From assembly GCF_963576615.1 (NCBI RefSeq), contig NC_088709.1:13770764-13834763 (forward strand): DNA of 64,000 nt, written 5' to 3'. Below, one piece after another: positions 1 to 64,000 of the stretch. Under the pieces are notes generated by a model. That model was not told the origin of the DNA, ran no database searches, and saw only the letters and a list, made by a program, of their open reading frames with translations. The stretch's first letter is position 1, and the number at the start of each line of letters is the position of its first letter. A program made the position numbers and the translations under genes. Source of the DNA: Watersipora subatra (taxonomy: Eukaryota; Bryozoa; Gymnolaemata; Cheilostomatida; Watersiporidae).

Positions 1-1083
1 GCCGTTTCCATGATGCGGATATCTTACGGATTGACTCAAGCTTATGCATCATGCGTGTCATGGAAACATATAGTGATACAAACATCAAGCCATTAATTAA
101 GAACATTTTAGATAGAAGGAGCAACCCTTTAGTTTTTTAAAACTTTTTGTAAGACAAAACAATCCATGAAAATAATATTTTCACTTAATTGATAGTTAGC
201 AAGCCTTAGCTTGCTTTTTATCACTATAAAGTAGCTCTTCCAACTTTTGCAATTTTTTTTGACAATCTCAAAAATCCTTGCCTTTAGCAACGATTGGGGA
301 AAAAACGTTAAGGGCGTAGAATACCTACTTTTAACTCTTTCATTACCGCATTAAATTCGCTATTCTGACCAAATTAATTCAAAAGGACTTTTGAAAAATC
401 AATACACCATTAGTATTTAAGCAATATCTTGAGAATCAATCCATATTTTGTTTTACTGTAAAATGCATCTTATTCAGAACGAAATTTTCTACAAAATAAG
501 TATAAAATATTTTATTGACTCCCACTCTCACCAAATTTTTGACGCTTCCTTTGCATTGAACGAACGCGGTGAATTTTTGATCGCCACGTTGATAGCGACC
601 TGGTTTTCTCGTTTGAAAAATAATTTGAAATGGAATTGCTTAGTAACTGCTATTGCTTGGAATTGCTTGGCAACAAGGTTGTTTCGTTGGAGACCAAATT
701 TGATTGGTCTAGCTAATGTGTAGGCTTCGTAATGAAAAGAAAAGTGAAACGCTATTGATAAGCAGATACATCTGTTTACGGTCTGTACTTATATTGCCAC
801 GACACCCGATACATCGATGCATCGGCTTCGGTAGCGAGAAAGTTGAATAGAAAGAGTAAAAGTACTATTTTTCCGTACGAATGGCTGATACATACTATGA
901 GCATGTAGCCAATTAATTCTTCCTTCCTGTCAACATCCAACAACGGTGATCAATTACTGGCAAAACATAATGAAATTCCTAAAAGTGACTGATATGAACA
1001 ACCAAGGGCAGTCTTTAGTATAAACCAGATCTCACCCTTTAAATACTAAACCAGCAAAGGGATCCATTGTAGGAGATGCTCTC
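1..1083. other. AT-rich intergenic sequence, no gene seen
   Basis: The longest open frame here (448-723, +, 91 codons) has no recognisable motif and no splice context, so I read it as chance. No repeat family seen elsewhere in the window could be placed in this stretch. Confidence 0.5.
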
Positions 1084-1504
1084 CTAAAAACTGGTTCACG
1101 CTGTATCCTACATTTTCCTTTCGGTAGCCATCATCGATTATGTGAACCATAAAGCGAAAGGCATCGGCGAAGCAACGGATATGCATCGGGAAAGTTTGCA
1201 GTTGTCCAACTTTCCCGATATTTTGCCGAGCATCGACGACCGCCTTTACAATGTGAACCATTTCACCGATAGTAATTCGCAGATACCGTGATTTATGTTT
1301 TTCTTATTGTGACAGTTGCTATGGGATTAGCATTTGATTTGATCATGCAAAAACAAAGAGGTGTCTTCATGAAAAATTAAAAAGAAAAATGCTGATGCAA
1401 ACGCGGATGGGTTTGTGATAATGTGAACATCGTTATCATCGACGATCACCGAAGTATTGTGGCAGCAGCACTGAGATACGGTGATGATGTGTGAACCAGC
1501 CTTA
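1084..1504 (+). mobile_element. MITE family A, copy 1
   Basis: The stretch begins with a degenerate form of the terminal repeat AAGGCTGGTTCACACTATA and ends with GTGTGAACCAGCCTTA, its inverted counterpart. The interior shares long blocks with the cleaner copy at 11630-12077, for example the GGGAAAGTTTGCAGTTGTC and ATCGACGACCGCCTTT segments. No transposase is encoded. This is a non-autonomous DNA transposon relic. Confidence 0.7.
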
Positions 1505-2114
1505 CAGATAAATGCCATTGGACAAGCTTAATCTTCAAGATCAAACCTCTTAGATCTGAGCGTTTCCTGTCATCTGAGAATGGTACGAAATATGAAGCTT
1601 CAATGCATGGAAATTCCGTGTATAACAACATTCTTTCTAAGCAAGTCCTGGCCAGCTCATGCATGAAAGCAAAAGCCGAAGTAATCAAGGCCCTCCTATG
1701 TAAGAGAGGATCTCAACACTACTTCCTAGTAACTAGTAATTACGCTAACTAACTACTTGGTGCACGCAGCCGTTGATGCAAGTTTACGCGCAGTGATTTT
1801 TCGAAAACTTCTCCCTTAGATTGGCTACTGACTCAAGCCTGTGACAGCTTACAAAAGAGATGGTCAAATATCCTTGGCAATATCTTGAATGACTCAAACA
1901 GGCAACTTTTGCTTCAATATTTTAGTATTATCTGTAAATTTATTTTTACTAAAATTTAACTAATAGGTTTATATTAAGGGAGAGCGTCTGCTGTAAATTT
2001 TGATTGCAAAGCATCAATTTTAACTCTAAGTGACTCACAATTTTGAATAAAAATGCTATAAAACCTACAAAAAACAAGAAACTTTAATGCCAGGATTGAG
2101 CTTCGATTTAAAGT
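1505..2114. other. Intergenic sequence, nothing recognised
   Basis: AT-rich unique-looking sequence between two MITE copies. No gene, RNA or repeat could be supported. Confidence 0.4.
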
Positions 2115-2395
2115 TAGGCTGGTTCATACTGCTACATTATGTTGGGGTTGTCCTCTCATTGACTATTTGTCCACTATGTGCACCATAAACTGATGACATC
2201 ACCGAGGCAACGCGGATGTCGAAAAACATTGCGACTGTCAAACTTTCCTGATAGTTCGCCGTGCATCCACAACAGTCTGCGCAATGCGTACCTCTTCGGC
2301 GATGATTATTGGCTGTCGCAGATTGCTCGATCTATTATTCCATTCATGATAGTTGCTGCGGGACTAGGATTCCATTGTTTCCACGAACGCAATGT
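2115..2395 (+). mobile_element. MITE family A, copy 2 (3' end lost)
   Basis: It starts with a degenerate terminal repeat (AGGCTGGTTCATACTGCTAC) and keeps the diverged interior seen in copy 5 (12485-12845, inverted), including the block around GCGGATGTCGAAAAACATT. The expected right terminal repeat is missing. The 73-codon ORF across it is a by-product of the repeat. Confidence 0.6.
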
Positions 2396-2458
2396 ATAAC
2401 GGAAAATGTTATTCTGTGGATATCTTTATTCAGATATAAACAATAGATATGTAATAAT

Positions 2459-2544
2459 AAAGATATACCAAATGACTCACTCTAACAATAGAGATATGCC
2501 ATATGACTCACTCTAACAATAGAGATATACCAAAGACTCACTTT
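2459..2544. repeat. Tandem repeat, 31-bp unit, about 2.8 copies
   Basis: Successive units read AGAGATATRCCAWATGACT followed by CACTCTAACAAT. The last copy is shortened and diverged. Confidence 0.85.
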
Positions 2545-3123
2545 AATGAAAACTGGGTGAAATTTAAAGTAACCTCACTTATATAATATTTGTATTCTTG
2601 CTTTAGTTAGAGGTCTCCAGTTTTTATATTATCAGTGCGTAGTTGAAATTATACAAAAGTTATAATTAAATCATGACAAAATATTTCGGCTAAATTAAGG
2701 CAGCAATAAGGCGTACTTGTAGTTAACATGAAGAGGGCTGAATTGCATGCATAGCATATGTTGAGTATGCCGTAAAAGGTCGATCTCTTTGAAGTCGTGA
2801 AATATCACAATGTTTTTATCACCGCTTGCTATCGCCATATTTCTATGGATTTCAATAAATCCAAACTTCTTGTTAGTTATAACAAAAGATGTTCTGTAAT
2901 TTAAAATAAGCTGAAAATAATACTCAGGGGGTAAAAATTATTTGAGCACTTTCATATAGCACGGCAGCTTCTAACCAAATATCTGGCAGTACAACAACTT
3001 TTTTGAGTAGCCTCGCCTCCACTCACATCACTCCTTGAAACAGATGTTTATCATATATACAAACCACTAATCATCTATCCTCTCCCCACTGGCTGCCTGT
3101 CAGTATGTTTAGTACCATCGACT

Positions 3124-3446
3124 AAAGGCTGGTTCACACTATATCACCGTATGTTGGAGTTGTCCTTTCGGCATTCATCCTTGACTATGTCGACCGTGGA
3201 CCGATGGATACACCGCAAATACATCGGGAAAGTTTGCAGCTGTCAAACTTTTCCGATACTTCGCAGAGCATCCACGACTGCCTGTACAATGTGCACCATT
3301 TCGGTGATGGTAATTAACGGTTCCGGACAGCGTGATTTACTAGTATTTGATTCAATCACGCGAAAATAAAGAAGTTCCTTTGAGAAAAATTAAAAAGAAA
3401 AATGAGAACACTACGTCACAGAGTATTCGCTGTCAAACCAGCCTTC
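3124..3446 (+). mobile_element. MITE family A, copy 3 (internally shortened)
   Basis: The left end is intact (TAAAGGCTGGTTCACACTAT). The right end is decayed (AAACCAGCCTTCA). The interior matches copy 4 but lacks about 100 bp. A 22-bp sequence (GCAGCATATGCTGATCGCCATA) is repeated twice just outside, at 3468-3511. Confidence 0.75.
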
Positions 3447-3745
3447 AACCGTGTTTTCACCTGAGCAGCATATGCTGATCGCCATAGCAGCATATGCTGA
3501 TCGCCATAGCAGCCAGCTAGAGAAACAATCATGTGACATTTACAAAGCGCAGAGAGCTAGGTAAATGACCTATATGTAGGATTTTCGAACTTGATACTAA
3601 AGCTCTCACCCCCAGGTAGCCAATTGACTGAGTTTAAAAAGATCCTTAACAATGGCAATAAGATACATTTAGATGTACTATTATACTACTGGCCAATGTG
3701 TGATGCAAATAGTTAGATTGCTAACTTTTGCAATAAAGCAAGAGG

Positions 3746-4932
3746 TTACAAACAGGTTATAGATTTGGTAGGACAGTTCAAAGGCCAGGTGTCAATCTGC
3801 AGCAGACGCTGCAATAACAGGTGAACTTCCTATAATGTAAATTCCATTTAAGGTAAAGAATTCATGCAATTTTCGTTTCGTACCACGTAAAAAATTCCAT
3901 ATAGCATAAAGTATCAAGTCTGTGCAAATTCTCAAATTTAGTTTAATTAAAGAACAAGAGTCCCATAGCTAGCCTTAAATGTACTGTATTCTTTCTTGAC
4001 GTACTTGGGAGAGATAATGATAGGGGTTTATGGGGCATCTATTATATAGTTTGGGAAAATCTGGAAACGTATTAGGCGATTGACTTGTATTTTACTGTTC
4101 GTATAACATTAAAACCTTATAACGTAAATGTTCTTGTAACATAGTATTTATCCTGTGGGAGTGTCTACTGTAGTTATTTTTGTAATGAAACTATCTTATT
4201 ATAGCTGTGATCACAATCAACTGTATTTAACTAGCATAGGCGATGTCCATACCAGTGTAAAGCTATGTAGTATGTTTAAACATCCTGTGATCATAGGAGG
4301 TGCCTAGACGTACATAAACTATTTAGGATGAATTTGAGCATCGCTGGTCCTAACACTTTAGTTTACTAAACTCCCATGCTGGTAGTAACTGGCCGCACAA
4401 TAGAACATGACAAACAAAGGCAGTCATGAGACGAGACGCAGCTTAGATGTGACTGATAGAGTTCAATGACCTCTAACAATTTCTTATCCACTAACCATAC
4501 CCTGCACACTACATGCCTTGATCAGGGAAGAACTAGTGTTTTTAAATCTTACTTGTTAGTTTATTAGTTGCATCAGTTATAGACAAGCGACTATTACCAG
4601 GAATAGATTTAGACTAAAACCTACATAAAAACTGATATCAGTAGTATTGCACATCTTCGACAAAAACGATCTTTGGAATAAGTTATATAACTCTATGTAA
4701 AACTAAATTGACTAATTTCCTGGCCCGCTAGCAACAGCTAAGTGTTCCACTCATAGGAGTGCTAGTTAAAATGTTAGATTCTACTAACCTGTTCAATTAT
4801 ATGCGATAATTTGACATCAAACATGAGAAAACCATCAGATGTTCGACGAGCGACTATTTCATGTTGAGGAGAAGAACGACCTGACATAATGAAATGGCGA
4901 CGAGCAGAAGAAGCGCGAGCATCTGCAACCAT
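3746..4932 (-). CDS. Possible small two-exon gene, function unknown
   Basis: I do not recognise this gene. The proposed first exon (4789-4932) starts at an ATG that is the first after an in-frame TAG. It stays open for 48 codons (it begins MVADARASSARRHF and ends FDVKLSHIIEQ) and closes at a good donor, CAG|GTTAGT. Its sequence is richer in GC and CpG than its surroundings. A phase-compatible second exon may lie at 3746-3829, after TTATAG, adding 27 residues (starting EVHLLLQRLLQ) before a TAA. The joined product would be 75 residues and basic at its N-terminus. No membrane segment or signal peptide is evident. The first exon looks coding to me; the second is much less certain, and the true gene may use other downstream exons. 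It could also be a decayed repeat. Confidence 0.3.
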
Positions 4933-5240
4933 CTCCAGCAGACTAAGCAATGATGATAACTAACCAGATTCGTGTCCAATGGCCAGTGCAGGCTTTGTCA
5001 TCGCTTCGAGTAACCCAATGACTGCCGAGCAATGACTCACTGTTGATCTCTTACCCTGCTTAGACAGCCAAGCTCAACTTACTCCCAGATAGACGGCAAG
5101 TCGTGCAGGCTAAAGATAGGCTGATGTCATTGGCCTAAGCAGAGAATGACGTGTAGTGGACAAGTGATTGCATCTAGCGAGCGTAACGAGTGCGCGCTGT
5201 TAGTTTAACGGCAGGGGCGTATAAACAAATTTTGTGTAAT
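4933..5240 (-). promoter_or_regulatory. Possible 5'UTR and promoter region of the 4.9-kb candidate gene
   Basis: This segment has clearly higher GC and more CpG (for example GCGCGCACTCGTTACGCTCGC on the minus strand) than the AT-rich surroundings, and lies directly upstream of the candidate first exon. No TATA box is evident. This is inference from composition and position only. Confidence 0.2.
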
Positions 5241-5799
5241 TATCAAGCAGCCTTTTACTTTTCTGTGTCCTCTGTACCATTTCCGATAAAATCTTTAAAC
5301 AATTTTTCAACTTGTAATGTGTAAAATTTTCATAAAAGAGGACATTATTAAATAATAATGGCTATTTAAGGTCAATAAACAGAGATAACCCATTCAGGTT
5401 AAGCAGGGCCACTGCTGAAGCGATTTGATACGCCAGACTAACCTTTTATCGAGGTTATTGACCTCAGCTTGATTAATCTACTATTAAAAGGAATACATAT
5501 GAGCCGGCTATCGCGTTTTATTGATTTCCTGATTAGGAAGCACTTTATGTTCAGAAACTCTTTGCTTGCCCCCATTGCCTGAAAAGTCAGGCATCAAAAG
5601 CCAGCAACAGTGCTAACTTACTGATGCCAGCAAAGGTATTTGTATCCGTATAAAGGACAAAATATATGATCAATTCATTGGTCCAGCAATTTTTAAATTT
5701 CACAGGGACAGACAACTTCTCTATATAGTTTGTTAGTTATAAATCTATAGGCTATACATAAATTGTAAAAATTGCTTCCTCACTCAGATTAACCCAAGT
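5241..5799. other. Intergenic sequence, nothing recognised
   Basis: AT-rich, with only short open frames. No repeat family could be assigned. Confidence 0.4.
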
Positions 5800-6460
5800 G
5801 GGTAGTAATATCTACTCAAGTTCTGGTCTCCTACCAGATACCTGGGTGTTTGAACATTCACCTCAATATCCTAGCCGTTCACACTATCACACTTTTTTGC
5901 AACTCCCTTGTGTTGATTGTTGCAGCTATTATTGCACCCAAAGCTCCGATGACAAATGGAATTACAGTTGTTCTTGCATGTCAGCACTTTTCAATCTCCT
6001 CTCCGAGTGGCAGATATTTCTCAACTTTTTCTTTTTCTTTGCTAGCAATGTTGTAGTCATCGGGTACTGCTATATCTATTATAGTAGCCTTCTAGCTCTC
6101 CTGGACCACCACCCCGAAAGCTGGCTAGTTTTTCAAGATATGTTTGTCTGTCTGGGACGTAGAAGTCCAGGAGTATCTTAGCATCGTCATTCTCATTGAC
6201 CTTCCCTGGAGCTTCCTACCAGTGTTGCGGTTTATTGAGGCCATACTTACTGCATAGACATCTGTATACTACACATGTGATATAATTGTGAGGCTTAGCA
6301 TATGCATACCCGCTCAGTATATGCGCATCAGACTAGCTACTTGCATCCACTTGCACGGTCTTGAGTAGACTTGGAGGATCTCAGGTGCATCTTTGCACAG
6401 TCTGCATCTAGGATCCTTTCTAGTGTGATAGATCTGTCTTCAAATTATATATATAGTACA
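5800..6460 (-). mobile_element. LINE relic, C-terminal end of a reverse-transcriptase ORF
   Basis: Read on the minus strand in several frames, the conserved C-terminal module of a common invertebrate non-LTR retrotransposon appears in order. First comes a zinc-knuckle-like region ([12 protein letters not shown]), then ENDDAKILLDFYVPDRQT, IAVPDDYNIASKEKEKVEKY and finally a TTVIP-like segment preceding GALG-type residues. Stops and frameshifts break it throughout. The 127- and 68-codon plus-strand ORFs over it are shadows. The reverse transcriptase core is absent, so this is a dead fragment. Confidence 0.75.
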
Positions 6461-6467
6461 ACCCATA

Positions 6468-7423
<956 letters not shown>

Positions 7424-7800
7424 TAGCTGTGCTATCCGGTATTGCCCAGGTATTAACGATCAGCTTATAAACAATGAGAGATAATGAGAGTTGCCTGACG
7501 CTCACTATTAGCATGGCACATTGTCAATGAAAAATTTCAGTAAGCTTACTAATAAGAGCTACGGTTTCCATGGAGCTACGCTATGACTCTACGCCATGAC
7601 CTAAAGCGCTAGCCTATTTGCTTCCATATAGATACATATATTGCTTATCAAATCGACCAAGCTCTGTGGTTCAGTGTTAGTAAGGCAGTCAACTGGGGAA
7701 CGGGAGGTACAGAGATCAACTCTTCTGCTATACGAATCCTTTATCCCAAGGTTTTAATAGCTATAGCTGAACACGCATATACACACAAACTTCGAGAAAT
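7424..7800 (+). mobile_element. tRNA-derived SINE, family S1, copy 1
   Basis: It shares a head (ACTAGCTGTRCTAYCCGGY), a middle (ATCAGCTTATAAACAATGAG, then GTAAGCTTACTAATAAGAGC) and a tRNA-like part with copies at 22180-22600 and 35894-36250. The tRNA-like part has an A-box-like CTCTGTGGTTCAGTG and a B-box-like GGTACAGAGATCAACTC. It is a non-coding retroposon. Confidence 0.7.
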
Positions 7801-10800
7801 GTATATATAAATTGTAGCTTGCAAGCATGAGTCTAAAGAATTTATAAAGGAACATACAGAAATGAGGTCACATATTTTACCGACGCTACGACACACATGG
7901 GGACTTATTAAATATCAATGGACTCTACCCGACTCGACTGTCATGCGCCCCCAAAGTACTCTGACAAAGGCAAAAAACTGAAGTCGACCTATGCTTTTTC
8001 AGACTTCACTTTGCAGAGTTTCCATTGTCTGTACAAAATCCAGGGTGGAGACGATTGTCCGATGAGACCGTGTTTGTCTGAAGAATAACAACTTTGACCG
8101 ATAAGTGGCTCTCACGATAGACGATGTAGATGTAAATGTAAACGGATGAGTTTTTCACACACCTTGCCAATGTTTAGTTTGTTGATGTTACCGTTATTAA
8201 TATTATACTGTACTCTATTGCGGTTATAACCATATTATACTTTCTATACACTGCATATGCATATTGTACCATATTGTAGCCGACAAGTATGCGTACGAGA
8301 CAATATGGACTGTTTAATGTACGGTACAGCACTCACTTTTCAGTTTTCGGACGTTTTCAATGTCTAGACAGTCCAGTTTGTATGTTCTGTAATTTTCCTA
8401 CAATTGTGAAGAAAGCTCAATTTAAATCCAAAAATCTTTTTTCAGTATTTGTGCCATCAGCTCCGATTTCACCAGCATGTGAAGAAGATTGATGTCACGA
8501 TGTTATAGCCTGATCTATAGACTTAGAGCTAATAACAGTCCTTGGTAAGTATCACTAATGCTCATCTTATTATCAAGTTTTAGAATTATCATTGTTATCT
8601 TGTTATTAATATGAATTTTTATTACTTCGTCTATTTATTCATGATGCAGTATAAATAATGATCAAACGTTTCTGAAAATCATTTATTAGTTAAATATTGA
8701 TCGAACAGAGTGAAGATTGATCAATAGCAATACCTACAGTGCCAGTTGTCTGTGATGGTTGGTAGACCAACCAAGTCAAGTATGCAAAGCAGCAAATACT
8801 AGTTATATTGTTCCTATAGTATGTTAGTCAAGTGTACTTTTTGTCTGTAAAATATATACTTTTTAGGAGGATAATTCATGTATAAGACGTTTGCAGTGAT
8901 ACATTTGTCTATTCATTGTGTTTCACCAAGTACATTATGGTGCAGTCTAGTTAGAGAACATAATGATGGTCCCCAGTTTCAGGCAAGTCTTTCAGATTTT
9001 CTGTTCAGAACATTAAAGTATAAAATAGTATTCTATTAGATTGCCTCTATTTGGAGTTCATGTGTTCGTCTTTGCTTCCAAAACTACTTAGAGCCTAAGC
9101 CTTTAAAAGAAAGTATTTTTTAGCAAGAAAATGCCACCAGAATACAATGTAGAGGCACCAATCTTGACATCAGCTTGGCCAATGTGTGACCGAAAAATGC
9201 CTTCTGTAAGTCCCCGACCAACAGCTTGTATACAAAATGTTGTTGTATTAAAAACTGTTATTTGATCTACTGACATCAAAATCATTGCTGAACAATCAAA
9301 TTATTATAAAAGAATTATAAAATGCTGTCAGTTAATCTTTAATAATCAATAATATATCTTCTATTGATGATGCGAAGACCAATAGATTTGATGTAGTAGA
9401 CACTGTTCAAATTTTAGAATCATCTCATATAGAGTACGCATTGAGAGTAAGCTTCAATCCCGCTTCTATTGAAATTAATAGTTGGAAAGCATGATCTTTC
9501 TAACACATACTTCTGTGTGCTATACACTTTCCAATAGATCTGAGATCTAATGGATTGTGTTTGTTTGATATGTATATACGGTATATGTCGATATATCATG
9601 AATCTAAAATGAAATTAAATGAAGAATAAATAATAAAAGGCGACGGCGTATTTGGTAGTATATTAGAATAACATTCAATATATACAATATATATACAAAT
9701 AATACATAGCAGGCAAATGACAATAAGCATGACTATGTAACAGATATAAAAAAGAAATATGAATACATTTGAATAAGACCAGCATTTGAATGGAGACACA
9801 GCATTAAATATAAGAATGATAATAAAATAAAAAAGGCATTCTGTATCGTAATGATATTAGTAAAAAATAGAATGTGTTACCTTGTTAGCATTTTCTCTAG
9901 AAATGCAATAAAGATTGTCCTTGCTGTGATATATAACATAATAAGTATTCTTGATTGCGCTTTATGATACCCCTTTACTTTAGCTCCCGTGAGTAATGTG
10001 TATATTACTCATCGTCAAATATAGCCTACTGATAGTAAAACACAAGTTACTAGCTTGAGTTATACAATATGAATGCTTGAGGTAGTCAAAAAGTAGTCAA
10101 GTATTGCTGCTGATTGCCAACGAATCACAATTCCGATTACAAACCAAATAGGCTACATAAGAGTTGAAACTCTTATACTCCCATACTCTAAACGGAGACA
10201 AGGTTGGGTGAAATCAAAACTCTATGAGTGAAAGTGCTTTGTTTGCTGTTTTTTGAGAAAAGCTGATGGGCAGAAAACTTGTATTAATTTGTGTGAGTGG
10301 TAAGGAAAAAGATGATAAGAAGTTTTCAATAAAGACTTTGCTGAGATAAACATTTATTTTCTTGGATTGTCTTCTAAAATTTATATAATCAAACAGTAAT
10401 AATAATGTTAACAGATAACATAAAACCAAGTTTTTAAACTATTATGCAAAATACCATGACTAAGAAATGCATTGCAGAAAATATTAATTATGTCGTAGCC
10501 TCCTTGCTGGAGTGCTACAAACTGATGGATGAGTTTTGTGAAGTTGCATCTTGTAGAGTTTTTACACGTCTAGATGCGTGTATGTGCGGGTTGTCTAATG
10601 AAATGTTTTGAATAGTTCTGACCACGTTCTGGCTCAGCTTTATTTAATTACGGATTTAGTAGTAGAATATATCAGTGGAACATGGTGAAACCTGTAGTAA
10701 AAACAGCTATGAGTGAAAAATAAGTGATAATAAGTTGATATGCTTTATAAATTTTGCCTACTCAGCACGTAATGAATTATGACAAACCATAGAAAATACA

Positions 10801-11156
10801 AACAACGGTATAAAGATACATATGAACTATAATAAAAGTTGAACAATAAAAAAGCAAAAATTACCCATTTCCTTCCTTAAACAACCCCTGGCTGCTGAAA
10901 CTTACTGATTACTAGTTTACAGCTTGCGCTGTCAGGCTTTGGATGTTTCAAATGAGGCAGTATAATGTATTGTGGAGGATTTTACTGTGCCACTTTCTCG
11001 GTTACCCACAAGCCGAGTAAATCACGAAGACAGAGTTGTTATCTGAGCATACAATGTATATTTACATGATAAATATATTTGTATTCATACAACAAGGTTC
11101 AGCATACATACATAAATAATAAACAGTAAGAGAATATAGTGTCTATCGTATGCAGA
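7801..11156. other. Intergenic sequence, nothing firmly recognised
   Basis: About 3.3 kb of AT-rich DNA with only short, unsupported open frames on both strands. A loose inverted repeat lies at about 9480-9535 (TTGGAAAGC / CTTTCCAA). No splice-supported exon stood out. Confidence 0.4.
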
Positions 11157-11265
11157 GAGCTGCGCTGCTTTGCCTGCTTTGCCTGCTTTGCCTGCTTTGC
11201 CTGCTTTGCCTGCTTTGCCTGCTTTGCCTGCTTTGCCTGCCTGCCTGCCTGCCTTTTCCTTTGCC
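11157..11265. repeat. Tandem repeat of 9-bp unit TGCTTTGCC
   Basis: About nine to ten copies of TGCTTTGCC are followed by TGCC repeats. The 9-bp period gives leucine/cysteine or alanine/leucine/proline repeat ORFs in two frames. I treat these as fortuitous. Confidence 0.95.
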
Positions 11266-11629
11266 TGCTTTGACTGCCTTATCTTCTTCGCTCTTTGTTG
11301 GCTCCGCCCACTTGCAGTTTCGATTCCCGCGGTAACATTTTGTGGCTACTTGACCCGCGTCACTCCTATCCTTATTGCCGGCCCAGCCTCCGGGCGAGAG
11401 GGGGAGGCCCGGCCCGGCAATCGACCGTCACGCTGGCACCCGCTCTGCTCGTGATGCTCTTTCCTCACAGTATATTGGGTCACATGACTGCCAAATATAG
11501 ATATTAAAATGAGGGTTTGAGGATGCATCACACGCTTTTGTGGCCTACATCAAAGGAATGAGAATGAGTGACAAGGCTGACTCAGAAACATTACACATGC
11601 AAAGCTCTACTGGTGGATACTTGTGCCTA

Positions 11630-12077
11630 AAGGCTGGTTCACACTATATCACCATTAGTCAGCGTTTTCCTTTCGGCGTTCGTCGCCGATTATGTGAACA
11701 GTAAACCGATGGCATTGACGGAGCATCATGTCGGGAAAGTGTGCAGTTGTCAAACTTTACCGATATTTCGCCGAACATCGACGACCGCCTTTCAAATGTG
11801 AACCATTTCGGCGATGTTAATTCACTGCCGCGGATGGCGTGATTTATTCATATTCGTTTATGATAGTCGCTGCGAGACTAGTATTTGATTCAATCACGCG
11901 AAAATAGAGGTTTCTTCGCGAAAATTTGAAAAGAAAAATGAGAGCACTACGTTATGGAGTATTTCCTGATGCAAATGCGGATAGGTTTGTGGTAGTGTGA
12001 ACATTGTTATCATCGACGATCACCAAAGTGTTGTGGCATCAACGCCAAGATATGGCATTATAGTATGAACCAGCCTT
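11630..12077 (+). mobile_element. MITE family A, copy 4 (best preserved)
   Basis: Perfectly placed terminal inverted repeats: left AAGGCTGGTTCACACTATA, right TATAGTATGAACCAGCCTT, flanked on both sides by TA, the likely target-site duplication. It is 448 bp long with no coding potential. Use it as the reference copy for the family. Confidence 0.85.
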
Positions 12078-12484
12078 TACTCAACTTGATTTCAACCTAC
12101 CAGGTATTAAATTAAAAGATATTTGAAAAGTTCCAGGCTTGTAAATGAAAACAGACAGTCAGAAAATCCTGTCTCGCTAGCTCCAACCCTGGCAAGGTCA
12201 TGGAGAAATGTACTGCAGTACAATCGTTGCGTAAACAGCTCAAACCTTTGTTAGTCACACCACAAAGCCCAAACCAGGCACAGCATGGGCTATACGTGAC
12301 ACGAATAACGGCTGATTAGCTTATGATAGATTAAATCTATTTTAGAATGCAAGTTGAAGCTGACTTTTATGTTTTAGCAAGACAACGCCGGCAACAATAT
12401 GTCCAGAGCAGAGTGATCAATTGCTGAATCTACCTATTGCTCTGTATGTGGATATTAATCTCACAATACTTTGGTGAGCATCTG

Positions 12485-12845
12485 TAATAACGGTGTTCAC
12501 AATATCACAAACCCATCCGTGTTTACATGAACAAATAGTCTGTGGTATAAAAATCTCATTGTCCAATGCAGTTGCGGAAACGATGGAATACTAGTCCTGC
12601 AGTAACTGTCACGAAAAATATAGATCGAGCAATCCATGATGACCAATCGCCATCACCGAAGAGGTACAAATTGCACAGGCTGTCATGGATGTTCGGAGAA
12701 CTATCGGGAATGTTTGATAACTGCCATCTTTCTTGACATATCCGTGTTGCCTCAACGATGCCGTAGGTATACGGTGCACATAGTAGTTGAATAATCGACA
12801 TACCTACAATACCAACATACAGCAATATACTGTGAACCAGCCATT
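12485..12845 (-). mobile_element. MITE family A, copy 5 (inverted, related to copy 2)
   Basis: The right edge reads ACTGTGAACCAGCCATTA, the terminal repeat in inverse orientation. The interior matches copy 2 on the opposite strand. Both carry the same diverged internal block, so they form a subfamily. Confidence 0.65.
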
Positions 12846-13032
12846 AGTGTGATGAAATGCCTTGTACTCTTGTAACTATTTAAAATCTAACAGAAATCTA
12901 AGGTTTACACTGTTGAGTAAAGTAATGCCGACTGACACCAACGTGCCACTCTTACAATTACAATAAAAAATGTTTTACTGGTTCAATTATCATTTATTGA
13001 TCTTTTGACCAGCCCAACATTGCTGTAAGATA

Positions 13033-13808
13033 CAGTCAAACTCGGATAACTCGCCCTTGGATAGCTCGAACACGTGGTTAATTCGAACGGATTTGTTTGG
13101 TCCGTTCCCCCGCAATGATAAATTACTTTAGATAGCTTGAACTTAACATCATTAACTCGAACAGCTTTTTGCCCAAAGGCTACCATGACAAATGTTATAC
13201 TTTTAGAACTTCACTTTATTCTCAACCATAGAGATAAACCTCAACTTTTAGTAGTTCTTAGGCATCGTTATTACCATCATCAGCAAAATATTTTCATTAC
13301 CGGTAACGACTTTTCTAAAGGTTGCCAAAAATCAAATTTTACCAAACATCCGCTTAGAGATGGCCCTTCGAAAGCATGGAAAAGCGTAGTAACCTTCGGA
13401 TAAACTTAAAGTAAAATCGGCAAAATTGATCTTGGTTAAAACGCTCAGGAAAAAAAGATGTCTTTTATCTGAGTGTTTTAACCGCGATCAAGTTTTGCCA
13501 ATTTTAATCTGAGAGTGTCCTGACAGTCACATCACCTAAAACAACAAACAAATCTCCAGTGATAGAAAAATATCTATAGGCCTACCTTCCGATTAAATTT
13601 TTTAAATTTTACATGAGAGGCCCTTTAACTTGCAACAAGCAATCTATGCTTTTGATTTATATATAGTTTGTATATGTACATGTATTTACTGATAAGTACA
13701 TGCACTTGTGACAGTGCTCTGATAATTTGAATGTTTTGATAACTTCAACACTTTCGCTCGGTCCGGTGAAGTTCGAGTTGTGAAGTTTGAGTTATCCAAG
13801 TTTCACTG
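13033..13808 (+). mobile_element. Non-autonomous pogo/Tigger-like element P1
   Basis: The terminal inverted repeats start CAGTCAAACTCGGATAACTCG and end GAGTTATCCAAGTTTCACTG, with TA on each side as expected for pogo-type TA target duplication. A second inverted feature (ATCTTGGTTAAAACGCTC with its complement) lies inside. A second copy is at 21265-22086. No transposase is present. Confidence 0.85.
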
Positions 13809-15164
13809 TATTTCCAAATAATTGTTAAACTTTCTGAAATATCAGCTCACCATTTTTATAAGTTTTGTAAGGGATTAAATGACACTGACTTTATTATGGA
13901 ATAATCATATGTTCCAAATTTAACTTTTTGATTTTTCTTCTCTTTGTTTACATATAGTTTTATAAATAAGTAAAAGGTAGTCTACACCTAATGAACCCAT
14001 ACAACCTGTTACAGCTCACAGCAGGTGTTTGTCAGCTCAACCTCATAAAATAAAAAAAGCCTATTATTTTTCAACTGACTGGCTTGGACCAAAGTATTTT
14101 TTAATAGTACAGATTGGCTTCACTGATCTACTCATAATAATTAGCCACTCTGTCAGCGACTGGATGTACTGTGTTGACTCAAAGAAAGCAAATAAACCAG
14201 AGTCTCGATTAAAACAGTTCAAGGTGATTGTCAAGGTAAGGGCTAGTCGCCAGTGTTGTTCAGCAAAGCGTCATCATCTCAACCTCACATTCAAGGTCAG
14301 CGTCAATAGTTGGGCTACGAGTCGATGCTCTTTAGCCAAGCATCGTATAGTTCAACAACTTCTAGAGAGGAAATCATCATTTGAAACACTCCTAAGAAGA
14401 TATAATGTGTGTATAATGCAGGGTCTTAAATAAGTCCTGAGGCTTTTCATACAGGAAAGTTTGGCTCTTTCATATATTATTCTATGCTGAGGATGATTTG
14501 TGATATTCAACGCCACCGAAAATCTAGACAGTATGACAAGACGTTTTGAGCTGCCTTGAGAATATAGGTTGTTGCCATGACTATATCAACCAAGATGGTC
14601 TAGTAGATTTATGGAAACGGTTCTTGATCCACTATTTCAGGAAGAGATCCACAGTATTATCAGATACAGGCCAACATAATATGTGATTAGTGTTCTTTAT
14701 CACCAGCTTGTCTTATGGTTTAGTATCAGCCAAAACTAACTGAAATAAAGCAATCAGTGGGCCTGGAAGAGACTACAAAAACAAACAAAAGACATTTACA
14801 TCACCAAAGAATGAAAATATGTCTAAGAGGATAGAGTTGACAGGAAGTCGACGCGTCTAAAATGGATTCTTAGCACGTCATGAAAAACACAATGAAAATG
14901 GGAATTGAGAATAATTTCTAAAAAACTGAAATAAAAAAGACAGTTACTTAGTGTGTTCTATCGACAGTGGCAGCAACACTAGCACATATACCTTTTTGCT
15001 GTAAAGAGGGCTTCGGCCATTAGTTTTTATTACTATACGTCAGAGGACATTCTATTCATATGCGTATAATATCTAGTAATGTATAAATATGAAATTAAAA
15101 ATTAGTTATAACTAAGAACTAATGAAATAGTTCTTAGTTATAATTAAACTGTATAAAGCTGTAT
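13809..15164. other. Intergenic sequence with a 134-codon orphan ORF
   Basis: The plus-strand ORF 14029-14433 is the longest non-repeat ORF in this part (134 codons, basic C-terminal half, no recognised domain). Nothing supports it as a gene beyond length. It has no ATG-proximal promoter signal that I can identify and no homology that I recognise. Confidence 0.3.
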
Positions 15165-15360
15165 AATAGTAATAATCCTCATTATAAAAGGAGCCGTGTC
15201 CGTTTGTCTGTCTGAAACGACGATTAGGGATTACATAAAAGACTGCACTGCAGAGAGTCCAATATCCTGACTTTCAGCGCGATAGACTGACACTCCACCA
15301 ACTGCACAAGAAGACCACCGATTAGCACTGCGGAATAATTTTATGTATAGTTATTACGCC
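15165..15360. mobile_element. SINE-like repeat, family S2, copy 1
   Basis: It shares the order CATTATAAAAGGAGCCGTGTCC, a GATAGACTGACACTCCACC-type inverted A-box region and the GAATAATTxT tail with 28275-28450. The inverted tRNA-like layout suggests a retroposon read from the minus strand. Confidence 0.45.
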
Positions 15361-16109
15361 TGATGATCACTCGCATACTACTAGTGATAATAATAGTAAT
15401 GATAATATAGAAAAACCCCTGAAAGCACCAACAAAGGCACTCATAATGGCAGCTCGAGATCAGCCTGTAAATATCAGTTACTATCTGGACAGAATAACAA
15501 AAAACCCTGACAATCCAAAATGCTGACTACGCAAAACGGAAAATGAAACAATCCAGTATATAATAGTTGGAAACAGTCCAGTATATAATAGCTGGAAACA
15601 ATCCATCATATAATAGCGAGATGCCAATTGCTTTCCAACAAAAATAAATGAGCTGACACAACGCCATATGCAAGTACATTCACTGGATCTACAGTAAGGA
15701 ATGCAATCTAGAAGGAATACAGCTGTGTTGGAAACAATCCACTACACGCTACTCAACATGACAAAATCATGGTACTGTATGATTTCAACGTCTATGCTGA
15801 TAACGAAATTCACACAAGAAGACCAGATATAATTATTCATCACAAAGAAAAAAGACAAGTCACCATCATCAATGTTTACGTCTCCATAGATACAAATGTC
15901 AACAACGAAGAGACAGCGAAGGTTATAAAAGTCAAGAGTTGAAACAGAAATTGAGAAGATGTCAGTTGTCTCTATAGTGGTAGGAGAGCTTGAAGTAGTG
16001 ACCAAAGCATTTTCAGGTCCTTGGGCACTTCTTTTCAAATACTTGAATTGCTCAACATACAATATCATCACAGCTCGGTAGGCCTATGTGCTCCATCATT
16101 CACTGTATA

Positions 16110-16837
16110 AAGGTCCGGACACACGTAACGAATTGTTCGTTCAATCTAACCGAATTCACGAATTTCACAGAATTCACAGATTTATTCGGCCGAATATCAC
16201 AGAATCGTCTGAGCTATGCATGCACACCAAATTCGTCAACGAAATGCTTTTAATTGGCTAACCAATTTTTTTAGCGAGCACGATTATAGTAGCTTTGACA
16301 AGTGGTATAGTCCAAGACACGTACGATGACACACAATAAAAGTATCACCGCGATATGACTTGATACATACGATGCAACTGCCTATATGCGCTAAAGATAG
16401 CGACTGTTTTCTCGACGGAGCTTTTGCTGCATAAAAAGAAATTATTATTATTGAAAAAGAAACAATTTATAGCTTCTAAAACATCTAAAAGAAAATACTG
16501 GATACACAATGAGAAGTTCCTGCCATGGTCAACCAACGAGAGAGAACCAACAATAGCGCATATAGGCAGTTGCATCGTATGTATCAAGTCATATCGCGGT
16601 GATACTTTTATTGTGTGTCGTCGTACGTGTCTTGGACTATACCACTTGTCAAAGCTACTAGAATCGTGCTCGCTAAAAAAATTGGTTAGCCAATTAAAAG
16701 CGTTTCGTTCACAAATTCGGTGTGCATGCACAGCTCAGACGATTCTGTGATATTCGGCCGAATAAATCTGTGAATTCTGTGAAATTCGTGAATTCGGTCA
16801 GATTGAACGAACAATTCGTTACGTGTGGCCGGTCCTT
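16110..16837. mobile_element. Harbinger-like foldback element with about 290-bp inverted arms
   Basis: The arms (16110-about 16400 and about 16550-16837) are near-perfect inverted copies. The ends read AAGGTCCGGACACACGTAAC and, inverted, AAGGACCGGCCACACGTAAC, flanked by TA. The short unique centre reads on the plus strand as a lysine/tryptophan-rich peptide (ASKTSKRKYWIHNEKF) that resembles the N-terminus of HARBI1/PIF-type transposases. I infer that the element arose from an autonomous Harbinger by internal deletion. The ORFs of 108 and 128 codons on the two strands are products of the hairpin. Confidence 0.8.
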
Positions 16838-18249
16838 TACCCTGCAGCCAAATACCAACAAATACAGCTTTTAACTGTGTTCAGAATCTAAAATAAAAAC
16901 CATGATGGTCTCAGTTAAATGCCCTTGAAGTGACGCATCCAGATCAAAGAAAAAAGGAAACTTATCCTTGCGATCTGATTGGTCAGAAATGTTCTGGTAG
17001 GCCTACATATAAAATGCTATCACTGTGTTTCAATCTCCAAAATCTACGTTTTTTGTTGCCTTTTCTCTTGTCATTGTTATAAAACCATAAAAAGGCTTTG
17101 TCTAAAATTTAAATATGAGTATATAACAACTAAAATGGTAACTTGAAAATAATATAAACAAATTTAATGGAGAGTGGGGGCTGTGACAATCAGCCCATAA
17201 AATCTATGCAAGATTAAGGAAATAGGCTAGCTTAGACAGAATGGTTCTTGTAATACTCTCTATTGAAATGACTCATGCACTTTTTGTGACCATGCTTTGT
17301 CTGTATTTCCTGTAATTATGACATGTTCGTCTTAAAAACTCACTGAAATTCACTAGCCTGAGCTGAAGTGACTTACAAAATGATTTTATCTATTCCTCAA
17401 CAAAGGAACAATCTTAATGGCATAGTTACGCCGCAAGCCTCTGTTGTAGCCAACCCTAACCAGGACTGTTGCTAGATACCCCCCCCCCCTCAGCAATGAG
17501 CCTGACAGTGCCCTGATAAGCAGTCATGCTCACCCCCTCCCCGGCGAGCACACTGATGATAGCGGACGACTCCATACAAAAAAGCATTAATATACCGCAT
17601 AAAGCAGTTTTATCCATGATTTATTCATGTCACTTATTCAACGACATATCCATTAATTTAGTTTTGTGGTCATGGTTAAAAAGTCAATGCTTCGGTTGCC
17701 GATAAAAATAGCAAAAATAGCTACACATTGTTATTACGATAGAAAGTGGCTTACGGTGTATGACCCCTACCAATAAAGACTAACATTTGTAATCAGTAGG
17801 CTAGCTCTATAGACTTCGCACGGCTTGCTTAAAATTTTGTTTGTGACACACTATGTCAGATTTTCCTAACCTGCTGAGTAGAACACGCTTGAACAAAGAG
17901 ATCAGTGTAAAGTCTGTTTCCTACAGCCACACAGCAGCAAATAATGGTGTGCACCACTTTTCACACACAGAGTTAGTCACCCACTAGTTATACTCATGTC
18001 CTTGAAAAAATCATGTGGGCAGTGCATAACAAAAACATTCTGAAAAGGGTTTCTCACATGACATGTCCCTGTATCAGTAATATACTGAGCAGTACCTAAT
18101 CAACTAGCAATAGTGAAATGCAGCTGCTAGCAGTTCAGGAACTAGTTCATAACTGGTGTACTTTAAACCACTTGACAATCAATTTACAAAAACTGCATTT
18201 TTTCTTTATAGTACTTATAAAAACCTTCAAAACAGCTCAACTTTTAAGT
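16838..18249. other. Intergenic sequence, nothing recognised
   Basis: It includes a short poly-C run near 17480 and no open frame or splice-supported exon of note. Confidence 0.4.
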
Positions 18250-18970
18250 TTAACAGCCAATCTATAACTTGTAGACGGGAGACAAAATTGTTAGGACTTG
18301 TTTTGATGGATTGACTGTCTTGGAGTAATCATGTCGACACTATTTGTAGTAAGGTCACAGAGTCATTGACTCTGCTCCAGTTTTGCAGGCCATACATAAA
18401 CTTAAAATCTGCCATTGCATTTTATTATTAGTTTATATTTTGCCATACTATTTATAGTATACAGATTATAATCTAGCTCCAAGATACGTCAAGTCAGTAT
18501 TGATTTATTTTTGTTGCAAAAAGTGCATTCCATCTAACTTCAAATCTACATCATATCTCAGCATATCTTAATCCAACGAATGATCTTTCTAAATCTTAAA
18601 CCTTTTTACTGTACCTATGCTAAATGTTGATTTTACTTCAATTATAGGTTTCAAGATCTTTCATGGTGTGTGTTCACATTTTTTGCTTGACAGTTACAGG
18701 CTGCTGACTTGTTTCAACATTCGCGATATGAAAAATTGCATACAACATCTAACAATTATTTTGAAAATATCATAGCCAGCTGCTTTAACAATCTTTCACC
18801 TAATATCCATTCTTTTAGCAAAAAAAGATATGTTAAGTGCTCTCTGCCTAACCATCTATTGGATTGTAATGGCTGCTGTCCTTTTTCTGTTTTATGATTC
18901 TTGTAAGGCATAATTTGGAAAACATTTATGTTTGAAATGAAATTGTTGCCAATAAAGTAATATATAAGTA
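18250..18970 (+). mobile_element. LINE relic with 3' tail, family L-tail
   Basis: Out-of-frame pieces read like the C-terminal third of a jockey/CR1-type reverse transcriptase (LSWSNHVDTICSKV, then FCRPYINLKSAIAFYY, then LSPNIHSFSKKRYVKC). They are followed by a 3' tail, GGCATAATTTGGAAAACAT ... TTGCCAATAAAGTA, that recurs at 19480-19640, 23180-23330 (inverted) and 62790-62930. It is 5'-truncated and dead. Confidence 0.8.
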
Positions 18971-19329
18971 ATATTTCATAATAATGTCCAACATATGACT
19001 GCTTGGCAGGTGGTTGTTTAATAGGAGGTAAGGAATAAGGAACATTGGCTTATATAACAAATCTGTGGAGAATTAATTTCATATTTATTATGTCATACTA
19101 TAAATTAACTATGAATGATATGCATGTCAACATGCCAAGAGCCTCCTTTCCTTCTGCCGTCTATCCATATGGCTCTTTTACTGCTAGCTTCAATAGCAAA
19201 AGATTCCCAGGCCACAAAATGCTTTCGAACATGCCAGCAGTAATTATAAATTCTAACCTGTTAAAGGTTTACTTTCTTTTTCTCATGAGGTTATTGGGCC
19301 TACCTATAATTGGTTATTAATTTCAAACA

Positions 19330-20020
19330 GTTATCATAGACCAGCCTTTTTGTGTTGTAGGGTGATTTTGAGCCCAGGCTAGCCTGATATCTTAAATGCA
19401 GAACAAATTACATCTATCAATTATTTTTAACATATCATTGCTAGCTGCTTAAACAATCTACTTCTATTCATTCTCTTAGCAGAGAAAGGTATTTTAAACA
19501 CTATTTGTTGAACCATTTATTCAATTTTAGTGGCTAACTGTTATCTTTTTTACTTTTTACGATTTATTATTGTTGTATGGCATAATTTGAGAAACATTTC
19601 CATTTGAAATTATTGCCAATAAATATATACACGCAGCTCAGTGTTTGTTTTTTGTTAAACACTGTGTCCAGTTATAGCAATTAAAATATACCATTGAAAA
19701 ATCCGCATGACGCTGGATTTGATCTTGGGGCCTCAAGACCTGGACGCGGCGAAATTAACCATTAGACTACATGGAATACAATGGATTTCTTGGACAAATA
19801 GTCATTACATTACATTGGTTAAGATACTCACGCTTAATGCGCTTGCTTGGGGTTAATAACTAGCACTGTTGACCGTTATGCATAACGACTGCTAAGCTGG
19901 CCCCAAACGTGGGTATTGTTTTAATAAAGGTTTTAGTAATGATTTAGCTTCCAGCTAAGTTACACAAATTCATTATGTAATTAATCTATTACCCGGCATT
20001 CGGCTAGGATATATATACTA
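19330..20020 (+). repeat. Left arm of a large inverted repeat (LINE tail plus tRNA-like segment)
   Basis: This arm runs from the L-tail LINE 3' end through a tRNA-like stretch (antisense, near 19700-19775) to GTTACACAAATTCATTATGT. The same order appears inverted at 22815-23390. Identity by eye is high, with small indels. The arms are about 2.8 kb apart. Confidence 0.75.
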
Positions 20021-20510
20021 GGTGAATGACCGGCATTGCCAGGGTAATAAAAGTCTTTGCACAGTAACTTTATTTTTATTCAACATATAACAACAGTTAC
20101 CATTCTAACTTTCAAACTTCATATCATCAGAAAAGTGTTTTGTGTAATCCATCGTTTTTTTTGACGGCATCAAGTCGTTTGCACATGCGCTCGTTCACGA
20201 AAAAGTCGCCATATTTGTAGAAAACGATCGTTTTTCTTTTATTTACTAGTACTTTTAGATGTTGTTTTGATACTATAATAAAAAAATTGCAAACAAAAAC
20301 ATCGTTTTCAAATTATCATTGCAAAAGCTTCGTGTTTTTAAAGATAAAATTGTCTATAAAGATGGCCGACAACCATAAAATGACGTCGCGAAAAAACGAA
20401 GGATTGAAATAAATTAAGAGAGAAAATAAAAACAGCTGTAAAGGTTTTCAAACTTTGTCAAACAGCTGTAATTTTTAAACTTTGTACCATGAGGAAAATG
20501 TTTTGTGAAG
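20021..20510. repeat. Dispersed repeat related to S1 SINE head
   Basis: The block GGGTAATAAAAGTCTTTG, then TTTATTCAACATATAACAAC, is shared with 22115-22200. It sits directly after the left inverted-repeat arm. The remainder (20150-20510) shows nothing recognisable. Confidence 0.5.
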
Positions 20511-21093
20511 GTCAAATAAATTTAAAAAAATAAAACAACTATAAAAGGGTTTAGATGTAAATGTGAAATAATTAGCAAGTGATAGCTAAATTAAGTCTGT
20601 TTTGCTACGATTACAATAAGAGATGATTTGGTAATGATACAATTAATACGAACTGAGAAAACAAAATAAAATTCCTGAGTATTTTGAATTAACAATCACA
20701 ATTGTGCATAGAAGTGTGTGTGTATATGAAAAAGGTTACTGCTCCACCAAAAGCTACCCATCAAAACTTTGAATACAACGATACTTGGTACCACTCGACA
20801 CTGGTACAAATGTAAAAATGGGATATTGGACTGTGTTTGTCTGAGCGAACAATGAGAGAATGTAGAGGCCATTTCTACTTGAGATAATACAATTGTCTGC
20901 GTGAAAAGTATTGACCTTCACCGCGATTTAGCGATTGAACATTACGAAAAGCCGGAAATATAAGCTCACGAAAACGCAAAAAAGCATCGTGTTTCATTGA
21001 GTTAATAGAATTCATAGTTTAAATAATACGTCATTTAGCGTGTGCATACGTTATATGGTACAGTATATGATAATGTCTTTCACCAATATGCCT
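20511..21093. other. Intergenic sequence, nothing recognised
   Basis: AT-rich; no open frame or assignable repeat. Confidence 0.4.
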
Positions 21094-21166
21094 TGTGTAG
21101 CTCAGTGGTAGAGCTCATGGTTAAAACACTTGGGGACATAATCTCCATGAGTTCAAATTCATCTGG
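21094..21166 (+). repeat. tRNA-like segment (SINE head or tRNA pseudogene)
   Basis: A clear A box (TAGCTCAGTGGTAGAGC) and a B-box-like GAGTTCAAATTC occur at tRNA spacing. The arms do not fold into a full cloverleaf and no clean anticodon stem is visible, so I call it tRNA-derived and not a working tRNA gene. Confidence 0.6.
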
Positions 21167-21264
21167 ACGCGGAAATTTCATTTCAAGATTTTAATACTAT
21201 AGCTGGACATACCGAAGGACAGACAACAAAAAACAGATGACAAACTTTGAGAAATATACATGTA

Positions 21265-22086
21265 CAGTGAAACTCGGATAAATCGCTCTCGGATATATCG
21301 AACACATGGTTAACTCGAATGGATTTGCTTGGTCCGTTCCCGCGCAATGATAAATGGTGTTAGATAACTTGACCGAAACTCTGTTAACTCGAACAGTTTT
21401 TTGCCAAACGGCTACCGAGAAGGTTGTTACTATCGCTTTAGAATATCACTTTATTCCAAGCCATAGAGATAAACATCGACTTTTAGTAGTTCTTAGGCCT
21501 CGTTATTACCAACATTGGCAAATATTTTCATTAACGACTTTTCTAAAGGTTTGCAAAAATCAAATTTTACCAAACATCCGCTTAGCGATAAGCCCTCCGA
21601 AAGCAAGAAAAGCGAGGTAAAATTTGGATAACTTTAAAGTAATATCGGCAAAATTGATAATAGGTTTTTAATAGTAAAGCAGTTTTGAAATAACTGACTT
21701 ACTGCAAAATTGATCTTGGTTAAAACGCTCGGTAGAAAAATACGTATGTATTTTTTCTGAGTGTTTTAACCGCGATCAAGTTTTGCCAATTTTAATCTGA
21801 GAACGTCCTGGCAGTCACATCACCTAAAACAACAAACAAATCTCAAGTAATAGAAAAATATCTATGCTTTCTGATTAAGAATATTTAAAACTTCACGCGA
21901 GAGACCCTTTAACTTGCAACAAGCAATTTATGCTTTTGATTGATATATAGTTTGTATACATATATATATGTACATGTATCTACTAATAAATACGTGCACT
22001 TATGATTGTCCTGATAACTTGAACGCTCTAATAACTCGAACACTTTTGCTCGGTCCCTTGAAGTTTGAGTTATCCGTGTTTCACTG
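21265..22086 (+). mobile_element. Non-autonomous pogo/Tigger-like element P2
   Basis: Second copy of P1. Ends CAGTGAAACTCGGATAAATC and GAGTTATCCGTGTTTCACTG with TA flanks, and the same internal blocks in the same order, with a short insertion near 21660-21710. No transposase. Confidence 0.85.
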
Positions 22087-22089
22087 TAT

Positions 22090-22600
22090 ATGTATATACT
22101 AGCTGTACTACCTGGCGTGGCCCGGGTAATAAAAAAGTCTTTGGACAGAACATTTATTTGTATTTAACATATAACAACCTTTGCCATTGCTAGCTAGATG
22201 TCCGGTGTTGCAGGGGTAATAAAAATCAGCTTATAAACAATGAGAGGTAATGTAGTTGTCCGCCATTTGCTATTAGCCTGGCACATTGCCAATGGATAAT
22301 TTGAGTAAGCTTACTAATAAGAGCTACTGCTCTCTATGATTTCCATGGCGTTACGCCATCACGCTGCGTCGTAACGGAGAGCAGTAGCGTATTTGCTCCC
22401 ATATAGCGACGTATATCGCCTAATGAATACATCAAACTCGTGTGGCTGAATTGCTAAGGCAGTTGGACTGGTGAACAGGAGGGTTCAAGATCGAATCTTC
22501 TGCAATACGGATTCTTCATTCCCAAATTTTAACAGCTATAACTGGACAAACACAATGATGGGCTGACCAACTTTGAAAAATATATGTATATATATGTGTA
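22090..22600 (+). mobile_element. tRNA-derived SINE, family S1, copy 2 (double head)
   Basis: Two successive heads (CTAGCTGTACTACCTGGCGTG near 22102 and CTAGATGTCCGGTGTTGCAG near 22192) precede the shared middle. The tRNA-like part is near 22440-22505, with B box GGTTCAAGATCGAATC. It abuts the P2 right end and runs into a TA/TG-rich run. Confidence 0.65.
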
Positions 22601-22814
22601 TACATATATGTATATACATATTTATTGGAGCCACACTTGTAAATTATCATGCAATGTTAACCTGACCTACATAACTATCTTTTTTTGCCCAAAGGTGTAA
22701 ATGTTTTTCCCCTTTTAAGCTTTTTTTGTTTTTCATCAAATGAAATGCCTCAATGTCAACAACCTTGGTGACAGAATGATTAATAGTTTTTTAGTTTAAA
22801 CAAGACATCTGCAT

Positions 22815-23700
22815 TTAAGATATCAGGGTAATAGATTAATTACCTAATGAATTTGTGTAACTTAGCTGGAAAGCTAGTTCATTACTAAAACCTTTACTAA
22901 AACAATACTCCCGTTTTGGGCCAGCTTAACAATCGTTATGCGTAACAGTCAACAGTACATTAAGTCAACAGCAAGCGCATTGAGCTTGTATTTTAACCAA
23001 TGTAATGACTATTTGTCCAAGAAATCCATTGTATTCCATGTAGCCTAATGGTTAATTTCACCACATCCAGATCTTGAGGCCCCGAGATCAAATCTAATAC
23101 CATGCCGATTTTTCATTGGTATATTTTAATTGCTATAACTGGACACAGAGTTTAACAAAAAACAAACACTGAGCTGCATGTATATGTTTATTGGCAATAA
23201 TTTCATTTCAAATGGAAATGTTTTTCAATTATGCCATACAGCAATAATAAATCGCAAAAAGTAAAAAAGACAACAGCCACTAAAATCGAATAAATAGTTC
23301 GACAAATAGTGTTTAAAACACTTTTCTCGGTTAAAAATGTTAAAATAAGCAAGGGTTTATTATCAAGAAATATTACTTGATATTACTTGGGTTTGCTACT
23401 ACAACCAAGTAGATGGTTAGGCATACAGTATTTAAAATGCCTTTCTCTGATAAGAGAACGGATATTAGTTGGAACATTGTTAAAGCAGCTAGCTATGATA
23501 TTTTCAAAATAATTGTTAGGGGTTGTATGCAATTTGTTCCTATCGTGTATGTTGAAATAAGTGAGCAGGCTGTAACTATCAGGCAAAAAATGAGGACACA
23601 AGCCATGAAAGATCTTGAAACTTATAATTGAAGTAAAACCAATATTTAGCGTAAGTAAAGTAAAAAGATGCAAAGAAGATTAAAAATGAAACTAGTAAAC
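22815..23700 (-). repeat. Right arm of the large inverted repeat, with LINE tail and RT C-terminus
   Basis: Inverted counterpart of 19330-20020. From left to right it holds AATTTGTGTAACTTAGCTGG, a sense tRNA-like stretch (TAGCCTAATGGTTAATTTC then GAGATCAAATC, 23040-23100) and, antisense, the L-tail. Further on, the minus strand encodes an RT C-terminal fragment of 96 codons (23383-23673; FKIFHGLCPHFLPDSY, ASCFNNVPTNIRSLI), parallel to that of 18700-18890. Confidence 0.75.
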
Positions 23701-24080
23701 TATTCCATATATTAATAAGGTAAATGTATTTTTTTTAAAAAGATGTTATTTCAATAGCTTTGAGTTTTTTAGGACGAAAATAGAATAGGGAAAAGAAAAA
23801 CAGCTTATGTTACATGTCAGTGTTATATTCACTGCATCAGCAGCAAACAGCTCTATTGTCAAATTCCTCTGTAAACTCAATTAGCAGATGTGCCCATATG
23901 AAGTTGCTGAAATTGAGAATGAATTCCGACTACTGAACCATTTTTTGCCTAAACCCCTGGGTTTCATTGAAATGCATTTCAAATTCCATTTACGGTTCAA
24001 GTCTGAAGGTATATAGCATCACATAGTTAATATGTTTCATGCGTACGGTAAGTTATGATCTGGTTTGAGATAATAACAAT

Positions 24081-24698
24081 CACTAGTGTTACATGCTACA
24101 AAGTTTTGTCGTATTTTTCATCTTCGTAGCATGTAAATGATTCAAAACGTCGAGTCATTAAATCTTCGAAGCGATTCAAACCTCCGTTTCAAGGAGGGTG
24201 GGGGGGGGGGGTATTTTTGAAAACATCATAGCAACAATGAAGTACTGTGTATCGTGTAAACAGCGATATTTGTATTATTACACAAATCTTTGTGATCGGA
24301 GGTTGGATTTTCATCGTTTTCATTAGTGACGTTCTTACAGCAGCTCTGTTTTTAATGCACCTGTTTTAAAAGTATTATCTTCGAAATAAAAAATAGTAAC
24401 TCTGAAATTTAAAGAAAAATTCTTACACGCTTTGACATTGACGTTTGACCTTAGATGCGTTTTAGGAGTGTCAACCATGATACAAATTATACGCCCCGTT
24501 GTAGATAAAAGTGCAACAGACTAATATAGAAAACGCGGAGTTGTTCGACAATTTCTTCGAAGCACGTAAACTCGTCAGCTACGAATAATTGCGAGTGGCG
24601 CGACCACTCCTGCGTATCATGTAAATTCGTCCTCCTCATTCCTACGATCAAAACCACAACTTCCGAAGCTCAAAAATCCGTAGCATGTAACACCAGTG
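24081..24698. mobile_element. MITE with CACTRGTGTTACATGCTAC ends
   Basis: Terminal inverted repeats CACTAGTGTTACATGCTAC and GTAGCATGTAACACCAGTG bound a 618-bp, CpG-richer segment that contains a G run and no coding capacity. A convincing target-site duplication is not visible. The CA-start ends are compatible with hAT but this is a guess. Confidence 0.7.
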
Positions 24699-25354
24699 AA
24701 TATCTACTAATAATGTGCTTGATGTGCAACTCAACTCTCAAAGATCGGAATTAAAGCAGCTTTCAATTATATCAATATTATCATTAGTAATGCAATTTGT
24801 AATAGAGTGCCTGAAACTTATCTTTATGTAACATAATGCTGTATAGTGTAACTAAACACTCTCTAAAGGAGTGAATGATAGACGATGAAGCGCTGAGTGA
24901 GTCATTTGTAGGGTTTCACTAATGTTGTGGATCACTGGAGATCTGGTGGTTAGAGCATTCATGTAACAACAGTAATTGTGACCACCAGGGTGTACCCTTC
25001 TTTGTACATAGTATAGTGCAGAAATGATTTTGGGTCGAAGCCAGTCGCCTGTCACTGTAGAATTAAACATTCATAGAATTCTGTTGTCGTCGACCACTCT
25101 CCGTGACCAGAATTTGAAGGATCGATAAAAGATTGAACGTCATGATATGTAAATTAGATACATGTATCCGGTCAATGACTCGCCAGAGGATTTTTTTGCT
25201 GAAGAAGTCTAATTAATGAAGATGGATGCTGTGAGAACAAAATAAGAACAAGAATAGCCATGACGAAGGCAGCGTTTACAAAGCATAGCACGCTGTTTGT
25301 TAAAGGTCAAAGTTCAGAATTGATGGAAAAAGGTTTCAGTTTTTTAATTTTCAA
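24699..25354. other. Intergenic sequence, nothing recognised
   Basis: Two short ORFs (24852-25070 minus, 25260-25469 plus) have no supporting signal. The second runs into the minisatellite. Confidence 0.4.
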
Positions 25355-25640
25355 GATTTATTCCCTCGATGTTGCATGTATGTCACTTTATTTCAAAATC
25401 AGATTTATTCCCTTGCTGCTTAATGTATGGTACTTTATTTCAAATCAGATTTATTCCCTCTATGCTTAATGTATGGTACTTTATTTCAAACCAAATTTAT
25501 TCCCTCTCTGCTTAGTGTATGGTACTTTATTTCAAATCAGATTTATTCCCTCTCTGCTTAATGTATGGTACTTTATTTCAAACCAGATTCATTCCCTCTC
25601 TGCTTAATGTATGGTACTTTATTTCAAAACCAGATTTATC
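25355..25640. repeat. Minisatellite, 46-bp unit, about six copies
   Basis: Units of the form AGATTTATTCCCTCTCTGCT + TAATGTATGGTACTTTATTT + CAAACC. The first copy is the most diverged. Confidence 0.95.
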
Positions 25641-25659
25641 CTGAAACTAAATATACAGT

Positions 25660-25795
25660 GCCCATTTGGCATAGAAGCAATTGTGGTTGGATGACCTTCC
25701 TAACACCACCAATGGGCCTTCTGTGATTTGAATCACTGACCTGCTGATTATATGTCAATGGACTAACCGGTAAGCTACCGCTGCTCTGTGGTTTG
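25660..25795 (-). mobile_element. tRNA-derived SINE with a conserved tail domain
   Basis: On the minus strand an A-box-like GCGGTAGCTTACCGGTTAG and B-box-like GTCAGTGATTCAAATCAC are followed by GGTGTTAGGAAGGTCATCCA and TGCCAAATGGGCACTGTAT. The AGGAAGG-CATCCA block resembles the 3' domain of SINEs described from several aquatic animals. That resemblance is from memory, not a search. Confidence 0.6.
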
Positions 25796-26008
25796 TACGA
25801 CGTGTACTGTTAAACTGTTCAGAGATGGGGATAAAGAAGAAGGCAGATACGAAAAGAATAGACACATTTCAGATGTAGATATGAAGAAAAATGTCAAACA
25901 TCACGCATAGAGATAAGATCAGAAATCAAGGTTACCCAATTAGTATTGCAAAAGCATAGTTAAACCTTGTGGATAAACCTTGCCGCATTTTGTGCATCGA
26001 TAAACATC

Positions 26009-26220
26009 AAAGTAATAACTGTAGCAGCCAAGGCAGAGCTGTTCCAATGTTGATAGCATAAGTTTTACACTTACTCATTTATTTTCAAAAGTTTTATCAG
26101 CTATCATAATATTTTATTACTGAAAATATCTTCTTATGTGTATGCAATACGTGGCATGTAGGGCTACTTTGCGACACAATTAGGTCATCCTCTGGGCTTG
26201 ACTTGTTTCTGATCAATATC
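26009..26220. repeat. Dispersed direct repeat R1, copy 1
   Basis: Shares AAAGTAATAACTGTAG, ATGTTGATAGCATAA and AGTTTTATCAGCTATCA in order with 27950-28175. It spans about 210 bp. No coding capacity and no terminal repeats are seen. Confidence 0.7.
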
Positions 26221-26511
26221 CTTTCAACGCAATCAATCACTTAAATTATACCGCAACAATTATATTGATCAAATTTCTATAACATGAATAAAACGATGTG
26301 AATGAATTGATAATAAAACTGCTGCACGATGAAGGCGGTAAGAAAACTTTCTACATAAACGTAGAAGGTTTATATATACTGATTGTTGCTGTCACTTCTT
26401 CTACAATCTACATGATTATTCGATGATAATGACTAGCTAGTATGAAAACCTAACAATTTTTTCTCATCAGTTGGTGTAAGAGGCTGTGCATGAATAAATA
26501 GAAAAAATTTA

Positions 26512-27345
26512 TGTCTTTTTTTTGAATGTCAGGAAATGAGGTTTCTTAACACTTATTGTCATCCTGCTGGCAATACGGCACTCGTTTATAAAAGACAGTG
26601 TTTTATTGTAAAAGTGATCTGAGGCACACGGACAGTTGTTACTGCAAATAAAAACTGTGTCATCGGCATAAATAAAAAATAAAGAATTAATGAAAAGAGA
26701 AAATATATCATGAATAAAAATTTGGAATAAAGAAGCTAGAGCTGAACCCTGAGGTACATCGGGATGCATAGGAGGCATATGAGACACACAACCAGCGAAT
26801 GATGCAAATTGATGACTATCAAAAAGGAAAGGGTGAAATATATCACATGAATCTCCTGATATGTTAAACATTCGTAACTTTCTCTCTAGATTTCGATGAT
26901 CGACATACGCAAATGCCTTGCTAAAGTCTAGAAAGAGTCGACTTACACATCTGTCCATATTTACAATATCAGCTATATAATATATTATATAGCCCATTCA
27001 GCTCACGAGATTATATATATTGTATTATATATATGCAATATAATATATATTATATTGCATGTATATATATATAATACAATATATATAATCTCGTGAGCTG
27101 AATGAGTACAAGAGTGCCTTCCTCTGAAACCTGACTGATGTTTGTTGATGTACTTATTATTTGAGTAGGAGTGTTGAGTTTGAGTAGGATGATTTGAATA
27201 GGAGATTCTTCAAACAATCGTTAAGGTGTAGTTCAAATATTTTGGACGATATTGTTAAGACTGAGATCAGATGAGAGTTTGAAGCATTTTTTTTGCCTCC
27301 ATGTTTAAACACAGGCGTCCCATGAAGTGCTGAGGATTTAGGGCA
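26512..27345 (-). mobile_element. LINE relic, reverse-transcriptase palm, interrupted by a palindrome
   Basis: Minus-strand pieces follow RT order: TPVFKHGGKKNASNSHLIS (27.3 kb), QSGFRGRHSC (27.13 kb), LFLDFSKAFAYVDHRNLE (26.9 kb), PQGSALASLFQIFIHDI (26.73 kb) and the catalytic FIYADDTVFI (26.65 kb). The downstream part keeps a 162-codon ORF. The fingers/palm join is broken by the 110-bp palindrome at 26995-27104. Expected LINE endonuclease and 3' end are missing. Confidence 0.85.
26995..27104. repeat. 110-bp near-perfect AT-rich palindrome
   Basis: CATTCAGCTCACGAGATTAT on the left is mirrored by ATAATCTCGTGAGCTGAATG on the right, with an AT-only centre built on TATATTGTATTATATATA and its complement. 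It lies inside the RT relic. The outer 20 bp of each arm are RT coding sequence, so one arm is an inverted duplicate. Confidence 0.9.
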
Positions 27346-27559
27346 AGGAAATTTTTATTATCTTCACAGAACTAGAATCGGGTTCAGTGTTTTACTATTG
27401 CTTATTGATTTCAACAATAAACAAATTGATCCTTGAAACGATGTTAGACTTTTCCCAAACTTTTGGATTATGTTTGCATCTTTAGAAACTGCGGGAGTTA
27501 GTCTCTGGAATACATGTATTATTTACCAGCTTTTTTGCAACTGTAGATGGTGGAACGGC
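27346..27559. other. Intergenic sequence, nothing recognised
   Basis: Short AT-rich link between the LINE relic and a MITE fragment. Confidence 0.4.
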
Positions 27560-27659
27560 GGATGGGTTTGTGATAGTTTGAATAATGTTATCCCAGACGA
27601 TCATCACATCATCCCAAGTATTGTAGGATTAAAGGTGACACAATGTGAACCAGCGACTT
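27560..27659 (+). mobile_element. MITE family A, copy 6 (3' fragment)
   Basis: Only the last 100 bp are kept: GCGGATGGGTTTGTGATAGT, then CGATCATCACATCATCCCAA, ending GTGAACCAGCGACTTA. They match the right end of copy 4. Confidence 0.65.
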
Positions 27660-27949
27660 AATGAAACTCTTTGTGCTCTACTGGTTGCAGTAATTTGATA
27701 CGAGCTCCCATTGTTGCTCAGGTCAATGACATTTGAGCAAAAAATTGGCATCACTTAAGTGCTATTGATGTTAGATTTATGACTATTTATTTATAGCACC
27801 ACTCGCCCGGGTCGACCTGTTTTGCTCTAGGAAGCACCACATGCGCTGCCTAATGTACAAATAGTTATTCCGCAGAGATGATACTTCAAAAGATCGATGT
27901 TTCTTGATGCAATCCATGGTGCCTTACTTGGTGCGTTAATAAGTGATCA

Positions 27950-28175
27950 AAGTAATAACTGTAGTAGCCGTGACAGCGCTGTGTCAATGTTGATAGCATA
28001 AATCGAACACTTACTCTTTTAATTTTTAAAGTTTTATCAGCTATCAAAACATTTTATTTTTAAAAACATCTTCTTTCATGTACGCGATTTGTTTATTATA
28101 TTTATTGCTTGGCAACATCTTGACTACTTTATGATACAATCAAGTCCATCTTCTTGGCTTCACTTTATTTAGGAA
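27950..28175. repeat. Dispersed direct repeat R1, copy 2
   Basis: Second copy of the 26009-26220 repeat in the same orientation, with several small substitutions and indels. Confidence 0.7.
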
Positions 28176-28274
28176 CTGTTTAATTTAATCATGTCAGGGT
28201 CGGAGGGATCGAAGTTACTAGACTATATCCTATAGGCACTAATATACATTACTCGTATGTCTATGAATAAAAAT

Positions 28275-28450
28275 AATCTTTACTATAATAAGGGCCATGT
28301 TAATCCGTTCATCCGAAGCCACTGTGAGGGGGTAGGATAAAATATCGTTTCATACATGATTCGAACTCAAAACCTTCAGCTCAGTAGACCGACACTCCAA
28401 CACCTGCACCATTCAACCACCTTCTGGAACTTCAGAATAATTGTTCAGAT
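28275..28450. mobile_element. SINE-like repeat, family S2, copy 2
   Basis: CTATAATAAGGGCCATGTTA at one end, an inverted tRNA-like stretch (GATTCGAACTCAAAACCTTC, AGACCGACACTCCAACACC) and a GAATAATTGT tail parallel 15165-15360. Confidence 0.45.
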
Positions 28451-28518
28451 ACTTATTCTCTCTGCTTTATGAGCAAACTGAATAATCTCCCACGACAAAC
28501 TGAACAGGTAGGGTACTA

Positions 28519-29502
28519 GAAGAGTGCACCCTCAGGATACGATTACCCTGATATACGATTTTTTCACCTTACGAAGTGGAACATGACGATTTTTTTCACC
28601 TCACCATTTGAATCTTATTTCACCGTACGAAATTAATAGAGTTTTTGCCCGAGTTCAAATTTGGCAGCGGGTGTGCTTATTACGGACATCAGAATAACAA
28701 AGACGCAAAAATGCTGTTCGTCAAAAATAGTTTTCACAACGCCCTAAAGAGATGCGATGACCGATTTATCCCAGTTCAACCATTCTTGTGTACAGCGGTA
28801 ATGTTTTTCAATTAAAACCAGTTGCAAAGTTGAAGTTGCGATCTCTTTAAGCAGAATATCAGTGGCTGGACAACTTCCCTCATCATGCTAACAAAAATCT
28901 ACTTCATTATGAAAGCAACATCGTTCGGGCTTTCTTGCCGAATTAGGATGAAAAAGATTTTGATGAGATCGTCTAAAATTATGTTGAAAACAAAGCTGAA
29001 ACCTAATAAGCGATAAGATTTTAGTGATAAAAAGTCGAAATTCAGCGAAATAGTTGAAAATACATACTAAAACTTAGCTTTATGTGTGTGTTTAGTAAGT
29101 GTGTGTTCAAATAAGTTTAGCTTATTTAAAGTGAATTCACTTTAAACACGCCAAACTTATTTAAAGTGAATACAAATTTCATGTTATACGCACATCTATC
29201 TCGAAGGTGAGAACTCCCTTCGGTACATACTGCACATAGGACATCGTAATGTTACATTTTAATGCAGATCATAACCAATAAATACACTAAAGTTACTGTA
29301 GGTAACTATAGTTACTAAGGTTAACATACTATTTTGTTACTAATTTTTAATATGTACAGTACTTGTAAGAAATTTTGATGGTTTTTACCAGGGAATGTTT
29401 GCATTATATAATTACTATGGTTTCTATACCCTTCTATACGATTTTTTCACCATATGATGCCAACCCTGGAACGGGTTAAAATCGTAACCTGAGGGTGCAC
29501 TG
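28519..29502. mobile_element. Tigger-like non-autonomous element T2
   Basis: Ends GTGCACCCTCAGGATACGAT and ATCGTAACCTGAGGGTGCAC are inverted repeats. The right end closes CACTG|TA, as in the other pogo-type elements here; the left flank is eroded. A second inverted pair lies inside (CGATTTTTTCACC at both ends), as does a small palindrome (TTTAAAGTGAATTCACTTTAAA near 29130). A short open stretch (HHANKNLLHYESNIVRAF) may be a transposase scrap but I do not recognise it. Confidence 0.7.
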
Positions 29503-30714
29503 TATATAACTTATACTACAAGACTAATACTGTTGTATCTGGTGGTTCAGTAAAAAATATTGTTCTATAACACATGTAAAAAACATGTAAAACATTGTTT
29601 TTAGCATACCTACTTTGTAACACTGACTTTGTAAGTATAAACAAAGATAGCAAAAATATCAAGCATGAACACAAACGCGTAGATGCTTGCCCACATAACT
29701 CCCTTAAACCTGACTCATACTGAACGCCTGTAAGTTATGTTCACAGATTCCCAACAATCTTACACTGCCTAGCCCAAGGACCAATTTAGGCTTTGCCAAT
29801 AACAACAGATTCATCTCAAACCTCATATGGGTGAAACTCACCCACAATTAATCATATTTAGAGTGTTTAATAATTTTTGTTCCCCAACCAGATATTACAG
29901 TAATAATGCATTACCAAGCGTCTAATTTATGGCATAGGAGAGCTGCACAGACACAATTATGCAATATATCAAGTCATAAGACTTAACAACAGAGGCACTT
30001 ATTTTCAGGTATATTTGGGGCGTCTATAAATGTGTTAAACGCATTCCTTCAGAATACTACTCTAACTTTTACTTGTTTGTATAATCAACTGAGTATCGGT
30101 AGACAATGAAAAATACCATACAAATTATCGTGTAAATATATTTTAAAACGACTGAAGTGTTTAACATACATTTGTATGTAGCAAATATAATGTAACTCCA
30201 CCAACTGTGATAGTGTCTGGTAAAGTGGAGCGTGGTGATTTTGACCAGTATTTCTGCTTGCATTGTACAACAAGTGTACATTTATAATGTTTATATGCAA
30301 ACATATCTTATGAAATTCAAAATGAATTAATTTTCAAGTATTGAATTCTTGAAGGTTAATGCCAATTTGTAACATTGAAACAGCCCATTTTTGCAATTAC
30401 CGACACGGCAATTGCAATTACTGGCCTACTAACACGTGAAGTTAATGAGAAGACAACTGCTGTTGGAAAACAGACATCGAGTACAAGAATGAGTAGATAG
30501 CTATTAAAATGACATAGTGAAGAGCAAACAATCACTAATTAAAATATTACATTAATATCTAAATAAGTTTATATTCAAATATTTAATTTACCTTAAATGT
30601 ATAATTATTAATCAAATAAACTTACAATTTAAATAGAATACTGACACTTTACTAGCAACAATACACAGTATTCAAAATTAAGGTAATTAGTACATGACAA
30701 CTCGCGACACTAAA
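29503..30714. other. Intergenic sequence, nothing recognised
   Basis: Overlapping 70-codon minus-strand ORFs at 30069-30300 in two frames are not supported by any motif. Confidence 0.4.
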
Positions 30715-30785
30715 ATTTCTAATACAGCACCTAATGCTCCGGTGGCTACCAAAAGTACAGTTGTTCTTGCATGCCAGCACTTTAT
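30715..30785 (-). mobile_element. Short LINE scrap related to the 5.8-kb relic
   Basis: CTACCAAAAGTACAGTTGTT followed by CTTGCATGCCAGCACTTTAT matches the C-terminal end of the RT at about 5940-5990. Only about 70 bp remain. Confidence 0.5.
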
Positions 30786-31724
30786 TTATACCCGCGTATA
30801 TATAAGATAATTGTATACTTTTAATCAATAATTAATGTTATTAATATTAAGCGTTTTGTTGGTATTTGGAAATATATGTGTTATTTATAGCTTCATGTAA
30901 TGGTTAGCCTCCAGACCTTTAATTTGGTTTTTTATCAAAACAAACTTTGATTAAGACAAAGTAGGACAGTTCACCTCAAAATTAAACTGGTAATAGCAAA
31001 TAATGTTGAGACAGTGAATCGATAAATTGTCATCAATATTATCATTATTCAATTCTATTTAAACACATACATACATGGTTATACAATGCAGTAGTGTCTA
31101 TAATAAAGTGATGTTATTAGCTATAGCTATGATACATCAAGTGTCATAAATACCGTTGTTGCATGTAATTGATTAATAATCTTATATATATTGACTGCTG
31201 AAATGCTGCAGTGATTTGAAAATACTGATTGCTTCTGTGATGTTGGTGATATCCTATATAAATTCTGATTGTATTCCTCAGTTTGTCAAATTCTTTGTTT
31301 TGTGGAATATCCATGGATGACCAATGTAGCATGTTATTCCATTAGAGTACGGTTGTGATAAATATTAATAATCCACATTTGGATAAGCATCCGTGCATTT
31401 AACATTTAATATTTGTAAGTTCTTTTGCTGCAGTGATCAAACAACATCTATGCTTAGATATTCATGCCTTGTCACAGCAATGATCGGACAACTCTCAGGC
31501 TTGATCTTTTCAAAAGCAATTGTCAAAAATATTCATTTCAAGTCTCAAGAAAGGTGACAGAGACAAGAGAAAAGCTACAGCTGATAGAAAGAAGAAAATG
31601 ACAATAAAATATACAGTTGGCTGCTCATGAATATACACTAAACAGAAAAGGCCCAACCAGGATGATTTCAGTCATATGAGGCAAATATCCACTCATTTGC
31701 AATCTTACGGTATTTCTAGATCTA

Positions 31725-31870
31725 TTAATTAAAGGTTGACTTGTAACAAAATACACATTACAGTTATTTGGTATTAAAAGATTCACCATGTCTTACTCTG
31801 TTGTGTTGTAGGTACCACATATGTGGAAATGTGATTAAAAGCTCTTAAAAGCTCAAAAACGAAAAGCCGC
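31725..31870 (+). mobile_element. Foldback element F1, solitary left arm
   Basis: AAAGGTTGACTTGTAACAAA, then CATTACAGTTATTTGGTAT, then GTGGAAATGTGATTAAAAGC match the arms of the complete element at 51718-52634. The opposite arm was not found nearby. Confidence 0.7.
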
Positions 31871-32001
31871 CAGCAAATCAACGATGTTTGTTAGGTGGGA
31901 AAAAACAATAATAATCATCAAAGTGGCAGTGCTAGATGTCATAAATGAAGGTTTTATTTGTGGCATAAAATGAGATTAGAATAATAAATGTGCTTATACA
32001 G

Positions 32002-32351
32002 GCTGAGCAACTGTCTACAGTTAGATGAAATCGAGAATCTCAAACAGAAGTTATCCGAAGGTGTGCAGATTTTGTAAAATTCTTATCTATCGCAAGCTCA
32101 GTATGACCTCTGGGCTTGTTGATTTGCAAATTTTGAAACTTGAGATAAGACTTGTCCGACCTAAGCAAAACCAAGCTGACAGTTAGATACACGAGATAAA
32201 AAAGTGGTTTTAATAGTCTTGTGTGTGTGTGTGGTTTTTTTCTGTTAGAAAGCTAGGTCTAGTATGTCCCATATTGTTTTACAGGCATTGGAATTGTTGA
32301 GCATTGCCATCATACACTGAAGATGGTGCTACCGTGCGCTGGAGGCACAGC
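32002..32351 (+). CDS. Two phase-compatible candidate exons of an unknown gene
   Basis: Candidate exon 32002-32060 follows CTTATACAG and ends GAAG|GTGTGC. It reads LSNCLQLDEIENLKQKLSE, a leucine-heptad-like peptide. Candidate exon 32285-32351 follows TTTTACAG, ends CACAGC|GTAAGT, and reads GIGIVEHCHHTLKMVLPCAG. Joined, they keep one frame (phase 1 into phase 1) and both outer ends stay open. I do not recognise the product, and no further exon could be found on either side. Two short exons with matching phase can occur by chance in this much intergenic DNA. Confidence 0.2.
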
Positions 32352-33105
32352 GTAAGTAATGTTTTCTAGAACAATTTCACACCTAAGAGTGACGGCCTGC
32401 TTCTCGCCGAAGAATTCCACAACTGCACAACTCTAAGTTAAGGTGAAACTCTAGAATAGATCTGTATAAACTGAGAAATCTTGCGCGTCTGAATTTACGA
32501 AACACCAAGTGTAACCACATGAAAAATAAGAAAAGTTACTAGTTACAGAGGCTAATGGAATCAATCCCCTGTTCAGAGATGTGAAAGTGTGCCAATAAGC
32601 TAATGAGCTACTCAGCCAGCATCACACACATTGATGAGACAGCTGTTGGTATACCATTTGTAAATGTCAATGCGGATATTGATGTGACAATCATGGCAAT
32701 GAACCCGCTGAGCAAGCTGATGATATTTGAACATTACGACCAATCAGAGAACGTAAACCTTCAGCATGTCTTTCTATTTTCCATGGTGTCAACTAATTGT
32801 GCTTTATAAATCAAGGGAAAATGTGATAATTGTCTGTATATAGGTGCATCATTGCTTTGTAACAGTATATTTATTATATGAAGACGTAGCACATGACACT
32901 GCGTTTCTGTGAGGTTGATTCAAATAAGAGGGGATCAAAGTGAACCACTGTAAAGCGTTATAGTTTTCTAAGAAACACTATGTATAGTGCAATGCTGCTT
33001 GATGGAGATTGTTGTTCGAAGTCTCTGCAGCGGTTTGCAGACTCTGCAACTACCGCACGACGTGAGAAAAGCTACACTAGACAAATAATTTTCATTAGCT
33101 GCGTC

Positions 33106-33345
33106 TGTTGTACTATGGGATTTGTGGACTCAGGATGTATTGGCGTCTGAGCTCAAAGCAGCTGCGTATGGTTGTGGCAGCTACGGAGTAAATAAAGCCA
33201 GTAGATACAGCTAGTAGATGAAGCTAGTAGATTAGGTAGATTTTTCAGTATTGGGTAGTGCCTATTATATATAAAGAAGTGGAAAGAAAGACGGGGCCTT
33301 TTTCTTTGTTACAACTGATGTAGGTAGACATACGTTTATACAACA
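33106..33345 (+). repeat. Left LTR (240 bp)
   Basis: Starts TGTTG and ends CAACA, a 5-bp inverted terminal pair. It shares ATTGGCGTCTGAGCTCAAAG and the later TATTATATATAA-GAAG-GGAAAG block with the right LTR. It contains an AATAAA at about 33191 and a TATA-like TTATATATAAA near 33265. Confidence 0.85.
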
Positions 33346-34850
33346 TGGCGTCACCGATGAAGTTTTGTTTTTTTCTTGTGATCGTTAACGAAAGAGTGCT
33401 GGTTCTGGTGGCGAGTTACCTTTAATGATAGATAATACTCTTAACCGGGCGTGAAGGTGAGGCGATGTAATCACAAAGTTTTGAAAGTTTATCAAAACTT
33501 ATCAAAACTCTAATGTCCCTACGATGTTTTTAGTTTTAATTCAAAAACTTTTCTTGTTGGAGCACTTCTTGTCATTTATATTAGGTGGTTTCTGCCATCA
33601 ATAATTACAGTTTTGGGATGCAAATTTATTTGCCACTTAGTCTTACGTTTTTTCCAGGGCTTCACTTCCGAGTTTGTTTTATATTCATATAGCACTATAT
33701 AACTCTGCATTAATTTATTCTAGCTTTTCTAACTGCTATTCATGTTATCTTAACACTTCTAACAATAAAATAAAATGGCCAGTATTTATACAATATGAAC
33801 TAGAGCCGAGACAGTTGTATTTTTCAGACGCTTTTTTTATTCGGCATAATTTGGTTTCCCCAAAGTCAAGTACCATTAGTCATATTCTGTTTTTAAAAGG
33901 GTTCTAATGACATGTTGTTAGTTTAGGCTAGCTAAAACAAATAATAACAGAACAAAAGAAAGCCAAAACTAAATGCCGCATTTTTGAGTGAAAAAAATGT
34001 GGCACTGAGGTACTTTGCGCAATGGCTAATGTGGCAGTAAAAGGGTTAAATCATAGGGCTGTAGCACGTGTCTGCAGCATAACTGATAAATTTAGAAAAC
34101 CCTCAATTTTGATTGGCCTAGCAAGGTGATCACACTACTGTACAACATAAATTGCTATAGTCCTATCACAGTGCCCACAAGGTTAATATGGGTAGATTAG
34201 AACAATTCTCCTGTGAAAACCCTAACAAATCCTATCTACCATGCAATAAAATTTATTACATGATGTTACGTTGTAGCCTTAGTAATGCAATGGTGACTCA
34301 ACAAAAATAAGTGAAAGTAAACCAGCGATAGACGAAATATAGATTTCAGTCTAAAACACTTACTGTAGAGCTGTTTATCCTAAGAAACAAATTACACAAG
34401 TGGAACAAATGGTTTTAACGTGCAGTAATTTTTTTTTCTTTGACCAGTGAAAGTTTGCTGACATTTTAGGGCAGCCATGACACCTAGCTCAAGCCAGTTA
34501 TCCAACAGACCTCAGTCAATAAACAACTATAATATATCGATGGGTATTTTCTGGTTCTTCGACTGATTTCCATATGATAGGAAATTCACTCCGCTACATA
34601 TTATTGTCTAGTGAAAACTTGATGATTACATTCAAACTGTTTTTAAAAATAGATAACTCACTGACAAGCACAGAGCACATGCATTTAAAGTTATAGGTGT
34701 AAGTGAAGTGTTGGGGCAGCAAGTTGTCGAAGCTGTAAAGTTTAGGTTTATTATTTGTGAAATGGTACAAGGCAAGAATTAAACATAAGATGAGAGAGGG
34801 GAGGTGCACAGCGAATTGTGTTAGTGGTGTAGAGTAGATTGGGCTGTGAC
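33346..34850. other. LTR-element leader and unassigned interior sequence
   Basis: About 1.5 kb between the primer-binding site and the gag relic. Part of it (34590-34690) resembles 53745-53800, so it may contain a separate repeat insertion. No ORF is supported. Confidence 0.4.
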
Positions 34851-35675
34851 ATGATGGAGTTCGGTTATTTGAAACTGATTTTTGGTGAGCACAGTGATGG
34901 TTCGTGGGAGAGATTTGTGGAAGAGATGAATTTGTGTATTGAGACTGCAGTTGAGAAGAGTGGTTATGAAGGTGGTAATAAATGACCTATTATTAAAGGT
35001 CGAACTGAGTTGGTACTGTTATTGAGAGCTATTGGACATAATGGTAAAGAGGTGTTGAAAAGTTCAGGGTTCGATGTAGATGGTGGAGATTCTACTTATG
35101 AAGGAGCCGTGGAGGTTTTGCAGGAGTATTATGGAAGACAGGAGAGTATGTTTGTGAAAAGGGCATAAGTTCCTGACGGCTAGACAGGCACTTGATGAAA
35201 GTGATAGAGTTTTTGCAACAGGTTGAGAGCTTGAGTGGATATGCAAGTATTCCCAATAATGTTAATAGAGTAAGGTTTGCTCTAATAGTGACAGTTAACG
35301 GGTTGAGAGATAGAGACGTAAAAAGAGACTTGATAAAGAATGCTGATTTGACATGGGATTTGTTGAGTGAGGCAGGGTCTGGGAAATGGCGAATAATTCG
35401 GAGAGATTATTGAGAGCGGAGAATAGAGGTGGTGAGTTGAGAAGTGAGAATAAGGAGGTAGTGAGGATGTTAAAGGAAAACAGTCGAGCGCAGTACCCTA
35501 GTGGTAGTGATAGACAGTATGATTCAGAAAGTTTATATTCTCTTAGACGTAGTCCTGAAGATAGTAGAAAGTACTATGGAGGTAGCAGTGATGATCGAGA
35601 TGTTAGCAGGTATGTGGCAAAAAGTCGGGAATATAGCAAAGACAGGGACAGTAGGAAGTATAGAGATGATAGCTA
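34851..35675 (+). pseudogene. Degenerate gag gene of the LTR element
   Basis: The relic starts at ATGATGGAG and is interrupted by two in-frame stops (near 34983 and 35166) and frameshifts. The visible blocks follow a Ty3/gypsy-type capsid: an N-terminal helix with FGEHSDGSWERFVEEM, a middle LVLLLRAIGHNGKEVL, then ESLSGYASIPNN and FALIVTVNGLRDRDVKRDL, and last a basic, serine/arginine/aspartate-rich tail (SRKYYGGSSDDRDVSRY). No CCHC zinc knuckle was seen. The purine-strand bias (G-rich plus strand) sets it apart from its neighbours. It cannot make protein now. Family assignment is by pattern of residues, not search. Confidence 0.65.
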
Positions 35676-35733
35676 AAAGGGAGCCGTCTCTACAAAAGGT
35701 GTAGGTAGTAGAGTAAGTAGTAGAGATAGAGTT

Positions 35734-35893
35734 TGCTACATTATGGAATTTGTGGTGCTCAGGTAATATTGGCGTCTGAGCTCAAAGCAGTTGCGTGTGG
35801 TCGCGGCAATTATGGTGAGCGGATAAAGCCAATAGATGAAGCTAATGGAACAGGTAATATTAGGCAGTCTTGAGTAGCGCCGATTATATATAA
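35734..35893 (+). repeat. Right LTR, first part
   Basis: Starts TGCTACATTATGGAATTTGT and aligns with the left LTR through the TATATATAA block, then is cut by the nested insertion. The remainder resumes at 37780. Confidence 0.8.
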
Positions 35894-36250
35894 GGACTAG
35901 CGAAATGCCCGGCGTAGCAGGAGTATTAAAAATCAACTTATAAACAGTGACATGTGATGTAGTTGCCTGCCGGCTGCCACTTGCCATTTGCTTGGCATAA
36001 AGCCAATGACTAATTTGAGTAAGTTAGTAACCTATAGCTAAATTTCCTAATAAGAGCTGTGAGAGCAAGCTTGCATTATGTTGCGGAACACACAGTGTTA
36101 TGCATATTTTCACCCAGATGCCGACTCATATTGCCCAATGAATCCATCAATCTTGCGTAGCTCAATGGATTAGCATATCGCCTGGGAAATGGGAGGTTCC
36201 GAGATCAAATCTTTGGTGATACGGATTCTTCATTCCAAGATTTTGAAATA
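35894..36250 (+). mobile_element. tRNA-derived SINE, family S1, copy 3 (nested in the right LTR)
   Basis: Head CTAGCGAAATGCCCGGCGTA, middle ATCAACTTATAAACAGTGAC, and a tRNA-like part with A box TAGCTCAATGGATTAGC and B box GGTTCCGAGATCAAATC (36150-36215). Confidence 0.75.
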
Positions 36251-36458
36251 TACGAGTATTATATATTGAACATAGCTATAGCTGACATACCTGCCAACCC
36301 TGGAGTAGGGAAAGGAGTGAGAGTGTATTTTGGGGGCAATGAAAACGCGAAGATTTGATAAGTGGGGTAAATTTTCATAGCGTATAAAAACACCACAGCG
36401 AAAGACAATATAACTCCATATGGAAACCACATGTCGTAGAGGTTATTGATAGATGAAG

Positions 36459-36507
36459 ATGCCACCAATGATATACAGCCCCCAGGGCTGTATATCATTG
36501 ATGCCAC
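36459..36507. mobile_element. Hairpin micro-element H1 with 7-bp flanking duplication
   Basis: The 35-bp palindrome 36466-36500 begins CAATGATATACAGCCC and ends GGGCTGTATATCATTG. It is bracketed by ATGCCAC on both sides (36459-36465 and 36501-36507). A sister copy with its own flanking duplication is at 59539-59595. Confidence 0.75.
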
Positions 36508-36833
36508 AAATATGTTTATACATATTTGTTTATTGGTAGTAAGTATATGATTACTACTTGAAGATTTGGGTAAAACAGGTTTGCTCGGGTAAAAAGGGCA
36601 ATTTTGTGACACGGGCGTGAGATGCGTGAGGCATGGGGCAATTGTGTGAGTCTCATGCCCAATGCGTGAGTTCTTCTTCTCATTAATCACATCCACTCCT
36701 GTGCAGAAGCCTTATTGTGATATCCTATAGAACTAGAGATAGGGGTCAATAGTTTTTTTCAAAACTTTAGATCGCCAGATGGTGTTAGTGACTAGTATAC
36801 AAGAGGTTAAAGACAGTAAAACAAGACAATATG

Positions 36834-37779
36834 TTATAAGCGTGCAGTTGGATGAAAGAAGAAGTTTCTCTTGGTCTCTGTATTTATGTGGGATTTAATT
36901 CCAAATACACAAGTAGACGGGTATGCTTCACAATGCTGCACAGAAAATTCAGTATCCACTGAAACATATTTACTTAGAATTTTTTCCCTAACTGTTATGT
37001 CAGTAAGTCTGTGACACCATTCAAGAGAAGGCCAGTCATCCATATTCATTTGGTCAGTGATTTTATCATATTTTTTTGGTGGAAGGCCCAACGATATGCT
37101 TTACGGTTTATCGAATCAAGTTGTTTCATATGCTTTTGAATGTATGGCGACCACACTACTGAGCTGTATTCAACAATGGAACGACAAATAGTAAAGTAGA
37201 CAACAGAATTTGTTTTAGTAGCAGCTGATTTCAAGGATCGCATGAGCATGTGGAGTGTGCTATTGGCTTTAGCACAAATATGGTTAATGTGAAGGTCTGG
37301 TGCAAGGTTTGAGTTGATCACAACGCCCAAGTATGTAAAACTTCGAACAGATTCGAGACAAATTTGATTTATATAGTATTTGCAAGCTATGTAGATTCAT
37401 CGGAGATCCGCATCGATTGGCATTTACTAGGATTGAAACTCATTTGCCAGTCATTAGCCAATGAGACGAGATTGTTTAGATCAGTCTGAAGAGCAAGACT
37501 ATCACTGTTGTTTCGTATTATTCTGTACAGTAGTGCATCATCAGCAAATAAACTAAGCTGACTATTCTTCGATATTGAGTTAGGCAAATCGTTAATAAAT
37601 ATAAGAAAAAGTAGGGGCCCCAAGACTGAACCTTGAGGCTCTCCAGACGTAACAGGATGAGGTGAGGAAAGCCTGTCGTTGACGGATACCTGAAAACTAC
37701 GATCAGTAAGCCAACTACAGTTGGCAGGTATGATAGCTGGACACACGGAATCACCCACAAATTTTGACATTTATATACT
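36834..37779 (-). mobile_element. LINE relic, C-terminal half of RT (nested in the right LTR)
   Basis: Three minus-strand frames together cover the second half of a jockey/CR1-like RT. The first (37387-37770) has LSSPHPVTSGEPQGSVLGP and the catalytic LSLFADDALLYRI, with F in place of the usual Y. The second (37046-37330) has LGVVINSNLAPDLHINHI-type thumb sequence and WSPYIQKHMKQLDSI. The third (36834-37091) is the C-terminal end with LTDITVREKI. Frameshifts separate them. The 5' half is absent. Confidence 0.85.
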
Positions 37780-37859
37780 GTATATAGAAGCGGAAAGAAA
37801 AACAAGGCCTCATTCTTTGCTATAACCTCATGTAAGTAGATACATTTGTTTATATAACA
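37780..37859 (+). repeat. Right LTR, second part
   Basis: TATATAGAAGCGGAAAGAAA through to TTTATATAACA aligns with 33266-33345 of the left LTR and ends next to GCGTC. Confidence 0.8.
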
Positions 37860-37864
37860 GCGTC

Positions 37865-40300
37865 GACGCGGTTCAAAGCATATCTTATGCATAAAACCGT
37901 GCACCGATTCGTAGTCTGTCTTGACAAACTGTTGTTGACAAACGTAGCCTGTTCGCAAAAACAACAGTTTGTCAATACATGCTAACCGACTCGTGACAAC
38001 CGCTGTATTATGAACTAAGCGCAAAACTTTATTCATCACTTTATAACGCATAATAAAATAGAAAAAGATATACGAAGGTTAAAAAGGGAAGGACCCCCAC
38101 AATAGTAAATAGCATATCAACTAAGGGTTCACGGTCGGAAATGCAATAAGCCGAGTACCGTGCTTGCGGCGATATAAGATACAGGTTGAGCTCTGAACAA
38201 AAATATAAAAATAAATTTTAGTTAAACCTTTTTTGTGTTTGCTAGATTAATAAACTGCTCTGCGGATTCTATTTGCAATTAGAAATGTGCAGTTTAGTTT
38301 TCCATTGTTAAATATGTAACTTTTTACCAACCGGCAGTGTTACCCTATTAAAGGCTGGCCTTGATCCCACAATTCTTACCGTATTGCCTGAAACAGTTTG
38401 GTGTCTTATTACTTTCGACTATAAAAATACGCATTTATGCGATTGGCATTTTTGCAAGTTTAAAAAAGCAGAACATCGCAACGTTAAATACTGTATTATA
38501 GCTTATTTGCTACGGGATAAGATATCTGCCCAAAAAAGGTCCTAGGTATTGAAGTTGTTTCGGAGATGATCCAATTATGTCAAATGGTTATTTGACATCT
38601 CTCTAAAAATTACAGTGATGCTTATCACCCTAAATTGCTACCTTTAGTAATGTGTAACTTGGCTTGGATTTACAAACTAATTTTATTTTCTGAATTCACT
38701 TGACTCAAGTTCAGACAAATAAACTATAAATAAGTAGGCTCAAGGAGAGAAAGCTAATATGAAGCTACAATAAATTGAGTAAAAGGAAGTTTACAGCAAT
38801 GGTTGCTAACTGTGAGGTCAATTAAGTTTGAAGATCTTGATCACAAAATCACAGATTAATCTCATCGACAAACCCATAAACAACATCTTTAGGATAGATA
38901 ATAGATATAATAATATATATATAATATATATAGTAAGGTTCATTATATCTACGTGATATATTTATTATAAACAAACTAACTCTGCTGTCTTTTTCAAAAC
39001 TTTAAAATTATGCATGTGATGTGGATATACTGAAAGATTGATTATGGTTGAGCTCCTTATTATAAAAGTTAAAACTTAACAGAGGATAGAACATTTTGTG
39101 GTCTGAAAATGTTAACTGAAAACATAGAAGAGATGCAGACCATAGCTTTTAGCTCATAGCTAGAAGCCTAATTGTGTTGAAAGGATGTGTCTGGATTAGA
39201 AACCCTTTTGTTGAATCTCTGACAAAATTAAATGTGTTTGCTTGTGTTTGCTTATTCAGCTTCATTTAATTGTAAGCAAGTTACCATTCTTATGAAGCTG
39301 CATAATAAGACTGTTTCCTGTACATATTATTAAGCTTCGTAAAAAATCGTATCACCATCTTTCCATTTTTTGCAAAAGTGTATAGGTATGTTAGTAACAT
39401 CAGCAAATGATAGGTAAGGCAAATATATACGTGTAATATAAATTACTCCATAGTAAATGAAATATCCACAATTGATCAAACATCCTTAGCATGTTCAGCT
39501 TTTGTTCAGAAACTGGAGGTATTTATTCTTTAATTTCCTTCTTGGTAAATTTTTGCTTAAAATTGCCAGACTTAAAAAAGGCTATGCATAGGATCACTGA
39601 CAGACTTATACAAAAAACTTTTGCTTCTTTCAATTTGTCATTTTCCTACCTTCGCTAATTGTTTTTCTACAAATGCGCCAAGTGTAATCACTACATATAA
39701 GTGATTATTAGCACAATTATGACTCGTCATATTGTGCTAATAATGAGTCAAAATTGTAGTAGATTTGTTCTGTTTTCTTTTCATATTGCGTCGGTTTTAT
39801 TCTAGTGAGCGCAAGGAGTAATCCCTGAAACAGCATAACATCCGCACCCACATCCTAGACTCCTTTCAGCACTGATTCTTTTAGCAGTATTAGAAAAAGG
39901 TCATAACCACTACATTGTCTGTTCATTTGGACATCTGGTACCATTTACTTTTAGTGTTTTGCTAAATAACTCAGTTAACTCTCATCTCTCTAAATTAGAA
40001 GGTTAGGAAGGTAGGGCGAAGCTTGTCCTGTACCACAGAAGTTGACAAAAGCGGACATGAATGGCCTAAATATGTTTATACATGTAATACAATGTATATT
40101 TGGCTGTTATTTTCACTATTTATAGCAGCATTCCTAGGTACAGTGTTGTCTGTTTCGAAAGTGATCACTTAGCTTGTTAAAATACCGCTTGGTGAAGGTC
40201 AACTCAAGGTTTGATACATATTTTCTTTCAACATGTTCATTCTCTCTAAATTTTCCGTATTGTAAACCCTTTAGATTATTTTAGATTAGAGAATTCTAAG
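37865..40300. other. Intergenic sequence upstream of TUFM
   Basis: It contains two imperfect hairpins: GACAAACTGTTGTT / AACAACAGTTTGTC at 37921-37976, and TTAGCACAATTATGACTC / GTCATATTGTGCTAA at 39708-39747. There is also a TA-rich run at 38885-38935. The last 300 bp should hold the TUFM promoter and 5'UTR, but no TATA box or initiator can be singled out. Confidence 0.45.
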
Positions 40301-43300
40301 ATGAAGGCTCACCACCTGCTGTTACAGTTGAACACATGGGCAAATCGTTTCCATCTACCACATTTTGGAGTTTATTCGGAGAACAGACCACTTACCTTTT
40401 TTATCAACAAAAAACAATTTTCTACAGGACCCTCCACTTTTAACAAAGATAAACCCCATTGCAATGTCGGAACAATTGGTCATATTGATCATGGAAAGAC
40501 CACACTATCTGCAGCATTAACAACAATTCTTGCTAGAAAGGCAACTGATAAATCCAATCGAACACTTGCCATGTCTTATGAAGATATCGATCGAGCACCA
40601 GATGAACGAGCTCGTGGAATAACCATAAATGCATGCCATGTGAACTTTGAAACCTCCAAAAGGACATATGCTCATACAGACTGCCCTGGACACATAGACT
40701 ACATCAAAAATATGATATGTGGTGCAAATCAAATGGATGCTGCTATACTAGTTGTTGCCGCGACTGATGGTCAAATGCCGCAAACTCGAGAGCATCTTAT
40801 GTTAGCTAAACAGATTGGTATTGAGCATATCGTAGTTTATATAAACAAAGTGGATCTCGTGGACAAAGAAACGGTTGAACTGGTGGAGTTGGAGTTAAGA
40901 GAACTGCTGAATTCTTATGGATTTGATGACGAAAGTACGCCATTTGTAACTGGCTCGGCAAAGTGTGCGCTTGAAGGTGAGCAACCAGAAATCGGAGAAG
41001 CCTCTATTCTAAAACTCTGTGATGTTCTGGATAGCTATGTTCCTGATCCAGTTAGAGACATCGATGGCACCCTTCTGATTCCTCTTGAACAGGCCTTTTC
41101 TGTGCCAGGTCGTGGTACAGTTGCAGTTGGCACCATTGAGAGAGGTAAGTAGGTATTGACCCAGTTGAAAAGAACTTTAGAATATATCAAGTTTTACAAA
41201 TTACGATTTGCTTTAAGATTGATCTTCCAAATATTCGGTGATTAACACGGAAATATTTACTAGTTTATCTTTAATTTTTGCCTGGCAGAGTCTCCAGAGA
41301 ATCCTAGTTGAAGTTCCTTTTTGCCTTTTTCACTTTCTAGATCCTCAGCTATTTGTCAACTATAATTTCTTTATTCTTAGAGCTACTATACGTTCCTCCA
41401 GGTGATGGAATCAATGTGTCTTTCTTGGGTGTACAAACTAATATTATGATCAGTATTCATATAGCAAGCATTGTGCTCTTCATAACAGCCTTGTTGATGA
41501 AGCTCAATTTTTGCTTGAAGGTTGATGGCCTACATAATCTCTATACAGAACACAGCCATTTAGTTTAAGTGGATTATTTGAAAAGGTGTTGGCATGATAG
41601 GTTGTTTTTGTACAGCATGAGGATTCAGTATTTATACCTCACATTTCTGCCCACTAGCTAGAATTTACCATGAACTAAGAATTCAAAAAAGAACCCCGCC
41701 GCTCTGCTATTGCCTTGTAAAAAATTTTCGAATAACTTAGACACTTGTAGCTTCAGACCAAATTTTTTGCCATTAGTTTTAAAGAGCATAACCCAACAGG
41801 GATCGCTAAACATATTATGGAAATGTTTACTTTTCCATTTCCATAAACATAAATATTTCCATAATTTTATGGAAATGGATATGGAAATTTTATTTTAGAG
41901 ATATGGAAATGTTATGGAAATGGAAATAATATGGAAATGAATTATGGAAATATTATGGAAATGAATTATGGGAATGTTATGGAAATAATATGGAAATTAA
42001 TTATGGAAATGGTGTGGAAATGGAAATAATATGAAAATGAATTATGGAAATGTTATGGAAATAATATGGAAATGAAATAGGGAAATGTTATGGAAATGAA
42101 TTATGGAAATGGAAAAAATATTGAAATGAATTATGGAAATGTAATGGAAATAATATGGAAATGGAAGTTGTGACATACACGTAATCCCTGTAACCCAATG
42201 CTTTTTTACTATTTCATTTCAGCAGCAAATCTGTCCTCAATCCATTTGGTACAATTTGCTACTGTCCGTGGGCCTATAGCAGGTTACTGATTGTTCAGCA
42301 ATAAGCCACCTGTCATTCATTAATGATATCACAGCACAATATTATTCTACATATATACTTTGGTTTGTTAATCTACCTATATATATATATCTATATATAT
42401 GGTTGTTAATCTACCTATATTAATAAATCCTACTTTGTCATTGTGTTTGTGTAAATGTTATGCGTTACCACATTTTTGGCTGACTTTATTCAACCTTCAC
42501 ACGTATGTGCTCTGTGTCTTCCGCCAGGAAGGCACAGAGCACATACGTGTGCTAAATAATAATTGTAACAAAAATAATAATAGTAACAAAAATAATAATA
42601 ATTATTTGTAATAAAAATAGTAACAGTCTCTTAAACATCCACCTGGCCTATTGCTAGTAATTAATAAGACGGTGAATATTCCAAGCATTCAATCTTTATT
42701 ACCATTGGGTGTTTTAGCAGCAAATTTCACTAACACTTGGAGTGAAAATATGGCATATGTAGACAGAATACATGTCGCCTTCAATTTCGCTTTTTGTCAA
42801 GAGATTTGAGTACCAATGTTTGCATATTTCATTCTCTTAGCGAAGCCCCGCTTCAGATTGTTTGCTGTCATTTCCTGCAGGCATTCTGCATAAGGGACAG
42901 CATATTGAACTGCTTGGTCATGGCCGCTCCATGAGGACCATAGCTACCGATGTTCAGATATTTAAAAAGTCAGTGCCAAAAGCTGTAGCCGGAGAGAATG
43001 TAGGAGTGTTGTTGAGAGGAGTGAAGCCAGAATACATTGAGAGGTAAGTTGCTTGCAGTCCAAGGGCTCTAACTGTGAAATACTCCTGTTGCTAATTTTT
43101 TGTGAAAACAAAGAAAAACAGGATGGTTAAGATTACATAAGCGCTATAATTGTCTACTTCCTATTTTTCTGTCCAGCTGTTGCAATATACAGAATATTGG
43201 TTACTATTAATTTAATTCACAGGGGCATGGTATTAGCAGAGAAAGATACTGTAACACAAGGAGACACATTCGAAGCGCAAATTTATGTTCTGAAAAGCTC

Positions 43301-43631
43301 CGAAGGAGGTAGACATCAAGCGATTACTAACAAATACATGCACCAGACATTCTGTGGATTCTGGTCTTTAAATAGCTGCCTCTTGCTGGATGATTCCCAG
43401 AAAATGATAATGCCTGGCGACACAAGTACGGTAAAACTTTTTCTACGAAAACCAATGGTCGCCAAACAAGGCCAGCGTTTCTCCATGAGGGAGCAAAAAC
43501 GTACGACTGTGACGGGAGTGATCACAGGCCAGCTCGAGTCTGTTGGAGAGAAATTTCAAGGATTCAATTACACTCCAGTGAACAGGACGAGCTATTTAAC
43601 AGAGAAACAGCAGAAGAAGGAAAGGCAATAG
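40301..43631 (+). CDS. TUFM: Mitochondrial elongation factor Tu
   Basis: GTPase that brings aminoacyl-tRNA to the mitochondrial ribosome. Three exons: 40301-41144, 42881-43043, 43223-43631. The joins (AGAG|GTAAGT to CTGCAG|GC, then AGAG|GTAAGT to TTCACAG|GG) keep frame and give 471 residues, close to the family's roughly 450. Residues 1-45 are basic and lack acidic runs, as expected of a mitochondrial presequence. The G domain has GHIDHGKT (60-67), the switch I core RARGITI (103-109), DCPGH (127-131), NKVD (182-185) and GSAK (218-221). Domain 2 begins near [17 protein letters not shown]. Domain 3 has [12 protein letters not shown] and ends with [16 protein letters not shown]. The first ATG follows stop codons and fits the presequence. 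The sequence is fairly diverged from vertebrate TUFM but no key GTPase residue is lost. It converges on NUP37, with 667 bp between stop codons. Confidence 0.96.
41815..42170. repeat. ATGGAAAT-rich degenerate tandem array in TUFM intron 1
   Basis: Many irregular copies of TATGGAAAT, often as AATTATGGAAATGTTATGGAA. It starts with an inverted pair of CATTTCCATA-type copies. Non-coding. Confidence 0.9.
42498..42551. repeat. 54-bp hairpin in TUFM intron 1
   Basis: Arms CACACGTATGTGCTCTGTG and CACAGAGCACATACGTGTG are perfectly complementary over 19 bp. The stem continues through CTTCC / GGAAG with one T-G pair, to a GCCA loop, giving about 25 paired positions. Confidence 0.9.
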
Positions 43632-44211
43632 TGAAATTATCTCTAGGAGATAAAAACTCTACTCTTATGCTTGACAATGATATGCGCGTGATGTTATTCA
43701 CTAATAGAATATTTCTTATTATTCTGTAAATGATTTTGCAATATTGATGGAGATTTATTGCTGCTTGTTACCCATATTTGTCAAACTCCAAACAGTTCTC
43801 TACAAAACGGTCTGCTACAAATTTACAAACTAAACTGAGCTCATGGCAGAAACTGCGGTCTAGAGTTTCCAAGGATTTCATAGTGATGTTTTGTTGCCTT
43901 CACGTTTGTAATATACAATTACAGGTTTTTTAATGTAATGGTGTACATTCCTATATTTTGTCACAATGTTTAGCCATATCCATAGAGCCATTAACCTATA
44001 GCTCTATAACTACAGAAGCACATGCATACAGTATGTCTTATATTATTACTTTTTATAGGCTACATGACCATAGCTCTCGTGTGACATAAGATCTTAGAAA
44101 CATTAAGAATGATGAGATGTACCTGCAAGGAAACAATTTTTCATATTCTGAGTAACTGATATGTAGTGTATATTTGAGTGTCTGGTGTAGCACCTAGCAT
44201 TGAATACCACA
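43632..44211. other. Space between the convergent TUFM and NUP37 3' ends
   Basis: It should hold the TUFM 3'UTR. No canonical AATAAA was seen for TUFM on the plus strand here, so it may use a variant signal. Nothing else recognised. Confidence 0.5.
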
Positions 44212-44217
44212 TTTATT
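44212..44217 (-). terminator. Polyadenylation signal of NUP37 (AATAAA)
   Basis: AATAAA on the minus strand, about 80 bp after the NUP37 stop codon, which is a normal distance for a short 3'UTR. Position is the only support. Confidence 0.6.
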
Positions 44218-44298
44218 CAGCGGTAAGCTTCAAATATGCCCTACAGTCGTAGTTGCTACTTGGTCATAATCTTCTTCGGAAAAGGAGTGGAGAGGTGG

Positions 44299-47200
44299 TC
44301 ACGAGGCATCTTCGAGTCTGACAAACGTTAGTCGACCGTCTCCGCCACAAACTAGAAGAGGTTCGCTGGAGTGCCATGAAATTCCTGAGCCAGTACGTCG
44401 AGTGACACAGTGAGTAACCTGCATCAAAAATTGCTATCAATATTAACGCTGTCATGCAACACTGATGTGCTGACATTCCTATATGAGGCAGATTCACCAG
44501 AAATCATTTTAACAGTAGTGTTACATGTATACTCTATTAGTGAAAACGGATGTGACTAGGTCGAGATAGAACTGACACAAACGAATAATGCAAGCACCTG
44601 TTGATATGGGTAAATGAGTGCTCACCATAACTTCATCCGCATTTTCTGTTCTTGCCAATACTGTCACCCTCTTTTGACTAGCAATAGCTACGAACTTTGG
44701 ATTAGCTGGTGAGACTCTGATCTCCAAAGCACAGTTTATGGCTCCATCTATTTCTTGAAGAGATCTAGTAGCTATTGGTACACTGAAACAGTAGGTTCTA
44801 ATGAGTGCACCACAGTCAATGTATTCTGTTGGTTTCCAGTAACGTGATTCCTGACATATTTTACACGACCTGAGCACTTTCCCAAAGGTGTATTAAAATG
44901 ACTGAAACTTGTATTACCAGGCACACTGCATATCAAGCAAACTGAAATCGATTCATCGTACAGTCACACCTCGACAATGTGGTGTGTGTGTGTGTGTGTG
45001 TGACAGGTGTTAGGACACCTTGAGTGTCCCAACACTTGTCACACACACCACATTCTCTTATGTCGGGACACCTTGAGTGCCCCAACATACGAGAAAATTG
45101 AGATATGAGTTCAGTTTCAAACATGTTTCTTCCTTGACATATGAGCAATCTTTGAGATACGAGCAGGTTCTCGATGATATAATACTTGCCGATAATATAC
45201 ACTCACCAAGAGTTGGAGGTGTCAAAGGTGTGCCACTCAGAAGAAGAGATACTGTCAACTCTTGTGAAGTCACAGAGAGGCCAGTCAAATGATTTGGTGA
45301 TGTCGCTGCTCAAGCTCTCCAAGGACATGAACACTGTCATCGAGGGAATGTCATAGAGAAGAATGAGGCCTGAGATCTGTACAACTGCCAGCTAACAGAG
45401 GACAGAAAAAGAACACTTGCTATCCAGTAGTTTTAAAGATTTGCGAAAAGGCAAATTGGAAAGATGTTTAAAATTCAGAGCAAGACTGGTTGCTTAATGA
45501 TTAGGATTTAGGAGTTGTCAGCCTTGCTTCTGCAAGCCACCTTCAGAAGCATCCTAATGCAGGAATGGCTAAATTCTTTTACTGATGGTCTGCTGTAAAA
45601 TATCTGAATATTTGAAGATGGACAGTGAAAAGTCAGCAGTGATGTTACACTGCTGACTTTTCACCTTTACATCTTACCATGTTCTGTATATTTCCATTAC
45701 AGAACTTTGATTTCACCTAAAATGACTACCAGTTATTAATATTAATACCAGTTATTCTGTGATAACACATTCCCGTAGGGTTAGGTAAGATAGTAATGTT
45801 CATTATAAGATTATTTGGGGACAAATATTAAGTTATCCTAGGCCTTAAAATCAAGATCAGCAGTAATACTCAACTGATGACTTGTTATCTTTCCATCTTA
45901 CCATACTCTGTATATTTGCATCATAAAACTTTAATCTTCACCTAAAATGACTACCAGTTTTTAATGGGAAATTGTCTAAAAAATATACAGTGATAGAAAT
46001 TGTTGGAACTATGGGCTAAAACATTGAAAAAAATTAAAACATTTTTTAATTCAGGTGGTTTTTAAAAAGGTTTTTTAGTTCCCCTACCATAAAACGGATT
46101 ATTACTCTGTCTCTCTCTGTTGGTGTCGTCATCTCCTGACCCTTGGTCAACAGAGGGAGACATAGACATGAATTACTGTTGCCAGTGCTATGTAGATGAC
46201 TATCTACTCAGCTACAGGAAATGGCATTATTACAGCCTCTCCCTCTGTTAACCAAGGGTCGGGAGACAGGGACACCAAAAGAGAGAGACGGAGTAATAAT
46301 CCGTTTTACGGTAGCTGAACTAAAAACCTTTTTAAAAACCAACTGAATTAAAAAAAATTTTGTTCTATAATGTGTTATTAAAGAATGTGTTATACTACTA
46401 AAGTAGTGGTATATTACTATAGTAGTGGTATATTACTATAGTAGTGGTATATTACTATAGTAGTGTTATATTACTATAGTAGTGTTATATTACTATAGTA
46501 GTGTTATATTACTATAATAGTGTTATAATACTATAGTAGTGTTATATTACTATAGTAGTGTTATATTACTATAGTAGTGTTATATTACTATAATAGTGTT
46601 ATAATACTATAGTAGTGTTATATTACTATAGTAGTGTTATATTACTATAGCAGTAGCTCTTAAGTCAGTAAAGTTTGAAATTGTTTACATTTTTGTTTAC
46701 CTCTTTATTATAACAAAAAAACGATATTCTGACTTTTCCAATCTCAGCTGTTCTAAGAATATGAATTTTTGTTATATGCACTCATCTAAAGATATGAAGT
46801 ATTATGCAAGCAGAAGTAAAAATGTGAAGTCAGCAGCAGTTGAAAGTATCGTCACATAAAGGGATAACCAGGGGAGGCAGGTCTACAATTGGTTTTCATT
46901 TAGTCAAAATATAAAGAAATATCTCGTAAAGTTCTTCTGTTGCACCTACTTTAATGCTGAGCCGATTAGTTTTATACATTTTAGAATGAAAGTTTTTTTC
47001 AATTTTTAAAGTCTTTAAAAAAAAAGTTATATGACAAACTTTTTTTTCTTGAAATTTCTTCTTTGAATGCGAGCATTCCAAGACTGTATCTTCCTAAAGC
47101 ATTTTTATCCCTTGAACAAGGCTGTGAACACGGACTATACAAGGGGATTTCCTATCCTACCCTGCCTATCTTTCTCCGAATGAGCCACAGCAAGCTTTGA

Positions 47201-50200
47201 TAGAGTATAGAGATATATTTCGTGTTAAATTATTCCATCTAACCTTGGTGCTGTCATTCTGATGAAATTTAGCATCAATCCCAGAAGAGCTGAGTGGTAG
47301 TTCACAGTGTTTTCCTCCATCCAATAGGTTCCATACAATGCACTTGCAGTCATCACCCACGCTGACCAGGAGGTCTCCACTTTCATGGTCAAATGCGACA
47401 GCATTCACTGTCTTTTTATGACTGCCTATTATCTCTATCTCGCTATTGTCGCTCGTGTCTGTACGTATCATGCATATTCGACCATCCAGATCTCCGGCAC
47501 AAAGCCTGTATAAGTGAAGATTGTGAGTGCTGAAGTTGAGCAAACAACAACAGACCTACGCAGCAACATATGACAGAGTGACTTACACAATATCATATGG
47601 CAGAGAGACTTACACAACGTCACATGACAGAGAGACTTACACAACATCATATGGCAAAAAGACTCACACAACAACATATGACAGAGTGACTTACACAATA
47701 TCATATGACAGAGAGACTTACACAAAGTCACATGTCAGAGAGACTTACACAACATCATATGACAGAGAGACTTACACAACAACATATGACAGAGAGACTT
47801 ACACAACGTCATACGATAGAGAGAATTCCACTAAGTCACATGATAGAGAGACTTACACAACATCATATGATAGAGAGAATTCCACTAAGTCACATGATAG
47901 AGAGACTTACACAACATCATATGACAGAGAGAATTCCACTAAGTCACATGATAGAGAGACTTACACAACATCATATGATAGAGAGAATTCCACTAAGTCA
48001 CATGATAGAGAGACATACACAACATCATATGATAGAGAGACATACACAACATCATATGATAGAGAGAATTCCATTAAGTCACATGATAGAGAGAATTCCA
48101 CTAAGTCACATGATAGAGAGACATACACAACACCATATGACAGAGAGAATTCCACTAAGTCACATGATAGAGAGACATACACAACATCATATGATAGAGA
48201 GAATTCCACTAAGTCACATGATAGAGAGACTTACACAACATCATATGATAGAGAGAATTCCACTAAGTCACATGACAGAGAGAATTCCACTAAGTCATAT
48301 GATAGAGAGACATACACAACATCATATGATAGAGAGAATTCCACTAAGTCACATGATAGAGAGACTTACACAACATCATATGGCAAAGAGACTCACACAA
48401 CAACATATGACAGAGAGACTTAAACAACGTCATATGGCAAAGAGACTCACACAACAACATATGACAGAGAGACATAAACAACAACATATGACAGAGAGAC
48501 TCACACAACAACATATCGCTGTCTCAGTTCTCAAATCAGCTAACTGCGAAAACGAAAAAAATTGAGATAATTGCATTTTTTGGGTGTTTATAGGGTTACA
48601 AATATATCGACAAATTTTCTTTGTCTAGTTTGTTTTTCTCTGAGATCTCAGTCATACAAATCAGCTAAATGGTTTTATTCTACAGTGTCGTTAGAGCTCA
48701 AACCAGTCAACTGGTTTTTTCAATACAGACTATATGCTGGGTGTCCGTAAATTCCTGATACAACTTAAAAAATTCATTACTAAGCTGGTTGAGATATGTT
48801 AATCAGATTTGTTTTATTTTTATCAGTGATTACTAAAGTTTTTTTGTGTGAGGAAATTCCCTTTTCCTTTGCAGTCTTGGTTTCAGACAGTTAAAATTGC
48901 ATATAGTGTATTGTAAAACTGCTTCATTGCGTATACGCAACTCACAACTCAACACTGCTTTGTTGCAAGACTTGAACAAGCATGGAGGTTGCAAATAAGA
49001 GGCAAAAGAAAAATTGTATTGAAAAAAGTGAAGTTTTAAACCAGATATCTAGGTGAGTAGGTTTTGTACATCAAACCATATAATTTAAAAAAAACAACCT
49101 AAACTTTTACAGCATTTTTTGTCATCAGTAATTAATCTTGTTTTTGAATACCGCAAAAGGGTGCTCGTATTATTATCAGTTCTCCTTCTCTATATATAGC
49201 ATTAAATATGGTATGTTGTAGCAAACCTTGCAATGATGTTGGTACCAACACAACAAAAAGAATGTCATGTTATTCGCCACCTACTCAATATAAAACCAAA
49301 CAAAAAAAACTATGGAAGTCACCCTTTGGAAAAAAACACATCAAAATGTATAGTGAAATGACAAAAACAGGGCATTATCATCTGGTACGCTACACCAAGG
49401 TGAAGAAACTTGTTTACCGCACAGCTAGACCTCAAAATGTTTCTCATTGTAAGCACACGAGTAAGCCTAGTCTAAAATTGGATTCTGTTATAAGTAAAAC
49501 CCTGTCAAGAGGATTCTCATCTGAGATCAGATTAGCCAATGCTCCAGAAGACAAAAAAGGTGATAACGTTAGCTGAAGCAAAAGTTAAAGATCTCGAGTC
49601 AATGCTTCCTTTGTTGGCAGAAACAGACAAATCATACGTGAATTCGCTCCTAAAATAGACTAAGGTTACCATCATAAATTTGAGCTTATGTACCTTAATG
49701 TCGTAAAACTATCTGGTTGTTCATCTACAGAAAGCAAATACAGTATTTGTAAACTATTATATAGGACCTATTATAAACCAATGTAATTCTATGCGCTTGT
49801 GCATCCTCAGACGCATTGTTATACATCAATGATATATCAGTTGGCTGCTTTGTGCTCCAACTTTTAAACTAGTTTGTGAACAAACCAGTCAACTGGAATT
49901 ATAAAAAGTAGTTTTAGCCACAATGAATACTGATAGGATAAAAATATTTTACTTAGTCATCTTTGTCAGGATATTGTTTACTGGATTTTGAAAATTCTAA
50001 TTAATATTAAAATGGAATTACAGAAGACCAAAACTTGTAATCCATTTTGTGAATTTTGCTTTGTGTCCCACATGACTTGTTTGAAAACTCAGCCAGCGAT
50101 ATGACAGAGAGACTTACACAAAGTCACATGACAAAGAGAATTCCACTGAGTCACACGATAGAGAGACTTACACAACACCATATGATAGAGAGAATTCCAC

Positions 50201-51087
50201 CAAGTCACATGATAGAGAGACTTACACAACACCATATGACAGAGAGAATTCCACTAAGTCATATGATAGAGAGACATACACAACACCATATGACAGAGAG
50301 AATTCCACTAAGTCACATGATAGAGAGACATACACAACATCATATGACAGAGAGAATTCCACTAAGTCACATGATAGGGAGACTTACACAACATCATATG
50401 ATAGAGAGAATTCCACTAAGTCACATGATAGGGAGACTTACACAGCATCATATGACAGAGAGAATTCCACTAAGTCACATGATAGACTTACACAACATCA
50501 TATGATAGAGAGAATTCCACTAAGTCACATGATAGAGAGACTTACACAACATCATATGGTAGTGACTCAATAAAAGTTTTTGGACTCCAAGACAGGCAGG
50601 TTGTAGGCTTCTCTTGTAAATACTCTTTAACTACTTCGAGAATTTTGTCTCCCTGTAATAAAACAGGAAAGAATTATACTCTTGGATATTGCAACATTCT
50701 GCCCTTAATAATATTTTATACATACTGATTGCATTGATGAAGACTTCTATAACACGCTCAATTGTGACATTGAAAAGATCTGAAGAACAGTTCAGAACTT
50801 TGGCAGCCTGAAGAAAAGATTGTGTGATAAAATCATGTCAAGCCATTTTGTTATGGAAACAACATCTATTCATAACAACTATTGCCCGCTACCAAGCCTA
50901 TCTGCCATACCTCACGCTTTGGGTGCAGCTTAGCAATGGTAAGACGATAAGTGGGTTCTGGTGCGGAAGAGCTGACATAACTGGCAAAGCACATGAGAGA
51001 GTCGCAGTAGCTGTAGGGTGAGCATTCAAGACAGGTAACCGTACCTGTGTATAGCACATCTAGTGTTCTATCACTATCTCCATCCAT
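44299..51087 (-). CDS. NUP37: Nucleoporin Nup37 (WD-repeat)
   Basis: Member of the Nup107-160 Y complex of the nuclear pore, also linked to kinetochores in animals. Six exons in coding order: 50911-51087, 50546-50652, 47244-47505, 45207-45391, 44626-44869, 44299-44418. All joins keep frame and give 364 residues (human about 326). Family landmarks run in order: TCLECSPYSYCDSLM; CLSWSPKTFIESLP; then CAGDLDGRICMIRTD with VAFDHESGDLLVSVGDDCKC and IVWNL (the best WD repeat, exon 3); LILLYDIPSMTVFMSLES (exon 4); and the closing GSGISWHSSEPLLVCGGDGR, which matches the family's final strand. Exon 5 is longer than expected and is the least conserved. The first ATG directly follows TTTTAG, so a 5'UTR exon upstream is likely. 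Intron 2 is almost entirely a splice-donor-bearing tandem array plus a transposon. Introns 3 and 4 also hold repeats. Confidence 0.9.
44959..45200 (+). mobile_element. Tigger-like left end with inserted hairpin, NUP37 intron 4
   Basis: TA|CAGTCACACCTCGAC starts like the Tigger-type element at 54460. Later blocks (GTGCCCCAACATACGAGAAA, TTGAGATACGAGC) match its subterminal part. Between them sit a GT run and a hairpin (GGTGTTAGGACAC / GTGTCCCAACACT). No right end was found. It ends just before exon 4. Confidence 0.65.
45640..45970. repeat. Direct repeat pair in NUP37 intron 3
   Basis: Two roughly 95-bp copies, starting at about 45648 and 45870, share CATCTTACCATRYTCTGTAT and CACCTAAAATGACTACCAGT. 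Confidence 0.8.
46031..46362. mobile_element. Foldback MITE in NUP37 intron 3
   Basis: Arms of about 120 bp are imperfect inverted copies. The left reads TTAATTCAGGTGGTTTTTAA, then AAAACGGATTATTACTC, then GACCCTTGGTCAACAGAGG. The right is their complement. A short unique centre lies at about 46165-46230. The ends are T/A runs and no clear target duplication is visible. Confidence 0.8.
46385..46655. repeat. Minisatellite, 19-bp unit, in NUP37 intron 3
   Basis: About 14 copies of TATTACTATAGTAGTGKTA. The unit contains the self-complementary CTATAG. Confidence 0.95.
47552..48516. repeat. Splice-donor tandem array in NUP37 intron 2, block 1
   Basis: Built from two alternating 27-bp units: GATAGAGAGACTTACACAAC + ATCATAT, and GATAGAGAGAATTCCACTAA + GTCACAT. 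Together these form a 54-bp higher-order unit. On the NUP37 sense strand each first-type unit reads ATATGATGTTGT|GTAAGT, identical to the real exon 2 donor at 50546/50545. Because 27 is a multiple of three, ORFs of 298 and 286 codons appear in two plus-strand frames. I consider them fortuitous. Confidence 0.95.
48517..50098 (+). mobile_element. DNA transposon inserted in the array
   Basis: The 1582-bp insert is bounded by ATAT on both sides (48513-48516, 50099-50102; alternatively a TA duplication). Its ends are imperfect inverted repeats: left CGCTGTCTCAGTTCTCAAAT, right end inverted CGCTGGCTGAGTTTTCAAAC. A subterminal AAACCAGTCAACTGG motif occurs near both ends (about 48702 and 49885), inside a palindrome at the left. 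Removing the insert restores the array unit ACAACATATGACAGAG. I cannot name the superfamily. Confidence 0.8.
48982..49576 (+). CDS. Two-exon ORF of the array transposon, unknown protein
   Basis: I do not recognise the product. Exon 1 (48982-49052) starts MEVANKRQKKN and ends at an excellent donor, CTAG|GTGAGT. Exon 2 can start at 49234, after ATGTTGTAG, in the right phase, and continue to the TGA at 49576, giving about 138 residues. The protein is lysine-rich and basic throughout (for example YKTKQKKLWKSPFGKKH), which fits nucleic-acid binding. It is far too short for a full transposase, and no DDE residues or THAP pattern are evident. It may be the N-terminal remnant of a transposase or an accessory protein. 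Being entirely within the terminal repeats, it belongs to the element, and it lies antisense to NUP37. Confidence 0.45.
50099..50545. repeat. Splice-donor tandem array in NUP37 intron 2, block 2
   Basis: Continuation of block 1 after the transposon. It runs without a break into the genuine 5' splice site of exon 2. The last 13 bp of that exon (CATATGATGTTGT on the minus strand) are part of the final unit. Confidence 0.95.
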
Positions 51088-51717
51088 CTAAAATAAGACA
51101 CGAAATAGAGTGGTACCTTAATGAGAACTTGAAAACAACTACATTATAGGTATAATATTGCTAGAAATACCTGCTCTTAAAGCTATAGAATACATAAATT
51201 ATCTTTTGCTGTATGTTACCAGACCTTTCCATGAGCACTTGGAAATAAGGTCTACACTCATGATTGGTATTGCATCACCCAAAATGGACTTATTTCCAAG
51301 AAAGACACAAACTTTGATATAGCAGAAAAAAGCTTTTAGCCCAACTCGGTCAATATATCTTCTAAAGTGGCTAGGAGAGAGCAGTATTTTGTCATAGCCT
51401 TGATCGGTTAGACATATAAAGAGTTGAGATTTTTACATGGCTTTCACCTTGCCAGAGCATTACTGATCCGAAGTGCAGGGTAAACTACTTTGGTTATATC
51501 CGTGTTTCTGACGCTTGTCTTTGATATCTGACAGAATAATTTCCCAGCTCTGATATTGTGTACGTGTAATGTTGGTATTAACTTTTATGGTAAGCTTATC
51601 AACTGCTTGAAATTTTTTTGTGTGAGGTCATTTTGATGATGACACTCATATGTTACTTGTCGACTGATAGCAGACACGAGCATGTATGTATCTAGTGACA
51701 AGGTTATATCAGATAGT
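51088..51717. other. Upstream region of NUP37
   Basis: Likely contains the NUP37 5'UTR exon and promoter on the minus strand. I could not place either. No other gene seen. Confidence 0.4.
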
Positions 51718-52634
51718 TTAAAGGTTGACTTGCAACAAAATTCCCATTACAGTTATTTGGTATCAGAAGATTCACCGTGTCTCACTCTGCTGTGTTGTAG
51801 GTGTAAAATATGTGGAAATGTGATAACAAGCTCTTGAAAGCTCAAAAACGAACAGTTAATCGCAGCCATCACGAAAACGCCGTAGATTGGAATTCCTTTT
51901 CAAAACGGCTCAAATGGGACGCAAATTGAACACGATGGCTTTTGTTTACACTTTCATGCAACCTCATTCGTCGAAATATTTTTACAAATATGTTTCACGC
52001 ATTCAATAAAACCATGTCTATTGTCATTACGCGTCTGTTTGCTCATCATCGTAATGCTGCCATTTTGAGCACTGTTATCTCACAACCTACCATAAAAATT
52101 CGTTTAATTTTTTAACCTTAGCTCGAAGGAGTGCATATCATCCTCTGATAAACATGATGAGCCTGTTGGTCACCTGTGATAGTCGAAAAATTCTGCAGAA
52201 ATTGTTCGCGATGTTTGACAGGAAGTAAAGGTCACATGATCAGATTACGATTAGACCAAGACGAAACAAAACGGTAAAGTAGCAAGGATCTATATTTGAT
52301 ACGGGCTCTTCGGTAAAACCCGAAGTGGTTGTCATAAACTAGTGCTACAAGAAGTTTTATATTGAGCCTTTTATTGGCCTTTCAATTCACGTGAGAACAT
52401 CACGTGTCAAAACAATAACCAAAATGTTTGAGAATGTCATCGAAATAAAGAGACTTCAAACTACGGCGTTTTCGTGATGGCTGCAATCAACTGTTCTTTC
52501 TTTAGCTTTTAAGAGCTTGTAATCACATTTCCACATATTTTGCACATACATCACAGCAGAGTAAGACCTGGTGAATCTTTTGATACCAAATAACTGTAAT
52601 GTGAATTTTGTTGCTAGTAAACCTTCGAGATAAA
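51718..52634. mobile_element. Foldback element F1, complete
   Basis: Left arm 51718-51895 and right arm 52465-52634 are inverted copies (AAAGGTTGACTTGCAACAAA; AAGGTTTACTAGCAACAAAA when inverted). Each arm also carries CGTTTTCGTGATGGCTGC or its complement at the inner edge. The 570-bp centre is unique here, without ORFs. A solitary arm is at 31725-31870. Confidence 0.85.
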
Positions 52635-54139
52635 GATAAATCTTAAATAGCCTAAGATTTTTTATTTTTAAATCATTATAGACATACATGTAATTAACAG
52701 GAATATTTGCGCAGCAAAAGAAATTCTTTAAGGAGCCTATAATATCATTTGTTGAAAAATTAGCAGCATGCTCCAACAGCTAGTTGATATTCAATGAATT
52801 CTAATCTCTTAAATCACTCATAAACAAGTGAAACTCCACTGAGTCATCATCCATTCAAGCAACTGCTCCCACAACATTACAGTAGTGTGTTGTTTCTCCT
52901 TATAACTGTAAAATTATTAAAATGGCCACATTTCATAAACTTACCACATTACCTGTTGTAAAAGGATGTTTTTAACTCGTAGTCAGCACTAGCTTAGTAG
53001 CTTCATAAGCTATTGCATAAACAATTCAAGCAACTGCGTCTCAAATTGCACGACTTTCAATTAATCACACACCATATTGATTATTTTTTTAATTAATACC
53101 CCTTGACATTTTTATAGGTTTTTACTTGACATAGTTTATAACAAAAATGATCAGTTATTTAAAATTAAGAATGCTTCGGCAACAAAAATAACCTCACAGA
53201 ATAACACTTTTATAAAAGATTTGTCTAACAAAATGCCCATAACTGCCCTCGGCATAATGAGATAGTAGTTACAAATCCAAAGTTATCATATGGACAAGAG
53301 TAATAGGGCAAATGGAGCACATGTAAATATTTCCTTCTACACCATTATATCACAATAGCTTCTCAGATAAATGAATCACTAAATTGAAAACAGAATAGTC
53401 AAATACCGTGTAGCACTGTAAATTATCCTTAACCAATTTTATTAAAGCTATAACAGCTAAGGCTTAAAACAGTAGTAATAATAGTCTTGGCTCCCTAATA
53501 TTGTCTTTAAACTCCAGGTAGATTTGTAGTGGGATAAAGTTGATGTATGCATAAAGGTAAAAATGTAATTTATTGAATAAACTTGTAGTAACATTGTATC
53601 TAACACAACTTGACTATAACTCAACCTACCAAGTCTCTTATTCCATTGAGCAAAAAAATGTCCAATTAATTTACGTAGAAAAAAGACATGACTCTTCTAT
53701 TGGCTGATTAGCGGTTATTAAATGAACAATAAATGTAGCTTAACCTGCTTGTAAAAATAAATAACTCATTGACAAACACAGAGAACTGGCCTCTACTTGT
53801 GAGATTGCCATGCACTAAGCACTATGAACTATGAACTAAGCAGCATTCAATCGCATCATTAACAGAATTGACATCAATCATTTTATTTGGGTCAAAAAAA
53901 GACATGAACTTGCTTTGAAAAATGTGATTTAGATGTGGCTTTACAGTTCATCAAAAAAATTGATCACTCACAAATCATTTGGATTTACCCTAAGATTCAC
54001 ATAGCGTTAGTATTATTTTTCACCATAATGAAGTTCTGATTATAATTGATGGGGCGGGTTATAAAACAATTTTTGTAACTTTCACCAGTTCAATTATTGT
54101 ACCTTTTTGTTAATCAATTAAAGATTTGAATCTAATTGC
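52635..54139. other. Intergenic sequence, nothing firmly recognised
   Basis: AT-rich. A short segment (53745-53800) resembles 34640-34690 inside the LTR element. No supported gene. Confidence 0.4.
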
Positions 54140-56950
54140 AAAAAATGTCCATTTTAGATGTCTCTATCCCGTGCAATCAAAATGGTCTATGGCAATGTTT
54201 CAATTATGAGTATTACTCTGCGGTGGATGACACCCTAGTATTTAAATTCATGAACAGTCTCGAGTGTTGTGTTATTCAGTATATCGCCAGTGAAGAAATG
54301 GTTTGATTGAATGGTAAAACAGCATTTTTCAACATTGAAAGACATATATACCAAGTTTTAACCTATTGCTGTAGCGCATCAAAATTAGCTTGGAATTGTT
54401 GTTTATCATCAGTGTTGTTGAAATTTTAATAAATAAGCATGTCATCAGCAAACAAACTACAGTAACACTTCAACTTACGAGTGCCCCAACGTACGAAAAA
54501 CTTGAGATACGAGCCAGCTTTTAAGCAAGTTTTAGCACTAACATACGAGCCATGTTTGAGATACAAGCACGTGAGTTAGTTGTCAAGTATGTCGGAGGTG
54601 TTTTATGAGAACAGCATCACTCTGTATTTTTTAACTGCCCAGGTTATACTTTTGTACCGTGTTTTTTGTGCGCGATTTTCAGTGCAGAATTATAGTAAAA
54701 TGAAAGATAATGCAAAGAAAAAGTGAATAACAATTAATATTAAACGGAAAATTATTGAAAAACATGCGAAATGTGTATGCGTGATTGAGCTAGCAATCAC
54801 GCATAGACATTTAATATAACAGCAATATAACAGAAATACATCCACAGTTATCAAACAGAAGAATTATATTCAGGGCATTTAGTTTGCAAAAGGACTAACC
54901 ATAGTTTCTAAATGGCGCAGCGAGCTTCACAACCGCTGATGGAGAGACTGCTCAGGCTTTGCATAAAAGACAAACAATTGGCCGGTGACAGCATAACTGA
55001 AACGATGCTATGTGAAAAGGCCGGTGCTATCTATCAAGACTAAAAAATAGACATTCGGACAAGTTGGCTAGTGGTCGTGCATTAACCCTTTGTGACGACA
55101 CCTGTGTTCGTCCTAATCGCAACATGTTGAAAGGGTGACAAAGGGAAACGTCTTTAGATAGGGTTTCTATTAGAACGGCCGGCTGGTCGTGAGAGCGAAA
55201 CAAAGGAAAAATTAGCTAACCAGCAAAAAACTTAAAACGATGTACGCCGAAGAAATTTTAATTACGTTAAGTTAAAAATGAAAGTTTGCTTTTAAGTTTG
55301 TTTCTACGTTTGTCTTTTAAAACATTGATAAAATTCAAATTTATCAAAGTCAACTGTTGTAATGAAGGATAGCTTATCTCTCCCTCCCTGGCAAATGCTA
55401 GTGTTGACTGCTATTGTATGTATTTAATTTTACATTTTAATTAATCACATTTCCTTGCATTATTTTTTATTTGTTGCTTTTTGAAAGCATGTGGTAAGTT
55501 AGGACAATAACCAACATGTTCTTTCTGTTACAATATCTTGTTTTGAGTGTTTATTTGCATTTTTTTTAGAGTATGGAAACCAATCAATATATATTTAATT
55601 GTTCTATATATAAATAAATTGCACCAACATACATGCGAGTAAATTGAGATACGAGCTCAGTCTCAAAACGCATTACGCTCGAAGTATGACTGTAATGTTT
55701 ACAATTAATATAGGTTGGCGAGACGTATGCCAGAAATAGGGTAAGTCCTTTATGCGGAGCTCTGTGGAACCCCTAATATTACAATGAGCTCAGTTGATAA
55801 TTGTGCTTTGATTCCCCCTTTTGTACCCAGTTAATTGTACCAAGTCATGTATCCAGTTGATCAATTAGTAGCTCATTTGTAGTATATTTGAAAGTTTTTC
55901 AAAAGTCGCATGAGAAGTTGGGAGTGGCACCTTGCCGAAGGCCTTTGCAAAGTCTAAAACAAAAGCATGAATGGTGTGGCTTTCATTTACATGTTAAGAC
56001 TATACCATGATAGCTACTGCACAGCTGGGTCCTATTCTGAGACCACATTGCCAGCTGAGTAAGACCTTATCCAGTAAATCATTAAGATGATGTAAGACTA
56101 TGTGTTCCATGAGTTTGCATGGAATGCAAGTCAGTGGAATAGGTTTATAGTTCTTTGGTCTGTCTGCAGGACCATGCTTGTGCAGAGAAGACATGTAAGC
56201 AAGTTTTCAGTCAATAGGCCATTTGAGCTAGACAAAGACGCTTGAAATATATATGATAGAAATCTCAGACTTAATTGGGTCGATAGTTAATTCTTTATAA
56301 ATACCATCTGGTCCAGACGACTTCCTGTCTTTAAGAGTGATGAGACATTTTATAATGCCGTCAGGAGATATTTCAATAGGTAGCCATAAATTTATTTGCC
56401 GTCTAGTTGATGTTGCTTACAGAATTGTAAGCTGAAGAATTTGTTTAAAATTTCTACATGTATCTCTGGCTCTTCGGGGTGTGATTGATCATTAGTGTGA
56501 AGCTTCATAGGTTTAGTAACACCCTGAGAACGTTTAGGATGCTGATAGAAAGAGTTTGCTGTCACCGGACTTCAGCGGTTTACATATTTGGTAAGTCATT
56601 AAGCCGTTTTCAATTCATGTAATTCAGCATGGTGATCTTGCTTAAAAAGCATTTTGCTTCAAAGGGTCATGACTATTTTTCAATTTGTTATAAGTTTTAC
56701 AGCGTTTTTTTGACAAGTTTGATCGTATTGAACCTATTGATCTTGTATTGAACCAGTGTGGTTGATTTGTTGGTTTTATTTTCAGTCTTAACAAGTGTTG
56801 ATTTCTTAATTGCTGCGTTTAAATCTCTAAAGAACAAATTCCAAATCTCTTAGATATCAGTCATACTAGCATGTTCAAGTTGTGTTGGCCAAAGGTGCTC
56901 TTGGAGTACATCTACATATGCTTTATATTATAGTTTGCTTTTGCAACTAG
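54140..56950 (-). mobile_element. LINE relic split by a Tigger-like element
   Basis: Minus-strand fragments keep jockey/CR1-type RT order from right to left: KRCKTYNKLKNSHDPLK (56.7 kb), SGDSKLF (56.55 kb), LKDRKSSGPDGIYKEL (56.3 kb), RPKNYKPIPLTCIPCKLMEH (56.1 kb), FVLDFAKAFGKVP (55.95 kb), RGVPQSSA (55.77 kb). After the insertion come FADD-type residues (54.45 kb) and thumb-like scraps. Stops and frameshifts are frequent. The upstream RT parts resemble the plus-strand relic at 57.3 kb, so the two are copies of related families lying 5' to 5'. Confidence 0.8.
54460..55692 (+). mobile_element. Tigger (pogo)-like element T1 with transposase relic
   Basis: Ends CAGTAACACTTCAACTTACG and, inverted, CAGTCATACTTCGAGCGTAA, with TA on both sides. 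Plus-strand scraps read like the N-terminal DNA-binding half of a Tigger transposase: a psq-type helix-turn-helix (INIKRKIIEKHAKCVCVIEL, about 54.75 kb) followed by a CENPB-type domain (MERLLRLCIKDKQLAGDSI, about 54.95 kb). The catalytic DDE part is gone. It was inserted into the LINE relic just before the region encoding the RT catalytic motif. Confidence 0.8.
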
Positions 56951-57339
56951 CAGTATGCTAGTTCACTTTGCAATGCCTGATCTTGATATGTATTGATCGC
57001 TTAGTCCCGGACAAACAACTTCAATGGATATACTAAAAGTATTGTTGGTACACTTACATTGAGTTTTTTATCTGAACAAAATTGTGAACATACAGAAAAA
57101 ATAAAAACTATTTTGTAATGCTTTGTAAGCATCACTGTGTTTAGTTGTTCTATTCTGCAAGTTGAATTCTGCAAGTTGAAATTCATGTCACATATTAATA
57201 GGACTCTGGTTACTTTTTATTACACATCAAGGTTTTAAATTCATAATTATAGAGTATTTTAACTTGTTTTCATTATCTTACATTAATATTTATACAAAAA
57301 ATACAAATGAAAGCAATCTATAGTTTTTAACATTTTTAA

Positions 57340-59424
57340 GTGCAGAATTCTAAAATTTGTAAAACTAGTTCTGAAATAACAATTCGTATTTTTCGTGAAG
57401 CAAATGTTGAAGCTTTTGAAAATGATATGCAGTTGGTAGAACAACAACTGTCTACTATGGATGGTGTGGAGGCGATGTGGGATCTTTTCTCTAGTTCATT
57501 TCGATCAGCTGTCGCATTACATGTACCCACTAAAACATTCCCAGCTCAGAACAATCGGCCAAAATGGCTAAACAAGCATGGAGAAAAACTACTGGCTAAA
57601 CAACGAAGAACGCATCTAAAATACAAGGCAACAGGGGATCCATTCTTTCTTTGTCGTTACCAGCAGGAGAGACAGAAAAGTAAAAAAGTTTGAAAAAACT
57701 CAAGAAAGACTATCTCTCATATAAAGTCTGTAAGCCTCTCGAAAAGGGTAGCTCCAAACCTTTCTATAAGCATGTCAGACAGTCTCAAAATACCTCTAAA
57801 TCCATCCTATCATCATTGAAATTACCGAATGGTCTCACTACTAGTGATGAGAAAATGTGTGCAAAAACTTTAAACTCTTTTTTATGAACAGCTCTGCCAA
57901 GACGAGCTGATATCGAATCTCCCCTTGATGGATGTACCACAAAAAAACTATGGAAGTTACAGCGAAAGGAGTAAGAACACTCATCAAACACTTGAAAAAT
58001 AATAAATCTCCTGGACCAGATAATATAAGAAAGTGTGAGATGCTAATAGCCCCTGACATTACTGCACAGTGTCTATCACACATATTCCAGGTCTCTATTG
58101 ATAGTGGCAAGCTGCCCAACTGGTGGAAGTCTGCTCATGTCACCCCAATTCACATGAAAGGCCCAACTGATGAACCATCAAATTATAGACCAATCTCGCT
58201 CACTAGCATTCCTTGAAAAATGCTAGAGCATATTGTTCTCCACTATCTAAATGTTGCTCTTGATAAAGTACTGCACAATCGCCAGCATGGTTTCCGCTCA
58301 GGTCTCTCATGTGAGACATAGCTATGCTCTACATATCATGACTTACTTAAGACCGCTGAGACCCAGTCCTGTACCCATGCTGTTGTTCTTGATTTCAAAA
58401 AGGCGTTTGATAAGGTGCCACACCGACTGCTTATGCTTAAAATACGACAAATCGAAGGACTTAATCCCCAAATAGCAAATTGGGTACAAAGTTTTCTAAT
58501 ACACCGAAACCAAGCTGTAGTGCTTCAAGGAACATCATCTTCTCAGCTCCCGGTAACTTCAGGAGTCTCGCAGGGCTTTGTCCTGGGACCCACACTGTTT
58601 CTTATCTATATCAACGACCTGCCTGCAGTTGTGAAGTGCAAAGTAAGTCTGTACGCGGATGATACACTGCTTTACTCAAAAGTAAATTCTGCAGAAGACC
58701 AAAGAAATTTTCAGGTTGATATTGATGCAGTCTATGATTGGTCAACTAAATGGAAAATGCCCTTTAACTCAGCCAAGTGTGAACTGATAATATTTGGAAA
58801 CTTGGAGCAACAACAGCCACAATATTTACTGGGTGATAGGACTCTTACATGTTTTGATACTGTAAAATATCTTGGTGTCACCTTACAGTCTAACCTACGC
58901 TTTGATGCACACATTACTGAGAAAACCAACAAAGCATCCAAGATTCTTGGATGCATCAGACATGCCCTATACGATGCACCATCACAGTCTAAACAACTTG
59001 CTTATACAGCTTTGTGTCGTCCTGTGCTGGAATATGCTTGTACAGTATGGGATCCGAGTGACAGACAGACAGTACATAACTTGGAAATGGTTCAAAACCG
59101 AGCAACACGGTTCATAGCCAATCTTAAAGGCAGAGATAGTGTCAGCAACACCCGTGAAAAGCTAGGTTTACAATCGTTTGAATCCAGAAAAAAAATCAGA
59201 GAGTAGCTTTACTGATGAAGATTCTATCACATGAAAGTAAGCGTAATGTGCTAGCTTCCGCTTATGATGAGCTTACTACTGACAGAAAGGATACTGCCAT
59301 AATCACACATGCTGCTACCCGTGGTGAACCAACATCAATATATGCCATGACTCGTCTCTTTCATAACAGTTTCTTACCCAAAACCGTTAGAGACTTGAGA
59401 CTTAAATCTCAGACTGAAACATAA
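57340..59424 (+). mobile_element. LINE relic, jockey/CR1-like, most of the RT present
   Basis: Starting after the endonuclease, 57340-57690 encodes the linker (RPKWLNKHGEKLLAKQRRTH). After a frame change comes LKKDYLSYKVCKPLEKGSS, then NNKSPGPDNIRKCEM, NWWKSAHVTPIHMKGP and NYRPISLTSIP. After another break, AVVLDFKKAFDKVPHRLLML, TSGVSQGFVLGP and the catalytic VSLYADDTLLYSK (58.65 kb) lie in one 263-codon frame, with thumb motifs KYLGVTLQSNLRFDAHIT and WDPSDRQTVHNLEMVQNRAT. A last frameshift near 59206 leads to the C-terminus, ending at 59424. Roughly four lesions make it inactive. It is the best-preserved LINE in the window. Confidence 0.9.
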
Positions 59425-59808
59425 CTCAGCCTAATGCTGGAATCTAGGTGAACCAAAGTCTTAACCACTTTTTTACTTCTGAGGCACTTTCTCAAGGTCC
59501 CTGGGGCTAATTACAAGTGTACTATTACTATCGAGTAAGAGTAAACAATGATATACAGCCCCCTATATATGGGGGCTGTATATCATTGGAGTAAGTAAGC
59601 TAACATCAAATCGACTTGATCAAACTTCAAACTAGCGAATCCCACTTGACCTCGACCTTGGTTGCAAACCTTTGATAACCAGAAGACGGGTTTATTTAGC
59701 TATAATATCGATCATCCGTATAACGGCCATGTACGTCTATGCTTAGTGTTCTAAGGTTATGCTGGTAGGGCAAAGGTCATTGAAAGCTCGGTCAACACTA
59801 GAATCTCA
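59425..59808. other. ACBD5 upstream region
   Basis: Between the LINE end and the ACBD5 start codon. It holds the H2 hairpin (59546-59588) and should include the ACBD5 5'UTR and promoter. No clear core promoter motif. Confidence 0.45.
59539..59595. mobile_element. Hairpin micro-element H2 with 7-bp flanking duplication
   Basis: The 43-bp palindrome 59546-59588 begins CAATGATATACAGCCCCC and ends GGGGGCTGTATATCATTG around a TATATA centre. It is flanked by GAGTAAA on the left and GAGTAAG on the right. It shares its arms with H1 at 36466. Confidence 0.75.
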
Positions 59809-62800
59809 ATGGATGACACTAAAACTTCGAGACAGTTTGCTGCAGCAGTGAAAGTCATTCAAGGCTTACCTAAAGATGGTTAGTGATGTTTGCTAAAAAT
59901 TCTACGTGATGAAGCTCAAGTCACAAAAACGTTCAATAATTGCCAATATAAATTTGCTTAAGCTCTATGCAGACCTATCGCATTCTCTTGTCTTATAAAA
60001 GAATGAGAACGCGGCTGAGATGATACAACGTAAAGCAGTAAAACATAGGCTTATTAATTTTTTAGGTGATATGTCCACTCAAAGACTATTCAGAAAGTTC
60101 ATTACATCAATATATTTTAGCAGATTAGTTAATAAAAAATAACAAAAGTTAATTGTTCATGTTAGATTGTTAAAAAAAGGGAACCCTAATGATTGAGAAC
60201 TATTAGGAAGCATGGCAAACCTTTAAATTTTACCTAGTATGCAGGTTATGGTTCAGTTATTAGGTCCTTAACAGTTTTGGGCCAGAGAATATAGAAGAGT
60301 TTAGCTTCTCAAAGATGACTCCAGTGTTCACTTTATTTAGCAAGCTTTCTCAATAGTTTACTTTCATTGGAATACTTAAATCATAGCATTTGAAATAACA
60401 AATGGTTATCGAGCATCTAATTACATGTGCTTTTATCCAGCTTTTAGATTAACCGTAGCTACCGTGACTACTATCTCATATCGATTGAATGGCTGCTCTA
60501 GTCATACTTTTAGAAGTTCAAGTGGATTCACGCTGAGGATTGAGCTTTTGTGTTTATAATAAAAAAAGTTTGACTTGCTACCATGAAATGATAAATTATT
60601 ATTAAAATTTAATGTTTATCTATTGAACCAAACACATGGTGAGCCTCACCTTAGATTGATTATCCATTTATTCATACATTTAATTTCTAACTGTAAAAAT
60701 TGCTTTCGTGTTACTATAGGATCATTTAAACCTTCTCATGAAATGATGCTGAAGTTCTATGCTTTCTACAAACAAGCCACCAAGGGCGCATGTACAGCGC
60801 CCAGACCTGGTTTCTGGGATGTGGTTGGCAAAGCTAAGTGGTAGGTGCACATTCGCTTGTATGTAAACGCATTAATGTACAAACTCTATTATGCTCAATA
60901 TTTCTAGTAACATTTTTCAAAATAATATAGGGTTCAAAGCAGGGAAATTGCATGCTGTTAGCTATGTGGGACCTTTTGACACTAGGTTGAATGTTTAAAT
61001 TTAATATTTGTTATCAACCTGTTAGTTTAATTTATTACTTCTCAATTTGTAGAAAAACAGGCTAGGTTTCCAATCACACTAGACTTCATATTACTTTCAA
61101 CATTATCTGAAATGCATATTGATATACAACTCTAGAGATTTTATATTGCTCGTATGATATTGCTTGTTGATTGTGCATTGTGTAGACAATTTGTTCTACA
61201 GACAAGTTTCTATATGTAATATTTTAACAGGGACGCTTGGAGTAGTCTGGGAACCATGTCAAGTGAAGATGCGATGAGAGGCTATGTAGCTGAACTCACT
61301 CAGGTAGGTGGCTCTGAATAAGTGACCTTGACCTTGAGAGTCAATGTGTTGCTCCTTGCAGCTTGTACTAACACAATTGACTAGTTCCCTCTTGCTGTAC
61401 ATGTAACGTAGAAGTGTTTTCGTCTTCTCTTTTTCCTTATAATGTAGATGTGTAGTGTTTCATCGAAAAATATCAACTCGTTTGTTGTTTAAAGTTGATA
61501 CTTTTTTTTAACTCTGTTTAATCCAATTAAAAATATTTTCTTATGTTAACTTTTTGTTTATTTATTTTGATTTTGTTGCTCTAAAAAGTGTCTTCACGGC
61601 TTTGACATGGTCGAGTAGAAAGTGCTAAATTTACATGAACAGATAATCACTAATTTAACATACTAAATATTATTTATATTTATAAACTTGGTGAATCAAA
61701 TCTCATTATTCAAATTTCAGGTGTTGTTATGACTGAGCTTTTTATATTCATAATGCCAGTCTTTGTTATTTGTACATAGTTTATTTTTGCCATTATTTTG
61801 CAAAACAAAAAAGCTATCAAAATATATTTTAGTGTTAAAATTATTTTTTTTCGTAAGTACTGCTACGAACTTGTTAAGAAAAGGCTTTCTTTCTCTGGGA
61901 TTTGTTTCTGACCTTTTAGATAGTCGAAATGGTGCCACAGACAGATGAAGTGAGTTATCTTGTCAAGGAGCTCGATGAATTCCAAAAGATGATCAAAGTT
62001 GTTCCAGAAGAGACGCTACCAACTGACAGTACATTGAGCTCTCCGACCAGTCTAGGCATGAATGAGTCGCAATCACAAACTCTCTGTAATGGTCATCTTC
62101 CAAAACACAGCTCAAAAGAAAACATTTCATCACTCGACAAAAAAGCGCAGCCTCCTCATACAAACACTACAGCGGATACAATGCACGCTACACCAGATAT
62201 CGTATCCATGGGACAAGCCGAGCCATCCACTGAAAGTCATATAGGAACTCCATCCTTACGAGATAGTGACACTGACAGTGAGGAATACATGGACTCATCC
62301 GATGTAGTGTCCACCACATATTCTCTGGTACATGTTATTGTATGTAAAAGTTGTCTGTTCAAAGGGTAGAAAACACTTGCTATATTCACTGTTATTCTAT
62401 GTGGGTTCTTTTTCTCAAATATCACCCCACTCAATACTTTAGATGTGCGAACTGCTGTGTCTTGTATTTGAACAGCCAGGTGTTTCTAAAGAAAAGAAAG
62501 TAGATCTCTTAGCCAGTTGTCCCCCTTTAGCGGAGGAAGACAATTACGATAGTAAAGCTGACGCTGCATCTGCCAGTATTTACACGCAGCCAGCCCATAG
62601 TAGCCTGCGCTCCACGAATCACATAACAGCCCGACCTAAGCGAATAGACTCTAGCCGTCCTCATACAGGTGTGGTGCACATTTGTACAGGTTGTCTACAT
62701 GTTATGTCGGTAAAATTTAGCTGCTTTAACAGTCTTCCATCTAGTGTCTGTTTTCTTAGCCGGAAAAGGTATTTTATACACCATATACCAAACCATTTTA

Positions 62801-63892
62801 TTTAATTTTGGTGGCTCACTGTTGCCCTTTTTTTCTATTTTTTTAGTTTTATTATTGTTGTATGGCATAATTTGAAAAACATTTCTATATGAATCAAGCT
62901 TATTGCCAATAAAGTAGTATATATTCATGTATATAATCTGATGATGTAGAGTACAACTAAGGAGTTATGAATTATAGATGTTCATGCAGTTGATTATATA
63001 CCAGGAGCTTCTGTTCTAAGATCATTTTTGTTTTATCACTCTGTGCCATTTTGACAGTTACTTTTCTCATGCCTGAACCGCCAGGGGAGAGAACAACTTC
63101 AACAAGCACTGACACAGTCAATGAGAAATTGAGGATGGCACTACTGAACATGCAACAAGAGGTGAATTCTCTGGAGAAAAGACTTGGTCTTGTCGAGCAA
63201 ATAACTGTGAATGAAAGGAGGAAACAGCTGGATCAGAGACGAGACATTATGGTTAGCAACCCTTCCATATCATGTTTCAGACAACTTGAAAAAACGTCTG
63301 TTGTCAATTCATCTAGCCATGTAACCCAGTCGATACAGTGGATAAACACGTAATTTGGAGTTTGTCTGAGATGTGCTTGTTCATACCTTGACTACAAAAG
63401 ATTGTAAATAGGCAGCGACCAATTGTCTTTTTGTTGCTGCCTCTTATATTCATCACATCATCACTGCCTAAAATTGGTTAAACACTTAGTAGCTTGAGTA
63501 ATTCTGACGTAGAAAATTCTCTTTGCTATCATGAAGGCTGAGAAATAGTGTTACTTATATGGTTATGAAACCACCTCCTTAATATCTACTGGTATCTCAG
63601 AATTTATGGCAAATTCCTAGGCCCAGTGTTGTTCACTTCGCCCCACTATAAATTTGGTCTGGTCTGTTCATTACAAGCGCTTTTCAATTGTTTCTTGTTA
63701 TTTTCAACCAGGCATACTAATCTGTCCTATTGCACTTTGTCAAATTGCCTGATCTTTAGTTGTGCTAGGTTTCTGCATTATGCCGTTTTAGAAATGGTGG
63801 CCATTTCCAGAGATGAAACCAAAAACTGTCATTCTGCTACTGATATGGCCCGTATTTGTTGCTTGGTTTATGAGGTTCCTATCATCTCGCAG
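59809..63892 (+). CDS. ACBD5: Acyl-CoA-binding domain protein 5, last codons off the window
   Basis: Tail-anchored peroxisomal protein of the ACBD4/5 family, which binds long acyl-CoA and tethers peroxisomes to the ER. Seven exons: 59809-59878, 60720-60840, 61231-61303, 61920-62327, 62476-62668, 63058-63251, 63792-63892. Every junction is GT-AG and in phase. 386 residues are in view. The ACB domain (about 8-90) has [30 protein letters not shown] and [20 protein letters not shown], including the ligand-binding Y/K and KWDAW residues. An acidic, FFAT-like tract [14 protein letters not shown] is at 203-216. A coiled coil ([19 protein letters not shown]) is in exon 6. The tail exon has [10 protein letters not shown] and the membrane segment [18 protein letters not shown]. 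The basic C-terminal tip should be just past 64000. The single family member could also be called ACBD4/5. Confidence 0.94.
62690..62935 (+). mobile_element. 5'-truncated LINE tail in ACBD5 intron 5
   Basis: It holds an RT C-terminal scrap ([18 protein letters not shown]) followed by GTTGTATGGCATAATTTGAA and TTGCCAATAAAGTA, the L-tail family 3' end also seen at 18.9, 19.6 and 23.2 kb. It lies in the sense orientation of the gene and brings an AATAAA. Confidence 0.8.
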
Positions 63893-64000
63893 GTTGGTAT
63901 TATGCAAGTTTTACCAAATTTCTTGGTACCCATCTATACATACAAATTAGATAGAGTACTTATCTCAGTTAGCTATTGGCAGTTTTGCGCTTGTGCCGTC
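63893..64000. other. Start of ACBD5 intron 7
   Basis: Follows the donor CGCAG|GTTGGT. The last coding exon is not in the window. Confidence 0.7.

Follow-up and report, generated by a model that had tools for sequence, protein, structure and literature searches.

How can an intron come to be filled with copies of its own 5′ splice site, and how could the exon in front of it still be spliced correctly? The second intron of the NUP37 gene of Watersipora subatra raises this question, and we analysed it in a window of 64,000 nt taken from one assembly (NC_088709.1:13,770,764-13,834,763), to which all coordinates refer unless a contig is named. In our view, the likely answer is that a near-neutral minisatellite grew from the NUP37 exon-intron junction and was later split by an insertion, with splicing still proceeding via the first donor.

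NUP37 and its second intron

The minus strand carries a NUP37 orthologue with six exons and a coding sequence of 1008 nt without internal stop. Its 335-residue product matches human NUP37 with an E-value of 5.2e-28 across residues 79-328, whereas the first 78 residues are unaligned. The human alignment crosses the exon 2/exon 3 junction without a gap (SLPYDVV/LCAG in W. subatra, SLPPVIK/FCTS in human), and the donor at 50546/50545 is therefore well placed by homology. Homology and the open 1008-nt coding sequence agree on both the identity of the gene and the end of exon 2, as these had been given in an earlier, sequence-only reading of the locus. An 82-nt open segment with splice-like borders (50807-50726) was considered as an extra exon and dropped, since it disrupts the frame, which opens when exon 1 is joined straight to 50652-50546. 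The remaining introns of the model measure 258, 1852, 424 and 207 bp. Intron 3 carries a second minisatellite (46387-46654, 14 copies of a 19-bp unit) and an inverted-repeat element, MITE-like by eye, at 46040-46360. The features of the gene and of intron 2 are the following:

51087-50911, 50652-50546, 47505-47244, 45391-45207, 44782-44626 and 44418-44299, minus strand: six-exon NUP37 model with open coding sequence
50546..50652, minus strand: coding exon 2, 107 nt, its final 10 nt lying inside the first parsed repeat unit
50529..50555, minus strand: first repeat unit, with the real donor TGT/GTAAGT at 50546/50545; matches the A-type consensus at 27/27 positions
50101..50545, minus strand: donor-side array block, in which A units (donor kept) alternate with B units (GGAATT)
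48517..50100, no strand assigned: insertion splitting the array, 1584 bp, with imperfect inverted ends (16/19 by eye) and ATAT on each side
47543..48516, minus strand: acceptor-side array block, a core of AB units bordered on either side by varied A-type units, the last unit being degenerate
47506..47542, minus strand: acceptor tail of 37 nt, ending in TATACAG
47244..47505, minus strand: coding exon 3, placed by homology and the open spliced frame

Intron 2 (50545-47506, minus strand) has 3040 bp, which are made up of 445 bp of array, the 1584-bp insert, 974 bp of array and the 37-bp acceptor tail. The two blocks together comprise 1419 bp of 27-bp tandem units and, as had been claimed, the array fills nearly all of the intron outside the insert, the acceptor tail being the only part that is neither. 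If array and insert are subtracted, very little of the intron is left. The insertion is probably a DNA transposon, and a Pfam search with its 142-codon open frame returned no family.

Tandem Repeats Finder reports a period of 54 bp, that is, two 27-mers, for 50101-50558 (92% matches) and 47570-48516 (87%), and a period of 81 bp for 47552-48516 (82%). With a period of 27/54 bp the array is a minisatellite in the usual sense of tandem units of ~10-100 bp. Our parse distinguishes 53 units, including the junction unit and the degenerate last one. On the sense strand, the A unit reads ATGATGTTGT/GTAAGT/CTCTCTATCAT and the B unit GTGACTTAGT/GGAATT/CTCTCTATCAT. Of the 53 units, 32 have GT where the donor lies (GTAAGT 20, GTATGT 7, GTGAGT 4 and GTAGGT 1) and the other 21 lack it (GGAATT 19, TTATGT 1 and TTAAGT 1), which bears out the earlier count of about thirty donor-bearing units, within a whole array of 53. 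Most donor-side units form AB dimers; the same block has an A unit that lacks 4 nt and, bordering the insert, a hybrid unit. Units vary most towards the two ends of the acceptor-side block. The hybrid (GTGACTTTGTGTAAGT...) occurs once per block and has four differences to A and four to B; it looks like an intermediate on the way to B, which lost the donor afterwards. On the antisense (plus) strand the array contains long open frames of 298 codons (47527-48423) and 162 codons (50085-50573), as expected from a unit of nine codons.

Decoy donors and the splicing of exon 2

The motif TGTGTRWGT occurs at 30 sites in intron 2, all 30 of them inside the two array blocks. Nineteen of these decoys match the 9-mer of the real donor exactly, over a 40-nt window each of the 30 shares 29 to 38 positions with the real site, and the longest identity between a decoy and the true junction extends over 13 nt upstream and 62 nt downstream. 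To give all decoys one and the same local donor sequence, as the sequence-only reading did, went too far, since 11 of the 30 deviate in the 9-mer and 21 of the 53 units have no GT. Nevertheless, a model of nine positions (-3 to +6) must give 19 decoys the same score as the true donor, and the array thus constitutes a natural competition experiment, in which donor choice would directly test the rules of exon definition, order and distance. The number of sites is by itself weak evidence: GTRWGT has a density of 1.6 per kb on the minus strand of the window and occurs 31 times (real donor included) in the 1419-bp array, but the composition of the array is donor-like, and 1000 first-order Markov reshufflings of it yielded 18 such sites on average and 35 at most. 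The real evidence for a donor array is the regular spacing and the identity of the units.

Read-through of exon 2 past the true donor gives V-stop, the TAA coming immediately, as the sequence-only reading had pointed out. Products spliced at a decoy would therefore carry this stop, and decoy use cannot yield a longer full protein. The retained TAA, which starts at intron base 2, would probably direct such products to nonsense-mediated decay. Owing to the 4-nt deletion in one A unit and to the insert, a single decoy among the 30 shares the reading frame of the real donor. The first donor is most likely the one still used: no other keeps the NUP37 frame open, and it completes a 107-nt exon that has its own acceptor close by, in keeping with exon definition. 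Exon definition or position is a plausible basis of correct splicing at this intron. With exon 2 closed by the first donor, the array is most likely tolerated, and most likely neutral or nearly so. In experiments with duplicated donors, the donor nearest the acceptor can be preferred, a preference that would be harmful in NUP37 intron 2.

Origin and possible function of the array

The repeat unit had been described as the end of exon 2 joined to the genuine donor, and this holds: the real junction itself forms the first unit, with the sequence of the A consensus. The further proposal, that the array grew from this junction, is supported by a similarity that reaches ~19 nt into exon 2. Exon and array are identical at 17 of the 19 positions from -19 to -1 (18 of 20 if -20 is included), and at 3 of 10 positions from -30 to -21. 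One 27-bp unit corresponds to nineteen exon bases plus eight intron bases, consistent with a duplicated block running from -19 to +8 or from -20 to +7, the edge being ambiguous by 1 nt (19+8 or 20+7). The end of exon 2 codes for SLPYDVV, and the next A unit, in frame, for SLSYDVV-stop. Human NUP37 has S-L-P at the same place of the ungapped alignment, so this exon 2 sequence probably predates the array; the argument from conservation is a moderate one, because frog NUP37 retains only the L. We thus regard an origin from the junction as the better reading, not as a proven one.

On this account, the 27-bp minisatellite would have begun when the exon 2/intron 2 boundary (~19 exon and 8 intron nt) was duplicated in tandem, and slippage or unequal exchange would have expanded it to ~52 units. 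One unit would have lost its donor by a change from GTAAGT to GGAATT and, paired with a donor-bearing unit, would have been amplified as a dimer of 54 bp, and an insertion, probably of a DNA transposon, would later have split the array. In this way the locus points to a route by which minisatellites can start from splice junctions and introns can grow longer.

An array that started within the intron, beside the donor, and whose edge reached the exon end by slippage or conversion would contain no exon-derived unit. We consider this unlikely, though it is the most serious of the competing explanations. The final 10 exon nt match the unit exactly, as they would at an array edge, and GTAAGT-bearing arrays are numerous elsewhere in the genome. 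Against it, positions -19 to -11 still match at 7 of 9, a level that is reached at 0.25% of positions when the array region is left out and at 0.32% when the entire window is counted; exon 2 aligns to human NUP37 gap-free over these same positions, and its codons there are partly common to the human gene.

A functional array is improbable. In such a case, U1-binding donors and CU-rich tracts would tune NUP37 by poison splicing, with a decay that depends on array length, or would block premature polyadenylation. CUCUCU has 43 matches in the two blocks (13 + 30), the predicted accessibility of the decoys is ~ten times that of any pre-mRNA 9-mer (medians 0.127 and 0.013), and decoy products would keep the TAA. 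However, the donor GT has been lost in 21 of the 53 units, and the neutral account is enough; that 32 units keep GT may hint at constraint, but co-amplification accounts for it equally well. PTBP1 and MATR3 are reported to repress splicing at multivalent sites in intronic LINE sequence of mammals (PMC6108849), and CU-rich repeats such as those of NUP37 might silence the decoys in a similar manner.

Finally, RNA structure had been named as one possible discriminator, concealing the decoys and keeping the true donor open, a reading that the predictions do not support and that we consider very unlikely. The donor-side block does fold far below its dinucleotide shuffles (z -9.2, 0/100 as low), but tandem arrays of shuffled units fold as well in 4/60 (AB), 31/60 (A) and 15/60 (B) cases, indicating that the z value is mostly an effect of tandem repetition. 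The true donor 9-mer, with a predicted accessibility of 0.086, is less accessible than the median decoy (range 0.003 to 0.449), so that in the model the array donors are fairly open and the true one is not favoured.

Known systems and the rest of the genome

The sequence-only reading knew of no described case like this one, but a precedent appeared in 1995, for the human gene IFI6 and its minisatellite with several splice donors (6-16, G1P3; Turri, Cuin and Porter, Nucleic Acids Res 23:1854, as cited in PMC2572611 and PMC4526556). According to what PMC4526556 states on IFI6 isoforms, two downstream repeat units serve as donors. In both genes minisatellite units carry splice donors of a coding gene, and the first unit of the NUP37 array holds the real exon end and donor, as in arrays of the IFI6 type. 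Several donors give rise to several mRNAs in IFI6, while in NUP37 a stop follows directly after the real donor. The two also differ in gene, animal and scale, the NUP37 array taking up 1419 of 3040 intron bases, being split by an insert, having about two fifths of its units without a donor and consisting in part of AB dimers with one dead donor each, in addition to its closed frame past the real donor. The IFI6 unit is reportedly shorter than that of NUP37. Invertebrate intronic minisatellites share with NUP37 their intron-borne monomers, and the passages considered do not describe junction-derived units; a limited literature search found no further case beyond IFI6. The NUP37 array is real and unusual, and it is less surprising because its basic arrangement is already known from IFI6.

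By two genome searches the array is not a widespread satellite, the finding that would have spoken against the sequence-only reading. Within the W. subatra genome (783.7 Mb, 239 contigs), a heuristic BLAST search with a 301-base query over the junction hit 12 places, all 12 at the NUP37 locus, and no other copy was found. A 25-base unit pattern allowing up to three mismatches matched 45 places, 43 of them in the NUP37 array and the other two single, three-mismatch matches (C2:5665742 and C5:20984776); the reversed control of the pattern matched 0 places in the genome.

Arrays that bear the donor word are another matter. Over the whole genome, GTAAGT triplets at minisatellite spacing gave 47,076 matches, compared with 14,523 for the reversed letters, and AAGTGT triplets gave 26,376 compared with 16,640 for TGTGAA, its own reversal, all of these figures being overlapping matches within arrays and not array counts. 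The GTAAGT figure exceeds those of the three other hexamers of the same letters, an excess that could come from arrays being seeded by donors or merely from a preference of the arrays for such words. With so many matches from GTAAGT arrays, an array over a splice junction is not astonishing. That splice donors are preferred minisatellite seeds in this genome, with NUP37 belonging to a whole class of junction arrays that force the spliceosome to choose among tens of identical donors, is a speculation to which we give a small chance. Three other GTAAGT arrays, picked for having matches (among the matches listed, which lie near the start of contig C1), were inspected by eye, one of them at its start only, and none showed a clear exon beside it. 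The same was true of a 31-bp repeat of ~three copies at 2452-2546 of the window, which has three minus-strand GTRWGT sites.

We do not claim a genome-wide richness in minisatellites, since arbitrary 5-kb stretches proved array-poor: three of six had no array and the others one to three, with arrays covering 0-2.7% of bases, compared with 4.7% in the window. Two stretches picked for their GTAAGT matches, C1:479500-484500 and C1:333500-337500, hold four distinct tandem arrays each, among them a 60-bp unit in ~27 copies and a 16-bp unit in ~37 copies.
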